From: Lentimicrobiaceae bacterium
GTDB taxonomy: Bacteria; Bacteroidota; Bacteroidia; Bacteroidales; F082
Assembly (NCBI GenBank): GCA_015061315.1
Contig: SUWV01000001.1
Span: 1-64,000 of the forward strand
Direction of reading: 5' to 3'
DNA length: 64,000 bases
The notes under the pieces were generated by a model. That model was not told the DNA's origin and searched no databases. It was given only the letters and a program-made list of their open reading frames with translations. Both the position numbers and the translations under genes were made by a program. Of the stretch, positions 1 through 64,000 are shown piece by piece. Every line of letters starts with the position of its first letter. Positions within the stretch are counted from its first letter, which is position 1.

Positions 1-110
<110 letters not shown>

Positions 111-156
111 CTATTTTAAGTTTAAATATTTGTTCATTTTTTCTGACAACGCTTTT

Positions 157-197
157 GTCAATCATTATGCCAATGATTTTTTATGACAAAATGACAG
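157..197 (-). promoter_or_regulatory. Candidate dnaK promoter with tandem TGTCA boxes and a sigma-54-like element
   Basis: Read on the minus strand, CTGTCATTTTGTCA (197-184) precedes TTGGCATAATGATTGAC (173-157). The second resembles a -24/-12 sigma-54 site (TGGCAC-N5-TTGC), but the -12 half reads TTGA rather than TTGC. The dnaK ATG is about 60 bases downstream. No TAnnTTTG housekeeping element is seen here, so stress-specific control is plausible. This is inference from sequence only. Confidence 0.35.
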
Positions 198-199
198 AA

Positions 200-270
200 A
201 GAGTTTACAATTTACAGTTTACAATGTATAATTGTAAATTGCTAATCGTTAATTGTAAATTGTAAATTAT
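200..270. repeat. Degenerate 7-bp-unit AT-rich array (tttacaat/attgtaaa)
   Basis: Intergenic DNA made of imperfect copies of units such as tttacaa and its complement ttgtaaa. It separates the dnaK promoter from the 3' end of the convergent DUF4249 gene. Similar short-unit arrays recur throughout the window. Confidence 0.6.
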
Positions 271-1287
271 TCATTGTCCAGGTAGCTTCTCAAATCCCCA
301 TTGAGGATAGTTTCTTATCAAAGCATTTATTGAATTACCATTAACATCTACCTTCTTTCTACATACCGAACGTGAGGAGAAAATTCCGACACCATTATTA
401 ATATTGGTATATTCAGGTGTATCCATGATGGCACTTCCTGAGTTTTGTATTAATATATAATTGTATAACTCTTCGCCAGTCGCGGTTATGACTATTTCAA
501 AACCATCAACGAAACGACGTGTGTAAGTCTCAGTATTATTTACAATATTGGCATCAGCAGAAAGTTTTGAATAAAAAGTGTTCGGAGTGTAATTGACAAA
601 CATATTCAAAGTGCTGCTGTTATACATCGACTCGCCAGTCCCTGAACCGAGGAACCATCTCATCTTATGATATGTGGTGTCGGTAGATCCTGGATCTATC
701 TGTTTATAATGAAAATATCCTATCACTTCATAATATGCTGCCAACTGATTGAACTTACTCGAACGCCACTCGATTTGATTCGTAAATGGCGAGTCAAAAT
801 TGATATTGAGCGTTGGCTTTCTGATAATAGAGCTACAAATCGTCTTGACTTTAGAAGTTATCACTTCACCGTCTTTACGGTTTATAACCAACTGATATTC
901 CTCGTTATCTAACAATTTCTCCGTAGTGTAATAAAGCACCTGATCTCTTCCGCTATAAAATAACCCCTCAGGATCGTAAGGCTTATAAATCGATGTTGTG
1001 TCTAAAGTGACAGTCTGAACGAAATTAGGATTAGACGCAAATTTTCCTGTCAGCGTCACGTCTAACTTATAATCATAATTGCTTGCCGCATAATCTGGAG
1101 CCAATTCGGTAGCATTACCCGTAAACGACTTTGTTATCTTTAAATAATTGGTATCGGCATCAACATCAAGATAGCCATAAACTACTGTGACTTCCTCTCC
1201 TTCAGCAAAAATATTGACATCGTTATTGCATGAATTTAAGATAATTACAGAAAGTATGACGTATATAATTATCGCGAGTTTTCTCAT
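271..1287 (-). CDS. DUF4249-family outer-membrane lipoprotein
   Basis: The 338-residue protein starts with a lipoprotein signal (hydrophobic run, then lipobox LNSC, acylated Cys about residue 20). The segment [20 protein letters not shown] a few residues after the Cys is typical of the DUF4249 family, beta-rich surface lipoproteins of Bacteroidota that often accompany TonB-dependent receptors. No receptor gene adjoins it here and no catalytic motif is visible, so substrate and role are unknown. It is divergent from panB and each gene has its own TAnnTTTG element in the shared 73-bp gap. It has no partner in an operon within the window. Confidence 0.8.
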
Positions 1288-1312
1288 AGCAAAAATAAGT
1301 TTTAAATATAGG

Positions 1313-1320
1313 CAAAGATA
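1313..1320 (-). promoter_or_regulatory. -7 element (TATCTTTG) for the DUF4249 gene
   Basis: A perfect match to the Bacteroidota sigma-ABfr -7 consensus TAnnTTTG, 26 bases upstream of the minus-strand ATG at 1287. Confidence 0.7.
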
Positions 1321-1333
1321 CTATTTTTTTATA

Positions 1334-1341
1334 TACTTTTG
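1334..1341 (+). promoter_or_regulatory. -7 element (TACTTTTG) for panB
   Basis: Matches TAnnTTTG and lies about 20 bases before the ATG at 1361. That predicts a very short leader and argues against any earlier panB start. Confidence 0.7.
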
Positions 1342-1360
1342 TTGTTTTAAAATAAATGAA

Positions 1361-2179
1361 ATGTATTTATCGCATAACGTATCTTTAGTTACGACTCACG
1401 TGCTTCAAAACATGAAGAACAAAGGTGAGAAGATTGCCATGCTGACAGCTTACGACTATTCGATGGCAAAGATTTTAGACGAATCTAATATTGATATTAT
1501 CTTGGTTGGCGACAGCGCCTCCAACGTGATGGCTGGTTATAAAACCACATTGCCTATCACTTTGAACGAGATGATTTATCACGCTTCTTCTGTATGTCGC
1601 GCCGTGAAACGTTCTTTCGTCGTCGTCGATTTGCCTTTCGGTACTTATCAAGGCAACTCGAAGGAAGCTCTTAACTCAGCCATTCGTATCATGAAAGAAT
1701 CGGGGGCTAACGCTGTCAAGATGGAAGGCGGCCGCGAGATTTTAGAATCGGTGGAACGTATCATCAGCGCTGGCATCCCTGTTATGGGACATCTCGGCCT
1801 CATGCCACAAAGTATCAATAAGTTCGGCACTTATATCGTCCGCGCTAAAGAAGATGAAGAGGCACAACGACTACGAGAAGACGCTCTTCTGTTACAAGAA
1901 AAAGGCTGCTTCAGCATCGTACTTGAAAAGATTCCTGCAGCTCTCGCAACAGAAGTCACACAGTCGCTACGCATCCCTACCATCGGAATAGGCGCAGGTT
2001 CCGGAACCGACGGTCAAGTGCTTGTCTTACACGACATGCTCGGCATCAGCAACGACTTCTCTCCTCGTTTCTTAAGAAGATATAACAACCTCTACGATGG
2101 AATAAAAAATTCCGTTCAGGCTTATATCAACGATGTGAAAGACATTAACTTCCCTAACGAAAACGAACAATATTATTGA
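1361..2179 (+). CDS. panB: 3-methyl-2-oxobutanoate hydroxymethyltransferase (PanB)
   Basis: The 272-residue protein catalyses the first committed step of pantothenate (CoA) synthesis, transferring a hydroxymethyl group from 5,10-methylene-THF to alpha-ketoisovalerate. Visible family motifs include [24 protein letters not shown] (Mg-binding Asp), [20 protein letters not shown] and [18 protein letters not shown]. The frame is open upstream to 1187, but ATG 1361 gives normal family length and follows a promoter. The stop overlaps the next ATG by one base (TGATG), which indicates translational coupling to the pseudouridine synthase gene. Confidence 0.95.
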
Positions 2180-2862
2180 TGAGAAAGCCGATAGAAGAAA
2201 GAATCTTATTCGAAGACAACCATCTTCTGATTGTCAATAAAGAGCCTTCGGAAATCGTTCAAGGCGACAAGACTGGCGACGTATGTCTTCTCGATGACGT
2301 GAAATCTTATATCAAAGAGGCGTATAACAAACCAGGTAATGTCTACGCTGGCTTGGTTCATCGCATCGACCGTCCTGTGAGTGGCGCTGTCATCTTTGCT
2401 AAGACAAGCAAGGCTTTAAGCAGAATGACATTGAAGATAAAAGAACGCGAATTTAGCAAGACGTATCTCGCCATAGTAAAGAACAAACCTCCTAAAGAAG
2501 CCGACGAGCTTTCTAACTATATGGTTAAGAACGAGGCTCAGAATAAGTCGTATATAGTGAGTTCAAATACTAAAGGTGCCAAATTGGCACAGCTGAGATA
2601 CCGTCTCATCGGAGCTTCCGACTCATATTATCTTCTTGAGGTGGAACTTATCACAGGTCGCCATCATCAGATAAGAGCGCAATTGGCACATATCGGCTGC
2701 CCGATAAAAGGCGATTTGAAATACGGATTCCCTCGTTCTAACCCCGACGCTTCCATAAGCCTCCACGCTTATAAAATAAAGTTTGAACATCCGACGACGA
2801 AACAAACCATCGAAGTGACAGCACCGAAACCAGAAGAAAATATCTGGAAAGCATTTAGCTGA
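2179..2862 (+). CDS. RluA-family RNA pseudouridine synthase
   Basis: The 227-residue protein has the RluA catalytic signature LVHRIDRPVSGAVIFAKTSK; the Asp of HRID is the expected catalytic nucleophile that isomerises uridine to pseudouridine. The C-terminal part contains the RHHQIRAQLAHIG family motif. No S4 domain precedes the catalytic domain, so it resembles short RluC/D or TruC-type enzymes. The RNA target (23S rRNA or tRNA) cannot be told from sequence. The start ATG at 2179 overlaps the panB stop; a TTG one codon earlier is less likely. Confidence 0.9.
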   Translation: MRKPIEERILFEDNHLLIVNKEPSEIVQGDKTGDVCLLDDVKSYIKEAYNKPGNVYAGLVHRIDRPVSGAVIFAKTSKALSRMTLKIKEREFSKTYLAIVKNKPPKEADELSNYMVKNEAQNKSYIVSSNTKGAKLAQLRYRLIGASDSYYLLEVELITGRHHQIRAQLAHIGCPIKGDLKYGFPRSNPDASISLHAYKIKFEHPTTKQTIEVTAPKPEENIWKAFS

Positions 2863-2934
2863 TTAACAATTAACAATTAACAGTTAACAATTAACAATTA
2901 CTCGTTGACTTGTTGTCTCGTTGACTTGTTGTCT
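2863..2934. repeat. Heptamer (taacaat) array followed by octamer (gttgactt/gttgtctt) array
   Basis: About five copies of a taacaat-like 7-mer run directly into about four copies of an 8-mer alternating gttgactt and gttgtctc/t. The array fills the gap between the pseudouridine synthase gene and the gldF promoter. The same octamer recurs at 45.53-45.60 kb. Confidence 0.8.
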
Positions 2935-2968
2935 TTAAAAACCGTGCAATATTTTCAATAAAATTTCG

Positions 2969-2976
2969 TATTTTTG
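2969..2976 (+). promoter_or_regulatory. -7 element (TATTTTTG) for the gldFG operon
   Basis: TAnnTTTG match 20 bases upstream of the gldF ATG (2996). Confidence 0.65.
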
Positions 2977-2995
2977 TAAGCTAATTAATTAAAAT

Positions 2996-3727
2996 ATGTA
3001 CGCATTATTTAAAAAAGAGATAAGCAACTTTTTAAGTTCCTTGATAGGAATTATGGTGATTGTCGTTTTCCTATTAATCACTGGATTATTCCTCTGGGTT
3101 TTTCAAAGCGACTTCAACATCATGACTTTCGGCTATGCCAATTTAGACAGTCTTTTCATTTTAGCTCCATGGGTGTTTTTATTTTTGGTGCCAGCTGTGA
3201 CGATGAGAAGCTTCGCCGAAGAAAAAAGAACAGGCACCATAGAGATGCTCTTCACCAAACCATTGTCGGATTGGCAGATTGTTCTTGGTAAATATCTCGC
3301 AGGCGTAGTGCTCGTAATCTTAGCTTTAATCCCAACATTCATCTATTTCTTCTCCGTCTATCGTCTCAGTCAGCCTGTCGGCAATGTCGATATTGGAGGC
3401 ATCTGGGGTTCTTATATCGGATTGTTTTTCCTCAGCGCTACATTCGTCTCAATAGGATTATTCTGTAGCTCAATAACCAATAATCAAATACTTGCATTCT
3501 TATTATCCGTTTTCTTATGCGGATTTTTATATATCGGCTTCGACATGATATATTCGATGGCATTGTTCGGCAAGGTGGATCTTTTCATTCAGCATCTCGG
3601 AATGTCGTCGCATTACAGCTCTCTAAGTCGTGGCGTCATCGACACTCGCGACATACTTTATTTCATCAGCGTGATAGTTTTGTTCTTGTCATCGACAAAA
3701 TTAGTCTTGTCGAGTCGTAAATGGTAA
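2996..3727 (+). CDS. gldF: Gliding-associated ABC transporter permease GldF
   Basis: The 243-residue integral membrane protein has about six hydrophobic segments and the ABC-2 permease signature around SFAEEKRTGTIEMLFTKPLS followed by DWQIVLGKYLAG. Length and order (gldF then gldG) match the Gld complex of Bacteroidota, where GldA is the ATPase. No gldA lies in the window. In non-gliding Bacteroidales the pair is often retained and its substrate is unclear. It forms an operon with gldG; its stop overlaps the gldG ribosome-binding site. Confidence 0.88.
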   Translation: MYALFKKEISNFLSSLIGIMVIVVFLLITGLFLWVFQSDFNIMTFGYANLDSLFILAPWVFLFLVPAVTMRSFAEEKRTGTIEMLFTKPLSDWQIVLGKYLAGVVLVILALIPTFIYFFSVYRLSQPVGNVDIGGIWGSYIGLFFLSATFVSIGLFCSSITNNQILAFLLSVFLCGFLYIGFDMIYSMALFGKVDLFIQHLGMSSHYSSLSRGVIDTRDILYFISVIVLFLSSTKLVLSSRKW

Positions 3728-3738
3728 AAGGAGGAATG

Positions 3739-5478
3739 ATGAAAAACGAACGTAAGAATCTAAAGAAAAATCAGCTAATATCATTTGGCATCACATTGAC
3801 AATTATCATTGTCGTTAATATCATCGCTTCTTTCGTCTATACGCGTTTTGATTTGACAAGCGAGAAACGATATACGCTTTCCGACACTTCTAAAGAAATA
3901 TTAAGAAATCTCGACGACTATGTCTATTTCAGAGTTTATTTAGAAGGAGAATTTCCGGCAGGTTTCAAGAAATTAAGAAAAGAGACGAAAGAGATGCTCG
4001 ACGAGTTCAGAGCTTATAGCAAATTCGTTGACTATGAATTTATCAATCCTTCAGAAAGCAACGACGCTGCCGAGAGAAACGAGACATATAAACTTTTATA
4101 TCAAAGCGGTCTCAACCCTACGGAGTTAGCTATCAAGACTAATGCTGGTGCTCAGCAGTTGGTGATTTGGCCTTGTGCATTAGTGAGTTATCAAGAGAAA
4201 GAAAAACCATTAGATCTCCTCGACACAGGCGTGGGCGAATCGTCGAGTCAGGCCTTGAACAACTCGGCACAGAATCTTGAATATAAACTCATCAGCGCCA
4301 TCAAAGAACTTTCACAAGAAAGGAAATCTAATATCGCTTTCATCGAAGGTCATGGCGAACTCAATGAGAATGAGGTGTATGACATCACACGAACACTTCA
4401 AAAGAAATATAACGTAAAACGTGTCACTCTCGATGAGCAGATCACTGCGTTAAACAGCAGAACCGAAACCAAAGACAGCAGCATCGTCATCAACTCTAAT
4501 TACGATGCCATCATCATAGCAAAACCAACCAAACCTTTCTCAGAGAAAGATAAGTTTATCATCGACCAATATGTCATGCACGGCGGTAAAGTGTTGTGGC
4601 TCATAGATCCAGTATCTGCTACTATGGACAGCCTTCAAACTTCCGAATCGACGATAGGCAATGCCTTAGACATCAATCTCGATGATATGTTCTTCAAATA
4701 CGGATTACGTCTCAACAAAAATCTTCTCCTCGACCTTAACAGCGCTAAGATAGCTTTAAGGACAGGACAGATGGGAGGACAAGCTCAGATAGAATATTTC
4801 AACTGGTATTATTTCCCGCTGCTCAACGCTGCTTCTGACAACAGCATCGTAAAAAACATAAACCCTCTGAAAGCAGATTTCGTAAGTTCAATAGATCCTG
4901 TCATCTCCGACTCCGACGTACAAAAAATACCTTTGCTTAAAACATCTAACTACACCAATATCGCAGCAGCTCCTGCCTACATCACACTCGGAATGTTGCG
5001 TCAAGCTCCCGACCAACGTATGTTCTCGCAAAAAAGCCAAAATGTGGCGTATCTCCTTAAAGGCGAGTTTGAGTCGTTATATTCAAACAGAATGACATCA
5101 GAAATAGTTGAGTCTAAAGAGATTGGATTTAAGACAAGTAGCGAGCCGACATCTATGATTGTCGTTGCCGATGGCGACCTCATTCGTAACCAGTTTCATA
5201 TTCCTAAAGGTTATCCTCTCCCGCTCGGCTTCGATCAATATACACAGATCACTTACGGAAACAAGGACTTCATCGAGAATGCTGTCAGTTATCTCGTCGA
5301 TGGCGAAGGTCTTATTGAAGTAAGAAATCGTGAGTTGAAGATAAGACTCCTCGATGCAAATAAAATCAATAATGACGCTCTTATATGGCAAGTCGTCAAT
5401 GTTCTGTTGCCAAGCGTCGTGGTGATAATATTCGGTATAGTTCTCGCAATAATTAGAAAAAGAAGATTTACAAAATAA
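3739..5478 (+). CDS. gldG: Gliding-associated ABC transporter auxiliary subunit GldG
   Basis: The 579-residue protein has one N-terminal membrane anchor (about residues 14-35), a periplasmic domain beginning RFDLTSEKRYTLSDTSKEIL, and a C-terminal membrane helix followed by IIRKRRFTK. This is the GldG/ABC-type uncharacterised transport architecture (IFT52-like domain). Start choice: a strong AAGGAGGA (3727-3734) precedes tandem ATGs at 3736 and 3739. An upstream in-frame ATG at 3721 overlaps gldF and has no such site. Nine bases separate it from the DUF4340 gene. Confidence 0.88.
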   Translation: MKNERKNLKKNQLISFGITLTIIIVVNIIASFVYTRFDLTSEKRYTLSDTSKEILRNLDDYVYFRVYLEGEFPAGFKKLRKETKEMLDEFRAYSKFVDYEFINPSESNDAAERNETYKLLYQSGLNPTELAIKTNAGAQQLVIWPCALVSYQEKEKPLDLLDTGVGESSSQALNNSAQNLEYKLISAIKELSQERKSNIAFIEGHGELNENEVYDITRTLQKKYNVKRVTLDEQITALNSRTETKDSSIVINSNYDAIIIAKPTKPFSEKDKFIIDQYVMHGGKVLWLIDPVSATMDSLQTSESTIGNALDINLDDMFFKYGLRLNKNLLLDLNSAKIALRTGQMGGQAQIEYFNWYYFPLLNAASDNSIVKNINPLKADFVSSIDPVISDSDVQKIPLLKTSNYTNIAAAPAYITLGMLRQAPDQRMFSQKSQNVAYLLKGEFESLYSNRMTSEIVESKEIGFKTSSEPTSMIVVADGDLIRNQFHIPKGYPLPLGFDQYTQITYGNKDFIENAVSYLVDGEGLIEVRNRELKIRLLDANKINNDALIWQVVNVLLPSVVVIIFGIVLAIIRKRRFTK

Positions 5479-5487
5479 ATTAAAAAC

Positions 5488-6606
5488 ATGAAAAAGAATC
5501 GTATAGCTATAATCATAACATCAATCTTGATAGTCATTGCCGTAGTGCTTTTGTGGAACAATCGTTATCTGACGACATTAAGAGGCGAGGCATACGACTT
5601 CACCGTTCGCGACACAGCCTCTGTGACGCGACTTTTCTTCGCCGACAAAAGTGGTAACCAGGTGCTTCTGAGAAGAACTGACGAAGGTTGGAAAGTCAAC
5701 GATAAATATGACGCACAGCCTGTCATGGTCGATAATATGCTTTATACTCTCGATAAGATGAGAATCAAGATGCCTGTGTCGTTGGCTTCACATAATAACG
5801 TCATCACTCGTATGGCTGGAACAAATACTAAAGTGGAAGTTTATCAGATTGTCCCTCGTATCAATCTCTTCAACAAGATAAAACTATTCCCTCACGAAAA
5901 ATTGACCAAGGTATTTTTTATCGGTGACGTGACACAAGACAATACCGGAACATACGTCCTTAAAGAAGGAGCCGACAAAGCTTATATCGTTCACCTTCAC
6001 GGTTTCAGAGGATTTATAAGCTCACGTTTCAGCACCAATCAGGAAGACTGGCGCGATCATAAGATACTCTCACACGACATCAGCGACATCGCTTCTTTGA
6101 AATTAGAATTTAACAACGACCCTAAAAATAGTTTTGTGATAAATGAAAAAGGACGTTATTCTTACGAGATGAAACGTCTCAGCGACGGAAGTAATGTCGA
6201 CATCGACACCATACGCGTGCTTAACCTCTTGACATCTTTCGGCGACGTCCGCTTTGAAGCATTTTTATCAGACATCACACAACAACGTCGCGACTCTATC
6301 ATCAACTCGCCTTATCTTGAAAGACTTAGCATCACAACAAAAGACGGCAAAGAAGATGTCATCACAACTTATAATATGAGAATTGATGCTTCGGCATTTG
6401 GATTTACAGAGAATGACTGGGACGACGATCCTGACCATAAATACGCATATATCAAGAATAACGACGAACTCGTCATGATACAAGAATTTGCTTTCGGTAA
6501 GCTGTTGAAACCTGCTGAATATTACGATAAGAATTACGTTGCACCTAAACGTACAATCTATATAGAAGAGATGGAAGAAATCCCAAGTGGGACTCTTCCG
6601 AGGTAG
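5488..6606 (+). CDS. DUF4340 domain-containing membrane-anchored protein
   Basis: The 372-residue protein has an N-terminal membrane helix (IAIIITSILIVIAVVLLWN) and a periplasmic beta-rich region containing LLRRTDEGWKVNDKY and VDNMLYTLDKMRIKMPVS, typical of DUF4340. This family commonly follows GldG-like genes, and it is the third gene of the gldF-gldG operon here. It probably is an accessory of that ABC complex. No enzymatic motif is seen. The gene ends at a large hairpin shared with the convergent PNGase F-like gene. Confidence 0.8.
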   Translation: MKKNRIAIIITSILIVIAVVLLWNNRYLTTLRGEAYDFTVRDTASVTRLFFADKSGNQVLLRRTDEGWKVNDKYDAQPVMVDNMLYTLDKMRIKMPVSLASHNNVITRMAGTNTKVEVYQIVPRINLFNKIKLFPHEKLTKVFFIGDVTQDNTGTYVLKEGADKAYIVHLHGFRGFISSRFSTNQEDWRDHKILSHDISDIASLKLEFNNDPKNSFVINEKGRYSYEMKRLSDGSNVDIDTIRVLNLLTSFGDVRFEAFLSDITQQRRDSIINSPYLERLSITTKDGKEDVITTYNMRIDASAFGFTENDWDDDPDHKYAYIKNNDELVMIQEFAFGKLLKPAEYYDKNYVAPKRTIYIEEMEEIPSGTLPR

Positions 6607-6640
6607 GAGGATTAATTAAGAATTAAGAATTAAGAATGAA

Positions 6641-6702
6641 TAATTAATAATGAAGAATGAAGAATTGTTGATTTTCAATTCTTCATTCTTCATTATTAAT
6701 TA
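6641..6702. terminator. Perfect 27-bp inverted repeat between convergent genes (bidirectional terminator)
   Basis: Arms 6641-6667 and 6676-6702 are exact reverse complements with an 8-nt loop. It sits between the 3' ends of the DUF4340 gene (+) and the PNGase F-like gene (-), where a bidirectional terminator is expected. It is AT-rich and is built from taagaat/gaatgaa-type repeat units, so it may have arisen from the local 7-mer repeats. Confidence 0.7.
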
Positions 6703-6722
6703 TCAATTATAAATTAAACTTA

Positions 6723-9281
6723 TTATCTGATAACTATCTTTTGTGTTTGCATTGTGTTTCCTAAGATCTTGACGAAATAGATTCCGCTTGAGAGATCTGA
6801 AACGTCGATGCTTCTGCTTCCATCGAAAGCAAATCTTCTAACTTCTTGACCTTGTGAGTTGAGAATCAAAACACTTAATTTGCCATTCTCATAATCTGAT
6901 GAGAAGTTAAGTGTAGAAGAAGCTGGATTTGGGAAAATATCAACATTGTAAGTTATGAAATTTTCTTGCAAGTCAATGCTACCGCCTTCGAGGACTTCAA
7001 CATTGTTACTGTAAGAAACCACCTTGCCAGACACTCTTAAAACAGGATTATCTGGAGCGTCGCATTTCACGCAGGTGACACCGTCTTTACAATCAGGGTG
7101 ATTTGGGTGACATTCGTCTAAGTAAGAAGGATCGAATTGATAGAAGAGAACTGCGTTACCATCTTTCACATAATCTGTCAAATCAAAATCCCAAACCATT
7201 GCAATGCTACCTGGACACCAGCCAGAGCGATGGTAAGTCCATGTACCGTTTTGTGGTTGGCAACCTGCAGGATTAGGGTTACATTGTCTCCACAAATGTT
7301 GGTCGAAGACTTTTGTGCCATTAACTTTGATATTATGTGTTGCCTCATAAAATTCGGCTGCATTACCTGTATTATTGGTGTTATTAGAACCACTTGACCA
7401 GTTATGACCAGAGGTGACAAGTTTTAATTTAGCAGCTTCTGTATTTTCTGTGAAGATATAATCTACTTCAGGAACAGGCTGTTGGTTTGCATAATCGCCG
7501 AAAGGATAAATATCGAACCATATTTCATCGACATTGGTATAAGCATAATCAGGAGTTCCTTTTGTCATTTCAAAAGTAAGTGTTGGTTCATAGCCACTTC
7601 CGTCCCATGACTCAAAATAGAGTTCAAACTCTACTAAGCCTTGAAGTACTGATGAGAAGTCTGTCACGTCTACATTATCTTCACATTCAACGCCGAAAGG
7701 TGTTGTATAGCGGAAGAGTTCCATCCATTCGCCACGATAGTTTCTCACTTTCACGCCACCAACGCGGTCGTAAGGGTCACAGTTGCCATCGATACAATTA
7801 TGTTCGTAATGAGCTTTGATGTTATTAAATGCGCCCACATGAGTTGGCAAGGCGTAGTTACCTTTTGCAGAATGGATTGAAGGAGTACATTGAAGGTCGC
7901 CATCAAAAGAAACGACATCCATGTTGTCATATTCATTAGTGATTGTAAATGTTGAGGATTTTTCTGTGACATTACCTCCAGAAGTTGTTACAGAGATAGT
8001 CATATTATGTTCACCATATCCAGAAGGAGTCCAATATCCATAGAAATAACCGTTATCTGCATCGTCTGGATAATCTGTTGTCAAAGTAATTTCATCACCA
8101 TTTATCAAGCAAACTACTTTTTCAAAATGAAGAGCATCGGCATGTTCAATTTGAAGGCTTGCATTCAAAATGATAGGTTTCAATTCTGGCAGATATACGT
8201 TAGAGTTATCATAAGGACGACGTATTGTGATGTCAGTCTGATATGCTGTATGGTCGATGACTTCAAATGTTTTCACCACGTCAGGAGCAGGGAGCCAATT
8301 GTCGTCACCAGCTTGAGAAGCTTTTAATGTAACAGTACCTGTTTCACCTGTAAGAGTCAAGATATTACCATCGATGGTAGCAGGACCGCTGATTAATTCA
8401 AATGTAACAGGCAGACCTGATGTTGTTGTTGCTTCTAAGGTATAAGGTGGGTTGATAGTTAATTGTTTAGGGATGTCAGGCATATTGATATACTGCATAT
8501 TACCATCAGGCATTTGACGTACGAGCAGATTATCGAAGCCTCCTGTTGCGCCTTGGCAGTGCATGAAGATAGCGTCCCACATCTTGTTATCGCGATAGTC
8601 GCCTGAGCCTGGTGTCAGACCCATGTTGAGTTCTGTTGCTTCTGCAAGTTGCATCCATTCTCCCCAGTTAGTGCCGTCGAAGTCTTTAACGAAGACTGTC
8701 AAAGAACCTGCGCCGTCGTTAGCTGCGAAGTTGAACGACATCTTATATCTTGCCCAACCGCTTTGTCTGTAATTGGAAATGACGATGTCGTTACCATTAG
8801 GAAGAACGATGTTTGGGTGGTTATCGTTGCCACTGCCTGCTATTCTGAGATATACACCACCGTCGCCTTCAGTCATGCCAGCGAGGACGTGACCGTCGCC
8901 ATCAGCATCGTAGCCAACGCCTACATAGTCACCCCACCAAGCTGGAATGATGTCGAACTCGAGGTCGATGATACCACCGTTTTTAAAGTTGAAACCGAAG
9001 TTCTCGCTAGCTTTACGAGTGGCTGTTCTACCAACGCCAGCGCCACCGTAAGGATAAAAAACAGCGACAGTTTCATCTGGCGACAACAAACCATCTGCTG
9101 TATAATCGACATCAAAGTCGCCGGAAGTACCTGCTGTCTGATAATGTGTATTCCAATTGTCTTGTCCGTTAAGACATTGTGTTCCCGTTGTATAATCATT
9201 GAAATTGATTATATATTCTTCTTGTGCATTAACTGTTGTCAGGCACAAAACCAATGATAATGTTAAAAACAATCTTTTCAT
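6723..9281 (-). CDS. Secreted T9SS multidomain protein with PNGase F (peptide-N4-glycanase) module
   Basis: The 852-residue protein has a signal peptide (1-19), a LamG/concanavalin-like domain (about 22-260), an Ig-like domain (about 270-345), a second beta domain (about 350-450), a PNGase F module (about 455-757) and a T9SS type A sorting domain (about 778-852, beginning VDIFPNPASSTLNF). In the PNGase F module, CDPYDRVGG, LYFESWDG and NAAEFYEATH align with the three catalytic acids of Elizabethkingia PNGase F (D60, E118, E206), giving D505, E557 and E643. QNGTWTYHRSGWCPG matches the conserved C-domain motif. It probably removes N-glycans from glycoproteins at the cell surface. It is the last gene of the susC-susD operon, 12 bases after susD. 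Confidence 0.82.
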   Translation of the reverse strand: MKRLFLTLSLVLCLTTVNAQEEYIINFNDYTTGTQCLNGQDNWNTHYQTAGTSGDFDVDYTADGLLSPDETVAVFYPYGGAGVGRTATRKASENFGFNFKNGGIIDLEFDIIPAWWGDYVGVGYDADGDGHVLAGMTEGDGGVYLRIAGSGNDNHPNIVLPNGNDIVISNYRQSGWARYKMSFNFAANDGAGSLTVFVKDFDGTNWGEWMQLAEATELNMGLTPGSGDYRDNKMWDAIFMHCQGATGGFDNLLVRQMPDGNMQYINMPDIPKQLTINPPYTLEATTTSGLPVTFELISGPATIDGNILTLTGETGTVTLKASQAGDDNWLPAPDVVKTFEVIDHTAYQTDITIRRPYDNSNVYLPELKPIILNASLQIEHADALHFEKVVCLINGDEITLTTDYPDDADNGYFYGYWTPSGYGEHNMTISVTTSGGNVTEKSSTFTITNEYDNMDVVSFDGDLQCTPSIHSAKGNYALPTHVGAFNNIKAHYEHNCIDGNCDPYDRVGGVKVRNYRGEWMELFRYTTPFGVECEDNVDVTDFSSVLQGLVEFELYFESWDGSGYEPTLTFEMTKGTPDYAYTNVDEIWFDIYPFGDYANQQPVPEVDYIFTENTEAAKLKLVTSGHNWSSGSNNTNNTGNAAEFYEATHNIKVNGTKVFDQHLWRQCNPNPAGCQPQNGTWTYHRSGWCPGSIAMVWDFDLTDYVKDGNAVLFYQFDPSYLDECHPNHPDCKDGVTCVKCDAPDNPVLRVSGKVVSYSNNVEVLEGGSIDLQENFITYNVDIFPNPASSTLNFSSDYENGKLSVLILNSQGQEVRRFAFDGSRSIDVSDLSSGIYFVKILGNTMQTQKIVIR

Positions 9282-9293
9282 TTTATTTCAGTT

Positions 9294-11033
9294 TTAATTA
9301 TTAATATTGTCTTCCATCCACCATACTTTAGTTTGTTTTGTATCACCATGACTCATTTTCTTAACTTGTTCGTTATAATTGTCATAATTATAAGTAACTT
9401 CCGATTGTGGATAAGGTAATCTGTAAGTAACGAGTTTCTGATGATCTATTGTTGTAGGTGTTGTTGCGCCAGAGTTCATTGTACGACGAGCGAGATTCCA
9501 TGCTTCATTAGGCTGACGGAACAGGTCTAACCAACGTTGTTGATAAATGACTTCTAAGTAAGCATTATCATCGTAGGCAAATTCCGTATTGCTATAAATC
9601 ATCTCGTTAAGTATTCTCGAGGCGTAAGCCGAAGATAATGAGTACAAGTCGCCTCCATCTAAAATAGTTTGAAGTTCTGGATATATGTATTTATAGGTAG
9701 CATCGGTTCCAAATATTGGAAGTTGCAACCACATATTGTACGACAACTCTATACCTTTAGTTAAGAGACCCTCTGCTCCAGCAGGTCCGCTGATACCACC
9801 AGGCACAATACCTTTGACTAACATTTCAGCTTTTACAAAACTTATTTCAGCAGGGCTTATCATGATTTGAGGTACGAAGACATGGTCGCGGATGAGATAG
9901 AAGTTGAATGGAGAATACAAGCAGGCAGGACCTTTGAAGCCATAGTTCTTGTCTCTTGCATTAGAGTAAGGTGTTCCGCCTTCTGTTGGTGTGTTCTTAT
10001 CTCTTATTTGTGGGTAAGCTCTCCATGCGCCTTCTGGATAGTCAGCTGTCTTGTTGTTAGTATCGAAGAACACGAATACTCTCGGGTCGAAAATTCTATT
10101 ATCGACAGAATCTGTAGCTTTCGACATCTGAGCGAAGACAGTCTCACCCATTCTCAAATTTCTATGCTCGCGGAAAGACCATCCTTGATCGCCGAACTGA
10201 CTGCCGAGAGTTTGAGGCCATAAAGCGAAAGCTCCGTTGCCGCTGTAGTAATAATCATCGATGACAGGTTTGTTGAATGCTTCTACCAACAATGGTTTTG
10301 CAAACTCAGTGTCTTTGTCATACATTCTCATTCCATGACGTAAGATTAAGGAGTTAGCAATCTTAGCCCATTTATAATAATCGTTATGATACAACACATC
10401 GTATGCTCCGAGTGAATAGTAAGCGTTGCCTGATGTTGTAGTAGCTTGACCGTTACTTAAGACGTCTCTTGCCCATGCGAGTTCTGTCAATAAGCTTTTA
10501 TAGATTGATTCTTGGCTATCGTATTTTGGTTTTCTGTTTTCAACAGTATTATACCAGATATAACCAGCTTCAGAATAAGGGATGTCGCCGAACATATCTG
10601 TCACCTTGAAAGTCTTGTAAGCCTCTATAACTATAAGCTGAGCTCTTACCTTATCATCTATTTCGTTGTCGGCTGTTGCTTCACACATCTCGTCTAATCT
10701 TCTATCGATGTCGTGGATATTAGCGAGGGCGAGATAATAGTTATTCCATACTGCATCGACGCCTATGCTGGTGTTACCCCATGACTCAGATATCAAAGCA
10801 CCGAGTTCTGACTCTGGATAGAATATTTCATTGTTAAGATAGAACTGTTCGTCCCATGTCAAGGCGAGGCTGCTGACCACGCCGTTGAAGAGAGGTCCTA
10901 TGTCGGTACCTGTCGGACTCATCGGGTTTTTATTCATTTCCTCGAAGCCTTTGGTACAAGAACCCAAAAAGAGAACTCCGATTATTGTTGATGCCAATAA
11001 TATGTTTTTAAGATTTAAGATATTCTTTTTCAT
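9294..11033 (-). CDS. SusD/RagB-family nutrient-binding outer-membrane lipoprotein
   Basis: The 579-residue protein has a lipobox (LFLGSC, Cys about residue 26), then CTKGFEEMNKNPMSPTG, which is characteristic of the second SusD-like family (SusD-like_2). Alpha-helical TPR-like segments follow. It should sit on the cell surface as the lid of the TonB-dependent SusC-type transporter encoded 18 bases upstream. The PNGase F-like enzyme downstream suggests glycan, glycopeptide or peptide ligands released from N-glycoproteins. That substrate is inference. Confidence 0.92.
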   Translation of the reverse strand: MKKNILNLKNILLASTIIGVLFLGSCTKGFEEMNKNPMSPTGTDIGPLFNGVVSSLALTWDEQFYLNNEIFYPESELGALISESWGNTSIGVDAVWNNYYLALANIHDIDRRLDEMCEATADNEIDDKVRAQLIVIEAYKTFKVTDMFGDIPYSEAGYIWYNTVENRKPKYDSQESIYKSLLTELAWARDVLSNGQATTTSGNAYYSLGAYDVLYHNDYYKWAKIANSLILRHGMRMYDKDTEFAKPLLVEAFNKPVIDDYYYSGNGAFALWPQTLGSQFGDQGWSFREHRNLRMGETVFAQMSKATDSVDNRIFDPRVFVFFDTNNKTADYPEGAWRAYPQIRDKNTPTEGGTPYSNARDKNYGFKGPACLYSPFNFYLIRDHVFVPQIMISPAEISFVKAEMLVKGIVPGGISGPAGAEGLLTKGIELSYNMWLQLPIFGTDATYKYIYPELQTILDGGDLYSLSSAYASRILNEMIYSNTEFAYDDNAYLEVIYQQRWLDLFRQPNEAWNLARRTMNSGATTPTTIDHQKLVTYRLPYPQSEVTYNYDNYNEQVKKMSHGDTKQTKVWWMEDNINN

Positions 11034-11051
11034 ATTTATTTCTCCTATTTA

Positions 11052-14000
11052 TTAAAGACCGAATCTAAGTGAGAATACGAATGAACGTGTCATTGGGAAT
11101 GAGCCGTACTCGAGACCCTGAGCGTTACCTGTTCCGAGCGTTCCTTCTGGATTGATATTATCTGGCAATGACTTATAGAAATAGAACAAGTCGCGGCCTG
11201 TGATAGAGATAGAAGCGTTTTGGAACACTTTAAGTTTTTCAAGTATTCTGTTAGGGAAGTTGTAGCTGAGAGTTATCTCACGCATCTTAATCCAGGTGTT
11301 GTTCAAGATGCCAGGTGTTGAGATATAGTTGCCCCAACCGCCGAAGTTAGGCATGTAGTTATAATAATAATGTACTACCTTATCATTTTCTGTCACCTCA
11401 CCTGTTTCTGGATTTACTTGCACGCCAGGTAATATTACGCCGTAGTTACCTAAGAAGTTACCTTCGTTATCGTAGAGAGGCATACCGTTACCTTCGCGTT
11501 CGTATAAAGTCTCTTTGCTTTGACCAGTCTGCATTGCGATGACGTAAGAACCGCAATAGACCTCGCCACCGAGTTTAGCATCAATCAAGGCATATAAGGA
11601 GAAGTTCTTATAGCTGTATTTCAAATTGACACCACCTGTCACCCAAGGAGCGCAGTTACCTACAGGGACGCGTTGGTTGGTCTTGAGATATTCTGTTCCT
11701 TCTTCGTTGAGGACAGGACGCATATTACCGTTTTTATCTTCGGCATAGACATAATCCCAACCGTAAATTGTTCCGTATTCTTCGCCTTCTTGAACAGCGA
11801 TGGCAGGACCGTTAGAACCCCATACTTCCGATAAGATATACATATCGGCACCGCCGAGGTCAACGATGCGGTTGGTGTTTCTCGCAAAGTTCAAACCTAA
11901 TTGTAAGTAGCTGTTTGGTTTCTGGAACACATTATAATTGACGATGGCTTCAATACCTTTGTTAGTTACGATACCAGTATTGATACGAGCGCTGCTTGAA
12001 CCTGACGACACTGCCATTGGAGAAGCGAGGATCTGATCCCATGAGTAGATGTCGTAATAGGTGAAGTCGACATTCAATTTATCCCACAAGCCGAAGTCAA
12101 GACCGACTTCAAAAGAGCGTTGACGTTGAGGTTTCAATTGCAAAGGTGGCACCTGTGTTGGAAGTGTCGACATCAACTGACCGCCGAATGAGCCTGTGTT
12201 ATAGGTGAAGTCTAACTGATATGGATTGTCGTCGCTTGCTGTCATAGCGGCAGAACCTCTCACTTTCAAGAAGCTGATAGGACCCCAGTTGATCTTGAAA
12301 GCTTCTGTAGCAATGAAGCTCAAGGTAGCTGATGGATAGAAGTAGCTGTTGTTATCCATCGGCAATGTCGATGACCAGTCATTTCTTCCTGTGAAGTCTA
12401 AGAAGAGGAAGTTTCTATACGAAATATTCAAGAAGCCATATAAGGAATTGACTTGTTTTTCATAACGTGACTCGCCAGGGAGCATATTCGTTGTGATAGG
12501 ATTTGAACCACCGCTGAGGTAGTTGTTGAATGTATATAAATCAGGGAAAGCCCATTCGCCTGTGCTTGCCCACATTCCGTACATATTTCTGTAGTAACGT
12601 TCACCACCGAATGAGAGACGAGCATTGAACAAAGTACCGAATATATATTCTTTGTGAGCTGTCAAAAGGAAGTCAGCGTCAAGAGTATAGTCTCTCGATA
12701 AGTTTTGCTTATAATAGCCGCTTGTCATACCGTCGATGGTAGTAGGTTTATTTTTTGTTTCATATTGGTCTAAGCTGAAGTCAAGAGCTGCCTTACCTGC
12801 CAATGTCAACCAATCTGTGATGTCGTAGGTGAGACGGATAGAACCGTAAGCCTTGTCACGATCGAGAGTGGTGTTGTTATTATAGAAGCTCCACATCGTA
12901 TTGGCATTGATATATTGGAAAGGATAGTTACCCCATTCTGTCATAGTTCCGTCAGCTTGTTCGTAAGAACTTGCTTCGATACCTTTCCAGCTTCTTGGCC
13001 AGCTGTAGAGAAGACCTTTGTTGAAGTTGCTGTACGACTCGCCGAGAACCGGTGAGTTGAGACGATGATAGTCGAAGTATGTGAAAGAGACGTCAGCTTT
13101 TATTTTCTTTGATACGTTAAGGACAGAACCTACATTGAATGTTGTCTGACTTAAGTTACAGTTGTCGATGATAGCATTGGAGCGGTCGTCGGTGAGGGAG
13201 ACTCTTATAGAACCGAAGTCGCCTGCGTTTTGGAATGAGATGTTGTTAGTGAACGAGTGAGCGTTTTTATACAACATGCTGAGGTTGTCAGGCTGAGGTG
13301 TATAATCTCTCATCACGCTGTCCCACCAAAGCATCGTCGTTCCGTCCATGACAGGACCCCAGGAGACAGCGCCGCCGTAATAACCGAAAGTGGTATTCGT
13401 TGGCTCGCCTTCAGGACCGTTGTCGATGCTATAGTTGCCGTTATAGATATAGTTGCCGTTCTCATCTTGTGTTAATGTTGGTGTGAGGAAAGAGACAGGA
13501 CCACCAGCACCGTATTTGTTTTGCACGTCACGGTAGCCGTATGGCGATGTCAGCTTATATGTTGATGAGAAGTTGATGCCGAGACCTTGTTGTTTCTTAC
13601 CTTTCTTTGTTGTGATAAGAACGACGCCGTTACCGCCACGAGCACCGTAAAGAGCTGCTGCGGTAGGTCCTTTCAAGATGTTAAGGTCTTCGATGTCTTC
13701 TTGGTTGATATTGTTGAGCGCAGTACCCCAGTCTTGTCCGCCGTCCCAACCGGTGACGCCGCCCTCATTAGTCATAGGGACACCGTCGACGACGATGAGA
13801 GGCTGGTTGTCGCCGAAGATACTGTTGTTACCACGAATGACGATACGAGAAGAACCTCCCGCTACACCGTCACTGGTGATAATCTGAACACCAGCAGCAC
13901 GACCGCTCAAAGAGTTAATAACATTATCGCTACCAGAACGTGTCAGGTCTTCACCGCTGATGTCTTCTGTGGCATAACCTAACTCTCTCTTCTGACGTTT

Positions 14001-14336
14001 GATACCTAAGGCAGTAACAACAACATTGTCTAACAACATAGCGTCGGTATTCATCACTACGTCAATCTTGTTCTTACCATTGACAGGAATCTCCTGCGTC
14101 TGATAACCTACATACGAAAATTGCAAGGTGTCTTTCGCATTGACAGAAATGACGTAATCACCGTCAATGCCTGTTACAGTACCATTAGTAGTACTACCTT
14201 TGACTAAAACCGTTACTCCAGGTAATCCATAGCCATCTTCAACAGATGTTACGAAACCTGAGACATTAATCTCTTGCGCTTTCAGGCTAATACCCATTGC
14301 AAGAAATAAAATCAAGAAAAAGTAAACCTTCCTCAT
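11052..14336 (-). CDS. SusC/RagA-family TonB-linked outer-membrane transporter
   Basis: The 1094-residue protein has a signal peptide (1-20), a carboxypeptidase-regulatory-like domain (about 22-105, INVSGFVTSVEDGYGLPGVT), a TonB-dependent plug (about 110-235, with SLSGRAAGVQIITSDG and the GARGGNGVVLITTKKGKK motif) and a large C-terminal beta-barrel ending in aromatic FSLRFGL. It imports large solutes across the outer membrane using TonB-ExbBD energy together with the SusD partner. It is the first gene of the operon and has a TAnnTTTG element. No sigma/anti-sigma or hybrid two-component regulator is adjacent. Confidence 0.95.
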   Translation of the reverse strand: MRKVYFFLILFLAMGISLKAQEINVSGFVTSVEDGYGLPGVTVLVKGSTTNGTVTGIDGDYVISVNAKDTLQFSYVGYQTQEIPVNGKNKIDVVMNTDAMLLDNVVVTALGIKRQKRELGYATEDISGEDLTRSGSDNVINSLSGRAAGVQIITSDGVAGGSSRIVIRGNNSIFGDNQPLIVVDGVPMTNEGGVTGWDGGQDWGTALNNINQEDIEDLNILKGPTAAALYGARGGNGVVLITTKKGKKQQGLGINFSSTYKLTSPYGYRDVQNKYGAGGPVSFLTPTLTQDENGNYIYNGNYSIDNGPEGEPTNTTFGYYGGAVSWGPVMDGTTMLWWDSVMRDYTPQPDNLSMLYKNAHSFTNNISFQNAGDFGSIRVSLTDDRSNAIIDNCNLSQTTFNVGSVLNVSKKIKADVSFTYFDYHRLNSPVLGESYSNFNKGLLYSWPRSWKGIEASSYEQADGTMTEWGNYPFQYINANTMWSFYNNNTTLDRDKAYGSIRLTYDITDWLTLAGKAALDFSLDQYETKNKPTTIDGMTSGYYKQNLSRDYTLDADFLLTAHKEYIFGTLFNARLSFGGERYYRNMYGMWASTGEWAFPDLYTFNNYLSGGSNPITTNMLPGESRYEKQVNSLYGFLNISYRNFLFLDFTGRNDWSSTLPMDNNSYFYPSATLSFIATEAFKINWGPISFLKVRGSAAMTASDDNPYQLDFTYNTGSFGGQLMSTLPTQVPPLQLKPQRQRSFEVGLDFGLWDKLNVDFTYYDIYSWDQILASPMAVSSGSSSARINTGIVTNKGIEAIVNYNVFQKPNSYLQLGLNFARNTNRIVDLGGADMYILSEVWGSNGPAIAVQEGEEYGTIYGWDYVYAEDKNGNMRPVLNEEGTEYLKTNQRVPVGNCAPWVTGGVNLKYSYKNFSLYALIDAKLGGEVYCGSYVIAMQTGQSKETLYEREGNGMPLYDNEGNFLGNYGVILPGVQVNPETGEVTENDKVVHYYYNYMPNFGGWGNYISTPGILNNTWIKMREITLSYNFPNRILEKLKVFQNASISITGRDLFYFYKSLPDNINPEGTLGTGNAQGLEYGSFPMTRSFVFSLRFGL

Positions 14337-14371
14337 ATTTAATACATTTTAATTTTCAAAAAAAATTTCTA

Positions 14372-14379
14372 CAAAATTA
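14372..14379 (-). promoter_or_regulatory. -7 element (TAATTTTG) for the susC-susD-PNGase F operon
   Basis: TAnnTTTG match 36 bases upstream of the susC-like ATG (14336) in the divergent gap with radA. Confidence 0.65.
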
Positions 14380-14414
14380 TAATAAATATATATATAAGTC
14401 AATAAACTATTTCT

Positions 14415-14422
14415 TAATTTTG
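14415..14422 (+). promoter_or_regulatory. -7 element (TAATTTTG) for radA
   Basis: TAnnTTTG match ending 20 bases before the radA ATG (14443). No clear -33 TTTG is seen. Confidence 0.65.
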
Positions 14423-14442
14423 TAAAAAAATAATTCGATAAA

Positions 14443-15804
14443 ATGACTAAAACTAAGACTGTATTTTTTTGTAAGGAATGTGGCAATGAGTCACCGAAAT
14501 GGATAGGACATTGTCCTGGTTGCGGGGCATGGAATAGTTATGTAGAAGATAGCGTTGTGGTTGGAAAAGACAGCAAGTCATCGAGCAAGAATTTTTCTAG
14601 CGGTAACAAATCGAAGCCTGTTTCTGTTAATGATATTAGCGCTGCCAAAGAGCCTCGTCTTGACATGCATTGCGAAGAGCTTAATCGTGTGTTAGGTGGC
14701 GGTCTTGTGCCCGGCTCTCTCGTCTTACTCGGCGGCGAGCCTGGTATTGGCAAATCGACACTTTTGTTGCAAGTGGCTCTTAACCTTAATGATAAGAAAG
14801 TGCTTTATGTCTCTGGTGAAGAAAGCGCACAGCAGATCAAGATGCGCGCCGATCGCATTGGGATAACAAATAACGAATGTCTCATCTTGACAGAGACCAA
14901 TACTTCCGATATTATCATACATATTGAAGAGACGAAACCCGACATCGTCATCATCGACTCGATACAGACCTTAGAGTCGTCAGCCGTCGATTCAACAGCG
15001 GGCAGCATAAGTCAGATTCGAGAGACTGCCGCCGAGATGAATAAGGTAGCGAAGTCGCTTCACATACCTACATTTCTCATCGGTCATATCACCAAAGACG
15101 GCACCATAGCAGGACCTAAAATACTTGAACATATCGTCGATACTGTCATTCAATTTGAGGGCGATCGTCATTATGGCTTTCGCATGCTTCGTACCATAAA
15201 GAACCGTTTTGGCTCATCATCGGAGCTCGGCATCTTCGAGATGAATGCCAACGGCTTACGTGAGGTCTCCAATCCAAGTGAGATACTTCTCTCCCAACGT
15301 GATGAAAACGTGAGTGGTATCAGCGTGGCTGCTACCCTCGAAGGGCTGCGTCCTATGATGATAGAGACTCAGGCTCTCGTCAGCACAGCGGCATACGGCA
15401 CTCCGCAACGTAGCTGCACCGGCTTCGACACCCGCCGCCTTAATATGTTGCTCGCGGTATTGGAAAAAAGAGCCGGATTCCGATTGTCATCGAAAGATGT
15501 CTTTCTCAATATCGCAGGTGGTTTACGCGTTGATGATCCGGCCATGGACCTTGCTGTGGTGGCAGCGATATTGTCGTCGAACGATGATGTCGCCATCAGC
15601 AACAGATACGCCTTCGCGGCTGAGGTGGGACTCTCGGGCGAGGTGCGAGCCGTCAACAGAATAGAAGCCCGCATAGCTGAAGCCGACAAACTCGGAATGG
15701 AGAAGATCTTCATATCAAAATATAACCTCCGCGGAATTGACAAGTCGAAATACAATGTGGAGATAGTGGCGATTTCAACGATTAATGAGATGCTAAGATG
15801 CTAA
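14443..15804 (+). CDS. radA: DNA repair protein RadA
   Basis: The 453-residue protein has an N-terminal C4 zinc finger (CKECGNESPKWIGHCPGC), a RecA-like ATPase with Walker A GGEPGIGKSTLL, the RadA-specific KNRFG motif, and a C-terminal Lon-protease-like domain (GLRVDDPAMDLAVVAAILSS). RadA drives branch migration of recombination intermediates during RecA-dependent repair. The last codons (EMLRC) fall within the start of an octamer repeat array, so the repeat has supplied or replaced the natural C-terminal residues. Confidence 0.95.
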   Translation: MTKTKTVFFCKECGNESPKWIGHCPGCGAWNSYVEDSVVVGKDSKSSSKNFSSGNKSKPVSVNDISAAKEPRLDMHCEELNRVLGGGLVPGSLVLLGGEPGIGKSTLLLQVALNLNDKKVLYVSGEESAQQIKMRADRIGITNNECLILTETNTSDIIIHIEETKPDIVIIDSIQTLESSAVDSTAGSISQIRETAAEMNKVAKSLHIPTFLIGHITKDGTIAGPKILEHIVDTVIQFEGDRHYGFRMLRTIKNRFGSSSELGIFEMNANGLREVSNPSEILLSQRDENVSGISVAATLEGLRPMMIETQALVSTAAYGTPQRSCTGFDTRRLNMLLAVLEKRAGFRLSSKDVFLNIAGGLRVDDPAMDLAVVAAILSSNDDVAISNRYAFAAEVGLSGEVRAVNRIEARIAEADKLGMEKIFISKYNLRGIDKSKYNVEIVAISTINEMLRC

Positions 15805-15842
15805 GATGCTGAGTGTGCTGAGATGCTAAGTGTGTTGAGATG
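15786..15842. repeat. Octamer array (gatgctaa/gatgctga)
   Basis: About six degenerate copies of an 8-mer start inside the final codons of radA and run to the four-helix-bundle gene. An inverted counterpart (atctcagt/c) lies downstream of that gene at 16.24-16.29 kb. Confidence 0.85.
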
Positions 15843-15870
15843 TTTTTTGTTTAATTTAAAAATCAAAGTT

Positions 15871-16221
15871 ATGAAGCCAATTGAAAATATGTATATCTGG
15901 AGGGAGTCCAGAGTTTTAGTCAATATCATTTATGATATGATGAAAATGTGTAATGACTATAGTTTTAAAGATCAAATTCAGCGAGCTGCTATAAGTGTAA
16001 TGAATAATATTGCTGAAGGTGCGGAATCAGGTAGTAATGCCAAATACGTTAATTTTTTGAATATTGCCAAAGGAAGTTGTTCTGAAGTCCATTCTATGCT
16101 TTATTTGTGCGAAGATTTCAAATATTGCTCTTTTGATGAAAGGGAACGTGTTCAAAGTATAATAAAACAGATCTCAGTCGGAATAGCACGACTAATAAAT
16201 TATCTATCAAAAACTAAATAA
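15871..16221 (+). CDS. Four-helix-bundle protein (23S rRNA intervening-sequence protein family)
   Basis: The 116-residue all-helical protein contains the family motifs VWRES-like IWRESRVLV, DQIQRAAISVMNNIAEG and KGSCSEVHSMLYL. Family members were first found in intervening sequences of 23S rRNA genes, and the Avd protein of diversity-generating retroelements has the same fold. No rRNA gene or retroelement is nearby. Biochemical function is unknown. The ATG at 15871 is chosen; the longer frame from 15823 is only octamer-repeat translation. It is about 60 percent similar by eye to the paralogue at 59568. Both genes are bracketed by short tandem repeats. Confidence 0.88.
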   Translation: MKPIENMYIWRESRVLVNIIYDMMKMCNDYSFKDQIQRAAISVMNNIAEGAESGSNAKYVNFLNIAKGSCSEVHSMLYLCEDFKYCSFDERERVQSIIKQISVGIARLINYLSKTK

Positions 16222-16236
16222 AAAATTTAAAATCTT

Positions 16237-16291
16237 ATCATCTCAGCATCTCAGTATCTCAGTATCTCAGCATCTCAGTATCTTAGTGACT
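16237..16291. repeat. Octamer array (atctcagt/atctcagc), inverted relative to the array at 15.79 kb
   Basis: About six copies of an 8-mer. Its reverse complement (actgagat/gctgagat) matches the unit upstream of the four-helix-bundle gene, so the gene lies between inverted arrays. The array overlaps the 3' end of the following minus-strand membrane gene. Confidence 0.85.
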
Positions 16292-17186
16292 TAAAAACCC
16301 TCCTCTCCCAAACCAACAAAAACGACATAGCCCAGCGGGAGAGCAGCATCCATAAGAAGGAGCCACCGACGGCTGCAAACAATAGCAGGTCTTCTAAGTT
16401 GCTGTGTGAGATTCCTATGTGATGGTTTAAGAGGTCGTTTTCTTCTTTCGTAGTGATGCCTTTCTCGGCTTCTTCTATCATGATGCCTGCTCCATAAGCC
16501 AATCCTAAGGTATTGGAGACTAACCACAAAAATGCTGTTTTTGGCGATAATCCGAAGAATATCATCACGGGCTTTAAAAATCGTGAGATATATTCTATGA
16601 TGCCGTATTCCGTTAAAATCTTTTGTAAGACAGAAAGAAGATAAACCAAGACTGCCATGATAACTACGTTCTTCAAAGTCCTGAAGAACCAGTCTTTTAG
16701 CATTATCGCAAATGTTAATTTCTCTTGAATATTATTTGAAATCGAGGATGCTTCAAAACTGCCTGGCATTATTTTATTTAATACCCAAGCTAATATGAAA
16801 GCCGACAAAGTCCTAATTGCTACTATTCTTAATACTGAAGAACCTGTTTTGTGTTGCACCGTCGTCTCAACAATCATATTATGAGAGCATAAGACCATGA
16901 CAGATAATATTGTAGCAGCTCGTGTGCCAAGGTCTAATGTCGTCATCACGGCAATAGCAGAATAACAATTTACGAAATATCCTGAGACGTAGGCGAGCGC
17001 CGCTTCTCCAGGAAGACCGAAGTGAGAGAAAATCGGTGTGAGCCAATACGAGAGCCATTCGATGATGCCAAAATATTGCAACAACATAATGACAAAAGAT
17101 AATAAGGTCATTATCTTAGTGAGCCACCATATCGTCTTGAAAGCACTCGGACGTGCTGCTTTAAAACAACTTAATAACCTTGACAT
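16275..17186 (-). CDS. Nucleoside-recognition (Gate) domain membrane protein
   Basis: The 303-residue protein has seven to eight hydrophobic segments and two Gate-like repeats (about 50-150 and 180-280, with FLWLVSNTLGLAYGAGIM). This fold is shared with nucleoside transporters and spore-maturation proteins SpmA/B. In Bacteroidota such proteins are generally annotated only as nucleoside-recognition proteins; the substrate is unknown. The last codons (VFKSLRY) coincide with the octamer repeat array. It has its own TATATTTG promoter element. Confidence 0.75.
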   Translation of the reverse strand: MSRLLSCFKAARPSAFKTIWWLTKIMTLLSFVIMLLQYFGIIEWLSYWLTPIFSHFGLPGEAALAYVSGYFVNCYSAIAVMTTLDLGTRAATILSVMVLCSHNMIVETTVQHKTGSSVLRIVAIRTLSAFILAWVLNKIMPGSFEASSISNNIQEKLTFAIMLKDWFFRTLKNVVIMAVLVYLLSVLQKILTEYGIIEYISRFLKPVMIFFGLSPKTAFLWLVSNTLGLAYGAGIMIEEAEKGITTKEENDLLNHHIGISHSNLEDLLLFAAVGGSFLWMLLSRWAMSFLLVWERRVFKSLRY

Positions 17187-17230
17187 TGAACTTAAAACTT
17201 TACTTCATGACATGAGATTATAACATCTCG

Positions 17231-17238
17231 CAAATATA
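17231..17238 (-). promoter_or_regulatory. -7 element (TATATTTG) for the Gate-domain gene
   Basis: TAnnTTTG match 45 bases upstream of the minus-strand ATG at 17186. Confidence 0.6.
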
Positions 17239-17272
17239 GATAAAAATAATATTCTTTCTTTAAATAAAAATA

Positions 17273-17299
17273 GGGAAAACTCCATGACAGAATTTTCCC
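17273..17299 (-). terminator. Rho-independent terminator of the 17.3-18.4 kb lipoprotein gene
   Basis: On the minus strand GGGAAAA...TTTTCCC (7-bp stem, 13-nt loop) is followed by TATTTTTATTT, shortly after the lipoprotein stop at 17325. Confidence 0.7.
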
Positions 17300-17324
17300 C
17301 ATTACAATTTATAATCGTTCTATA

Positions 17325-18434
17325 TTAGAATGTTAATCCTAATTTTAAGAAGAATGCGTTATCGCCATCTTTATATTTTTTATCAGATAAATCATAATCA
17401 TCTAAATATTCATTAACATCGCTACTTGTGTAATAATCTGGCAAATTATTGTAGCTGTAAGTCACAGAACTATGTGACTTATAGAACTTCCATTCAACAC
17501 CCACGTGGAACTTACCGAAAGCCAAACCTAATTCAGGAGAGAATGCAAGACCTTTGAAAGAAGCAGAAAGATTTTGATTTATATATTCAGCTATGCCATA
17601 ACTTCCCATTACTTTTTCAGATTTAGCTTTTTTGATAGGAAGTAAGAAACCAAAATCAACGCTGTAGTAAGGAGTTACTCCACTTTCAAAGAAATATCCT
17701 CTTACGTTTACAAACAAAGGTAGAGAGATAGCGCGTTCCTTTTCAAATCCATCGATGGCTGTTGTAAGGAAGCCCGTTCCACCTCCAATGCCGAGATAGT
17801 TGTTTATCTGTACGCCATATACTCCTTGCACATCTAAGACAAGGTTATCGCCACCAATTAATCCCAAGTTGGCGCCTGCCTCAATGCTAAAGAAATTTCC
17901 AAGTCGGCTCATCTTCTCTATTGTTTCCGATGTCTTTTTGTTAGTATGGGTTCTCACTTCTGTTATTCTCTCATAATCTGTGAAACCACCTTTAGCAATC
18001 TCTATGGCATGAGCTCTCATGGCAGCAGAGTCAGCGACAGATAGGCTTCTAAAGTTCACATACTTTGCAGGATAACCACTTATCTCCACAGTGATGTTCT
18101 TCATATCTTTACTTGTTGTAACGTTATATGTTGGAGCTACAATAACATCAGAATTAAATTCTCTCATCATCTTTGCAAGAGTAGCCTCTTTCCATGCCTC
18201 AACACTCTTATTATCAAACTTCGATTTTAAAGTCAGATCATTTTTAAAGGTTTCGTTTACTGTTTCTTTTGTTTCTGAAATATCCAAATCTGCTATTGTA
18301 GGAGTAATGTAAGGATTAATCATCACAGGCTCTGCTTGACGAGTCATGTATTCTTCATATGATATTTTCGTCGTTGTGCATGATGTAAAAATCATTACTG
18401 CTAATAACATAAAAGTAAATTTTAATGTCTTCAT
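17325..18434 (-). CDS. Hypothetical lipoprotein with C-terminal outer-membrane beta-barrel-like domain
   Basis: The 369-residue protein has a lipobox (MIFTSC, Cys about residue 19). An N-terminal region (about 20-190) contains TYNVTTSKDMKNITVEISGYPAKYVNF, which resembles DUF-type secretory domains that deal with conversion of small ligands. A C-terminal half (about 195-369) has alternating Gly/aromatic strands (GAGNLGLIGG-like) and ends in FFLKLGLTF, typical of small outer-membrane barrels. I do not recognise a specific family. No neighbouring gene is co-transcribed. A good terminator follows it. Confidence 0.6.
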   Translation of the reverse strand: MKTLKFTFMLLAVMIFTSCTTTKISYEEYMTRQAEPVMINPYITPTIADLDISETKETVNETFKNDLTLKSKFDNKSVEAWKEATLAKMMREFNSDVIVAPTYNVTTSKDMKNITVEISGYPAKYVNFRSLSVADSAAMRAHAIEIAKGGFTDYERITEVRTHTNKKTSETIEKMSRLGNFFSIEAGANLGLIGGDNLVLDVQGVYGVQINNYLGIGGGTGFLTTAIDGFEKERAISLPLFVNVRGYFFESGVTPYYSVDFGFLLPIKKAKSEKVMGSYGIAEYINQNLSASFKGLAFSPELGLAFGKFHVGVEWKFYKSHSSVTYSYNNLPDYYTSSDVNEYLDDYDLSDKKYKDGDNAFFLKLGLTF

Positions 18435-18494
18435 CTCTAATAGTTTTAAATGTTAATAAATTTTTATTACGCACCTCATTCTGACAACATACAC

Positions 18495-18675
18495 AAAAAA
18501 AAGAGCGTGGTGCAATGTCGCCTAATTTGTGATCTTGAGGTTCTGGACTACCTAAAACTAATCAAATTAATCGAACAAAGCCCACGCATAACGCGTGAGC
18601 GTTTTAAAGCTTTGTCCTTGATTAGTTTTTTGAAATTGTCCAGATTTCAAGAATCACAAGTTAGCTAAAACGCCT
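18495..18675 (-). ncRNA. Structured ~180-nt noncoding RNA, copy 1 (6S-like rod)
   Basis: The minus-strand transcript is predicted from a TAAGTTTG promoter (18687-18680) to a run of eight U (18502-18495). Helices seen: GTCCAG/CTGGAC with an adjoining 12-bp stem (plus-strand 18524-18547 with 18638-18660), AACTAATCAA/TTGATTAGTT (18556-18565 with 18618-18627), a CAAAGC/GCTTTG stem, and an apical hairpin GCTCACGC..GCGTGGGC (18580-18600). Copy 2 at 21473-21655 keeps the same helices with different paired bases, so covariation supports a real RNA. Length and bubble-interrupted rod shape recall 6S RNA, but identity is unproven. Confidence 0.72.
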
Positions 18676-18679
18676 TTTC

Positions 18680-18687
18680 CAAACTTA
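18680..18687 (-). promoter_or_regulatory. -7 element (TAAGTTTG) for ncRNA copy 1
   Basis: Exact TAnnTTTG match about six bases before the predicted RNA 5' end. An ATATACACAT stretch further upstream is also conserved at copy 2. Confidence 0.65.
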
Positions 18688-18929
18688 CAATGTGTATATA
18701 ATTACGATTATTTTTCTGTTTCTTGACTCCTTTTTTGGTTATTATCCCATTTTTTTCTTAATGCAAAGGTAATTTATTTTTCAATCAGTAGTGAAATTAA
18801 CTTTGTCTTTTTCAGTTTTTCTTAAAATTTTTATGTAAAATTATCTTAATTTTCATTTACAATTGATTGATTTATATTGAAAAGAAAATTTTTTTCAAAA
18901 AAATGTCGAAATTACAATTTTTATTGTAG

Positions 18930-18937
18930 TAATTTTG
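18930..18937 (+). promoter_or_regulatory. -7 element (TAATTTTG) for topA
   Basis: TAnnTTTG match 58 bases upstream of the topA ATG. The remaining 18.69-18.93 kb gap is AT-rich and shows no other feature. Confidence 0.6.
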
Positions 18938-18995
18938 CACGCGAGAAACGTTATTATTTCGTTATACTTTTTTTGAAATTAAACACATTATATAT

Positions 18996-21314
18996 ATGGT
19001 AAAAAACTTAGTAATTGTCGAGTCTCCTGCCAAAGCTAAAACGATAGAAGGTTTTTTGGGAAAAGATTATGTAGTGAAGTCGAGCTATGGTCATGTGAGA
19101 GACTTGAACAAATCGAATCTTAGTTTAGACATGGATAATGGCTTTGAGCCTATATACAACATTCCATCCGACAAAAAGACATTAGTTGCCGAGTTGAAGA
19201 AGATAGCAGAGAAAGCCGAGATGGTTTGGTTGGCTTCCGATGAAGACCGCGAAGGAGAATCAATATCATGGCATCTTTATGAGACCTTAGGATTAAAAGA
19301 AGATAAATATCGTCGTATAGTTTTTCATGAGATTACGAAGACTGCCATTGCTCATGCCATCGACAATCCTCGTAAGATCGACATGGACTTAGTATCTGCT
19401 CAGCAGGCGCGTCGTGTCCTCGACCGTCTCGTCGGTTATGAGTTGTCGCCCTTGCTTTGGAAGAAGGTGAAACCATCGCTCTCCGCAGGTCGTGTGCAGT
19501 CGGTCGTTGTCAGATTGATTGTTGAATGCGAGGAAGAAATAAAGAACTTCAAGCAGACGAGTTCGTTCCGTGTGACAGCGATATTCACTTTCACCGTCGA
19601 TAATAAAGAATATTCTTTAGCAGCAGAATTACCATATCGTTTCGAGACAGAAGAAGAAGCTCTCGCTTTCTTACAAAACTGCAAAGAGGCATCATATAAG
19701 ATAAAATCAATAGATAAGAAGCCTCTGTCGAAGATGCCAGCTCCTCCTTTCACGACATCGACATTACAACAAGAAGCTGGTCGTAAACTTGGATTCTCCG
19801 TGAGCAACACCATGCGTATAGCACAACAGCTTTACGAGTCAGGAAAGATAACTTATATGCGTACCGACTCCGTCAACCTCTCACAATTTGCCCTTATGTC
19901 GGCTAAGAAAGAGATTGAAAATATGTATGGACCTCAATATGCCAAGACACGACAATTCTCAACGAAATCGAAAGGCGCACAAGAAGCACACGAAGCTATC
20001 CGTCCTACATACTTAGACCAACAAACCATCAAAGGAACCGCCGATGAACGTAAGCTCTACGAACTTATCTGGAAACGTACCATCGCCTCTCAGATGGCAG
20101 AAGCTCAGATTGAGAAGACAAACGTAAGTATTGAAATATCTAATTCCGACAAAGAATTTACTGCAAACGGTGAAGTCGTTATGTTCGATGGCTTCTTGAA
20201 AGTATATACCGAGAGTACAAATGAAGAGCAGGGAGAGACAACGAGTGGAATGCTGCCTCCTCTCACAGTAGGTCAAGTACTCGACTTAGAGAAGATGGAA
20301 GCACAACAACGTTTCACACGCCACACTCCTCGTTATACAGAGTCGAGCCTTGTGAAGAAAATGGAAGAACTCGGAATAGGACGTCCTTCTACCTACGCCC
20401 CTACAATCTCAACAATACAAAAAAGAGGCTACGTGGAGAAGAAAGATATTCAAGGTGAAGTTCGTAACTATAAGCTTCTCACCCTCAAGAAAAATAAGAT
20501 AACAGAAAAGATAGGAAAAGAGAATATCGGCAACGAGAAAGGAAAACTCGTTCCTACTGACATCGGCGTTCTCGTCAACAGATTCTTAACTCAATATTTC
20601 GACACTATCGTGGATTATAACTTCACCGCTAATGTAGAGAAAGAGTTCGACAAGGTGGCTGAAGGCGAGTGCAAATGGAACGCTATGATCGCCGATTTCT
20701 ATAAAGACTTCCACAAGAAGATTGAAGAGACATCTGATAACTCAGGTAAATTCAGCGGAGAGAAATATCTTGGCATCGACCCTGAGTCGGGTAAGAATGT
20801 TTATGTGAAGATAGGTCGCTTCGGCCCTGTGGCTCAGATAGGCGACACCGACTCTGACGAGAAACCTAAGTTTGCTGGCTTGAAGAAAGATCAAAGCATA
20901 GAGACTATCACGTTAGAAGAAGTCTTAGGTTTGTTTGCCTTCCCTCGCACACTCGGCGAGTTTGAAGGTACAGAAGTACAGATTGCCATCGGCCGCTTCG
21001 GTCCATATATCAAACATAACAACACCTTCTATAGCCTCTCCAAATTGGATGACCCTGCAACGGTGACATGCGAGAGAGCTGTGGAGATAATAGAGACAAA
21101 ACGTAAGACTGACCAAGATAATATCGTTTCAACATATCCTGAAAACGAAGACTTGAAAGTGCTGAAAGGTCGCTTCGGAATCTATATATCGATGAACAAA
21201 CAAAACTATAAGATTCCAAAGACATACGACCCTACGAAGTTAAGCTATCAAGATTGCATGGATATCATCGCCAATCCAGATAATGCTTCCAAGAAAAGAG
21301 GGAAGAGTAAGTAA
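18996..21314 (+). CDS. topA: DNA topoisomerase I (type IA)
   Basis: The 772-residue protein relaxes negatively supercoiled DNA. It shows the Toprim motifs VESPAKAKTIEGFLG and SDEDREGESISWHL, the active-site region SGKITYMRTDSVNLS (catalytic Tyr) and the HEAIRPT motif. The C-terminal part (about 590-770) has topoisomerase C-terminal repeats (GRFGPYIKHNN, GRFGIYISMNK) rather than Cys4 zinc ribbons. It is flanked by inverted copies of the ~180-nt ncRNA. Confidence 0.96.
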   Translation: MVKNLVIVESPAKAKTIEGFLGKDYVVKSSYGHVRDLNKSNLSLDMDNGFEPIYNIPSDKKTLVAELKKIAEKAEMVWLASDEDREGESISWHLYETLGLKEDKYRRIVFHEITKTAIAHAIDNPRKIDMDLVSAQQARRVLDRLVGYELSPLLWKKVKPSLSAGRVQSVVVRLIVECEEEIKNFKQTSSFRVTAIFTFTVDNKEYSLAAELPYRFETEEEALAFLQNCKEASYKIKSIDKKPLSKMPAPPFTTSTLQQEAGRKLGFSVSNTMRIAQQLYESGKITYMRTDSVNLSQFALMSAKKEIENMYGPQYAKTRQFSTKSKGAQEAHEAIRPTYLDQQTIKGTADERKLYELIWKRTIASQMAEAQIEKTNVSIEISNSDKEFTANGEVVMFDGFLKVYTESTNEEQGETTSGMLPPLTVGQVLDLEKMEAQQRFTRHTPRYTESSLVKKMEELGIGRPSTYAPTISTIQKRGYVEKKDIQGEVRNYKLLTLKKNKITEKIGKENIGNEKGKLVPTDIGVLVNRFLTQYFDTIVDYNFTANVEKEFDKVAEGECKWNAMIADFYKDFHKKIEETSDNSGKFSGEKYLGIDPESGKNVYVKIGRFGPVAQIGDTDSDEKPKFAGLKKDQSIETITLEEVLGLFAFPRTLGEFEGTEVQIAIGRFGPYIKHNNTFYSLSKLDDPATVTCERAVEIIETKRKTDQDNIVSTYPENEDLKVLKGRFGIYISMNKQNYKIPKTYDPTKLSYQDCMDIIANPDNASKKRGKSK

Positions 21315-21472
21315 ATTTACAGTTAACAATTTACAATTAACAATTAAAATTTTAGAGAAAAATAGTTTATAATAAAAAAATAATTATTTTTGTCACTAAG
21401 AAAATAAGTCGTAACAAAGACATTTGCCTATGAAATAAAAAAATCTATTTTAATATACACATCATAGAATAG

Positions 21473-21655
21473 AAGAAAGCGAAGTAGCTTAACACTGGAT
21501 GCTTTGAAACTTGGACACTTTCAAATAACATCTCCCAGAGTAAGGCGACGTTCGCTCACGCTATATGCGTGGGCTTTACTCGTTGTAGTTGGGAGATACG
21601 GTAGTCCAAGACCTAAAAGCATCCAATGAAAGCGATAAAGTGCCACGTTTTTTTT
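21473..21655 (+). ncRNA. Structured ~183-nt noncoding RNA, copy 2 (6S-like rod)
   Basis: This plus-strand paralogue of the 18.5 kb RNA ends in eight U (21648-21655). Helices: TGGATGCTTT/AAAGCATCCA (21496-21505 with 21616-21625), CTTGGAC/GTCCAAG (21510-21516 with 21604-21610), ATCTCCCA/TGGGAGAT (21530-21537 with 21590-21597), GAGTAA/TTACTC, and the apical hairpin CGCTCACG..CGTGGGC (21553-21574). The apex, the bubble sequence GGAC.n.TTTCAAA and GGTAGTCC are nearly identical to copy 1, whereas several helices differ on both strands. The promoter is weaker by eye (CATAGAAT after a conserved ATATACACAT). Confidence 0.72.
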
Positions 21656-21672
21656 ATGTGTATATTTCTCAT

Positions 21673-21731
21673 AATATCTCCCGGCACAAAAAATAAAACA
21701 ATTATCCAAAACCGACGTGCCGATGGGATAT
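21673..21731 (+). promoter_or_regulatory. Long hairpin in the leader of the small secreted gene at 21749
   Basis: ATATCTCCCGGCAC (from about 21673) pairs imperfectly with GTGCCGATGGGATAT (to about 21731), just before the ATG at 21749. It could be a leader structure or part of a further small RNA. Nothing else explains it. Confidence 0.35.
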
Positions 21732-21748
21732 AACTGGCGAAAATTGAA

Positions 21749-22144
21749 ATGAAAAAAGTATTATTAGCTTTATCATTGGTGTTAGGATTATTTATATACT
21801 TAAATGCGGAAAATAATAATAACACCTTAACTACACAGAATGAAGTTCAAACAATATCTGGATTTTATGCAAGTGTCAGTGAAACTTTAGTCAATACAAC
21901 ATACCAGCAAGAAGTATATTTATACACTGATGGAACTTGCGTAGTAAGAACTACTGACGGAAGAGGAACTGGCAAATATAATTTATCAGGTGGAACTATC
22001 TATATCAATTGGGATAATGGTATTAATCAACAAGGTTCTTATTCTTCAGTAAAAGATGTTAAAAATAGAACTCGCATTAAAAGTATTACAATAGAAGGTG
22101 TTACTTACACAAACACAGAACGTTTTGTCGTTAGAAGAGGCTAA
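21749..22144 (+). CDS. Small secreted protein of unknown function
   Basis: The 131-residue product has a signal peptide (MKKVLLALSLVLGLFIYLNA). A compact beta-rich domain follows with a strand pattern LYTDGTCVVRTTDGRGTGKYNLSGGT seen in two parts around residues 68-95; this resembles small lipocalin-like or DUF-type envelope proteins. I do not recognise the family. It lies 33 bases before a small lipoprotein gene and probably forms a two-gene unit with it. A strong palindromic terminator follows the second gene. Confidence 0.65.
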   Translation: MKKVLLALSLVLGLFIYLNAENNNNTLTTQNEVQTISGFYASVSETLVNTTYQQEVYLYTDGTCVVRTTDGRGTGKYNLSGGTIYINWDNGINQQGSYSSVKDVKNRTRIKSITIEGVTYTNTERFVVRRG

Positions 22145-22177
22145 TCAAATTTTGTTTAATTTAAAAAGTTATTAAAA

Positions 22178-22378
22178 ATGAAAAAGATATTATTATTAGC
22201 AAGTTTAGCTATAACATCATTGTTAGCTTTCACAAGTTGTACAGCAGAAGAAACTGATGCATTTATTGATGGATTTTATCAAGGATATTATGGCACCTAT
22301 GAGAATCATGAAGATGGAAATTGTCCTGAACTCAACTATGATTCAGAATATGTTGTTGAAGAGTCATATTCAGAATGA
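22178..22378 (+). CDS. Small lipoprotein of unknown function
   Basis: The 66-residue product has a clear lipobox (AFTSC, Cys about residue 21). Its mature part is only about 45 residues and is rich in Asp, Glu and Tyr (DGFYQGYYGTYENHEDG). It starts 33 bases after the preceding secreted protein gene. It has the look of a small surface lipoprotein; no function can be assigned. Confidence 0.6.
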   Translation: MKKILLLASLAITSLLAFTSCTAEETDAFIDGFYQGYYGTYENHEDGNCPELNYDSEYVVEESYSE

Positions 22379-22408
22379 TTTTTTAACAATTTAGAGATTT
22401 GACATTGT

Positions 22409-22442
22409 TATCGGCTCGAGAATTCTCGAGCCGATATTTTTT
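22409..22442 (+). terminator. Rho-independent terminator (perfect 28-nt palindrome plus T run)
   Basis: TATCGGCTCGAGAA (22409-22422) is the exact reverse complement of 22423-22436, and a T-rich tail follows. It ends the two small secreted-protein genes. Confidence 0.85.
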
Positions 22443-22680
22443 CTAAAATTAGAAAAGTGTATTTTTTTACTTGGTATTTTATAGGAAAAGTGTAAAAAGA
22501 TATACTTTACAGGGGGATGGTTTAATTTAGAATCAATAGTTATAGTTGTTATAATATACAAATTAGGATAAGGATAATCTTGGAAAAACGGCAAAAAGGA
22601 TGTAATTTTGCCATGGAAAAACGGCAATACTATGCTTAAAAGAAAGATAGACAATTATATAGGATTTTAACTATCAACCA
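22443..22680. other. Gap between the small lipoprotein gene and polA; one 14-nt direct repeat only
   Basis: No convincing gene. The 14-mer TGGAAAAACGGCAA occurs twice (22581-22594 and 22614-22627), 33 bases apart start to start. Its meaning is unknown. Confidence 0.5.
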
Positions 22681-25380
22681 TCAATGGGCTTCCAACCAAT
22701 TCTCTCCTGTATTAAGATTTACTTCTATCGGGATGCTGAGAGGTAAGGCATTGAGCATCTTGTCTCTGACAATCTCCTGTATCATCTCTAACTCCTCTTT
22801 GCATACATCGAAGACCAATTCGTCGTGAACCTGCAATATCATCTTCGACTTCATATTGCGAGCCGTCATAGCCTTGTCAATCTCAATCATCGCTATCTTT
22901 ATCATATCAGCAGAGCTGCCCTGTATAGGAGCGTTGATGGCGTTTCTCTCGGCGAAGTTCCTCACCACGCTATTGCCAGAATTAATATCTCTGAGATAAC
23001 GACGACGACCTAACATCGTCTCGACAAAGCCATTGTCTTTCGCGAAATTAACTTGCGAGTCGATATAACTCTGAATACCGACATACTCTTTGAAGTAACT
23101 CTTGATAATCTGCGACGCCTCACTCCTCGAAATCTTCAGCCGTTCCGCGAGACCGAAAGCCGACATTCCGTAAATGATTCCGAAGTTGACAGCTTTCGCG
23201 TTACGACGCATCTCTGGCGTGACATCTTCAATGGCTACATTATAAACACGCGAGGCTGTGTCGGCATGAATATCCAAACCTTCACGGAAAGCATTCTGCA
23301 TTGCTTGGTCATCACTGAGATGAGCTATGATTCTCAATTCAATCTGCGAATAATCCGCCGCGAGCAAAATATGATTGTCGTCGCGCGGGACAAATGCCTT
23401 TCTTATCTCGCGACCTTTGTCGGTGCGAACAGGAATGTTCTGCAAATTAGGATTGTTAGAACTTAACCTCCCTGTTGCCGTAACAGCCTGATTAAAAGAA
23501 GTATGAATCAAACCGTCATCTTTATTAACCAAAGAAGGAAGCGCATCGACGTATGTCGATTTCAACTTCGTCAAGGAACGATAATCTAAAATAAGCTGAA
23601 CGATAGGACTTTCGTCGATAATCTTCTGAAGAATCTCCTCGCCCGTTGGATATTGACCTGTCTTAGTTTTCTTCGCCGGAGCTTTTATACCCAACTTCTC
23701 AAAAAGAATCTCGCCTAATTGTTTAGGAGAACCAATGTTAAAGGTAGTTCCCGCAATCTCGTAAATCTTATTTTCAATCTCTTTAATCTCTTTCGCCTGC
23801 TCATCACTGATTTGTTTCAAGCCTTCAATATCGATTTTCACTCCGTTAGATTCCATCTTAGACAGAACTCTAACCAATGGCATCTCAATATTATAGAAAA
23901 GATTTTCTAAGTTATTTTCAATCAATAATGATTTAAACTTATCATAAAGCTGCCAGATCGCGTCACCATTATTTGTAGCATAGATGTCAACAAGATAATC
24001 CAAGCTGTGATTCAGTTCCGGCTCTATGAGATAATGAGCTATCATCACGTCCCATAATTTATTTTTCAACTCGATGCCATGTCTTGCGAGAAATGTGATA
24101 AGCGATTTTACATTATGACCGATGACAGTCTTGTTCTCATCAGAGAAGATTTCTTTGAAGGCTATTAGCCGTTGGCTGCCGGCTATTAGCAATTTATATA
24201 CATCATGCAGATTGGGTGAAATTACCAATTCTGTTTCATCGACATGAAGAACGTAAGCATCAACTTTCTTTAAAATATCAATAAGTTCGGAAAGCTTTTT
24301 CTCATCATCAATGATAATTGACTCTATCTTATTTTCAACGACTTCTTGAGGCTCATCAAAACTACCAAACAAATCTAATTGGTTATTGTCTGTTGACTCG
24401 GTGACTCGGTGACTCGGTGTCTTATTGATTTGTTTAGACGTGTCAATGTTTTTTGATTGAATAGGTATCATTGACGCGTCTCTACTTTGCGACTCAGCGA
24501 CTCGTTGACTCGGTGACTTCAAGAACCTCGTCATGAAAGTACGAAATTCCAATTCTTCAAAAAGTTCGGTCAGATATTCATAATTTGGTTCTTTCACTTT
24601 AAGATCTCCTTCATTGAAATCTATAGGAACATTAATATCTATTGTCGCGAGTTGTTTTGACATTATACCTTTATGAGCATTGTTAATTACATTCTCGCGC
24701 ATCTTACCCTTGAGTTTATCGGCGTTGGCGATAACATTTTCTACGGAGTCGTATTCGGCTATGAGTTTAGAAGCAGTCTTCTCTCCTATTCCTGGTATTC
24801 CAGGTATATTATCAGAAGCATCGCCCCAGAGACCGAGAATATCGATAACTTGTTCAGGACGTGATATGCCGAATTTCTCGCACACTTCTTTCACACCGAG
24901 AACTTTTGCGGGCTCGCCACCTTTAGCAGGTTTATAAATAAAGATATTATCGCTCACGAGTTGACCGAAGTCTTTGTCAGGTGTCATCATATAAGTCGTG
25001 AAGCCTTCATTTTCTGCTTTCTTAGAAAGAGTTCCAATGATGTCGTCAGCTTCGTAACCTGCTTTTTCAAAGATAGGAATGTTAAAACCTTTTATGATTT
25101 CTTTGATGTAAGGCACAGAAATTTTGATGTCGGGTGGTGTTTCCTCACGATTTGCCTTATATTCAGCGAAGTTTTCTGTTCGGCGTATAGGTTCGCCCAA
25201 GTCGAAAGCAACGCCTATGTGAGTTGGGTTCTCATTTTTCAGCACTTCGTACAATGTATTAAGGAAACCCATTATTGCCGAGGTATTTAGACCTTTTGAA
25301 TTAACACGAGGATTTTTATTTAAGGCAAAATAAGCTCTATATATCAATGCATAAGCGTCGAGAAGAAACAGTTTTTTCAT
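22681..25380 (-). CDS. polA: DNA polymerase I with an in-frame repeat-derived insertion
   Basis: The 899-residue protein has a 5'-3' exonuclease domain (about 1-290), a 3'-5' exonuclease-like domain (about 355-530) and a polymerase domain (about 540-899) with motif A (ADYSQIELRIIAHLS), motif B (RRNAKAVNFGIIYGMS) and motif C (QVHDELVFDV). It performs repair and Okazaki-fragment processing. The proofreading DxE and exo II Asp motifs are not recognisable (HVDETELV, GHNVKS), so proofreading may be lost. Between the two exonuclease domains an in-frame stretch (SPSQRVAESQSR to TPSHRVTESTD) is encoded by octamer repeats flanking a palindrome. Confidence 0.95.
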   Translation of the reverse strand: MKKLFLLDAYALIYRAYFALNKNPRVNSKGLNTSAIMGFLNTLYEVLKNENPTHIGVAFDLGEPIRRTENFAEYKANREETPPDIKISVPYIKEIIKGFNIPIFEKAGYEADDIIGTLSKKAENEGFTTYMMTPDKDFGQLVSDNIFIYKPAKGGEPAKVLGVKEVCEKFGISRPEQVIDILGLWGDASDNIPGIPGIGEKTASKLIAEYDSVENVIANADKLKGKMRENVINNAHKGIMSKQLATIDINVPIDFNEGDLKVKEPNYEYLTELFEELEFRTFMTRFLKSPSQRVAESQSRDASMIPIQSKNIDTSKQINKTPSHRVTESTDNNQLDLFGSFDEPQEVVENKIESIIIDDEKKLSELIDILKKVDAYVLHVDETELVISPNLHDVYKLLIAGSQRLIAFKEIFSDENKTVIGHNVKSLITFLARHGIELKNKLWDVMIAHYLIEPELNHSLDYLVDIYATNNGDAIWQLYDKFKSLLIENNLENLFYNIEMPLVRVLSKMESNGVKIDIEGLKQISDEQAKEIKEIENKIYEIAGTTFNIGSPKQLGEILFEKLGIKAPAKKTKTGQYPTGEEILQKIIDESPIVQLILDYRSLTKLKSTYVDALPSLVNKDDGLIHTSFNQAVTATGRLSSNNPNLQNIPVRTDKGREIRKAFVPRDDNHILLAADYSQIELRIIAHLSDDQAMQNAFREGLDIHADTASRVYNVAIEDVTPEMRRNAKAVNFGIIYGMSAFGLAERLKISRSEASQIIKSYFKEYVGIQSYIDSQVNFAKDNGFVETMLGRRRYLRDINSGNSVVRNFAERNAINAPIQGSSADMIKIAMIEIDKAMTARNMKSKMILQVHDELVFDVCKEELEMIQEIVRDKMLNALPLSIPIEVNLNTGENWLEAH
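24391..24517. repeat. Palindromic repeat flanked by octamer arrays inside polA
   Basis: Octamers (tgactcgg x3) at 24391-24421 and degenerate gactcggt/gactcagc units at 24489-24517 enclose the inverted repeat AGACGTGTCAATG (24436-24448) / CATTGACGCGTCT (24469-24481). The same palindrome family occurs in intergenic DNA at 56456-56505. The insertion keeps the reading frame and adds about 40 residues in an interdomain linker. Confidence 0.85.
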
Positions 25381-25535
25381 CGTGAAAATTTTTAAGTAAA
25401 AGTAAGAAAAAAAAGCATACTTGAGGTAAATTTCATCACAATAAAAACATCTGTTATAAATAACTGATAATCAAATAATATTTTTTTATACTATCAAAAT
25501 ATTGAAAAAAAATGCTGTGATTAAAAAAAAAGGTT

Positions 25536-25543
25536 TAACTTTG
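25536..25543 (+). promoter_or_regulatory. -7 element (TAACTTTG) for acpP-fabF-rnc
   Basis: TAnnTTTG match 53 bases upstream of the acpP ATG at 25597. Confidence 0.7.
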
Positions 25544-25596
25544 CAACAAGTTTTTTTTCTTGAGCAGAAAATATTATTAACTTAAATTTTAAAATC

Positions 25597-25833
25597 ATGG
25601 CAGACGTTAAAGAAAAAGTTGTGTCAATTATTGTTGATAAATTAGGTGTTAATCCTGAAGACGTAGTAGAAACAGCAAGTTTCACAAATGACTTAGGAGC
25701 CGATTCACTTGACACAGTTGAGTTAATCATGGAATTTGAAAAAGAATTTAATGTTACAATTCCAGACGATCAAGCAGAGAAAATCTCTACAGTGGGTGAC
25801 GCTTTAAAATATATTGAAGAAAATATTGGATAA
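25597..25833 (+). CDS. acpP: Acyl carrier protein
   Basis: The 78-residue acidic protein carries the phosphopantetheine attachment motif [16 protein letters not shown] (Ser of DSL). It shuttles acyl chains during type II fatty-acid synthesis. It is followed after 10 bases by fabF and then rnc, the gene order widely conserved in bacteria. A TAnnTTTG promoter precedes it. Confidence 0.97.
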
Positions 25834-25843
25834 ATAAAGAAAT

Positions 25844-27094
25844 ATGGAGTTGAGACGTGTAGTTGTAACAGGATTAGGTGCTATCACGCCAGTAGGTAAT
25901 ACAGTTTCAGAATTTTGGAAATCTATATGTAATGGTGTTAATGGTGTAGGTCCTATCACACGTTTCGATTCTTCGAAGTTTAAAACCCGCATAGCATGTG
26001 AGGTTAAGAATTTCGACCCGCTGCAATTCTTTGATCGTAAAGAAGCAAGAAAATTGGATTTATATACTCAGTTTGCTCTTGTAGCATCTGACGAAGCAAT
26101 CCGAGATTCACAAATCACTAAAGACAACACTAATTTCGAGGAAGTTGGTGTTGTCTTTAGTTCTGGTATAGGTGGCATTCAGAGTTTTCATGAAGAAGTG
26201 ACCGCCCATGCCTTAGGAGATGGGACACCCCGTTTCAATCCTTTCATCATTCCAAAATTGTTACCTGATTTAGCTGGAGGTCATATCTCTATCAAGAATG
26301 GATTTCTTGGACCGAACTATTCTACGGTGTCGGCATGTGCCTCATCAGCTAATGCTATCGTTGAAGGTTATAATTACATTCATTACGGTATGTTTCCTGT
26401 TATCGTTGTCGGTGGTTCTGAAGCTGCTGTCTCTGTCCCTGCTATGGCAGGTTTTGAGTCGATGCGAGCATTATCGACACGTAACGATGATATGGCAACA
26501 GCGTCACGTCCTTTCGATGGAGAACGCGACGGCTTCGTCATGGGTGAAGGCTGCGGATGTCTTGTCTTGGAAGACTTAGATCACGCTCTCGCTCGTGGCG
26601 CCAAGATTTATGGTGAGATAGTAGGCTGCGGACTCTCGAGCGATGCTTATCACATCACAGCGCCTCATCCTGAAGGCAAAGGGGCTATGCTGTGTATGGA
26701 CCGCGCCCTGAAATCAGCAGGCTTGAAACCTACCGACATCGACCATATCAACACTCACGGAACATCGACACCAGCAGGCGACACCTCTGAAGCTATGGCT
26801 ATCAGCTCGCTCTTCGGTGATCATGTCGCCAATATGCCTATCAACTCAATTAAGTCAATGACAGGCCACTTGCTCGGCGGCTCAAGCGCCATAGAAGCAA
26901 TAGCTACAGTATTGACATTGCGCGACGGCATCATACCACCAACAATAAATCACTTCAACGACGACCCTTCAATAGATCCTAAATTAGACATCGTATATTG
27001 GGAAGCTCGTAAGAAAGATATGACATATGCTTTGAGCAACGCTTTCGGATTCGGTGGTCATAACGTAAGTGTAATATTTAAAAAATATCAATAA
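25844..27094 (+). CDS. fabF: Beta-ketoacyl-ACP synthase II (FabF)
   Basis: The 416-residue condensing enzyme elongates acyl-ACP with malonyl-ACP. The catalytic triad is visible: Cys in STVSACASSANAI, His in NTHGTSTPAGD and His in KSMTGHLLGGSS. The N-terminus (RRVVVTGLGAITPVGN) and C-terminus (SNAFGFGGHNVSVIF) are canonical. It is the second gene of the acpP-fabF-rnc operon, and length is normal for the family. Confidence 0.97.
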   Translation: MELRRVVVTGLGAITPVGNTVSEFWKSICNGVNGVGPITRFDSSKFKTRIACEVKNFDPLQFFDRKEARKLDLYTQFALVASDEAIRDSQITKDNTNFEEVGVVFSSGIGGIQSFHEEVTAHALGDGTPRFNPFIIPKLLPDLAGGHISIKNGFLGPNYSTVSACASSANAIVEGYNYIHYGMFPVIVVGGSEAAVSVPAMAGFESMRALSTRNDDMATASRPFDGERDGFVMGEGCGCLVLEDLDHALARGAKIYGEIVGCGLSSDAYHITAPHPEGKGAMLCMDRALKSAGLKPTDIDHINTHGTSTPAGDTSEAMAISSLFGDHVANMPINSIKSMTGHLLGGSSAIEAIATVLTLRDGIIPPTINHFNDDPSIDPKLDIVYWEARKKDMTYALSNAFGFGGHNVSVIFKKYQ

Positions 27095-27102
27095 TTTCAG
27101 TT

Positions 27103-27834
27103 TTGGAACTGCTCTCTTTCCTCAGATATAGAAACAAGTCTGATAGGGCATTAGCAGTCTCTATCCATAATATTTTCGGATTTTATCCGAAGAACATAGA
27201 GCTATATAAGTTGGCGTTTACACATAAGTCGATGTCGACAAAATTGTCGGGTTATACCGTAAGTAATGAACGTTTGGAGTATCTCGGCGATGCCATCTTG
27301 AGTTCGGTGGTAGCTGAGTTCCTCTTTAAGAAATTTCCAACGCGACAGGAAGGCTTTCTGACAGAGATGCGTTCTAAGATCGTCAGCCGCGCTTCACTGA
27401 ATAAATTGTCGTTGAAATTCGGTTTCGATAATCTGATACATTATTCCAAGAAAAACGAACATAGCAAATCGAAGTCGATGGAAGGTAACGCTTTCGAGGC
27501 TTTCACCGGCGCTCTGTTCTTAGACTTCGACTACGACTTCGCTTATGAGGTAATAGTAAATCGAGTCATAAGACTTCATATCAACCTCGAGGAATTAGAG
27601 AAAAGTGAGAACAATTACAAAAGCCGACTCCTCGAATGGGCTCAACGTAAAAAACATCATGTGGTGTTCAATCAAGTTGATGTCAAAGGAACCGGCTATG
27701 AACGCTTGTATTATATTCAAGTGACAATAGATGAAAAAGAATATGCCACAGCAGCCGACCATTCTATAAAAGGTGCCGAGCAATTGGCAGCGGAAAAGAC
27801 ATGGCTGATGATGAATGAAATATCTGATCAATGA
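27103..27834 (+). CDS. rnc: Ribonuclease III
   Basis: The 243-residue protein has an RNase III domain with the signature ERLEYLGDAIL (Glu/Asp metal ligands) and a second acidic site GNAFEAFTGALFLD, followed by a C-terminal dsRNA-binding domain (GAEQLAAEKTWLMM). It processes rRNA and cleaves double-stranded RNA. No ATG lies near the expected N-terminus; TTG at 27103, eight bases after fabF, is the best start. Its stop overlaps the next ATG by four bases. Confidence 0.92.
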   Translation: MELLSFLRYRNKSDRALAVSIHNIFGFYPKNIELYKLAFTHKSMSTKLSGYTVSNERLEYLGDAILSSVVAEFLFKKFPTRQEGFLTEMRSKIVSRASLNKLSLKFGFDNLIHYSKKNEHSKSKSMEGNAFEAFTGALFLDFDYDFAYEVIVNRVIRLHINLEELEKSENNYKSRLLEWAQRKKHHVVFNQVDVKGTGYERLYYIQVTIDEKEYATAADHSIKGAEQLAAEKTWLMMNEISDQ

Positions 27835-28307
27835 AAAAGAAGACTAAATTCGTTGTAGAACCTTTCGATGATATCAGAATAATTGGTATCAATACCGCCA
27901 TGATCGATTATCAGTTGGCGTGGAATATTAATAAGGTGGCAAAAATGAATTTAGCTAAATATAAAGACATCTCTTCCGATGATGAGCATTTCTTCTCTTT
28001 CTATCTTTATGACGCTGGAGAAAATTCTAATACCTTCAATCTCGTAGCTTTATCAAATCAGGATACTAAATGGGTCGCTTTCTCGCCACAGACCGACTAT
28101 CTGTTGATAATACGTAATTATATCAAGGAAACAGACTTCCAATCTCTTCTGAATAAAATCAAAGCTATTCCAAAAGTCGTTCATGCATACGTTGTTGATC
28201 TTGGTAAGAACAAGAAAATCGACACTATCCTTGAAGATATTGAACTTCATGAAATGAATATCTTCGACGAGATGAATTATCGACCAAAAATAAAAGGCGA
28301 AAGTTAA
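27831..28307 (+). CDS. IPExxxVDY-family protein
   Basis: The 158-residue protein matches the small Bacteroidota family found immediately downstream of rnc. The eponymous motif is varied here as IGINTAMIDYQLAWNINK, and a C-terminal part reads AIPKVVHAYVVDLGKNKKID. Function is unknown. Synteny and the four-base overlap with rnc (ATGA) support the assignment and point to translational coupling. Confidence 0.8.
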   Translation: MKKKTKFVVEPFDDIRIIGINTAMIDYQLAWNINKVAKMNLAKYKDISSDDEHFFSFYLYDAGENSNTFNLVALSNQDTKWVAFSPQTDYLLIIRNYIKETDFQSLLNKIKAIPKVVHAYVVDLGKNKKIDTILEDIELHEMNIFDEMNYRPKIKGES

Positions 28308-28324
28308 ATCTTCACCTTCGCCTT
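28294..28324. terminator. Hairpin at the end of the acpP-rnc operon
   Basis: AAGGCGAA (28294-28301) pairs with TTCGCCTT (28317-28324). The T tail is poor (ATTATTG), so termination may be partial. The minus-strand pheS gene ends nearby. Confidence 0.55.
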
Positions 28325-28330
28325 ATTATT

Positions 28331-28366
28331 GTCAGCAGACTGCAGACCGTAGTCTTTAGTCTCAAG
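28331..28366. repeat. Degenerate heptamer array (gactgca/gaccgta/gtcttta)
   Basis: Several 7-bp-spaced gac/gtc units immediately after the pheS stop. The unit belongs to the same family as arrays at 29.39, 58.80, 59.50 and 59.94 kb. Confidence 0.6.
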
Positions 28367-29375
28367 CCTGTTCAAATTGTTTCAAGAATCTTAAGTCGTT
28401 TTCAAAATATAATCTTAAGTCATTGACTTGATATTTTAACATCGCGATACGTTCTACGCCCATTCCGAATGCGAAGCCTGTATATACTTCTGGGTCGATG
28501 TTACAAGCTTTCAAGATGTTAGGGTCGCAGATACCGCATCCTAATATTTCTAACCAGCCTGTATGTTTGCAGATATTACATCCTTTGCCACCGCAAATGT
28601 TACAAGAGATGTCCATCTCTGCCGATGTCTCTGTGAATGGGAAATAAGAAGGACGGAAACGTACCTTTGTCTCTTCACCGAAATATTCTTTTACGAAGTG
28701 GAAGAGAGTCTGTTTGAGGTCGGCGAAAGAAACGTCTTTGTCGATATACAAGCCTTCTATTTGGTGGAAGATACAGTGAGCGCGAGCTGAGATAGCCTCG
28801 TTACGGAACACTCTTCCTGGAGCTATGATGCGGATAGGAGGCTCGCCTTGTTCCATGGCGCGAACTTGAACACTCGAGGTGTGAGTTCTCAGCAAGACAT
28901 CAGGATTTTTGCTGATGAAGAAGGTGTCTTGCATATCGCGAGCTGGATGGTCTGGAGGGAAGTTCAATGCTGTGAAGCAATGAAAGTCGTCTTCAATTTC
29001 AGGACCTTCGCTGATGACAAAACCTAAGCGCTCAAATATATTGTTGATTTCTTCTCTTACTATTGACAAGGGATGACGAGCGCCTTTCATGGCATCTACT
29101 GGCAACGACAAATCCTGGTCGTTGGTAGCTACATTCTGTGTCTCGAATTGTTGTGTCTGTTCATCGAAGATCTCTTGTGCTCTGTTTTTTAATTCATTGA
29201 GTTTGATGCCAAGCTCTTTGCGCATCTCAGGCTCCACCTGTTTGAAGTCGGCAAACAATGCTGGAATGACACCTTTTTTACTAATATAAGTCACTCTGAA
29301 ATTCTCCAAAGCCTCTTTGCTTTCTGCTTTAAAAGAATTTATCTCTGCTAATATCTGAGCTATCTTTTCTTTCAT
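28362..29375 (-). CDS. pheS: Phenylalanyl-tRNA synthetase alpha subunit
   Basis: The 337-residue class II synthetase subunit has motif 2 (FHQIEGLYIDKDVSFADLK) and motif 3 (GFAFGMGVERIAMLKYQ). A Cys-rich insertion (CNICGGKGCNIC) is common in Bacteroidota PheS. It charges tRNA-Phe as a heterotetramer with PheT, which is not in the window. The N-terminal part (1-90) is the coiled-coil tRNA-binding arm. It lies downstream of the cyclophilin gene but is separated by a repeat-rich gap. Confidence 0.97.
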   Translation of the reverse strand: MKEKIAQILAEINSFKAESKEALENFRVTYISKKGVIPALFADFKQVEPEMRKELGIKLNELKNRAQEIFDEQTQQFETQNVATNDQDLSLPVDAMKGARHPLSIVREEINNIFERLGFVISEGPEIEDDFHCFTALNFPPDHPARDMQDTFFISKNPDVLLRTHTSSVQVRAMEQGEPPIRIIAPGRVFRNEAISARAHCIFHQIEGLYIDKDVSFADLKQTLFHFVKEYFGEETKVRFRPSYFPFTETSAEMDISCNICGGKGCNICKHTGWLEILGCGICDPNILKACNIDPEVYTGFAFGMGVERIAMLKYQVNDLRLYFENDLRFLKQFEQA

Positions 29376-29386
29376 CGTTACTTCTT

Positions 29387-29448
29387 TTTAAGTCTACAGG
29401 CTACGGTCTACAGACATTCTTAATTCTTAATTATTAATTCTTAATTAT
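29387..29448. repeat. Heptamer arrays (gtctaca and ttcttaa types) between pheS and the cyclophilin gene
   Basis: GTCTACAGGCTACGGTCTAC is followed by several attcttaa/attattaa units, filling the whole gap and touching the 3' codons of the cyclophilin gene. Confidence 0.65.
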
Positions 29449-30060
29449 TTCAACTGTCATTGTTACAGCTTCGACAGGTACGTCCATATAGCCTGTTTTT
29501 ACGTTAGCTATTTTGTCGATTACGTCCATGCCTTCAACCACTTCGCCGAATACTGTATATTCGCCGTCTAAGTGAGGAGTACCACCTACTGTCTTATAAG
29601 CTTCGATTTGTTCTGGGGTAAAGTTCAAACCATAACGTTGTTGATACATTTGGATATGAGCGTCTGTCAGGACGTTACCTTGTACGATATAGAATTGGCA
29701 TCCGCTTGAAGCTTTCTTAGGATTTACATGGTCGCCTTGACGAGCTGCTGCCAAAGCACCTTTTTTATGGAAGTGATTTGAACGGAACTCTGCTGGAACT
29801 GTATAGCCAGGATCAACGGTGCCGTCTGCATTTTGTCCGCCTTGAATCATAAAGTCTTTGATGACACGGTGGAAAGGTGAGTTGTTATACCAACCTTCAT
29901 TTATCAATTTGATAAAGTTATCTCTGTGTAAAGGAGTGTCGTTGTATAATTTAACGGTGATGTCACCTAATGTAGTCTTGATTAAGACCAATGTTTCTTT
30001 TTCTTGTGCTTGTGTTGTCATACCTAATAAGATACATAAAATTAAACAAATCTTTTTCAT
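29434..30060 (-). CDS. Secreted cyclophilin-type peptidyl-prolyl isomerase
   Basis: The 208-residue protein has a signal peptide (MKKICLILCILLGMTTQAQ) and a cyclophilin domain with the active-site segment FHRVIKDFMIQGGQNADG (catalytic Arg). It accelerates cis-trans prolyl isomerisation, here probably in the periplasm. The insertion HKKGALAAARQGDHVNPKKA and QRYGLNFTPEQIEAYK are common in Bacteroidota homologues. It lies three bases after the DUF4270 gene and is the last member of a three-gene operon starting with glycogen synthase. Confidence 0.92.
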   Translation of the reverse strand: MKKICLILCILLGMTTQAQEKETLVLIKTTLGDITVKLYNDTPLHRDNFIKLINEGWYNNSPFHRVIKDFMIQGGQNADGTVDPGYTVPAEFRSNHFHKKGALAAARQGDHVNPKKASSGCQFYIVQGNVLTDAHIQMYQQRYGLNFTPEQIEAYKTVGGTPHLDGEYTVFGEVVEGMDVIDKIANVKTGYMDVPVEAVTMTVEIIKN

Positions 30061-30063
30061 AAA

Positions 30064-31386
30064 TTAATCGTCTATTTGTGAATAAATAATTTCCAATCGA
30101 AGTCTGTTTGTAGTGTCGGGACTTTCTGGTCCGTGATAGATCCAGCGTTTTGCATTGAAAGCTCCTGCGTATGTATAAACAAACAATCCGTAGTTTTCAG
30201 CTTCAGGACCGGCAAGCACGAGGTCTTGGACATATTCCGATATTCTGAACCATACCTGATCTGTCGTTGGGTCATACATGCCGTTGAAGTATTTTGTTCC
30301 TACTAACTGATCTGGCAGGATGCTGTAAGAACCATCTTCATTGGCTTTGACAACAACCAACTGAGCTGGCTGAGTGAACATTGCTGTATCGTTATTGACG
30401 CCATTAATCATGTCGTTAGCTCCTGTCATTATCAGTTTCGCCTCGTTGATAAGGACATTGGTATTCATATTTTTTGCCCATTGAGCGAGATTAGGGAATG
30501 TCAGTCTAGATCTTACACCAGCTGTCGATTGTACATATAAATATTCGTTGCTTGCTGTATCATCGAAAATTATCGGAGCCTGTGCCGTAGTGTAGTCATG
30601 TTCAAAATGATTAAATCTTACATATTTATCACTGACGTTGAAATCGTAGAAAGCAGTATCATAGTCGTTGTGATAATATATTCTCAGATAAGATTTTGTA
30701 TTGAGAAGGTTGAAGTAACATATAGATCCTGTTCCTGATGCTGGTTCGCACGACACATTAAGTCCCTTGAAATATTTCATGAAGACATTGTTTGAAGTGA
30801 AGTTATTAGCATCGTTGATAAATCTCTCACCGAGAGCATTGTCGATTGGTATTCTTACGACAGCTGCTGTGAGTGAGTCGTCATCGACATTACTTTTGGT
30901 TCTCGGTTTCGGATAGAATGTGTAGTCTGCCAACAGATTGTCGTGACTGAAAGAAGTATTGGAATAATATTTCAATGAGTCGCCTGTCATATCTTCTGTG
31001 ACTTCATAGACTTTCATTGTCAGCGGTGTCAAAGTGTCGCCGTAATATCCTGCGTAAATCATTTGCAGAACTATGGAGTCGGTTGTTGCGCCTTCGCCCC
31101 ATATCAAGCTGTTACTTGTAAGACCAACTTGTGTATAGAAGCTCAGGTTAGAGTTACCGAAGAAAGGGTCGTTGAGGTCACCGACGAGTGAATATGATGC
31201 TGATTTAGTACTCAGAGAGTCGATGTATTCTGTCTCAGCCACAATATCGTGTTCGCCAGAGAAAGCAACTTTTATGTAGCTGCTATTAGGTTGTAAAGAA
31301 TCGCCTATATGTTGTGGCATCTTCTTGCATGAAGCAAAAAATGTCAATGCTACGAGTATTGTTAATAATAAATTTCGTGTTTTCAA
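30064..31386 (-). CDS. DUF4270-family lipoprotein
   Basis: The 440-residue protein has a lipobox (TFFASC, Cys about residue 20) and DUF4270-typical segments such as LVGDLNDPFFGNSNLSFYTQ and TTDSIVLQMIYAGYYGDT. DUF4270 genes commonly accompany a glycogen synthase gene in Bacteroidota, as here (nine bases downstream of it). Function is unknown; it is probably a surface or outer-membrane lipoprotein. Confidence 0.85.
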   Translation of the reverse strand: MKTRNLLLTILVALTFFASCKKMPQHIGDSLQPNSSYIKVAFSGEHDIVAETEYIDSLSTKSASYSLVGDLNDPFFGNSNLSFYTQVGLTSNSLIWGEGATTDSIVLQMIYAGYYGDTLTPLTMKVYEVTEDMTGDSLKYYSNTSFSHDNLLADYTFYPKPRTKSNVDDDSLTAAVVRIPIDNALGERFINDANNFTSNNVFMKYFKGLNVSCEPASGTGSICYFNLLNTKSYLRIYYHNDYDTAFYDFNVSDKYVRFNHFEHDYTTAQAPIIFDDTASNEYLYVQSTAGVRSRLTFPNLAQWAKNMNTNVLINEAKLIMTGANDMINGVNNDTAMFTQPAQLVVVKANEDGSYSILPDQLVGTKYFNGMYDPTTDQVWFRISEYVQDLVLAGPEAENYGLFVYTYAGAFNAKRWIYHGPESPDTTNRLRLEIIYSQIDD

Positions 31387-31395
31387 AATAACTAC

Positions 31396-32202
31396 TTATT
31401 TTATATTGTCATAAAAATCGTTATAAGCATCAACGTAATTTTCCGGAGATTGGTATTCGAGCAGAGGTATATTTAATGACCTTGCATAATCTTCGAGTTC
31501 TGGATTTATCTTCTCGCTTCCCATAATGACACCGTCAGAGAAATCCAAGGCGGTCTTCATCAGATTAACATAATTAGCGTCTTGAAGATGAGTAACATCC
31601 TCTGGAGTTATGTTCTGAAGTTTCATTTTTTTGTCGAAGCCATCACGGAACGTCTCTGTAAAGTCATCATCATATAATGAATAAACTATCTTCGATTCGT
31701 TAAACAGAGGATTGTCTCTAAAGACCTTCTTGATATATATCGGAATGAGAGCCGACATCCAGCCGTGGCAATGTATAATGTCGGGCGACCAGTTAAGTTT
31801 ACGTATTGTCTCAATCACACCTCTTGAGAAGAACACAGTACGATCGTCATTATCTTCAAAGAACACGCCGTCTTTATCTGTTATCGTCGACTTACGCTTT
31901 GTGAAGAAGTCGTCATTATCGATAAAATATATCTGCATCCTCGCTTTTTGGATAGAAGCCACTTTTATGATAAGAGGATGGTCGGTATCGTTTATGATAA
32001 GATTCATACCCGAGAGACGGATCACTTCATGCAGCTGATTTCTGCGTTCGTTGATACTACCAAAACGAGGCATGAAAATTCGTATCTCTTTACCTTTCAT
32101 CTGAATACCTTCGGGAAGGTTTCTTCCTACCAATGAGATTGGATTCTCGTCCAAATAAGGTGTTATTTCTTGATGTACAAAAAGCACTTTTGTCTTTTCC
32201 AT
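31396..32202 (-). CDS. Glycogen/starch synthase catalytic-domain protein (GT5 N-terminal type)
   Basis: The 268-residue protein matches the short Bacteroidota glycogen synthase family. KVLFVHQEITPYL is the counterpart of the GT5 N-terminal ADP-glucose-binding start, and PDIIHCHGWMSALIPIYIK is the conserved D-x-H-x-H segment of GT5 enzymes. It lacks the C-terminal GT-B half with the KTGGL-type acceptor region, so it may work as a short synthase or with another subunit. ATG 32202 (MEKTK) is chosen over 32235 because the promoter element lies at 32240-32233. Confidence 0.82.
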   Translation of the reverse strand: MEKTKVLFVHQEITPYLDENPISLVGRNLPEGIQMKGKEIRIFMPRFGSINERRNQLHEVIRLSGMNLIINDTDHPLIIKVASIQKARMQIYFIDNDDFFTKRKSTITDKDGVFFEDNDDRTVFFSRGVIETIRKLNWSPDIIHCHGWMSALIPIYIKKVFRDNPLFNESKIVYSLYDDDFTETFRDGFDKKMKLQNITPEDVTHLQDANYVNLMKTALDFSDGVIMGSEKINPELEDYARSLNIPLLEYQSPENYVDAYNDFYDNIK

Positions 32203-32232
32203 AATGGCATATTTTATATGTCGTTTGAAATA

Positions 32233-32240
32233 CAAAAATA
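32233..32240 (-). promoter_or_regulatory. -7 element (TATTTTTG) for the glycogen synthase operon
   Basis: TAnnTTTG match about 30 bases upstream of the ATG at 32202. Confidence 0.65.
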
Positions 32241-32300
32241 AGCAAAAATTTTTGAATTAAGGAAGAAAAATTTTAGTTTTTTGAAATAAAAAAGAAAAAA

Positions 32301-32321
32301 GCGAAGAGTTAAACTCTTCGC
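32301..32321 (-). terminator. Strong terminator, probably the displaced 3' terminator of tRNA-Lys
   Basis: GCGAAGAGT (32301-32309) and ACTCTTCGC (32313-32321) form a perfect 9-bp stem. On the minus strand a T-rich run (TTTTTTCTTTTTT) follows. No minus-strand gene ends here. Only the 14-nt tRNA-Lys 3' fragment lies directly upstream on that strand. Confidence 0.75.
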
Positions 32322-32324
32322 TTT

Positions 32325-32338
32325 CGTACTCCCTCAGG
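32325..32338. repeat. Direct copy of the tRNA-Lys 3' end (candidate att site, distal)
   Basis: CGTACTCCCTCAGG is identical, in the same orientation, to 45261-45274, which is the last bases of the tRNA-Lys gene plus two flanking bases. It marks the far boundary of a candidate 12.9-kb island carrying the fimbrial operon. Confidence 0.65.
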
Positions 32339-32452
32339 AAAAACAAAAATCATCTCAATAAAAATCTGTAAATAACTTGCAAGGATATTTGTAAAGATAC
32401 CTTAAAAATCATGCGAAAAAAAAATTGATATAAAAGTAAATTTAGTATATTA

Positions 32453-32486
32453 TTTGGCTTGTAATTTAGTTTTTTTTGTACTTTTG
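32453..32486 (+). promoter_or_regulatory. Promoter of the fimbrial operon (TTTG-N22-TACTTTTG)
   Basis: A -33 TTTG (32453-32456) and a -7 TACTTTTG (32479-32486) match the Bacteroidota promoter with slightly long spacing. The first ATG follows at 32567, leaving a leader of about 75 nt. Confidence 0.65.
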
Positions 32487-32566
32487 CAAAAAATTTAAAG
32501 TTGTATAAAAAAAGCATATAGTTCGCTTAACTAGAGATTGTTTTTGTAACACCAAAATCGCATACA

Positions 32567-33164
32567 ATGACACGTAAGTTATTTACATTGTTCCTGATGC
32601 TATTTTTAGGCTCATATATTGGTGAGGGGGGGTGAAATCTATGGACAACGAGTTGCTGTCAAGAACAATATTTTATATTCCGCAACTGCAACACTAAACG
32701 CAGGAATTGAAGTAGGCATATCGCCACATTGGAGTCTTGACATTTCCGGCAACTTCAACGCATGGAGCACCAACAGCCAAAAAAAATGGAAACATCTTTT
32801 CATCCAACCTGAAGCACGCTATTGGTTCTGCGACCGTTTCTCACGTCATTTCGTCAGCGCACATCTCTTGGCAGGCTCTTTCAATCTTGGAGGATTACAA
32901 AATAACATTTCATTCTTAGGTACAGATTTTTCGGACCTTTCGACACGACGTTACCAAGGTTATGCTTTCGGAGGCGGAATAGGCTATGGCTATGCTTTCA
33001 TGTTGAGCAAACACTGGAACTTCGAACTTGAAGGAGGCATCGGATATCTTTTCATTGACTATGAGAAATTCAAATGCGCAGGATGCGGCAAAAAAATAGG
33101 CGAAGGCACTCACAACTATTTCGGTCCTACAAAAATGTCTGTAAATATAATATATCTCTTCTAA
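32567..33164 (+). CDS. DUF3575 fimbrial-operon protein, out of frame at a G7 tract
   Basis: From ATG 32567 a signal peptide (MTRKLFTLFLMLFLGSYIG) reads into a run of seven G (32626-32632) and stops at TGA 32633. With six G the frame would continue as GEGGEIYGQRVAVKNNILYS through a full DUF3575 domain (about 190 residues) to the stop at 33164. DUF3575 proteins are small outer-membrane barrel-like proteins that begin fimbrial operons in Bacteroidales. TTG/GTG starts at 32619/32622 would remove the signal peptide. The gene is therefore off-phase, phase-variable or carries a sequencing error. Confidence 0.8.
32626..32632 (+). repeat. Homopolymeric G7 tract at the signal-peptide junction of the first fimbrial gene
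   Basis: Seven consecutive G residues; loss of one G restores the full-length frame. Its position early in the first gene of a surface-structure operon is typical for slipped-strand phase variation. Confidence 0.7.
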
Positions 33165-33175
33165 GCATCACCACA

Positions 33176-34660
33176 ATGAAAAAAGTATTCAGACTATTAA
33201 CGTTAATGACGGCGATGACATTATGCATTCAAGTCACCTCCGCAAAAAATGAATCAGAAACAACTGGCATCCACGGCATCAAAGTCAAGAATCTCACAAT
33301 AGAACGTAACGCCGACTCTGTCTTCATCGATATGACCATCGACTTTACCTCCCTCGACATCGCCACAACAGAACTTGCAGTATTTACACCTTACGTAAAA
33401 AGCGAGAAAGACTCATTGAGCCTGCAGGCTATCGGTGTGTATGGTCGTAACAGATACATATACTATCAACGTAATCCGGAGATGAATCCAATAGGAAACG
33501 ATGATATGGTGTTTAAAGCAAATGAAAGACCCGACACCTTGAACTATCGTGCTGAAGTGGCTTTCTTGGAATGGATGGAACAATGTACCGTTGAAGTTAA
33601 TTATTCCGTTTACGGATGCTGCGGCGATGTATTATGCAGCAATGAAAAGTTGCTGGCAGAATTCCCCCTTGAACCATATAAACCTGAACTTATCTATATT
33701 CGTCCTATTGCAGAAGTTATCAAAACACGAGAACTTAGTGGAACCGCATTTATTGATTTCCCTGTAAGCAAGACTAAAATATATCCCGAATATCGCAACA
33801 ACACAATAGAACTCGCAAAGATTACTGGCAGTATTGATTCGGTTAAATCAGACCCCGACATCATCATAACATCTCTGTCAATAAAAGGTTATGCTTCTCC
33901 AGAAAGTTCCTACGCAAACAATACGCGTCTTGCTAGAGAAAGAACCCAATCGTTGAAACAATATGTCGAAGATCTATATCATTTTGAAAAAGGATTCATT
34001 AAAACTTCTTATGAACCAGAAAACTGGGATGGCCTTGAAGCTTACGTGAAAGAATCTGATTTGCCTCACAAAACTGAAATATTGGAAGCCATACGTTCTG
34101 ATCGTGAACCAGACAAAAAAGAATGGTATATTAAAAACAACTGGAAAGATGACTACAAATATCTTCTTACCTATTGTTATCCAGCATTACGTCGTACAGA
34201 CTATCGCATTGGGTATGTGATACGTGAATATGTAACGCCTGAAGAGATTGAGATTGTGATGCAAAATGCTCCGCAAAAACTCTCATTGGAAGAATTCTAC
34301 GTCTTATCTCAGACTTATGAATCAGACAGCGAATCACATCTCAAGTTATGGGAAAAAGCAGCAGAAATGTATCCGCAAGATGAAGTTGCCAACCTCAATG
34401 CAGCAAACTCTGCAATAATAAAAAAAGATTATGAACGAGCCTTACTTCACCTTAGCGTAGCAGAAAGACTTGCAGAAGCGACGTATCTCAAAGGTGTTAT
34501 AGAAGTATTACGCAAGAATTATGAGACCGCTAGGCCATATCTGGAAGAAGCAGCCTCAAAAGGAATAAAAGAAGCTCAGGAAACATTAGACAATATGCTC
34601 AAGCATTGGAAACTTATTGTTGAAGATGTCGTATATGATGAACAAAGTAGAAATCTATAA
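33176..34660 (+). CDS. DUF3868 fimbrial accessory protein with OmpA-like and TPR-like parts
   Basis: The 494-residue protein has a signal peptide (about 1-24), a DUF3868 beta domain (about 30-170, VFIDMTIDFTSLDIATTE), an OmpA-like region (about 225-330, ITSLSIKGYASPESSYAN with NNTRLARERTQSL) that would bind peptidoglycan, and helical repeats at the C-terminus. This is the standard second gene of Bacteroidales fimbrial operons. It may tie the assembly apparatus to the cell wall. ATG 33176 begins 11 bases after the DUF3575 stop; the earlier in-frame start would lie inside that gene. Confidence 0.85.
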   Translation: MKKVFRLLTLMTAMTLCIQVTSAKNESETTGIHGIKVKNLTIERNADSVFIDMTIDFTSLDIATTELAVFTPYVKSEKDSLSLQAIGVYGRNRYIYYQRNPEMNPIGNDDMVFKANERPDTLNYRAEVAFLEWMEQCTVEVNYSVYGCCGDVLCSNEKLLAEFPLEPYKPELIYIRPIAEVIKTRELSGTAFIDFPVSKTKIYPEYRNNTIELAKITGSIDSVKSDPDIIITSLSIKGYASPESSYANNTRLARERTQSLKQYVEDLYHFEKGFIKTSYEPENWDGLEAYVKESDLPHKTEILEAIRSDREPDKKEWYIKNNWKDDYKYLLTYCYPALRRTDYRIGYVIREYVTPEEIEIVMQNAPQKLSLEEFYVLSQTYESDSESHLKLWEKAAEMYPQDEVANLNAANSAIIKKDYERALLHLSVAERLAEATYLKGVIEVLRKNYETARPYLEEAASKGIKEAQETLDNMLKHWKLIVEDVVYDEQSRNL

Positions 34661-34689
34661 TTATTTATTAACCATTAAAATAATTTATT

Positions 34690-36318
34690 ATGAAGTTTAA
34701 ATTTTTAACACTCGCAGTATTAGCAATGCTATTCACTGCATGCAAGCCAGAACCAGATGGCGGCGATGAAACAAACCCTAACAGCGGTGATGTAGAAAAA
34801 TCTTATATCTCTATCTCACTTGCATCATCAGATGGAGAAAAACGTGGTGATGATGACAATGATGGTGGATATGAAGAAGGTGAAGCGAATGAACGTGCAG
34901 TTAAGACTGCTTATGCATTCTTCTTTACAGATGGCCAACCTTTTACAAATATAAATTCACAAACGAATTATCAGCTGATTGACTTAACAATGACAAGTGA
35001 AAATCAATTGGCTAATGTTTCTGACGTTAGTCAAGAAGTTCTTGTTATAAGTAATTATGAAGGTCAACTTCCAAATCAATTGATGGTTGTACTCAATTGG
35101 ATACCTGAGAAAAACACATATACCATTGATGAACTCAGAAAATCAACATTTGTAAATCACATGAATAATATTGAAGGTACTGAATATTTCATAATGAGTA
35201 ATTCAGTTTATCAAAGCGTAGCAGGTGATGTTTATGCAACTCCATTGGATATAACAGATTTCTATACAACATCTGATGCGGCAAAGACCAACCCTGTAAC
35301 AGTATATGTTGAACGTGTGGCTGCAAAGGTAAGAGTCACAACTTTAGGAGATACAGATGGTGGAACTGATAATACTATAACTAAATATCAACTTAAAGAT
35401 AATGAGGGAAACCCATTAACGATAAATGGAGAAAATATCTTCGCAGAAATTATCGGTTGGGATCTCTATAATGATTATGAAAAATCAACACTTCTTAAAG
35501 ATATCGAAGGTATTGGTAATGATTTAGGTATCAATTGGAACGATCCTAACAATTTCCGTTCATATTGGGCTAAATGTAACTCTCTCCCGGAAGATGATGA
35601 GATTGATTATGAAGGTATTACCTCAAATATCCAGAATAATTTATATTGTGGAGAAAATACCAGAGGTAATGCAGATGCAGATGCATCAGAACGCACAAAA
35701 ATATTCTTCAAAGCTCAACTTCAAAAAGAAGATGGTTCACCTGTAGAATATGCGAAATGGTTAGGTAATGAATTTATTGGAAAACAAACTCTTCTTTCAG
35801 CTGTAAAGAACACTCTTGCCTATACATATTATTATGGTATTACTGAAGCTGGTGAAACTACATATAAATCTATAGAAGTTAACGACTTAATGGTAGTTGC
35901 TGGCACAGGTAATGCTGGTGAACCTGCAGCATATGAAGTATATTTCCAAATCAATGAAGAGGTTAATAAAGATTGGTTCAAACTTGAGAATAATGCATTC
36001 GTACCTATTACTAAAGATGCTTTGAATGTTGCTCTCAAAGCAATTGAACCAGCAATATTATATTCAAATGGTTACACATACTACTACACAGACATCCAAC
36101 ACTTAAAATCAGCTACAGCTACAACTTACGGTATAGTACGTAACCACATCTATGAAGTAAATATCAAATCTATAACTGGTTTAGGTACACCTGTTAGTGA
36201 TGTAACATCAGAAATCAAAGTTCCAGTAACACCAACAGAAGAAGATATCAAGACATATCTTGCTGCTGAAATCAACATCCTTTCATGGAAACTCATAACA
36301 AATGATATAGATCTTTAA
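34690..36318 (+). CDS. Mfa1-family major fimbrillin
   Basis: The 542-residue lipoprotein precursor has a lipobox (AMLFTAC, Cys about residue 18) and the C-terminal signature of Mfa1-like subunits: YGIVRNHIYEVNIKSITGLG then TPTEEDIKTYLAAEIN and ILSWKLI. Type V (FimA/Mfa1) subunits are exported as lipoproteins, cleaved by an Arg/Lys gingipain-like protease, and joined by donor-strand exchange. Candidate cleavage basic residues occur near EKRGDD and NERAVK. This should be the shaft subunit. A large hairpin follows it. Confidence 0.88.
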   Translation: MKFKFLTLAVLAMLFTACKPEPDGGDETNPNSGDVEKSYISISLASSDGEKRGDDDNDGGYEEGEANERAVKTAYAFFFTDGQPFTNINSQTNYQLIDLTMTSENQLANVSDVSQEVLVISNYEGQLPNQLMVVLNWIPEKNTYTIDELRKSTFVNHMNNIEGTEYFIMSNSVYQSVAGDVYATPLDITDFYTTSDAAKTNPVTVYVERVAAKVRVTTLGDTDGGTDNTITKYQLKDNEGNPLTINGENIFAEIIGWDLYNDYEKSTLLKDIEGIGNDLGINWNDPNNFRSYWAKCNSLPEDDEIDYEGITSNIQNNLYCGENTRGNADADASERTKIFFKAQLQKEDGSPVEYAKWLGNEFIGKQTLLSAVKNTLAYTYYYGITEAGETTYKSIEVNDLMVVAGTGNAGEPAAYEVYFQINEEVNKDWFKLENNAFVPITKDALNVALKAIEPAILYSNGYTYYYTDIQHLKSATATTYGIVRNHIYEVNIKSITGLGTPVSDVTSEIKVPVTPTEEDIKTYLAAEINILSWKLITNDIDL

Positions 36319-36324
36319 TCAAGA

Positions 36325-36367
36325 TTTTTTCAGAAGTGACTTGGTTTTCAAGTCACTTCTGAAAAAA
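36325..36367 (+). promoter_or_regulatory. 18-bp hairpin after the fimbrillin gene (attenuator or mRNA-stabilising element)
   Basis: Arms 36325-36342 and 36350-36367 are perfect reverse complements with a 7-nt loop. The downstream arm ends in A6 and no T run follows on the plus strand, so it is not a classical plus-strand terminator. It could lower expression of downstream minor subunits or protect the upstream fimbrillin mRNA. Confidence 0.6.
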
Positions 36368-36393
36368 ATATTATTCAAATATAAGATTAACAA

Positions 36394-37434
36394 ATGAACG
36401 AAAGCGGCAAAATACATTATCGTAGTAAAGTCGTAGCATTATTAATTACATTAGTATGCCTATGTTCTTGCAGCGAACGTCTCATCTTTGAAGGTGAAGG
36501 CGATTGCGGTGTGTATTATCATATCCGCTTCAAATATGACTACAACATGAAGTTCGCCGACGCATTCGCCAATGAGGTGAACTCTGTTGAACTATATGTT
36601 TTTGACGATAATAATATTCTTGTTGATAAGGTGAAGGTTGACGACAAAGAATCTCTCTCGTCAGGAACATTTGAAATAAAATTAGAACCAAAAGCTGGAG
36701 ATTATCAACTACTAGCATTGGGCGGAATGTCTGATGAAACATCTTTCGACCTTCTGCCAGAAACTAAGTTAGGAGAAACCACACTTGAAGAAATGCAGGT
36801 TAGAATGCACCGCGAGTATGACTATAACGGAAATGCATTCATTGAAAATGACTTGTTACCATTATTCCATGGAACCTTGCCACTGAATGTAACGGCAGAA
36901 GAAGGTACTTATACCGAGACTATATCGTTGACAAAAAACACCAATGTAATACGCATAATGTTACAAGAAATGGTAGATGAAGAAATTGACGCCGACAAGT
37001 TCATTTTCGAAATCACCGACCAAAGTGGATTATACGCATACGACAACACAAGGCTTGAAGATGAGACCATCACCTTTAAACCATGGAGCATCACAACTGG
37101 CACAGCCGATATTGACGACCCTAATGATGGAAAAGGTAAAAAATCGTCGGTAGCTGTCGCCCTAGCTGAACATACCATTGGACGTATGGTGCCAGAACAA
37201 TCGCCTATACTTACCATAAAAAACCGTGAAAGCGGAGAGGCTATACTGACATTGCCAATAGCGGACTATGCGCTACTTACCAAAGGATTTTATAATCAAG
37301 GAATGAGCGACCAAGAATTTCTTGACCGCCAAGACGAATATACATTAGCATTTTTCCTATATGGAGGAGAATGGTTAAGCTCCATGATTTACATCAACTC
37401 ATGGCAAGTTATAATTAATGACGAAGACCTTTAA
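36394..37434 (+). CDS. FimB/Mfa2-family fimbrial anchor lipoprotein
   Basis: The 346-residue protein has a lipobox (LVCLCSC, Cys about residue 27) and Mfa2/FimB features: CGVYYHIRFKYDYNMKFADA, then NEVNSVELYVFDDN and AGDYQLLALGGM. In Porphyromonas, Mfa2 anchors the fimbria to the outer membrane and limits its length. It lies 75 bases after the major subunit gene, beyond the hairpin, and 19 bases before the next subunit. Confidence 0.87.
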   Translation: MNESGKIHYRSKVVALLITLVCLCSCSERLIFEGEGDCGVYYHIRFKYDYNMKFADAFANEVNSVELYVFDDNNILVDKVKVDDKESLSSGTFEIKLEPKAGDYQLLALGGMSDETSFDLLPETKLGETTLEEMQVRMHREYDYNGNAFIENDLLPLFHGTLPLNVTAEEGTYTETISLTKNTNVIRIMLQEMVDEEIDADKFIFEITDQSGLYAYDNTRLEDETITFKPWSITTGTADIDDPNDGKGKKSSVAVALAEHTIGRMVPEQSPILTIKNRESGEAILTLPIADYALLTKGFYNQGMSDQEFLDRQDEYTLAFFLYGGEWLSSMIYINSWQVIINDEDL

Positions 37435-37453
37435 TCAATAAACTAAATATAAA

Positions 37454-39082
37454 ATGAGACGCTGGATTAAATGTATTATGGCATTACTTATCGGCACTTT
37501 GCTTTTGTCGTGCAGAAACGGCGAATGCGGAAGTGAAGGTAGTACCGTAGAGACATCAGACCAGCATCACAACATAATCTTCTCAATGTCGTTAGACCAT
37601 AACGTCGCAAGAGACGATGGCAACACTTGGAACGATAACAATCTAGAAGAATTAGGTAACTCTTTCGAGAATAGGATTCTCCCAAATGCATTACGCGTTT
37701 CAATATATACTATAGACAATATCAGACTTGGCGAGGTACGTGACCTCTACTATTGGCCAAGCAATGATGAAATGACAGAATTCAAGTTCGTGGGAGTAAT
37801 GCCAGAAGACTTCACATCTCACTTCATGTCTGCAGTAGAAAATGGTATAAGTCTTACTTATAAGATAATGGTATTGGCAAACTGCCCTCAAGGAAAAGAA
37901 GAGAACCTCACATACAACTATACCTGCCTTGACAAAGAAAATGGAGCTATCCCAATGTGGGGTATCAAAACAGTTGATTTGAGTGAACTTGCAAATACAC
38001 AATCGAAAGACGTAGGTACAATTTGGTTGTTACGCTCTGCTGCGAAGTTGGAAGTACTTTTATCGGATGCACTTAAAGATAAAGCTGTCATCAACAATGT
38101 ATATGTCAATTACTACAATCAGACTGGATATTGTCTCCCCACAGGTTGGAACACCGTTGAACGTACCGAAGATTTGAACATGACGAATTGTTTCCGTCTA
38201 TTTCGTCATACCGCCGTTAAGCACGCATTCAAGCCTGATGGAGATAATACTATATTCAACGCTTATGTATCTGAATATGATAATACCAACATCAACTATT
38301 CAGATGAAAAAGCAAAGATAAGTATCGACCTTACTTATAACGGACAGCAAAGATTTATTGAAGATGCAATATCATTCTGTCATTACAGCAACGGCTCTCC
38401 AGTAGAAAATAGCGACTATAATATTGTTCGTAATCATATCTATCAATACAGAATAGTTAAGATTACAGGAGACAATATCTTGCTTGAATATTCGGTAGCA
38501 GACTGGGAACTTGAAGATTGGGGAAATGGAATGGGTTATGAGGAACATGACCTCTCATATCCAACATACCATAATCCTGTAGTGCCTCTTTCTTTTTTCG
38601 ATTTTAAACCTACTGATGAAACGCCTCATCATATCATAACAGAGGAACCTGTCATGTATTATAATAGCGCCAATCCAAAAGAAGGCGCCTTTGAGTGTTA
38701 TTTCCAAATAACGGCCCCAGAGGGTGTACAATGGAAACCAAATTTTATGAATAGTACAGAAAACTATGCAATACATGTATATGACAATGACGGGGTATTG
38801 GTTTTCGACACAGATTCAGAATACGGTTATCTAAAAGATGATATCAATGAATGTGGCAATACAGAATGGTATAAGATATTGGTATATCCAAAAAACAATA
38901 ACGGACTAGATGAAACTGTTGATTTTGGAATAGTATATTTTCAAAAATGGAGTATATCATATATCAACCTATACATTAATGGTGAATATGACAAGATTAG
39001 ATGGCCAGAAAGTGGAATTAACCCCAAAATAATATCTATACGACACATAAACCAACCAATAAATAGCCAAAAAACAAAATGA
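37454..39082 (+). CDS. Fimbrillin-like minor subunit lipoprotein
   Basis: The 542-residue protein has a lipobox (LLLSC, Cys about residue 20) and fimbrillin features: an N-terminal beta domain with LPNALRVSIYTIDN, SAAKLEVLLSD, and the YNIVRNHIYQYRIVKITG motif that also occurs in the major subunit. A further domain (about 370-540) continues past the usual fimbrillin C-terminus. By position it could be a Mfa3-like adaptor between shaft and tip. Its stop overlaps the next ATG by four bases. Confidence 0.72.
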   Translation: MRRWIKCIMALLIGTLLLSCRNGECGSEGSTVETSDQHHNIIFSMSLDHNVARDDGNTWNDNNLEELGNSFENRILPNALRVSIYTIDNIRLGEVRDLYYWPSNDEMTEFKFVGVMPEDFTSHFMSAVENGISLTYKIMVLANCPQGKEENLTYNYTCLDKENGAIPMWGIKTVDLSELANTQSKDVGTIWLLRSAAKLEVLLSDALKDKAVINNVYVNYYNQTGYCLPTGWNTVERTEDLNMTNCFRLFRHTAVKHAFKPDGDNTIFNAYVSEYDNTNINYSDEKAKISIDLTYNGQQRFIEDAISFCHYSNGSPVENSDYNIVRNHIYQYRIVKITGDNILLEYSVADWELEDWGNGMGYEEHDLSYPTYHNPVVPLSFFDFKPTDETPHHIITEEPVMYYNSANPKEGAFECYFQITAPEGVQWKPNFMNSTENYAIHVYDNDGVLVFDTDSEYGYLKDDINECGNTEWYKILVYPKNNNGLDETVDFGIVYFQKWSISYINLYINGEYDKIRWPESGINPKIISIRHINQPINSQKTK

Positions 39083-41427
39083 ATAGGAACTTAATTAAAA
39101 TATTATCAATCTTGATGATGATTATAGTGCTGTCTGCTTGTAAAAAAACGCCTATAGATAGTACTGAAGTTAATGATGATGGATATATCATGCTTGTGTT
39201 TAACGAACCTAAGACAGGGAATCGCGACACTTCTCCAGACAGTGAAATAGAGTCGGCATTGACACATCTTGATGTTCTTATGTATAAAAAAGTAGGTTAC
39301 AATTTTGAATCGTTCTATCATGAAAGAATTGATGTGACACAATATCCTGATGGAACGGCATACCTCAAGAGGAAGAAAGAAGACTTCGAACCTGATGCGG
39401 AATATAAGATATATGTCATAGCAAACAGCACAATGGATGATAATGTATTCAAGCCTGAAGGTAGCAGTGTAATTTCACATGACAAACTATTGGAGTTAGA
39501 CCAGATAGATAAGAATATACATCTTTCAGGCATCGTAGGTGGTGACAATGTCTATCCTAAATTTTTCCTTATGGACGGTGTTGCTTATATGGGCGACATC
39601 GAACCAAGAGTTCCAGGAACAATAGTCATAAATAAAGATGATGTCGAAAATATTATTATTAAAGTAAAACTACGTCGAGCTGCGGCAAAGTATGTAATCA
39701 AGATATTTCCAAGTGAGAACGTAAGATTTAATAAACAGTTGTTGGCGCAATCTAAAGGATATATGATGAGAAACATGCCTATACGTACAAGAGTCGTTGC
39801 AGAAGGTAATTATCCTGACAATAATCCTGCTTATTGGGAGACATCAACAATTTCACAAAGTCCGTATTTTGAATTTGTGCAAGAAGATGAAAACAATTAT
39901 TATCTTAGAATAACACTTTATTGCTATTCGCATAAATGGTTGGCTGAAGAGTTCTTTGATAAAGGTACGTCATTAGTATTCATGCTGCCTATATTTTATA
40001 AAGAAAATGATAAAGAAACCGAATATATAAACAACTACTATCAGATGGTTATGAATAAAAAAGAAAACGGTGAAGACTATAACCATAGAATAAAACGAAA
40101 TACACTTTATGAATTGCACGTAAAAGTAAATGCTCCAGGAGCGGAAGACTATACAGAAGCTGAAGAATTGGAAGACATTAATTACTTTGCAGCTCCATGG
40201 ACTGATGTGGATATTGACATTGAAGGAGGTTCAACGGTAGCTTATCTGAAAGTGAACAAGAATCTGTTGCATATGCATAACATTGAAGAAGACAATTTAT
40301 CAATATATTTCTCATCCTCATCTTCTGTTACAACTCAAATAGTAAACGGCAGTGTTTATTATTACAACAAATATGGCGTAAAGACTTTGGTAGACCCAAA
40401 CATACATCATATCAGTGCAACTACAAATACAAATAGTACTTCAGGAAATATTAAGATAAGAAGTGATATTCCTACTAATAATACCATATTGCATTTTACT
40501 ATAAGAGTTACCAATCAGGAAGGACTATACGAGGATATAGAAGTGGAACAATATCCTCTTGCTTATATCACTAATTCATTGCCTTGGTATTCATATAGAG
40601 AAGACTTTTATTACCGACAAGGCGAAGGCCACACATTTACGAACTGCAATAGCGACAGAGACGGCACCAACTTGCCGACAACATATAGTTATGCCGGCGA
40701 CATGATTTCATCAGTAGCTGTCAAAAGCGTTAATACAACGACACATACAGTAACATATACATACAACCGAGACGCAGGCAGCAGCAGAGGATTCTTTACT
40801 TCTAAATATAGAGGTAATAATTATGGCAATAATAAATATTATAACAATTTCTATTATTGGGAAAGGGGAAGCAATTGGTGGGGAAGTGGAACCAGTTTAA
40901 AAAGCAGCCAATGTGAGAATAACAGTAACCTCAGAAACTACCATATACGTATTATGGCGACATCTGAAGAATATATATTGGGACGACCAAGACTTGACGA
41001 GAATGGATGCACAGCATCAGATCCTGAAAACGCCAAACTGGTATCTCCCTCTTTTGTTATAGCTTCAAGATTAGGAGCTGTTTATTCAACCAGCGGTGGT
41101 CTTGAAGGTCTTAGTGAAGAACAGAAACGAATAGTATTTGCTGATCATGCTAAGCACTATGTAGAAGTAGATGACATTGACGATGCAAAGGACCCTAACA
41201 GAGTTATTGTTTATGACGACTGGCGACTTCCTACAGAAGCTGAGCTTAAAATTATTATTGAACTACAAGGTTCAGAAAATCAGGACGCCGATGCTGTAGA
41301 CTTCCTGTTAAATGGTGCTTATTATATGAGTGCTAGTGGCCCTGTATATAACCCAAAACACACTAATGGTAGCATTAATGATACTGATGACGTAGCTATC
41401 CGTTGTGTAAGAGACGTTTATTATTAA
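39079..41427 (+). CDS. Large fimbrial minor or tip subunit lipoprotein
   Basis: The 782-residue protein has a lipobox (IVLSAC, Cys about residue 17), an N-terminal fimbrillin-like region (ESALTHLDVLMYKKVG; RRAAAKYVIKIFPS), a middle region rich in Tyr/Asn/Ser (about 480-620), and a C-terminal domain with DDWRLPTEAELKIIIELQG and DDVAIRCVRDVYY, a pattern seen in major-paralogous-domain (FISUMP-like) surface proteins. The terminal module could be a ligand-binding tip. It is coupled to the previous gene by a four-base overlap and is followed after four bases by the next. Confidence 0.65.
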   Translation: MNRNLIKILSILMMIIVLSACKKTPIDSTEVNDDGYIMLVFNEPKTGNRDTSPDSEIESALTHLDVLMYKKVGYNFESFYHERIDVTQYPDGTAYLKRKKEDFEPDAEYKIYVIANSTMDDNVFKPEGSSVISHDKLLELDQIDKNIHLSGIVGGDNVYPKFFLMDGVAYMGDIEPRVPGTIVINKDDVENIIIKVKLRRAAAKYVIKIFPSENVRFNKQLLAQSKGYMMRNMPIRTRVVAEGNYPDNNPAYWETSTISQSPYFEFVQEDENNYYLRITLYCYSHKWLAEEFFDKGTSLVFMLPIFYKENDKETEYINNYYQMVMNKKENGEDYNHRIKRNTLYELHVKVNAPGAEDYTEAEELEDINYFAAPWTDVDIDIEGGSTVAYLKVNKNLLHMHNIEEDNLSIYFSSSSSVTTQIVNGSVYYYNKYGVKTLVDPNIHHISATTNTNSTSGNIKIRSDIPTNNTILHFTIRVTNQEGLYEDIEVEQYPLAYITNSLPWYSYREDFYYRQGEGHTFTNCNSDRDGTNLPTTYSYAGDMISSVAVKSVNTTTHTVTYTYNRDAGSSRGFFTSKYRGNNYGNNKYYNNFYYWERGSNWWGSGTSLKSSQCENNSNLRNYHIRIMATSEEYILGRPRLDENGCTASDPENAKLVSPSFVIASRLGAVYSTSGGLEGLSEEQKRIVFADHAKHYVEVDDIDDAKDPNRVIVYDDWRLPTEAELKIIIELQGSENQDADAVDFLLNGAYYMSASGPVYNPKHTNGSINDTDDVAIRCVRDVYY

Positions 41428-41431
41428 TATT

Positions 41432-44400
41432 ATGAAGAGAGTATTTTTATACATAATATCGCTTATACTAATATTATCATCTTGTCGAAAACCAGAGACA
41501 GACGAGAATAATGCGTATGATGGTTATACAACTATCACTTTCAAAACAAGAATAACAGATCTTGAAAATGTCAATATACGCGGTGTTGACCCTGATGGTC
41601 TTAGTGTTAACAATATGACTTTATTCTGCTTCAATGAATTTGGATTATATATATCTAAATCGGTAGCTACACTCAAGAAACAAGATGATGAGATGGGAAC
41701 TTACGAAGCAGTTATCCCTAGTTATACCGAGATTATTCACTTCTTAGGTAACCATAGTGAAGGATTATATGACGACAGCAATTTCTCTGGACAAACAGAG
41801 AGTATGGTAATTGCTGATATGGAAGGAGGTTCCGGTATGTTGGTGTATTGGTCTAGATTCCAAATGGATAAAGAAAGCGCAGATGATATAAACACTCAGT
41901 TGGCAAACCTAAAATATGTAATAAACGGAACAGAATATAAAGGTGTAAAACTCATACGTAACCAGGCAAAAGTCAGTATCAGTAATTGGAGCAATAATGA
42001 ATATATGGATATTTCTGGATTCCGTACAGTAAACATCCCAGCCTTCGGCACAGTGGCTCCCCATCATCCCGAACGTCATTTTAAAATAGTAGAAGAATGG
42101 GAAAAAATTGATGACTTCGTAACCTTGCCTAACAATAAAACCAAGATGTCTGACATCTTTGACATCAACACAAAGCAAGAAGACTATATATTCGAAAGCG
42201 ATAATGAAGGTGCAGATTTGGTAAGTGTTATAATCAAAGGAAAACCTAAAGACTCTGCTGGAAAGGAACTATATTATAGAGTGGTCATGCAAAATAGTGA
42301 TGGTAGCAGTTTTATGATTCGCCGTAATCATCATTATAGAATCAATATTAAGGGAGAATTGAGTTATGGCGTAGAAACATTCGAAGAAGCATTGAACTCT
42401 CCAGCTACAAACAACACTTGGATATCAATAGATGACTGGGTGAATGAAATTACAAATGGCATTGAGACATTATGGGTAGAAAACACAAGCTACGTTTTAA
42501 GCAGTGAGGAATATGCAGGTAAGAACTGGACAATACCATATAGGTATACTAATAGTAATGGAGACAACACTTCTCCTACCATAACATGGATAGAAAACAA
42601 TGTCGCTTATACTAACATAAGCAACAGATACAATAGCTCTACAGGAGAAGGCGAGATAACTCTCAACCTTTATCCGATGTATGAAGGTAACGAACAGCAG
42701 TCGGGAACCTTACTTATAAAACACGGCAAATTGCAACGTGAAGTAGAGGTTATACTTATAAACACACAGAAATTCACCCCTGCATGGATTTCTGCTCAGG
42801 TGTATAGCGGTTCCGCTAATGAACATGTAACTTTAATGTTCACCATCCCTGAAACATGTCCAGAATCATTATTCCCATTTACAGTATTGATATCAACAAA
42901 TCATCTCGATATACGTGCCGAGTCTGGTGACGAATTACCTGTGTTTATCAAAGGTGAGTCTGGTTATTTCGGAACAGATTGGGAAGGTATTAATTATAAG
43001 TATGCCTACACAGTGACAGCACCAGGAAAACATCGTGTCTTCTTCCAGACTATCTTGACTCATAATGACGGCGATACCGAAGAAGTACATCTCGAAGCTC
43101 ACTTCTTCGAGACAATTACAAAGACCGTGACCTTTGCAGGACATAATAATCACAAGGCAATTCTTGTTGATGGATTGAACAATTATGGAACACACCTTGC
43201 CGATGACGAGATTCTGTATTATATGCTTGTACCACGGAAGAAAGCTTCACCTCACATGTTTACGATTTCTCTTAAAGAAAGACTTGATAATGGTGATTAC
43301 ATAGCCATAAATCATGCCAGCCAAAGTGATATAGAACAATGGAATAGAAACATTCGTGACGAATTTCTTTTCTATTCAAGATATATGAGTTTTTATGAGG
43401 AGTATTTAAGCGACCATCCTGAGCTTGGGATTGATATAGCAGAAATGATAGAATGTGAAAACAAAATTATCAATGAAAGCACATGGTCATCAAACGGACA
43501 TGTCATGGGATTCCGCACATACGACAATGAGGACCCGAACAAATATGGTTTGCAGGAAGACGGAACTTATAATGTTTACATGTTGACTAATAGTACCAAC
43601 AATGCAGACGTTGTAAGAATAGCTTCAAATAATAATATGAGCAAGCACGTATTCGATAAAGACAGAGCGGGAAATCTTTATGGAGATGTGCCTTATGGTG
43701 GTAACGAATACCGTTCATTCATATTCGACATCTCTCAATACAGACCATTCCGATTCGCCCCTCAAATAAAAATATATTACAACAATGGTCAATTAAAAGA
43801 AACATACGGAACCTTGCTGAGCAACGAAGTCGACAAAGACAGAGAAGAAGAGTTAGACGAGATTTATTTCTGCTATGAGCCAGGAGAGAAAGTAGATATT
43901 TTGCTAGACATCACTAGCTTCAAAGGCTCTGACGGAAAATCGGTACATCCTTTCGGAGAGATGTTCGGTGAGTCTTTCGATATATATATCGACGCTCCTA
44001 TGCTTTCTATCGACATGAGCCGCGTCCCTGAAAACTGGCTGGCAAAAAACAATCCTAATCTTACAGAGGATAAGTTGAGAAGACACCCCACCATAGAAGG
44101 ACGCTACATCTATACCGTAGATAAATATCGTGAAAAAGAAAGAAATTATGGACAAGAAGAAGCACATAATAATGATGCCTCTATCATTGAATACGACGAT
44201 TACGGAAGAGTCGTTACTGTTAATGGCGAGGTAAATCAAAGCGGAGAACGTAAATGCCTGCCGTTCATAAAGTCAACAATCACTACCAAATATAATATCA
44301 ATATCAGCTCAGAAAAAGACAAGGTGGTATTCTGGGACAAGACTTTCAAGGTAAAGACAAAACATATAAAAGGCGACATCCGATATAACAAAGCAGGCAG

Positions 44401-44653
44401 CAATTACAATATTCCAAAAGATTCGTTCGTTGCTTTCGTCAGACATCTTACAGGAGCACGTATAGGTGTTATGACAATATATGAAGACGGCAAATATGAA
44501 CTGAACCTACGTCACGAATATAACTTCGACTGGAACGGCGACCCTATCGAATTATTCTACATCCAAGATGACAAGACTTATACAGTACAAATAGAAGACT
44601 TGGCAGAGCTATATCGTATGGCAAACAATAACGAAACCATTATACTATATTAA
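41432..44653 (+). CDS. Very large fimbrial tip-like lipoprotein (possible adhesin)
   Basis: The 1073-residue protein has a lipobox (LILSSC, Cys about residue 18), an N-terminal fimbrillin-like beta domain (NNMTLFCFNEFGLYISKS; SFMIRRNHHYRINIKGELSY) and several further beta domains to the end. It is the last gene of the operon, followed by a strong terminator, a position that in Mfa/Fim loci belongs to the tip adhesin. No von Willebrand A-type motif is visible, unlike Porphyromonas Mfa5. The ligand is unknown. Confidence 0.62.
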   Translation: MKRVFLYIISLILILSSCRKPETDENNAYDGYTTITFKTRITDLENVNIRGVDPDGLSVNNMTLFCFNEFGLYISKSVATLKKQDDEMGTYEAVIPSYTEIIHFLGNHSEGLYDDSNFSGQTESMVIADMEGGSGMLVYWSRFQMDKESADDINTQLANLKYVINGTEYKGVKLIRNQAKVSISNWSNNEYMDISGFRTVNIPAFGTVAPHHPERHFKIVEEWEKIDDFVTLPNNKTKMSDIFDINTKQEDYIFESDNEGADLVSVIIKGKPKDSAGKELYYRVVMQNSDGSSFMIRRNHHYRINIKGELSYGVETFEEALNSPATNNTWISIDDWVNEITNGIETLWVENTSYVLSSEEYAGKNWTIPYRYTNSNGDNTSPTITWIENNVAYTNISNRYNSSTGEGEITLNLYPMYEGNEQQSGTLLIKHGKLQREVEVILINTQKFTPAWISAQVYSGSANEHVTLMFTIPETCPESLFPFTVLISTNHLDIRAESGDELPVFIKGESGYFGTDWEGINYKYAYTVTAPGKHRVFFQTILTHNDGDTEEVHLEAHFFETITKTVTFAGHNNHKAILVDGLNNYGTHLADDEILYYMLVPRKKASPHMFTISLKERLDNGDYIAINHASQSDIEQWNRNIRDEFLFYSRYMSFYEEYLSDHPELGIDIAEMIECENKIINESTWSSNGHVMGFRTYDNEDPNKYGLQEDGTYNVYMLTNSTNNADVVRIASNNNMSKHVFDKDRAGNLYGDVPYGGNEYRSFIFDISQYRPFRFAPQIKIYYNNGQLKETYGTLLSNEVDKDREEELDEIYFCYEPGEKVDILLDITSFKGSDGKSVHPFGEMFGESFDIYIDAPMLSIDMSRVPENWLAKNNPNLTEDKLRRHPTIEGRYIYTVDKYREKERNYGQEEAHNNDASIIEYDDYGRVVTVNGEVNQSGERKCLPFIKSTITTKYNINISSEKDKVVFWDKTFKVKTKHIKGDIRYNKAGSNYNIPKDSFVAFVRHLTGARIGVMTIYEDGKYELNLRHEYNFDWNGDPIELFYIQDDKTYTVQIEDLAELYRMANNNETIILY

Positions 44654-44691
44654 CGTCACACCACAGCCATGCTATCATGTCTGTCATTATA

Positions 44692-44740
44692 AAAACAAGA
44701 AAACCTGAGCGGTATATCACATCTCAGGTTTTCTTGTTTT
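44692..44740 (+). terminator. Terminator of the fimbrial operon (perfect 18-bp stem)
   Basis: AAAACAAGAAAACCTGAG (44692-44709) is the exact complement of 44723-44740, which ends in TTTT. It follows the last fimbrial stop by 39 bases. Confidence 0.85.
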
Positions 44741-44756
44741 AGAACTTTACAGACTC

Positions 44757-44891
44757 TCAATCAACTTTCAAATTCTCATCTATAATCTTTTTCATATCAG
44801 CCTTTGGCAAAGCGCCCTGTGTCATCATAGGCTTGCCTTCCACGTAGTTGATAGTTTTTAGATAATTAGTTTCAAGTTTATTATTAGATAT
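44757..44891 (-). pseudogene. Remnant of a thioredoxin-family protein C-terminus
   Basis: The minus strand encodes KTINYVEGKPMMTQGALPKA then DMKKIIDENLKVD and a stop. This is the pattern of the last strand and helix of thioredoxin-like proteins (x-EGKPxMxxGAL-x-K). There is no start codon, no CxxC half and an in-frame stop upstream, so it is a decayed fragment of about 44 codons. Confidence 0.5.
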
Positions 44892-44923
44892 TCAGAATTG
44901 TCAATTGTTAATTGTTAACTGAA

Positions 44924-45007
44924 TCAAAGATTCAAAGCTTCTTCCACTTTTTCTTTGTCTAGTTTCTTAGTGCAGAAGAACCTTAAGACATCTGAAGGAA
45001 AACAACC
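44924..45007 (-). pseudogene. Second short coding remnant (unrecognised)
   Basis: The minus strand encodes GCFPSDVLRFFCTKKLDKEK then VEEALNL and a stop, with plausible codon use but no start. It lies just beyond the thioredoxin remnant. It may belong to another lost gene of the island edge. Weakly supported. Confidence 0.3.
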
Positions 45008-45010
45008 AAC

Positions 45011-45037
45011 CGTCTGATAAAAATCAGGCGTTTTTTT
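45011..45037 (+). terminator. Orphan terminator hairpin
   Basis: CGTCTGAT-AAAA-ATCAGGCG (one G-T pair) followed by seven T. No intact plus-strand gene ends here. Confidence 0.6.
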
Positions 45038-45121
45038 ATTTCGGATAAAAAATATTAGCAAAATTGGTAAAAAAATGACATATTTGTATTGTTATTTTCA
45101 TACAACATTCAATTGACAAAT

Positions 45122-45157
45122 GGCACCAGAACATTCCTGTTTTTGGTGCTTTTTTTA
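45122..45157 (+). terminator. Second orphan terminator hairpin
   Basis: GGCACCA (45122-45128) pairs with TGGTGCT (45144-45150), followed by a T run. Like the hairpin at 45011, it has no intact gene upstream, which fits a decayed region. Confidence 0.55.
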
Positions 45158-45175
45158 CATAGCTAACGTATTACG

Positions 45176-45207
45176 GTGGACAAAATGTGGACAAAATGTG
45201 GACAAAA
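45176..45207. repeat. Three tandem copies of an 11-mer (gtggacaaaat) near the tRNA 3' end
   Basis: Copies at 45176-45186, 45187-45197 and 45198-45207 (last one 10 bases), about 55 bases from the candidate att site. Short direct repeats in this position can be arm-type binding sites for a tyrosine integrase. No integrase gene is present. Confidence 0.6.
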
Positions 45208-45220
45208 ACTAAAAACGAAA

Positions 45221-45254
45221 AACGCCAACCATTGATTTACAACGAATTGGCGTT
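45221..45254 (-). terminator. Terminator of tRNA-Lys
   Basis: On the minus strand AACGCCAA (45254-45247) pairs with TTGGCGTT (45228-45221), followed by TTTTTCGTTTTTAG. Confidence 0.7.
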
Positions 45255-45260
45255 CATTTC

Positions 45261-45274
45261 CGTACTCCCTCAGG
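45261..45274. repeat. Candidate att site (proximal) at the tRNA-Lys 3' end
   Basis: CGTACTCCCTCAGG covers the acceptor-stem 3' strand of the tRNA; the same 14-mer is found at 32325-32338. Confidence 0.65.
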
Positions 45275-45335
45275 GACTCGAACCCTGGACCCATTGATTA
45301 AGAGTCAATTGCTCTACCAACTGAGCTAAGGAAGC
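45263..45335 (-). tRNA. tRNA-Lys (anticodon CTT)
   Basis: A 73-nt cloverleaf is readable on the minus strand: acceptor GCTTCCT/AGGGAGT, D-arm GCTC..GAGC, anticodon stem ATTGA/TCAAT with loop CTCTTAA (anticodon CTT), T-arm CAGGG-TTCGAGT-CCCTG, discriminator A. CCA is not encoded. It is the only tRNA in the window and the apparent integration target of the fimbrial island. Confidence 0.96.
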
Positions 45336-45423
45336 ATTTTTGAGACTGCAAAAGTACAACCTTTTTTTTAATTGACAAATTTTTTTTGACTTTTTTTTAA
45401 AAAAAAGGTAAAGGTTTTGGAGT

Positions 45424-45600
45424 TATGGAGTGATGAAGTGATGAAGTGATGGAGTGGTTGCACCAAGTAGCCCGAAGGACTTATACAGATACAGCGTATG
45501 GCAGAGCCGTACGAATTAGAAATTGCTCATTGACTTATTGACTTGTTGACTTGTTGTCTTGTTGTCTTGTTGTCTCGTTGTCTTGTTGACTCATTGACTT
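45424..45600. repeat. Octamer arrays (tgatgaag; gttgtctt/gttgactt) upstream of meaB
   Basis: A first array (about 45424-45458, tgatgaag/tgatggag) and a second (about 45530-45600, eight or more gttgtctt/gttgactt units) occupy the gap between tRNA-Lys and meaB. Between them is unassigned sequence. Translation of the second array produces a spurious N-terminal extension of the meaB frame. Confidence 0.8.
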
Positions 45601-45607
45601 TTTTTCT

Positions 45608-45615
45608 TACCTTTG
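45608..45615 (+). promoter_or_regulatory. -7 element (TACCTTTG) for meaB, nearly leaderless
   Basis: TAnnTTTG match ending eight bases before ATG 45624, so the transcript should start at or very close to the start codon. Confidence 0.6.
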
Positions 45616-45623
45616 CCCTCACT

Positions 45624-46742
45624 ATGGAACTACAAGAGCATTTTGAAAATCAGAAACACGAGTGGGAGTCGGCATTGCAAGTGAACGCTCCTGCTGAAGA
45701 GCCTGTTCAGGTCAACCCTAAGGCTTTGGAACGTATGATGGCTAAACGTCAGAAATTATTGTCGCTACAAGAATATGTCGATGGCATTCTCAAAGGCGAC
45801 ATTGTGATATTAAGCAAGGCTATAACTCTCGTTGAGAGTTCTTTGCCCGAGCATCAGAAGATGGCGCAGGATATTATCGCTGCATGTCTCCCCTATTCTG
45901 GCAATGCCATTCGTCTTGGCATCACCGGCGTTCCAGGTGCGGGGAAAAGCACTTTCATAGAAGCTCTCGGAATGGAGCTGAGTCGTAACGGTCATCGGCT
46001 CGCAGTACTCGCCATCGACCCGAGCAGCCAGCGTTCAAAAGGCAGCATCCTCGGCGACAAGACTCGCATGGAAGAACTCTCGCAACAACGTAATGTCTAC
46101 ATACGACCTTCGGCATCGGCTGGCACTCTCGGCGGAGTGGCACGCAAGACTCGCGAGGCGATAATATTATGCGAGGCCGCTGGCTTCGACACTATCTTCG
46201 TAGAGACTGTCGGCGTCGGACAATCGGAGATAGCAGTGTATTCCATGGTCGATTTCTTCCTCTTGATATTAATAGGCGGCGCCGGTGACGAGCTGCAAGG
46301 AATAAAACGCGGCATCATGGAGATGGCTGACGGCATCGTTGTCAATAAAGCTGATGGCGACAACATACAAAGAGCCAACCGCGCCATGGCAGAAGTGAAA
46401 AACGCCGTACACCTCTTCCCTATCGCCGAATCGCAACAGCCAGTGAAAGTGATGACATGCTCCGCACTCACCCATCATAACGTGCCTGAAGTATGGGATA
46501 TGGTGACAGAACATGTCGAGAATATCCGTAAGTCGGGTTATCTCGCTGAGAAAAGAGCGCGTCAAGATGTGCAGACAATGTACGACAGCATAGAACAAAC
46601 TCTTAAAGATGACTTCTATCAAAACTCATTGATAAAAGATATGATGTCGCTGATAGTAAGCGATGTGAAGGAGAAAAGGACAAGTGCCTACATGGCAGCA
46701 AATAAACTGTTGGAGACATATTTCAAGACTTTGAAAAAGTAA
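45624..46742 (+). CDS. meaB: Methylmalonyl-CoA mutase-associated GTPase MeaB (ArgK family)
   Basis: The 372-residue G3E-type GTPase has Walker A GVPGAGKSTFIE, Walker B-like region FDTIFVETVGVGQSE, and NKADGDN as the base-recognition motif. MeaB protects and gates cofactor loading of the B12-dependent methylmalonyl-CoA mutase, used in propionate/succinate metabolism in Bacteroidales. The mutase genes are not in the window. ATG 45624 is chosen because the preceding 27 in-frame codons are octamer-repeat translation. Confidence 0.92.
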   Translation: MELQEHFENQKHEWESALQVNAPAEEPVQVNPKALERMMAKRQKLLSLQEYVDGILKGDIVILSKAITLVESSLPEHQKMAQDIIAACLPYSGNAIRLGITGVPGAGKSTFIEALGMELSRNGHRLAVLAIDPSSQRSKGSILGDKTRMEELSQQRNVYIRPSASAGTLGGVARKTREAIILCEAAGFDTIFVETVGVGQSEIAVYSMVDFFLLILIGGAGDELQGIKRGIMEMADGIVVNKADGDNIQRANRAMAEVKNAVHLFPIAESQQPVKVMTCSALTHHNVPEVWDMVTEHVENIRKSGYLAEKRARQDVQTMYDSIEQTLKDDFYQNSLIKDMMSLIVSDVKEKRTSAYMAANKLLETYFKTLKK

Positions 46743-46750
46743 CCTCTTTG

Positions 46751-48598
46751 TCAAAATTGGAAATAGATAAACTTCTGAAGGTCGGCTGTGACAAACTGAT
46801 AAACGACAAAAATTATCACAGCTGTCACTACAATCATAATAGGGATAGGCATTTGCGCAAACCATAATCGATACCTTCTTTTGAAGTTGGTAGGCAGCCA
46901 ATGTATTATCATTCCTACTATTATCAGAAGGAAGATATTTTTATATGCCATGACGATGTCGAGTATTATCTCCACATTCCACTTGCTTCCAATTTGCCCG
47001 ACCATATCCTTAGCTGTATTCCAAGCTGTTTCGTTGGCTTCCGCAGGGTCGAGGTTTGAGCCTGCCCTGAAGAACAGTCGCGTCCATGTGATGAATACGA
47101 AGGTCTGCAACACAGCCCAACATTTGGCTACAAGTTTCATCTCCGACTTCCCTCCGAAAATATTATACAGCATACGGATGAATGTCCCTATGAAGATGAC
47201 ACCCGTCCATACCGTAACAATGTTCCAAATCGGCGCAGGATAATACTCTGCCATGAAATATGCGGCTGCTGTTACTAAAGCCATTATGCCAGTTCGTGCA
47301 TACACGCCACGATCTTTCCAGAAACGATATACTATCAATCCTATTCCGTTCAAGCCGCCCCATATCATGAAGTTCCAACTCGCACCGTGCCATAATCCTC
47401 CCAATAACATCGTTGTCATTCTGTTCATATTAGACGTCAGCTCTTTTCTTTTCTCTGCCGATTTTCTGCATCTTAACGCCACTATCAATGCAAAGGACAA
47501 TATAACGACACAAACCCAAACACTGCCAGAGAGTATCATTCCTATCAATGCTATTGTGATGATACATGCATATGTTCCAAACGTCGCTGTCCTATTTCCT
47601 CCTAAAGGAATATAAAGATAATCTTGCAGCCATTTCGATAAGGAGATATGCCAGCGTTTCCAGAAATCGCCAGGATTGGTAGCTTTATATGGAGAGTCGA
47701 AGTTTTTAGGAAGATAGAATCCCATGAGCATGGCGACGCCTATGGCAATGTCGGTATAACCTGAGAAATCGGCATAGACTTGCAACGAATAACCGAACAA
47801 TGCGGCAAGATTCTCGAAACCCGAATACATAGTAGGATTGTCGAACACTCTGTCAATAAAGTTGACAGCGAGATAGTCACTCAAGATAATCTTCTTAGCC
47901 AAACCATTAATTATCCAAAACACTGCGATACCAAACTGACGCCGCGACAGCGAGTATTTTCTATACAGCTGAGGTATGAACTCATTTGCACGTACTATAG
48001 GTCCTGCAACCAACTGGGGGAAGAAAGTCACATAAAAACCAAAGTCAAGGATATTTCTCACTGGCTCGACTCTACGACGGAATATATCCATCAAATAACT
48101 TATACATTGAAATATGTAGAACGATATTCCAACGGGAAGGAGTATGCGGTCAACACTGAAGACAGGAGCTCCTGCCACATAATTTCCCGCCCACGCAAAA
48201 ATGTTAAAGACTTCCATCTCAATGCCGAAGACATTACTAACCACATCGGCAAAGAAATAAGAATACTTAAAATAGCTTAATGTCATGAGATTGACGATAA
48301 GACCTGCAATCAGCCACGACAATCGACCTCCGTCTTTCTTACATCTATGAATCATGAAGCCGTCAAGATAATTAAATATTACGGCGAAACATAATATCAA
48401 TGTAAACCAGCCGCTCGTCTTGTAATAAAAGAAAACGCTTACGAAGAAAAGAAAGGTGTTCCTGAGAAGTGTCTTGTTATGTATGAGGCTGAACACAGCG
48501 AATACTATCACAAAGAAAACCCAGAAGTAGAGCTGCGTGAACAACAAGGGCGAGTTCGGATTAAACGAGAATATGTCTTGCAAGAAATCGTAGAACAT
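46751..48598 (-). CDS. MBOAT-family O-acyltransferase (AlgI/DltB-like)
   Basis: The 615-residue integral membrane protein has about 11-13 hydrophobic segments and the MBOAT signatures FWKRWHISLSKWLQDYLYIP and MLLGGLWHGASWNFMIWGGL; the His of GLWHGASW is the expected catalytic residue. Such proteins pass acyl (usually acetyl) groups across the inner membrane to extracytoplasmic acceptors. It starts one base after the stop of an SGNH hydrolase-type gene, and with a second SGNH gene upstream forms a three-gene O-acylation operon. The acceptor glycan is unknown. Confidence 0.9.
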   Translation of the reverse strand: MFYDFLQDIFSFNPNSPLLFTQLYFWVFFVIVFAVFSLIHNKTLLRNTFLFFVSVFFYYKTSGWFTLILCFAVIFNYLDGFMIHRCKKDGGRLSWLIAGLIVNLMTLSYFKYSYFFADVVSNVFGIEMEVFNIFAWAGNYVAGAPVFSVDRILLPVGISFYIFQCISYLMDIFRRRVEPVRNILDFGFYVTFFPQLVAGPIVRANEFIPQLYRKYSLSRRQFGIAVFWIINGLAKKIILSDYLAVNFIDRVFDNPTMYSGFENLAALFGYSLQVYADFSGYTDIAIGVAMLMGFYLPKNFDSPYKATNPGDFWKRWHISLSKWLQDYLYIPLGGNRTATFGTYACIITIALIGMILSGSVWVCVVILSFALIVALRCRKSAEKRKELTSNMNRMTTMLLGGLWHGASWNFMIWGGLNGIGLIVYRFWKDRGVYARTGIMALVTAAAYFMAEYYPAPIWNIVTVWTGVIFIGTFIRMLYNIFGGKSEMKLVAKCWAVLQTFVFITWTRLFFRAGSNLDPAEANETAWNTAKDMVGQIGSKWNVEIILDIVMAYKNIFLLIIVGMIIHWLPTNFKRRYRLWFAQMPIPIMIVVTAVIIFVVYQFVTADLQKFIYFQF

Positions 48599-48599
48599 G

Positions 48600-49868
48600 T
48601 CAAATCCTTTCTGAATAAAAACGCATTAAAGCATTGAAAAACAAGTCGCCTATCAAGATGTAGCCTTTATTTGTGAAATGTATCTTGTCTTTTTTCGCCA
48701 ATCCTTCTTCTTCCCATCTCATTATCGACTCCATACCTCCCATAATGTTGAATAGATCCCAGAGCGCGGCATCGTGTTTTTCTGCCAAGATATAAAAAAC
48801 TTCGCGAGCGTTATCTCCGTTTTCATTTACATGATAATAAGTATGACCTTCTATCTTCTCCTTTCTAAAAGAGTCGTTGTTGGTGATAAATATATAGAAA
48901 CAGTCAGGCGACACCTGCTCTATCATTGTGATAAGGCTGTCGTAGTTGGCAATGAAAGCCGAGTCGGAATATTCTTCAGCAAATGTGTCGTTGATGCCGA
49001 TAGCGAAAACTGCTACGTCAGGTTTTATCAGTTCAAGGTCATTTACGAAATTTTCGCATGAGAGATACGAGCCTACCTCTGCGCCATTCACGCCTATGGA
49101 GTGATATATTATGCCATCGTTATCATTTTCCGGCAATATGCCCGTCAGGGTAAAATCATGATTGACAGTATCGTTTTGCTGAAACACTATTGAGAACCTA
49201 TCATAATTGTCGGTCATCTTGAAAAGATATGATGAGGTGACGCTATCGAAGTCGGCTTCATGATATGATGTATCGTTGAGTTTCAACACTGGAGTCACAT
49301 AAGGAGATGACGCATAACCAAGAATACGTAACCTATTGAAATGCCATCGTTTCACAGTATCGTTGGGATTTAAGTCTATCGTTATCTCAGCAGAAGCGTC
49401 GTTGGTAGTGACAGCGATACCTGTCAAGCCGAGAGCGGCGTTGCGTTCTTCGTTTACGTTGCGAGTGGCTCTCCATTCTCCTTTACTGCTTACTTTATAA
49501 TTATGCGGGTTGTTGGTCTTAGCGGCGGAATAAGGAAATATCATGCCTCGACCCGAACAAAGTCCGTCATTCATCTCATTGAAATTATTTCTTATTCTGT
49601 TTGTAAAGACATCAGCCTGTACGTGCGAGCCTCCTATATGTAATATATTCAACTTTGATTCTTTGGCGGAAATAACAGAATCTAATTTACTGATAAATCT
49701 GTACATGCGAAGAGTATCATCGCCGAGGAACAATATTTCATTCAAGGAGTCGGAGACGCATTCATATCTTGCTGTTTCCTTGTCACGAAAATGCTGCGAC
49801 ATCGTGATCTTCGATGTGAGTAGTAATAATATTGTTATGATATAGTATCGTTTCAACATTTTATTCAC
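48600..49868 (-). CDS. Secreted SGNH/GDSL-type esterase or acyltransferase
   Basis: The 422-residue protein has a signal peptide (about 1-24), block I LHIGGSHVQADVFT (Ser of GGSH in place of GDS), block III VFAIGINDTFAE (Gly-x-Asn-Asp) and block V KIHFTNKGYILIG (His). The catalytic set Ser-Gly-Asn-His is complete. In MBOAT systems, AlgJ/AlgX/PatB-like SGNH partners move the acetyl group to the polysaccharide. The start overlaps the upstream gene by eight bases. Confidence 0.82.
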   Translation of the reverse strand: MNKMLKRYYIITILLLLTSKITMSQHFRDKETARYECVSDSLNEILFLGDDTLRMYRFISKLDSVISAKESKLNILHIGGSHVQADVFTNRIRNNFNEMNDGLCSGRGMIFPYSAAKTNNPHNYKVSSKGEWRATRNVNEERNAALGLTGIAVTTNDASAEITIDLNPNDTVKRWHFNRLRILGYASSPYVTPVLKLNDTSYHEADFDSVTSSYLFKMTDNYDRFSIVFQQNDTVNHDFTLTGILPENDNDGIIYHSIGVNGAEVGSYLSCENFVNDLELIKPDVAVFAIGINDTFAEEYSDSAFIANYDSLITMIEQVSPDCFYIFITNNDSFRKEKIEGHTYYHVNENGDNAREVFYILAEKHDAALWDLFNIMGGMESIMRWEEEGLAKKDKIHFTNKGYILIGDLFFNALMRFYSERI

Positions 49869-51366
49869 AATTAGATTCTACATTTATATCATTGTTCCAC
49901 TTTTGGTTACGTTTCATAAATTGATAATAATCGTAATATACCATAAAAGTCTGGACAAACAATTCTGCTATTCTATCGGCGCCGTGACGGGTGAAGTGGA
50001 TATAATCGGAGCTTGCCAAAGGAGGCTGGTGTTCTACCCATTTTATCATAGAGTTCTTTCTTCCCATCACGTCATACATACTCCAAAACGCCGCATCGTT
50101 TTCGAGCGCTGCACTCTTCAGAGCCTCCGTCAGCATTTCAATATTGGAATAGCTTTGCAAAACGCCATTCACTTTATGCGACATATCGGCAGGTCCTATG
50201 AAGAGAATATCTGCATGAGGATATGTTTTTTTCATAAAGGAAATCTGTCGTGAGATTCTGTTTTTATAATTACGGATAAGTGTGTCGTTATTTATATATG
50301 GTGTAGCGTTACCCCCAAACTCGAATATAATCAATTTCACGTTCAGCGCATCCATGGCGGGAGCCAACAAGTCGCTTGGCATACGTGTGAAGAAAGTTCC
50401 GGAGCTTCCACGCAAAGGTATATTATCTACAGCCACGCCATAGTCGCCGTCCATGACAACACCGTATATCTCAGCATCGCCAGAAAGCTGCAAGGAAAAT
50501 TTTGATATTGGCTTGTCTAAATTCCACGACAGCATGTCGAAACCAGGATTAGGAACTTCTATCATCTGCATACTATCGACATTATCATATTTTAAAGTAG
50601 CTGTAAAAGGCGTGTAGGTGTTGCCCACCATAAGGCCTATTTTAGAAAAAGTCCTTACATTTTCGTAAACGTTTTTTGTTGCACGTGTCATGAAGTTAAG
50701 AGTGACGTCACCGTCAAGATGAGCCATTTGTGCCATGACGCCATAACGATTGCCATGATGTTTCTGTCGGAAGTTGCCGTCAGCGATATAACGGCTCAAC
50801 GTATCTGATGCCGACTGAGACACTGTCATTGACGGAATGGGCTGTATGGCAGGCACCATTCCCGGTCCCTTACCGCCGAACTTACTCTGAAGATGCTCGC
50901 GGATATATCCCGTAATACGGTCGCCCTCAATCTGCGAGTCGCCATAATGCAATATGTGCATCACTTCTGCATTGCTCGAATCGGAACATCTGTCCATAGA
51001 TGCAAACAACTCATCAAACATCGAATGATTATCATCGGGGAAATATATTCGAGCTACGCTGTTCTTGAAAAAATTCTCATATACATTCAGAGTATCAATA
51101 TATGCAAGAGAATCTGCTATGTTAGCCTGACGTACCTTGTCGAGAGAATCTTGCACAAATTGCAATCGAAGCTCTTCTTCCACTCTTGCCAAACTCTCCT
51201 CGACGGTCTCTACATCAATGTCATCTTTCGCAAAAATATCCTCTATAGTCGGGAAATTAAGACGTACTCCACACAATTCATAACCTTCTGAGGGATAGAT
51301 ATAAGCGACAGCAGCCAGAATAAGCATAACCGATAATAGAAAAATCAATATTCGATATGGTTTCAT
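49861..51366 (-). CDS. Membrane-anchored SGNH/GDSL-type esterase or acyltransferase
   Basis: The 501-residue protein has an N-terminal membrane anchor (ILIFLLSVMLILAAVAYIYP), a coiled-coil-like segment (about 50-95, VEESLARVEEELRLQFVQDS), block I HYGDSQIEGDRITG, block III-like IFEFGGNATPY and block V SSDYIHFTRHGADRI. It is paralogous to the next gene. It is the first gene of the operon and has a TATCTTTG promoter element. It probably acts with the MBOAT protein in the periplasm. Confidence 0.82.
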   Translation of the reverse strand: MKPYRILIFLLSVMLILAAVAYIYPSEGYELCGVRLNFPTIEDIFAKDDIDVETVEESLARVEEELRLQFVQDSLDKVRQANIADSLAYIDTLNVYENFFKNSVARIYFPDDNHSMFDELFASMDRCSDSSNAEVMHILHYGDSQIEGDRITGYIREHLQSKFGGKGPGMVPAIQPIPSMTVSQSASDTLSRYIADGNFRQKHHGNRYGVMAQMAHLDGDVTLNFMTRATKNVYENVRTFSKIGLMVGNTYTPFTATLKYDNVDSMQMIEVPNPGFDMLSWNLDKPISKFSLQLSGDAEIYGVVMDGDYGVAVDNIPLRGSSGTFFTRMPSDLLAPAMDALNVKLIIFEFGGNATPYINNDTLIRNYKNRISRQISFMKKTYPHADILFIGPADMSHKVNGVLQSYSNIEMLTEALKSAALENDAAFWSMYDVMGRKNSMIKWVEHQPPLASSDYIHFTRHGADRIAELFVQTFMVYYDYYQFMKRNQKWNNDINVESNCE

Positions 51367-51389
51367 TATCCTTTACAATCGTTATCTCG

Positions 51390-51397
51390 CAAAGATA
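51390..51397 (-). promoter_or_regulatory. -7 element (TATCTTTG) for the SGNH-SGNH-MBOAT operon
   Basis: TAnnTTTG match 24 bases before the ATG at 51366. Confidence 0.65.
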
Positions 51398-51484
51398 CTT
51401 ATTTACTGAACATGATAAGATAAAAAAACAAAAAATATCTCTTGACTGATTTAACTATTTACACTTAATTGAAGTTCTGATGTT

Positions 51485-52411
51485 TTATGCCTTTTTCTTG
51501 GGAAACATCTTTTTAATCCTTAGCAAAATCTTTCCGATATTGCCACCTGCCACTACGAAGGTGACCGATGTTATGACGAGTATCAATCCTAATACGATTC
51601 TCGGTGTTAATACTTCACCAAAGATGACGACGCCGAAGAATACCGCCGTGACTGGCTCAAGCACTCCGAGTATAGCTGTCGGCGTGGAGCCAATACATTG
51701 AATGGCTTCCGTAGTGCATATCAATGAGATGATAGTCGGGAAAATCGCCAATGCCAAGACGTTAAACCAGAGATACCATTGCTCCGATGATGGAGTATTC
51801 AGCTCTCCCGTCGCCAAGGCTCTTATGGCAAATATGAACCAGCCAAAAGTCAGCACATACATCGTGACTTTTATCGTCGCCATTCCTTTTATCCTTGACT
51901 TATTGATATATACGATATATATAGCGTAAGATAATGCCGAGCCGAAAACAAAAAGCAATCCCTTGACACTTATCATAGCGCCATCGCCGCTCTTACATAG
52001 TAGCGCTATTCCAATCATCGCGACGGCGATACATGCCATCGTCATCTTAGATATTTTTTCCTTAAAGAAAATAAACATAATGACCGCGACGATGATAGGA
52101 TAAATAAATAGAATCGTCGAGGCCACGCCTGCGTCCATGTGATTGTAGCTCGAGAATAATGTTATCGACGACAAGGCAAACAAGACACCTAATATTATTA
52201 ATGGCGTGACATCGCTTTTCTTTATTGAAAAATCACGACGACGAAGTTTGAGCATCACCGCCAAGATTGGTATCGCGAATAAATATCTAAAGAAAAGAAC
52301 CGAGAACAAATCCATGCCACCATCATAAAGCGGCAACGCAAACAAAGGATTCATGCCGTAAGTGGCGGCAGAAATAGCCGCTAAGATATAACCTTTTACC
52401 TTAGTGTTCAT
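51485..52411 (-). CDS. DMT-superfamily (EamA) transporter
   Basis: The 308-residue protein has ten predicted membrane helices in two EamA repeats; VASTILFIYPIIVAVIMFIF and SLICTTEAIQCIGSTPTAIL with LEPVTAVFFGV are the typical end-of-repeat motifs. DMT proteins export amino acids, nucleotides or other metabolites. The substrate is unknown. It stands alone with its own promoter. Confidence 0.88.
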   Translation of the reverse strand: MNTKVKGYILAAISAATYGMNPLFALPLYDGGMDLFSVLFFRYLFAIPILAVMLKLRRRDFSIKKSDVTPLIILGVLFALSSITLFSSYNHMDAGVASTILFIYPIIVAVIMFIFFKEKISKMTMACIAVAMIGIALLCKSGDGAMISVKGLLFVFGSALSYAIYIVYINKSRIKGMATIKVTMYVLTFGWFIFAIRALATGELNTPSSEQWYLWFNVLALAIFPTIISLICTTEAIQCIGSTPTAILGVLEPVTAVFFGVVIFGEVLTPRIVLGLILVITSVTFVVAGGNIGKILLRIKKMFPKKKA

Positions 52412-52428
52412 GATTGCAAAATTTGTGG

Positions 52429-52436
52429 CAAAAATA
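52429..52436 (-). promoter_or_regulatory. -7 element (TATTTTTG) for the EamA transporter gene
   Basis: TAnnTTTG match 18 bases before the ATG at 52411. Confidence 0.6.
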
Positions 52437-52516
52437 AAATTTTAATATCGAAAAAATTGATACAGATATTAGTTTTTTTTATAACAAAAGTGTTGTTTTT
52501 CTTTGAAAAAAAATCC

Positions 52517-52524
52517 TATCTTTG
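52517..52524 (+). promoter_or_regulatory. -7 element (TATCTTTG) for the DHOD-like gene
   Basis: TAnnTTTG match about 20 bases before the ATGs at 52540/52546. Confidence 0.65.
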
Positions 52525-52545
52525 TAAGGTAAAAAAAATATGCTA

Positions 52546-53532
52546 ATGAAACTTAGAACAACATATTTAGGATTAGAACTCAAATCACCTATCATCGTAA
52601 GTAGTTCCACTTTGACAGGCAACGTTGAAAGCATTAAAAAGTGTGCTGATGCCGGAGCTGGTGCTGTGATTTTAAAATCTATTTTTGAAGAACAGATTTC
52701 TTCAGAGATCAAAAGAGAAGAAGGTTACAGCGAAGAGGATATTTACGACGCATATCCTGAAGCACAGGAATATCTCAATACTTTCATGCGAGGAAGCGAA
52801 ATTGAGATTTACGAAAAACTGATTCGTGAGTCGAAGAAGGTTGTCGACATTCCAATCATAGCAAGTATCAACTGTTCCGACAAAGGCGAATGGATTCGCA
52901 TAGCGAAAGAACTTCAAGATGCAGGCGCCGACGCTCTCGAGCTTAACATCGCGATAGCTGCTTTCGACAGAGACTTAGACCCTCGCAAAATTGAAGAGGA
53001 ATATATCTCTATCCTTAAAGAAGTTGAGAAAAATATTAACATTCCGGTGTCGGTGAAACTCGGTGATCACTTCACTAACATCAGCCGACTCGCTTTCAAC
53101 TTAACTAAAGCCGGAGCTAAAGGTCTCGTTCTCTTCAACCGCTTCTATAATCCTGACATCAACATAGAAAAAATGAAGGTCGTGACTGGTAACTCCATCT
53201 CGGCTCCAGAAGAAAATCATAACACATTGCGTTGGATTTCACTTCTTTCATCACAAGAAATTCCTTGTGAACTTTCAGCATCAAGAGGTGTTTATACTGG
53301 AGAAGACGTGATAAAACAAATCCTTGCTGGAGCTCAGACCGTACAGGTTTGCAGCACCTTATATCGCAACGGCATTGAATATGTCAAACAAATGAATGCC
53401 GACATCGAGGCTTGGATGGATAGACATAACTTTGATAATGTTAAAGATTTCAGAGGCATTGCTAATAAAAAAGAAGATATAAAAGTCGTAGAACGTCTTC
53501 AATATTTAAGAAGAAACTATGATATACATTAA
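52546..53532 (+). CDS. Dihydroorotate dehydrogenase-like FMN protein
   Basis: The 328-residue TIM-barrel protein resembles class 1 dihydroorotate dehydrogenases: LRTTYLGLELKSPIIVSSST, ADALELNIAIA, IPVSVKLGDHFTNI and ILAGAQTVQVCSTLYRNG (phosphate/FMN region). In Bacteroidota this is the paralogue named dihydroorotate dehydrogenase-like, distinct from PyrD. The true substrate is uncertain. An ATG two codons earlier (52540) is an alternative start. Rubredoxin follows after 31 bases, so a redox role linked to it is possible. Confidence 0.8.
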   Translation: MKLRTTYLGLELKSPIIVSSSTLTGNVESIKKCADAGAGAVILKSIFEEQISSEIKREEGYSEEDIYDAYPEAQEYLNTFMRGSEIEIYEKLIRESKKVVDIPIIASINCSDKGEWIRIAKELQDAGADALELNIAIAAFDRDLDPRKIEEEYISILKEVEKNINIPVSVKLGDHFTNISRLAFNLTKAGAKGLVLFNRFYNPDINIEKMKVVTGNSISAPEENHNTLRWISLLSSQEIPCELSASRGVYTGEDVIKQILAGAQTVQVCSTLYRNGIEYVKQMNADIEAWMDRHNFDNVKDFRGIANKKEDIKVVERLQYLRRNYDIH

Positions 53533-53563
53533 TACTATTGTTTAACTTTAAAAAATGACAAAT

Positions 53564-53725
53564 ATGAAAAAGTACGTATGTGACGTTTGTGGTTACGTTT
53601 ATGACCCAGAAATCGGCGATCCAGATAACGGTATCGAACCAGGCACACCATTCGACAAACTTCCAGCAAGCTGGGCTTGTCCACTCTGCGGTGTAGGAAC
53701 AGATAATTTCTCATTAGAAGATTGA
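53564..53725 (+). CDS. Rubredoxin
   Basis: The 53-residue protein carries the four-Cys iron centre CDVCGYVYD and CPLCGVG, with the full rubredoxin core ([20 protein letters not shown]). It transfers single electrons, most likely to the flavodiiron protein encoded 15 bases downstream. An in-frame ATG at 53555 would add three residues. It is small enough to be missed by length filters. Confidence 0.96.
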
Positions 53726-53740
53726 TGTTCGATTCCCTTT

Positions 53741-55582
53741 ATGGATACTAATGCTCTTTTTAAGATAGGATACGGACTTTATGTCCTGACTTCTAACTAT
53801 GAGAACATAGACAACGGCTGTATCATCAACACGGTGATTCAGATTACTGATGAGCCATTGCGTATAGCCGTCGTCGTCAACAAGAAAAACTATACGCACG
53901 AGCTTATTCTCAACTCGTGCGTATTTAATTTGTCGATGCTGACAACAGAAACGCCTTTCAAGGTGATAGAACATTTCGGATTCCAAAGCGGCAAAGACGT
54001 AAATAAATTCGCCGACTGCGAACAGGAGTTCCGCTCTAAAAACAATGTTCTATATATTCCTAAATATACCAACTCATACATCTCTTGCCACGTGGTAAGC
54101 CATCAGGATTTGGGAACACACACCATGTTCTTCGCTGATGTAATAGATTCTAAAGTGTTATCAGAAAAAGAATCATTGACTTACAGTTACTATCAGAACA
54201 ACATCAAACCTAAGAAAGAGACTAACGGCAAAAAAGGCTGGTACTGCAAAATCTGCGGCTGGGTTCATGAAGACGAGAACCTGCCAGACGATATAATTTG
54301 TCCTTTATGCAAACACGGCAAAGATGCTTTCGAGAAAATTGAAGATGACAAAACAACTGAAATAGTAGAAACAAAACAAAGTATTGATATGTTAAAGATA
54401 AACTTGACAAACGACATTTACTATGTCGGCGTTAATGACCGCAAGACCGAACTCTTTGAAAATCACATGGAACTTCCTAACGGCGTTTCATACAACTCAT
54501 ATCTCATCGTCGATGAAAAGATAGCTCTCATCGACCCAGTGGAAGTCAGCTTCATGGCTGAATTTCTCTTCAAGATTAAAAGCGTCATCGGCGACCGCAA
54601 GATAGATTATCTCGTCATCAACCACGACGAGCCAGATCATAGCGGTGCTGTCCGCGCTATCGTTCAAGAATATCCAGATGTGGAAGTCATAGGTAATGCC
54701 AAAACCTTCGCTCCTCTTGAATCATTCTACGGACCTTTGAACAATAAGAAGATCGTTGCAGAAGGCGAGACATTATGCCTCGGAAAACACACGCTTCAGT
54801 TCTTCATGGTTCCTATGTGCCACTGGCCAGAATCGATGGTGACATACGAACAGACAAATAAGATATTGTTCTCCAACGACGCTTTCGGAGGTTTCGGCGC
54901 TCTCAACGGCTGCATCTTCGATGACGAAGCAAACCTCGATTTCTATGAAGACGATATGCGTCGTTATTATGCAAATATCGTTGGTAAGGTCGCTGCTCAG
55001 GCTGTCAAGGCAGTCCAGAAACTTGGACCATTAGAGATAAAGATGATTGCACCTTCACACGGCTTGGTATGGCGCAGCAACTTGAATTGGGTTCTCGACA
55101 AATACGTGAAATGGAGCACAGGTGAGAATGAAGAAGGTGTCGTTATCGTTTACGGTTCTATGTACGGCAACACAGCTTTGATGGCCGACATCATCGCTCG
55201 TGGCGTGTCGGAAGCAGGTGTCAAGAATATCAAGATATACGATGTCGCTAAGACAGAAGTCTCGCACATCATCAGCGATATATGGAAATACAAAGGCGCC
55301 ATCATCGGAGCCTGCGCACACTACGGCAGCGTGTTCCCTAACATGACATTATTGTTGCACGAACTTACAGAGTTCAAGCCAAAGAACAAGATCTACGGCG
55401 TATTCGGCGGCATGAGCTGGGGCGGCGGTGGCGTGAAATACATCAACAACGTCATGGAAAAGAACCAATGGGAATGCCCAGTAGAATCAGTCGAAGTGCA
55501 AGGCGCACCATATCGCGACGAAGACGTGGAACGACTCTACAATATGGGAAAAACTATTGGAGAAGCGGTGAAGAAAATCTGA
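53741..55582 (+). CDS. Flavodiiron protein fused to flavin-reductase and rubredoxin domains
   Basis: The 613-residue protein joins a flavin-reductase-like FMN domain (about 1-150, FKIGYGLYVLTSNY), a rubredoxin domain (about 166-200, CKICGWVHE and CPLCKHG), a metallo-beta-lactamase diiron domain (about 215-455, with NHDEPDHSG, CHWPES, SNDAFGGFG and APSHG as iron ligands) and a flavodoxin domain (about 460-613, GSMYGNTALMAD). It should reduce O2 to water and/or NO to N2O. The fused modules supply electrons internally; a separate rubredoxin gene precedes it. Confidence 0.9.
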   Translation: MDTNALFKIGYGLYVLTSNYENIDNGCIINTVIQITDEPLRIAVVVNKKNYTHELILNSCVFNLSMLTTETPFKVIEHFGFQSGKDVNKFADCEQEFRSKNNVLYIPKYTNSYISCHVVSHQDLGTHTMFFADVIDSKVLSEKESLTYSYYQNNIKPKKETNGKKGWYCKICGWVHEDENLPDDIICPLCKHGKDAFEKIEDDKTTEIVETKQSIDMLKINLTNDIYYVGVNDRKTELFENHMELPNGVSYNSYLIVDEKIALIDPVEVSFMAEFLFKIKSVIGDRKIDYLVINHDEPDHSGAVRAIVQEYPDVEVIGNAKTFAPLESFYGPLNNKKIVAEGETLCLGKHTLQFFMVPMCHWPESMVTYEQTNKILFSNDAFGGFGALNGCIFDDEANLDFYEDDMRRYYANIVGKVAAQAVKAVQKLGPLEIKMIAPSHGLVWRSNLNWVLDKYVKWSTGENEEGVVIVYGSMYGNTALMADIIARGVSEAGVKNIKIYDVAKTEVSHIISDIWKYKGAIIGACAHYGSVFPNMTLLLHELTEFKPKNKIYGVFGGMSWGGGGVKYINNVMEKNQWECPVESVEVQGAPYRDEDVERLYNMGKTIGEAVKKI

Positions 55583-55680
55583 AAATCTGAGAAATTGAAA
55601 ATCTGAAAATTAATGTAGAGACGTGACATATTACACCATTGAAATAAAAAAAATAAGTAATTAGAGCGTCTTTCTATAAT
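55581..55680. repeat. Octamer-like array (tctgaaaa) and degenerate AGAGACG inverted repeat
   Basis: GAAAATCTGA-type units follow the flavodiiron stop. GTAGAGACGTGACATATTAC (55615-55634) is then partnered by a degenerate AGAGCGTCTTTCT on the right. The left arm is nearly identical to that of the repeat at 56.39 kb. Confidence 0.55.
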
Positions 55681-55693
55681 ATTTATGACATCA

Positions 55694-55732
55694 AACTCCT
55701 TCGTTGAAACTAATCAGCGGAGGAGTTTTTTT
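55694..55732 (+). terminator. Rho-independent terminator downstream of the flavodiiron gene
   Basis: AACTCCTTCG (55694-55703) pairs with CGGAGGAGTT (55718-55727, one G-T pair) and is followed by a T run. The rest of this 339-bp gap holds repeats and the mgsA promoter only. Confidence 0.75.
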
Positions 55733-55888
55733 ATTGCAATAAAAAGCATATTAAAAATGTTCAATTCTATTTACAAAAATGTTCAAATCTAAACTTAAAA
55801 CTTACGTTTTTTTAAAGTACAACTTTCGATTAGCGCAAGAGCTAAAGTCATCGTCTAAAATATTTCCAATATAAACAGAAAATATCCG

Positions 55889-55896
55889 TATCTTTG
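55889..55896 (+). promoter_or_regulatory. -7 element (TATCTTTG) for mgsA
   Basis: TAnnTTTG match 25 bases before the mgsA ATG. Confidence 0.65.
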
Positions 55897-55921
55897 CTAT
55901 AAAATAAAACTTTATCATTCT

Positions 55922-56341
55922 ATGAAAACTATCGCTCTCGTTGCACACGATGCAAAAAAAGACGACCTTCTGCGCTGGGTCACAGAACACGCCGACAAAC
56001 TTATCGGCAATGAATTTTACGCTACTGGTACAACAGGTAAGATTTTATCTTCAGTATTACCTAATATTAATAGACTGAAATCTGGTCCTCTGGGCGGCGA
56101 CCAACAACTTGGCGCTCTTATCTCCGAAGGAAAAATCGATTATCTCATTTTCTTCTGGGATCCGATGACAAGCCAGCCTCACGACGTGGACGTGAAAGCT
56201 TTGCTGAGATTAAGCGTACTTTACGACGTGCCAACAGCCTGCAACCACGCATCAGCAGATTTCCTTATCAACTCGCAGCTTTTCGGAACTGAATATAAAT
56301 CATCGCCAGAAGATTATTCGGAATACCTTAATAGAATCTGA
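55922..56341 (+). CDS. mgsA: Methylglyoxal synthase
   Basis: The 139-residue protein converts dihydroxyacetone phosphate to methylglyoxal, a bypass used under sugar-phosphate stress. Motifs: IALVAHDAKKDDLLRW, ATGTTGKIL, GPLGGDQQLGALISEG (catalytic Asp) and FFWDPMTSQPHDVDVKALLR. Length is normal for the family. It is a single gene with its own promoter. Confidence 0.95.
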   Translation: MKTIALVAHDAKKDDLLRWVTEHADKLIGNEFYATGTTGKILSSVLPNINRLKSGPLGGDQQLGALISEGKIDYLIFFWDPMTSQPHDVDVKALLRLSVLYDVPTACNHASADFLINSQLFGTEYKSSPEDYSEYLNRI

Positions 56342-56383
56342 AAGGGTATAAAGGATTAAAGGGTTAAGGTGCTATAAGACAAT

Positions 56384-56449
56384 AAGTAGAGACGTGCCAC
56401 ATTACACATATAAAAAATAAACACGATATAATTGGTGCGTCTTCAAGAA
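56384..56449. repeat. AGAGACG-type inverted repeat element
   Basis: GTAGAGACGTGCCACATTAC on the left and TAATTGGTGCGTCTT on the right form an imperfect inverted repeat. The left arm matches the copy at 55615. Confidence 0.6.
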
Positions 56450-56455
56450 ATAAGT

Positions 56456-56505
56456 AGAGACGTACCAATGATTCCTGTAACATAAAAGAACATTGATACG
56501 TCTCT
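56456..56505. repeat. AGAGACG-type inverted repeat element (best copy)
   Basis: AGAGACGTACCAATG (56456-56470) and CATTGATACGTCTCT (56491-56505) pair at 14 of 15 positions. The same palindrome, with small changes, lies inside the polA coding sequence. Confidence 0.75.
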
Positions 56506-56534
56506 ATAATTTAATAAAAATCTATAAATCTTTT

Positions 56535-56578
56535 TAGGTTTTCAAATTTTCAGATTTTCAGGTTTTCAGTTTCTTATT
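56535..56578. repeat. Tandem array (aggttttc/agattttc)
   Basis: About five degenerate 8-9-bp units of the type ttttcagg/ttttcaga, just before the 3' end of the minus-strand S46 peptidase gene. Confidence 0.65.
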
Positions 56579-56590
56579 ACCTTTGAGTCT

Positions 56591-58753
56591 TTACTCCACA
56601 ATCGTCATCTCTTCTATCAAGCGTGTCGCGCCAGCATATTTGTCGATGATAAACAAAACGTAACGAACATCGACAGAGATATTTTTACAGATAGATGGAT
56701 CGTAGATCAAATCGCTCATAGTGCCTTCCCAAGTGCGGTCGAAGTTGAGACCGAGAAGATGACCGTCGGCATTTAAGATAGGGCTGCCAGAGTTACCTCC
56801 CGTTGTATGATTGCCAGCGATGAAAGCAACGTGCATACTGCCGTCTTTGTCAGCATAACGACCATAATCCTTGTTCTCATAAAGCTCACGCAAACGATCT
56901 GTCACCACATAATCGTAGATGTCTGGATTTTCCTTCTGCATGATGCCGTCTAATGTAGTGAAGTGTTTGTAACGAACAGCGTCTCTTGGAGAGAAACCGC
57001 CGACTTTACCGTAAGTGACACGTAATGTGAAGTTAGCGTCAGGATACATCATCTTGTCAGGATTTTGCTCAGCATGAAATTCCATCTGTCCGCGCATAAA
57101 CACTCTTTGCAACTCAGCGATCTGACCGTTCAACTCGACGCTCTTATTTCTTACGTTATCGAAATAGAAATCCATCACATTATTATATGCCATCAATGCT
57201 GGGTCTTTAGCAAGTTTCTTAGCTTTTGAAGGCTTAAACTCATCTAAAAATTTATTAACATTCTCTTCCGAAGCGAACATTGTCTTAGCGAAAAGCTCAT
57301 CGACGTATGCTTGGACGTTGTCATATTTTTCGACTATAGTGTTCAAAAGTTCTGGACGGAAGTCGGCAGGCTGGTTGTTGATATATTCTTGAAGCACCAT
57401 TGCAGCCACTTCTTCATCTATCGGCTGATGGTAGTCTTTGAAGAACACTTTTGCAGCCTCTTTTGCATTAGCGACGAGTTTGTCGATTTCCTCCTGAGGA
57501 GTGTCTTTAGTGACCTTTGAAAGCCTGTTGAAGTTAGCAGCGAATGTCAAGACTTCAATTTGAAGAGCTGTCTCAGAGAGATAAGTCGTTGCCAATCTGT
57601 AAGGTTCATATTCTGCATAAAGTTTTTCAAACTCTTTGATAAGTTCTAAGTAAGCGCCTCTAGCACGGCTTTGATAAGCCCATTTAGTAAATTGTTTATC
57701 GAAAGCATGTTTCTTTTCAACGCCTTTGAAGTTGTTGATACCTTCTGTCACGCCCATCCATTTTTTCCATCCGTTGCCGAGACCAGCATGTTTTGAAGCA
57801 TATTGTATTCTCACCTTTGGATCTTTCTCTTGGTATTTATTATAGATGTCGAGGATCTTACCGCGGAGGTCGACGCTGACAGGATAGATGACGTTAGCTT
57901 CTTGATCGACAGCCACTGAAGGGAGATATTCGTTAGTACGAGCTGGATAGCCGAACACGAAAGTGAAGTCGCCTTCTTCAACGCCTTTCAAAGAGATAGG
58001 GAAATGATAGTTTGGTTTGTAAGGCATGTTATCTTCGCTATATTCAACGGCTTTGCCATCAGGAGAGACGTAGATACGGAAGATTGAGAAGTCGCCGGTG
58101 TGACGAGGCCATACCCAGTTGTCGGTGTCGCCGCCGAACTTACCGATATTTGAAGGAGGCGTGCCAACCATGCGGACGTCTTTGAACACCTCGTTATAAA
58201 TCATATAATATTGATTGCCGTGATAGAACGACTTAATCTCGACTTCATAATCGGTATTAGCTTCAGCTTCTTCTTTGATTTTTTTGATGTTATTCTTCAC
58301 TATTTCGCTTCTTTCTTCAGCCGACATATTACGTTCGTCGACGCCTTCGAGCACGCGAGCTGTCACATCTTCCATCTTTTTCAACATAACGGCTGTCAAG
58401 CCAGGACAAGGCAGTTCTTCTTCAAAGCTCATAGCCCAGAAACCATTAGTGAGATAGTCGTGTTCTACGGTACTATGATATTGAATCCAGTCGAAGCCGC
58501 AGTGATGGTTGGTGAAAAGCAGACCTTTGTCGCTAACGATCTCGCCGGTACAGCCTCCGCCAAAGAGTACTACAGCATCTTTCATACTGCTGTTGTTGAT
58601 AGAATAGATGTCTTCAACACTGATGTTCATTCCCATCTCTTGCATCTCTTGTTCGTTGTTTTGCAATAACATAGGAATCCACATACCTTCATCAGCTCTA
58701 AGATTCAAGAAGAGCGATGTGGTAACAAATAAGGATAAAAGGATTTTTTTCAT
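56591..58753 (-). CDS. dpp11: S46-family dipeptidyl peptidase, DPP11-like
   Basis: The 720-residue secreted peptidase has a signal peptide (about 1-20) and the S46 triad: His84 in FTNHHCGFDW, Asp221 in RHTGDFSIFR and Ser655 in TTGGNSGSPI. Dipeptidyl peptidases of this family feed periplasmic peptide catabolism by releasing dipeptides. The residue 18 after the catalytic Ser is Arg (GLNFDRTWEG, R673). In Porphyromonas enzymes, Arg673 gives DPP11 its Asp/Glu preference, whereas DPP7 has Gly. It probably cleaves after acidic residues. Confidence 0.88.
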   Translation of the reverse strand: MKKILLSLFVTTSLFLNLRADEGMWIPMLLQNNEQEMQEMGMNISVEDIYSINNSSMKDAVVLFGGGCTGEIVSDKGLLFTNHHCGFDWIQYHSTVEHDYLTNGFWAMSFEEELPCPGLTAVMLKKMEDVTARVLEGVDERNMSAEERSEIVKNNIKKIKEEAEANTDYEVEIKSFYHGNQYYMIYNEVFKDVRMVGTPPSNIGKFGGDTDNWVWPRHTGDFSIFRIYVSPDGKAVEYSEDNMPYKPNYHFPISLKGVEEGDFTFVFGYPARTNEYLPSVAVDQEANVIYPVSVDLRGKILDIYNKYQEKDPKVRIQYASKHAGLGNGWKKWMGVTEGINNFKGVEKKHAFDKQFTKWAYQSRARGAYLELIKEFEKLYAEYEPYRLATTYLSETALQIEVLTFAANFNRLSKVTKDTPQEEIDKLVANAKEAAKVFFKDYHQPIDEEVAAMVLQEYINNQPADFRPELLNTIVEKYDNVQAYVDELFAKTMFASEENVNKFLDEFKPSKAKKLAKDPALMAYNNVMDFYFDNVRNKSVELNGQIAELQRVFMRGQMEFHAEQNPDKMMYPDANFTLRVTYGKVGGFSPRDAVRYKHFTTLDGIMQKENPDIYDYVVTDRLRELYENKDYGRYADKDGSMHVAFIAGNHTTGGNSGSPILNADGHLLGLNFDRTWEGTMSDLIYDPSICKNISVDVRYVLFIIDKYAGATRLIEEMTIVE

Positions 58754-58785
58754 ATTGATAAAAATTTGATTTATTTCAATTTGTG

Positions 58786-58793
58786 CAAAGATA
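58786..58793 (-). promoter_or_regulatory. -7 element (TATCTTTG) for the S46 peptidase gene
   Basis: TAnnTTTG match about 33 bases before the ATG at 58753. Confidence 0.65.
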
Positions 58794-58800
58794 AAAAAAA

Positions 58801-58833
58801 GTCTACAGTCTACGGACTACAGACTATCGACTT
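58801..58833. repeat. Heptamer array (gtctaca/gtctacg/gactaca)
   Basis: About four 7-bp units of the family also found around gmhA and the second four-helix-bundle gene. Confidence 0.75.
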
Positions 58834-58903
58834 TGAATAATTTTTAAGAATAAAGATTGAAAAAAATTGAACAAAATACGTCATCTAATAAATAAATTAT
58901 AGG

Positions 58904-58911
58904 TAACTTTG
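58904..58911 (+). promoter_or_regulatory. -7 element (TAACTTTG) for gmhA
   Basis: TAnnTTTG match about 26 bases before the ATG at 58937. Confidence 0.65.
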
Positions 58912-58936
58912 CAAGAGACAAAAAATCGGATTTATC

Positions 58937-59527
58937 ATGAACAGAATACAAGAATCTATATTACAAAGCATTGAAGTCAAGAATAAGATTTTATCTGATG
59001 AGACTTTGATGCGTTCTATTGAAGAAGCTGTCGATGTTATTGTGGAGTCGTTGCGTAATGGAGGCAAGATTCATTTCTGTGGCAATGGTGGCAGTGCTGC
59101 CGACGCCCAGCATCTCGCCGCCGAACTCAGCGGTCGCTTCTATTTTGACCGTCCCCCGCTCAACGCCGAAGCCCTGCATTGTAACACCTCTTATCTCACA
59201 GCTGTCGGCAACGACTACGGCTACGACCATATCTTCAGCCGCCTCCTCGCAGCATCAGGGAAAGAAGGCGATGTACTCGTAGGAATATCGACAAGCGGCA
59301 ACAGCCGTAACATCATAGAGGCTTATAAAGTATGTGAAGAAAAAGGTATCAAAATAATATCTCTCACAGGAGCATCTGGCGGACTGATGAAAGACTTCGG
59401 AGGAATACTGCTCAACGTACCTTCCACCGACACTCCCCGCATCCAAGAAAGCCACATCATGATAGGACATATCATCTGCGAACTCGTGGAGAAGACTACA
59501 GTCTACAGTCTACGGTCTACAGACTAA
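58937..59527 (+). CDS. gmhA: Sedoheptulose-7-phosphate isomerase (SIS domain)
   Basis: The 196-residue protein makes the first step of ADP/GDP-heptose synthesis for the LPS inner core, or S-layer type glycans, from sedoheptulose 7-phosphate. Motifs: HFCGNGGSAADAQHLAAELS, DVLVGISTSGNS (sugar-phosphate Ser/Thr loop), and DTPRIQESHIMIGHIICELVE with the metal-ligand His. The final codons (TVYSLRSTD) are encoded by the heptamer array, so the natural C-terminus was extended or replaced by repeat DNA. Confidence 0.93.
   Translation: MNRIQESILQSIEVKNKILSDETLMRSIEEAVDVIVESLRNGGKIHFCGNGGSAADAQHLAAELSGRFYFDRPPLNAEALHCNTSYLTAVGNDYGYDHIFSRLLAASGKEGDVLVGISTSGNSRNIIEAYKVCEEKGIKIISLTGASGGLMKDFGGILLNVPSTDTPRIQESHIMIGHIICELVEKTTVYSLRSTD
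59495..59525. repeat. Heptamer array overlapping the gmhA 3' end
   Basis: About four units gtctaca/gtctacg/gactaca inside the last codons of gmhA. A second array lies downstream of the next gene. Confidence 0.85.
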
Positions 59528-59567
59528 TTCCAATAAATTATTAAGTTTAACTTTAACCAGAAAAATC

Positions 59568-59927
59568 ATGAATTTAAGAAACTTTGAAAATCTAAGAGTA
59601 TGGCAAGAAGCAAGATTACTTGTAACAGCCATTTACAAAATGATGCAGACTTGTAATGATTATGGTTTCCGCGACCAAATACAACGAGCATCTTTATCCA
59701 TCATGAACAATATTGCTGAAGGCTCTGAAAGTGGTTCAGACAAAGCATATATCAGGTATCTTAATATTGCACACGGAAGTTGTGCTGAAGTAAAAAGTAT
59801 GCTTTACCTTTGTGAAACACTTGATTATTGTAGCTCTGAAAAACGCCAAGAATTACAGTCAAAGTTATCAATGGTATCAAGTCAAATATATAAACTAACA
59901 GCATATTTAAAAAACAACATAAAATAA
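59568..59927 (+). CDS. Four-helix-bundle protein (23S-IVP family), second copy
   Basis: The 119-residue protein contains NLRVWQEARLLVTAIYKMMQ, DQIQRASLSIMNNIAEGSES and AHGSCAEVKSMLYLCETLDY, closely matching the paralogue at 15871. Function is unknown. Like that copy it lies between arrays of short tandem repeats, here of the heptamer type, and is not next to any rRNA operon. Confidence 0.88.
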   Translation: MNLRNFENLRVWQEARLLVTAIYKMMQTCNDYGFRDQIQRASLSIMNNIAEGSESGSDKAYIRYLNIAHGSCAEVKSMLYLCETLDYCSSEKRQELQSKLSMVSSQIYKLTAYLKNNIK

Positions 59928-59933
59928 CACACT

Positions 59934-59988
59934 GTCTACGGTCTATAGACTTAGGACTATAGACTGTAGACCGTAGTCCGTAGACTTT
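59934..59988. repeat. Heptamer array with palindromic symmetry after the second four-helix-bundle gene
   Basis: Units gtctacg, gtctata, gactata, gactgta, gaccgta, gtccgta run head to tail and partly in opposite senses, producing a hairpin-like array between the gene and the next ATG. Confidence 0.8.
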
Positions 59989-59992
59989 TACC

Positions 59993-60361
59993 ATGGCAAC
60001 TCATAATGAATTAGGCGCCTTAGGCGAGCAGATAGCTGTCGATTATCTCATCGAACGTGGCTATCAGATTATAGAAAGAAATTGGTCGAATGGCCATAAA
60101 GAAATAGACATCGTAGCAAAAGACGGCGACACCATAGTTATTGTCGAGGTGAAGACCCGACGTAGCACTTATCTCGTCGAGCCAGAAACCGCCGTCGATG
60201 TCTTTAAACAAAGAAACCTTATCTGGGCAGCAAATAGCTTCGTCAATCGTTTTCAATACGATAATGACATAAGGTTCGACATTATCTCCATCGTCATCGA
60301 TAGGAACAACGAAAAAAGGATAGAACACATCGAAGACGCATTCTATCCTTCTCTTAGATAG
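59993..60361 (+). CDS. YraN/UPF0102-family nuclease-like protein
   Basis: The 122-residue protein has the restriction-endonuclease-like core LGEQIAVDYLIERGYQIIER, WSNGHKEIDIVAKDGDTIVI and VEVKTRRS, preserving the E...D...ExK catalytic pattern. YraN proteins are widespread and poorly characterised; a role in DNA processing is suspected. It follows the repeat array directly. Confidence 0.9.
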   Translation: MATHNELGALGEQIAVDYLIERGYQIIERNWSNGHKEIDIVAKDGDTIVIVEVKTRRSTYLVEPETAVDVFKQRNLIWAANSFVNRFQYDNDIRFDIISIVIDRNNEKRIEHIEDAFYPSLR

Positions 60362-60422
60362 TCTAAAGTCTAATGACTAAAGGCAAAAGTCTGTTGTTAA
60401 TAACTTTAGACTTTATCTTACA

Positions 60423-62990
60423 TTATTTTTTCACGATCTTAACCATCGTACCATTTACGCTTACGAAATACATTCCAGCGTTGAGGTTTGAAATATCGAT
60501 TGTGTTGATACCTTCGCTGATATTTTGTTGTGAAAGCATCTGACCGTTGACAGAGTAAATCTTCACTTCTGCATCTTTAGCGCTTTCTATTGTGATATGA
60601 TTTTCAGCAGGATTTGGATACATCATGAAAACTACTTCATTATTTTCATTCACAGAAAGCGTAACATTAACTGTCACTGGAGTTGTCTTTTCAGATTCAC
60701 CGTCTTCATAGACTGCTGATACAGCGTAAGTATATTCTCCCGATTCAAGGTCTTCATCAACAAATAATGTTTGTGTTGTATTACCTACCAAAGCATCATT
60801 TCTGTAGACGTTATATTTTGTAGGTTCTGCAGAAATAGGTGCTTCCCATGTCAATTCAACATTTTCTCCATTGAGTTGAGCTTTGAGGTTATAAGGAGGG
60901 AATAAGAAGTCTGTAAGTTTATAATATTTTGCTGAAGGCTTATTGCTCATTGCGAGGTCTGTATAGACTACACAAGGGAAGTCGTTATGTAATGTCATTG
61001 ATAAATAAGCGTCTGTTGCTGATTCTGAGAAACCTCTTTGACCAACGAAATTCCATTCTGTTCCATCATATTTCAAAACAGAAACCTTATCTTCGTAATT
61101 ACCATCAGCGAAAGTCACATAGAAATTTTGGTCGCTGTCGATTGCCACATCAATACCCTTGATAGGACCACCTGCCAAGTTGTCGCCTAACAATTCCCAA
61201 TCGGAACCATCATTACGATAGACCACGAGTTGATTTGAACCTTGTGCTGCATAAGCCACATAAACATTATTATTAATGTCAACAGCTACATCTTGATAAC
61301 CTTTTGTGTTATCACCAATTATCTCATCTGACACAGCGCCGCTACCTATTTGCAACCATAATTCACCCACGAGTTTAGAAACGAACACCTTATTTTGATA
61401 TTGATCGTAATACGAAACATAAGGAGTTCCGTTGCTATCGAGAGTCAATTTAGAGCGACCACCACCAGTAGCTGTAATATAGGTTGCGCCTACATTTTCC
61501 CAGTTACCGTTATAATATCTATTTACGAAGTGATGGTTTCCTTCACCAGAATCATTGAAGGCTAAATACACTGTGTTTTCTGCATCGACAGCTATTTTAA
61601 GAGCGTAACCTAACTTACCAATGTTACCAACATCTGACCATTGTCCGTCAGCATATTTCTTTACTTTTATCAAGCTGTTAGATTTTAATGCGTATGTGAT
61701 GTAGATACCATCTGTACCTGCTGCTATACCGCCATCATAGTAATACATATCATCCATTGGAGATACAAGCTTATTCCATTTATTTTCTTGAGAATCATAT
61801 TCGTAAACTGCTGGGAATTGTGATTCGTCCATGAACATATATATCTTGCCATCGTAAGAACATGTACCTAAGATTTGGCAGTTATAACCGAGTGTAGAGA
61901 ATCCGCGCTCGCCTAATGTCTCCCAACTTGCACCCAATGGGCTTTCAACGACTATAGTATATGACTGAAGAGTTATTGTCTCGCCATCGCTGACGCTTAA
62001 AACGACTTCATATTCACCTTCTTTATCAGTAATACCATAGATAGAAGCTGACTTTCTGTCGTATTGTTCAAAGTTCAACCATTCAGGTTTTGCTTGTACT
62101 TCTATTTTGATATCCTTATCGTCTGTATCATGGACGTATATATTATAAAGGTATTCAACGGCAGCGTAATTTTCTGTTATAGGAGTAGATGTGAATTTTG
62201 GAGCCGCGTTATCTTGTCCGTTAGCATATTCACTTATACCTGCATTATCAACGATACCTCCCTCACCTAAAAGAATACCGACGACTCTTATGTAGTTGTG
62301 ATCATATTCTTCTGGAATGTAATATGTGAATGTCTGTGCAAAAGACTGCCCTGCAACCAAGCCTGTTGAGAAAGCTGCTTCGCCTTCATAACCGCCAAGT
62401 AACTGACGAGCGACATGGTCGTAAGCTATACGTGATGCAGGAATAGGGTTTGGAAGATTTTCATAACCACCCATATAACCGTATAATGTCGCATAGATGT
62501 TTTGTTGATTGTAGTATGGAGCTGGACCTGTGACAGCATCTTCTGTAACGACAGCACTTATACGCCATGCGTCACCTGTAAGGTTTTCAAGAGCTGTAAC
62601 GGTAACAACCGCTGTCAACAAACGTGTCGCTTCATCGAAAGTGGTTTCAACACTCACTGTAGATTTTGAAGGTTGATTCATCTCTGCTGCAACAGATTCA
62701 AACCATTCTATTGGAGCCTTATCATTATAACGACGACCGATATTGGCAGAAGGAGCTGCTGTCAAACCTAATTCATTGGCATATTCTTCATAAGCCATAG
62801 GGTCATTTCCATTATGAACAGCTATCGTAATGACATTGTCATATTCATGTTGCAATGAGTCAATGTGATAAATACCTGATGGACAGTAAGTACACCAAGT
62901 ACCTGTTAACTCTTCAATAAGCACATTTTTTTGCGCTGTTAAAATGTTCAATGATAACATCGCGCAGATAACAAGTAATAATTTCTTCAT
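60423..62990 (-). CDS. Secreted Omp28-like multidomain protein with T9SS sorting domain
   Basis: The 855-residue protein has a signal peptide (1-19), an Omp28-like thioredoxin-fold region (about 20-260) with the motif ELTGTWCTYCPSG (CxxC), a cadherin/Ig-like domain (about 265-352), a beta-propeller-like region (about 355-680, repeats of the type VAVDINNNVYVAY), a fibronectin III domain (about 690-775) and a T9SS type A sorting domain (about 782-855, MYPNPAENHITIESA). It is probably surface-attached. The CxxC suggests thiol-disulfide activity, but substrate and role are unknown. Confidence 0.8.
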   Translation of the reverse strand: MKKLLLVICAMLSLNILTAQKNVLIEELTGTWCTYCPSGIYHIDSLQHEYDNVITIAVHNGNDPMAYEEYANELGLTAAPSANIGRRYNDKAPIEWFESVAAEMNQPSKSTVSVETTFDEATRLLTAVVTVTALENLTGDAWRISAVVTEDAVTGPAPYYNQQNIYATLYGYMGGYENLPNPIPASRIAYDHVARQLLGGYEGEAAFSTGLVAGQSFAQTFTYYIPEEYDHNYIRVVGILLGEGGIVDNAGISEYANGQDNAAPKFTSTPITENYAAVEYLYNIYVHDTDDKDIKIEVQAKPEWLNFEQYDRKSASIYGITDKEGEYEVVLSVSDGETITLQSYTIVVESPLGASWETLGERGFSTLGYNCQILGTCSYDGKIYMFMDESQFPAVYEYDSQENKWNKLVSPMDDMYYYDGGIAAGTDGIYITYALKSNSLIKVKKYADGQWSDVGNIGKLGYALKIAVDAENTVYLAFNDSGEGNHHFVNRYYNGNWENVGATYITATGGGRSKLTLDSNGTPYVSYYDQYQNKVFVSKLVGELWLQIGSGAVSDEIIGDNTKGYQDVAVDINNNVYVAYAAQGSNQLVVYRNDGSDWELLGDNLAGGPIKGIDVAIDSDQNFYVTFADGNYEDKVSVLKYDGTEWNFVGQRGFSESATDAYLSMTLHNDFPCVVYTDLAMSNKPSAKYYKLTDFLFPPYNLKAQLNGENVELTWEAPISAEPTKYNVYRNDALVGNTTQTLFVDEDLESGEYTYAVSAVYEDGESEKTTPVTVNVTLSVNENNEVVFMMYPNPAENHITIESAKDAEVKIYSVNGQMLSQQNISEGINTIDISNLNAGMYFVSVNGTMVKIVKK

Positions 62991-63019
62991 AAGACGATTT
63001 ATTGATTTAATTAAGGTCG

Positions 63020-63027
63020 CAAAGATA
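63020..63027 (-). promoter_or_regulatory. -7 element (TATCTTTG) for the Omp28/T9SS gene
   Basis: TAnnTTTG match 30 bases before the ATG at 62990. Confidence 0.65.
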
Positions 63028-63103
63028 GTATTTTTAAATAAAACAGAGTAATATTTTTTATTTAATTTTAGCTATTTTAAAATTGATTTCTCTTAAAAAT
63101 TAT

Positions 63104-63111
63104 TAAGTTTG
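63104..63111 (+). promoter_or_regulatory. -7 element (TAAGTTTG) for DUF4492-cydA
   Basis: TAnnTTTG match 17 bases before the ATG at 63129; an ATTG about 19 bases upstream may be the -33. Confidence 0.65.
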
Positions 63112-63128
63112 TAGACAAATTTTATGTC

Positions 63129-63338
63129 ATGAAAAAAACTATCATCTCTATCTGGAACTTTTATTACGAAGGCTTCAAGAATATGACTTGGGGTAAACAA
63201 TTGTGGCTCTTGATATTTCTCAAAGTCATCATATTATTTCTTGTTTTACGATTGTTTTTCTTTAAGCCAGCGATGGCAGGAAAGACTGATGAACAAAAAA
63301 GCGAATACGTTGGAACACATCTCATTAATAATAATTGA
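63129..63338 (+). CDS. DUF4492 small membrane protein upstream of cytochrome bd
   Basis: The 69-residue protein has an amphipathic N-terminus (IWNFYYEGFKNMTWGKQLW) and one membrane helix, the typical DUF4492 form. These genes sit directly upstream of cydA in Bacteroidota and Epsilonproteobacteria. It is likely an accessory or assembly subunit of the bd oxidase. cydA follows after 65 bases. Confidence 0.85.
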   Translation: MKKTIISIWNFYYEGFKNMTWGKQLWLLIFLKVIILFLVLRLFFFKPAMAGKTDEQKSEYVGTHLINNN

Positions 63339-63403
63339 AAGTTAAAAGCAAATATTACCAACTTTAAACCTTTAATCCTTTAATCCTTTTAAACTTAAAA
63401 GAT

Positions 63404-64000
63404 ATGATTGAAAGTGCATTAGTTAATTGGTCGAGGGCTCAGTTTGCTCTCACTGCTGCCTATCACTGGATCTTTGTCCCGCTCACTTTGGGTCTCGCCG
63501 TGATAATGGCTGTTATGGAAACTATTTATGTCGTCAAGAAAGACGGGTTTTGGAAAAACACCGCCAAGTTTTGGATGAAACTCTTTGCCATTAACTTTGC
63601 TGTAGGCATCGCTACAGGCATTATCTTAGAATTTCAATTTGGCACCAACTGGAGTAATTATTCATGGTTTGTAGGCGACATCTTCGGCGCGCCGCTCGCC
63701 ATCGAAGGCATCTTCGCTTTCTTCATGGAAGCTACCTTCTTCGCCGTGATGTTCTTCGGCTGGGAGAAAATCAACAAGAAAGTTCACCTCGCCTCCACAT
63801 GGTTCGTTGCCCTCGGCTCTGCCATCTCCGCTTTATGGATCCTCATCGCCAACGCATGGATGCAGCATCCTGTCGGCATGGAGTTCAACCCCGATACTGT
63901 ACGTCACGAGATGACAGACTTCTGGGCTTTGGTGCTTAACCCTGTCGCTGTATCCAAGTTCTTCCATTCTGTCTTCAGCGGCTGGATGACAGGAGCCATC
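63404..64000 (+). CDS. cydA: Cytochrome bd ubiquinol oxidase subunit I (partial, 3' end beyond window)
   Basis: The visible 199 codons read [20 protein letters not shown] followed by [37 protein letters not shown] and [20 protein letters not shown], the heme-binding N-terminal half of CydA (His in AYHWIF is the expected heme b ligand). The enzyme reduces O2 at high affinity, fitting an anaerobe that scavenges trace oxygen along with the flavodiiron protein. The gene runs off the window end, with cydB expected next. Confidence 0.95.

Follow-up and report, generated by a model that had tools for sequence, protein, structure and literature searches.

The window (the whole 64-kb stretch of DNA that was analysed) contains topA with a structured RNA on either side, copy A on the minus and copy B on the plus strand, and behind each RNA on its own strand lies a gene for a putative lipoprotein or secreted protein. 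An earlier note on this DNA had described two look-alike RNAs at these places with a common apical hairpin and promoter context. Searched against the own genome, model R1 matched a core in both places (copy A, 134 bits, E 5.4e-29; copy B, 160 bits, E 2.4e-35), the hairpin pattern common to the copies occurs exactly twice in the window, where 100 shuffles gave an expectation of 0, and each copy is preceded by a Bacteroidota promoter motif, which confirms the description in these points. Its count of two held for the copies flanking topA but not for the genome, where 8 matches at E <= 5e-8 were found, these two among them. In each copy, 70-100 nt separate the end of the core from the start of the same-strand gene. 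Copy A and its gene comprise the following features:

18764..18771, minus: predicted -7 promoter box TACCTTTG (TAnnTTTG), from sequence reading and motif statistics on 195 elements
18742..18750, minus: putative mini-ORF ATG GGA TAA (Met-Gly-stop), from sequence reading and statistics on relatives
18690..18699, minus: P0 5' strand (ATATACACAT), from sequence and the P0 complementarity test
18505..18674, minus: structured RNA core, rod, from the model R1 match and fold z -6.7
18582..18587, minus: segment Y (GCGUGG), 3' strand of the apical hairpin, from covariation with the apical partner and segment Z
18505..18510, minus: segment Z (CCACGC), adjoining the U-tract and complementary to Y, from Y:Z covariation and folding
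18509..18514, minus: S2 5' strand (UGCACC), overlapping Z by 2 bases, from the S2 test
18495..18502, minus: U-tract (U8), from sequence
18487..18495, minus: P0 3' strand (UGUGUAUGU), from the P0 test
18470..18475, minus: S2 3' strand (GGUGCG), from the S2 pair listed for the window copy
17325..18434, minus: gene behind copy A, a 369-aa protein with predicted lipoprotein signal (MKTLKFTFMLLAVMIFTSC), from the ORF list

Copy B is built from the same parts:

21385..21392, plus: predicted -7 promoter box TATTTTTG, from sequence reading and motif statistics
21430..21438, plus: putative mini-ORF ATG AAA TAA (Met-Lys-stop), preceded by TTTGCCT, from sequence and statistics on relatives
21453..21462, plus: P0 5' strand (ATATACACAT), from the P0 test
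21478..21648, plus: structured RNA core, rod, from the model R1 match and fold z -6.9
21567..21572, plus: segment Y (GCGUGG), from covariation
21643..21647, plus: segment Z (CCACG), from Y:Z covariation and sequence
21640..21644, plus: S2 5' strand (GUGCC), from sequence and the S2 test
21648..21655, plus: U-tract (U8), from sequence
21656..21665, plus: P0 3' strand (AUGUGUAUAU), from sequence and the P0 test
21683..21687, plus: S2 3' strand (GGCAC), from sequence and the S2 test
21749..22144, plus: gene behind copy B, a 131-aa putatively secreted protein (MKKVLLALSLVLGLFIYLNA), from the ORF list

Folded as a rod, copy A reaches -64.6 kcal/mol (z -6.7) and copy B -70.2 kcal/mol (z -6.9), with 0 of 200 dinucleotide shuffles equally good in either case. 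When the copies (70% identical in the BLAST-aligned part only) are aligned with each other, helices are altered on both strands and bubbles are unchanged. Two sequences by themselves would be thin evidence for a selected structure, and the support is supplied by homologues. Across 107 of them, in an alignment fitted to the model's structure, 97.3% of the cells were paired against 70.2% in shuffles, a kind of control that overstates significance for related sequences, and two-sided changes occurred in 31/34 pairs; an unfitted MAFFT alignment of 17 sequences already contained such changes in 21/34 pairs. Inside this structurally conserved frame, the bubbles are conserved in sequence. The claim of helices that keep pairing through changes on both strands, and of a selected RNA structure behind them, was thus borne out first by the two copies and then by their relatives. 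G-U pairs far outnumber A-C pairs in the homologues (257 vs 21), which shows that the RNA has the same sense as the gene downstream of it, as would be expected of a cis-regulatory 5' leader.

Models built from homologues were used for family searches and found the RNA in 93 of 99 genomes of the same genus, including at least one copy in each of the 46 genomes rated good (46/46); where a genome of the genus had a match, copies numbered 1 to 16. The search of the order, a check named in the earlier note, did find homologues in other genomes (100 of 295), and a sample of the phylum contributed 25 of 296 genomes, among them members of other families of the class Bacteroidia. One copy lies in a cultured bacterium, Millionella massiliensis (locus L217). 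Within the own GTDB family, the family-level search found the RNA in only 3 of 16 genera and in just 2 genomes outside the own genus, which, like the genomes of the order with no match, counts against the leader reading given below.

Rod-like shape, similar length and conserved bubbles are shared with 6S RNA (RF00013), which the earlier note had brought to mind, and presence in every good genome of the genus would suit a 6S homologue regulating RNA polymerase in trans. Unlike 6S RNA, which would be a stand-alone RNA in one or few copies, this one is multi-copy, sits as a 5' leader tied to downstream genes and has helices past its U-tract; moreover, at E <= 1e-4 model R2 matched nothing in 195 of 295 genomes of the order, and a search of the own genome with RF00013 came back empty even at E <= 10, a weak test because that model matches just 1 of 60 genomes of the order. 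We consequently give a 6S identity hardly any credence. 6S RNA with pRNAs has been reported from B. thetaiotaomicron (PMC7366714).

The Rfam check that had been proposed assigned no family to the element: the gathering scan of the window returned one tRNA and nothing at the element, a scan of 18400-21750 at E <= 10 returned four chance-level matches, two of which overlap copy A (mir-7371, E 4.4; Leu_leader, E 5.4), and ten relatives scanned at E <= 0.5 gave three matches, all elsewhere in their loci. Bacteroidales-1 RNA (RF01693), which the consulted part of PMC2864571 lists as a candidate structured RNA, resembles our element in length (179 model positions) and in its occurrence in Bacteroidales, but has only 8 weak own-genome matches at E <= 10, the best at 21.2 bits against a cut-off of 60 and all lying away from the element. 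Fremin and Bhatt 2021 (PMC8040213) present 3161 automated candidates from human-microbiome genomes, which according to the sections consulted include the palindromic Bacteroidetes candidates HMP2_4205 (132 bp) and HMP2_1032 (106 bp); those sections describe no such leader, and since the comparison is by description only, one of the candidates may belong to the family. A literature search at the level of listed papers and main-text passages found no description of the leader RNA.

The surroundings of the RNA were studied in a non-random set made of the better-scoring matches listed in the genus and family searches, plus 80 listed stretches out of at least 119 from a further scan. Removing matches with repeated upstream flank and core start reduced 204 elements to 199, of which 196 and 195 entered the U-tract/S2 and P0 tests, respectively, after leaving out those with no T run or with short upstream sequence. 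The TAnnTTTG -7 motif is most frequent at 71-120 nt upstream of the core (128 in 195 elements vs about 5 in shuffles), and the gene follows downstream at a constrained distance with no promoter motif enriched in between (-7 motif 5 vs 11.1), an arrangement that by motif statistics, rather than mapped start sites, is that of a leader. Exported-looking proteins are encoded by 134 of 168 downstream genes, compared with 174 of 586 controls; the remaining 34 have no signal by a hydropathy rule, and 31 of the 199 elements have no same-strand ORF of at least 60 aa starting within 350 nt, both of which count against the leader reading. The downstream proteins fall into 68 clusters and come from unrelated genes. 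Among 20 loci from other Bacteroidia families, the distance to the next gene is often 140-310 nt, and three have no ORF of at least 60 aa within 400 nt.

These longer distances would also suit a stand-alone small RNA that ends at U8 and lies in front of exported genes only incidentally, as would its own promoter motif and the U-tract itself. The earlier note had indeed taken U8 as the end of a terminated transcript of about 180 nt. A run of at least four T is found at the place of the U-tract in 196 of 199 elements. Complementarity goes on past U8, where two further helices pair: P0, whose complementarity is greater than in shuffles and swaps (195 elements), and S2, which leaves a median 39 nt between its end and the ATG. 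U8 is thus probably not the RNA end, and pairing and gene context favour a leader continuing into the gene. The tight spacing to the gene in the main set, the strong bias in downstream gene class and the lack of promoter enrichment between RNA and gene likewise make a stand-alone RNA improbable. Since S2 brackets the U-tract together with the P0 3' strand, the arrangement is pseudoknot-like. A further upstream pairing noted by eye, GCCUAUG:CAUAG, was discarded, as it is disrupted in relatives that have GCCAATG.

Dispersed copies, flanking inverted repeats and tandem pairs could alternatively betray a mobile repeat of the MITE type, with inverted ends that look like a stem. Own-genome copies have nevertheless diverged as far as A and B with their pairing kept, and the position before the gene start is kept too; the exact pattern was not found in viral contigs, nor copy B in plasmid and phage sets (all weak tests). 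The concern of the earlier note that the similarity might be that of a mobile repeat therefore found no support, and we consider it very improbable. Integron attC sites, invertible promoters and REP elements were considered as well and dropped because the orientation of the RNA to the gene and the sense-strand G-U bias fit a leader. Nor was the suggested link to topA, or inversion of that gene, supported: of 206 other loci that were fetched, only two contain topA (L226 and L102; the loci are short, with a median of 3.9 kb). The inverted arrangement of A and B follows from the orientation of the two led genes on either side of topA, which is only a neighbour of both leaders.

We read both copies, with a probability of roughly 0.75, as structured 5' leaders of the genes behind them and as members of one cis-acting leader family that extends across Bacteroidales and other Bacteroidia families; such a leader would regulate the gene that it precedes. 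From 5' to 3', its proposed order is a promoter whose -7 box reads TAnnTTTG; a mini-ORF, present in many members and consisting of an ATG plus a few codons; P0; an A-tract opposite the U-tract; the rod, in which long helices covary and the bubbles are conserved; S2; and finally around 40 A-rich bases before the start codon.

Once a leader is granted, a refolding switch appears to be the most likely mechanism, a tentative choice at somewhat less than even odds. Segment Y covaries both with its apical partner and with Z, the Y:Z pairing being complete in 139 of 195 elements, and a covarying Y:Z alternative beside a conserved U-tract suggests such a switch. In the stable state, Y on the apical strand would be paired inside the rod and the gene would be read through. 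In the other state, Y would pair with Z directly before the U-tract to form a terminator-like stem, and the conserved bubbles would form small hairpins of their own (GAAA:UUUC and AGGY:RCCU); candidates for tipping the balance are a protein, a metabolite and a ribosome on the mini-ORF. Forced Y:Z pairing is a median 17.1 kcal/mol worse than the rod, a figure without shuffled control, and a simple terminator scan of the window called none at either U-tract. The loop between Y and Z is long, which counts against a switch, and Z could instead be held by the 5' strand adjoining the A-tract.

A metabolite-binding riboswitch whose signal governs surface and accessory genes would also account for conserved bubbles, a pseudoknot-like topology, alternative pairing by the U-tract and one type of leader on many unrelated genes. 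No pathway common to the downstream genes points to a ligand, however, and no known riboswitch model matched the element in the Rfam scans, so that we consider this version unlikely. RNAs such as put of phage HK022 and the EAR element bind RNA polymerase and cause readthrough of later terminators. By analogy, a rod placed early in the transcript, with sequence-conserved bubbles in a conserved frame and ahead of unrelated genes, might act on polymerase in cis in the same manner; many of the downstream genes are short, though, and the Rfam scans, through which alone put and EAR were compared, had no match at the element, which leaves this reading distinctly unlikely.

The mini-ORF may point to the ribosome. 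Upstream of the RNA, 123 of 199 elements have an ATG that is followed by a stop after 0-5 codons. For the count of frames, 139 of 195 elements had the -7 motif and 108 of these an ATG behind it; in 89 of the 108, an in-frame stop follows within five codons, vs 34 and 36 in the other two frames, which strongly suggests selection on the in-frame stop. The mini-ORF of copy A is without the GCCT prefix that most relatives carry. A ribosome relay could use the mini-ORF as a sensor or landing site, with the terminating ribosome passed over the rod to the start codon or a stalled one opening P0. The selected stop is consistent with this, as are the rod between short ORF and gene start and the start region left free by S2. 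Set against it, the strict motif is missing from 74 of 199 elements and no mini-ORF was seen by eye in the 20 loci from other Bacteroidia families, and we hold a relay to be unlikely as well. It would resemble translational attenuation or, in a bolder form, ribosome shunting, which occurs in plant pararetroviruses; we know of no case in bacteria.

Translational attenuation is found at tetQ of Bacteroides conjugative elements. In general layout, tetQ and our leaders both combine a very short ORF with a long structured leader, in a bacterium of the Bacteroides group; tetQ differs in being one resistance gene, whereas the leader family precedes dozens of unrelated gene families. It is a long shot that ATG-X-stop minigene, pseudoknotted rod and strand-exchange switch make up one class-wide device in which a ribosome finishing the minigene decides the reading of exported-protein genes; its boldest form would have the ribosome carried over the rod, as the bacterial equivalent of ribosome shunting.

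If the leader reading is true, many Bacteroidia genomes carry at least one copy of a regulatory RNA that Rfam release 15 models did not match at the tested places and that would command secreted, lipoprotein, adhesin-like and some restriction genes, giving a common handle on how surface proteins are expressed in gut and environmental bacteria. The minigene that many members carry raises the question of whether translation of two codons controls what comes after a 170-nt structure, and it makes ribosome control directly testable. Neither the 369-aa nor the 131-aa protein encoded in the window has a Pfam match. Relatives of the gene behind copy A follow the same kind of leader in loci L096, L106, L112 and L132, with a short match in L212, and a relative of the gene behind copy B (36% identity) follows the same leader in locus L073.

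Two rod-like RNAs of about 170 nt, which we read as 5' leaders of the genes behind them, flank topA:

18505-18674, minus strand: core (the modelled rod) of copy A, from the model match
18996-21314: topA, between copy A and copy B, from the ORF list
21478-21648, plus strand: core of copy B, from the model match

An earlier note on this DNA had described two structured RNAs around topA with paired helix changes, and this description held. For both copies the predicted fold is a rod, with z-scores near -6.8. The two share sequence in the apical hairpin and bubbles, the intervening helices differ on both strands in a pairwise alignment, and two-sided changes recur among homologues. A MAFFT alignment of 17 sequences already had such changes in 21 of 34 pairs. 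The larger alignment A3 (107 sequences) showed pairing in 97.3% of cells compared with 70.2% in shuffles, two-sided changes in 31 of 34 pairs, and a covariation score of 0.702 versus 0.203 after shuffling and no more than 0.099 after sliding. Fitting A3 to the model tilts it towards the structure; the independent MAFFT alignment agrees. The more diverse alignment A4 (93 distinct rows, two helices added) had two-sided changes in 34 of 43 pairs. G-U pairs far outnumber A-C pairs (257 versus 21 in A3, 234 versus 15 in A4), the excess that RNA of this strand, but not RNA of the complementary one, should show.

With copy B as BLASTN query against 40 related genomes, relatives appeared in the same genus together with more copies in the own genome, the majority of listed rows being weak. 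The model R1, built from the 17-sequence alignment with its 34 pairs, matched 93 of 99 genus genomes at E <= 0.01 (46 of 46 where completeness is 90% or more and contamination no higher than 5%), and each genome that matched had between 1 and 16 matches; across the GTDB family, at E <= 0.001, it matched 95 of 173 genomes in 3 of 16 genera. An exact degenerate pattern found at least 119 stretches in named genome records, with Alistipes, Rikenella, Millionella, Barnesiella, Coprobacter, Muribaculaceae, Prevotellaceae and Paludibacteraceae among the titles of the 80 listed stretches, 80 of 80 of which R1 also matches. The earlier note had proposed searching Bacteroidales with a covariance model built from both copies; across the order, the wider model R2 found homologues at E <= 1e-4 in 100 of 295 genomes, 87 of 244 good genomes and 68 of 183 genera, own genus included. 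In a phylum sample, R2 matched 25 of 296 genomes, and the 24 besides the own genome all belong to the same class.

Of 206 other fetched loci, which are short (median 3.9 kb), only 2 include topA, so the proposed link to topA is not supported. The suggested 6S identity was not borne out either: RF00013 (6S), a model with little power in this order, does not match the element, and nor does RF01693. The possibility of a mobile repeat gained no support: in tests of little power, viral contigs lacked the exact pattern, and the plasmid and phage sets had no match to copy B.

Genomic context was studied in 199 non-redundant elements. The Bacteroidota promoter motif TAnnTTTG (-7 box), carried by both window copies, is most frequent 71-120 nt before the core (128 versus about 5, counted on 195 elements), and the 90 nt behind the core show no enrichment of it (5 versus 11.1). 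In 168 of the 199 elements, a same-strand ORF of 60 aa or more begins no further than 350 nt away; 134 of these 168 begin like a signal peptide by a simple hydropathy rule, compared with 174 of 586 among the remaining ORFs of 100 aa or longer in those loci (p 1.4e-31), and by sequence cluster the figure is 51 of 68. The nearest upstream gene lies on the same strand in 98 cases and on the opposite strand in 87. By eye, a signal-peptide-type start lies behind seven of the eight copies in the own genome; among them are a tandem pair sharing one gene, a copy whose start is broken after 12 codons and another with the start 197 nt away. Behind the eighth is a 182-aa ORF with no clear signal. Pfam searches with eight relatives' proteins returned a BspA-type leucine-rich repeat, von Willebrand A and three restriction/helicase proteins, with no match for three of the eight nor for the two window proteins.

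Several loci stand out individually. At L039 (genome:contig position G000:C24:51546-51708), the signal-peptide ORF behind the copy stops after 12 codons, MKKLFLVLVCCI, and is possibly a decayed gene whose leader was kept. In L038, L090 and L099, the RNA occurs as tandem pairs, about 220-260 nt from one start to the next, and all stand ahead of one lipoprotein family, of MKKILLSLAVASLAAVFASCGSS type. In the Tannerella-type records L234 and L239, the leader stands before a gene whose translation reads as serine-recombinase-like.

Between the -7 box and the rod, many elements have a very short candidate ORF. GCYNATG occurs 15-120 nt upstream in 125 of 199 elements (median 48), with an in-frame stop after 0 codons in 2, 1 in 81, 2 in 24, 4 in 13, 5 in 3, 6 in 1 and 8 in 1, and the two other frames are open for at least 8 codons in 89 and 86 of the 125. 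Starting instead from the first ATG behind the -7 motif, a stop follows within 5 codons in 89 of 108 elements, versus 34 and 36 when the two other frames are read. Of the elements taken from the first loci, 67 of 134 combine the strict motif with a stop no more than 5 codons on, as do 56 of 65 taken from later named loci. As read from the sequence, the window copies have these mini-ORFs:

Copy B: ATG AAA TAA
Copy A: ATG GGA TAA, at a more upstream position and lacking the GCCT prefix

At a similar place, AAACAG occurs in 22 of 73 elements without the mini-ORF motif versus 10 of 122 with it; L083, L103, L127, L133, L143, L151, L152 and window copy A carry it without a GCCTATG-type mini-ORF.

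Behind the core, 196 of 199 elements have a T run of at least 4. The stretch that precedes this run is complementary to one ending about 25-30 nt past it (helix S2; 13.63 versus 10.83 shuffled and 11.53 with partners swapped between elements), with the variants GUGCC/GGCAC, GCACC/GGUGC, GCUCC/GGAGC and UGUCC/GGACA, and complementarity also joins the strands that flank the A- and U-tracts on the outside (helix P0; 14.86 versus 11.08 shuffled and 12.2 swapped), the shuffles preserving base composition only. Since the 3' strand of P0 and the U-tract fall inside the S2 loop, the arrangement is pseudoknot-like, and because this complementarity extends past the U-tract, the RNA probably continues beyond it. 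The ATG follows at a median of 62.5 nt from the U-tract (110 leaders) and 39 nt from the end of S2 (64 leaders with strong S2). L039, L323, L175 and L249 have an extra conserved stretch between core and gene, roughly ACGGAGUAACCGAAAAGCC..AAGUGAGUAGG. In the leaders before restriction- or helicase-type genes of L142, L150, L165 and L170, the sequence around the start codon, ACAUCAUGAG or similar, seems by eye capable of pairing with a GUGAUGU segment after the U-tract, and a start-codon hairpin is possible there.

If the element is a leader, it might act as a switch, a tentative reading to which we give somewhat less than even odds. Y, the 3' strand of the apical hairpin, pairs with its apical partner inside the rod and is also complementary to Z, a segment beside the U-tract with which it would pair in the other state. 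Of the alignment cells for Y:Z, 97.3% are paired, and 4 of its 6 pairs show two-sided changes; it is complete, with coordinated variants, in 139 of 195 elements. In the Y:Z state, small hairpins could arise from the bubble sequences, GAAA:UUUC (98.6% paired) and AGGY:RCCU (97.1%, with U-A to C-G exchanges); alternatively, these same pairings could be tertiary contacts inside the rod. The energy penalty of the Y:Z state, a median of 17.1 kcal/mol, counts against such a switch.

For a flavobacterium, 64 structured 5' regions are reported, some of them lacking Rfam matches (PMC9723704). In 20 loci from other families of the class, the rod lies nearer to its upstream -7 motif and no mini-ORF is apparent. 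Three of the 20 loci have no ORF of at least 60 aa within 400 nt, and the next genes, by their translations, include SusC-like receptors, an ECF sigma factor, response regulators and signal-peptide proteins.
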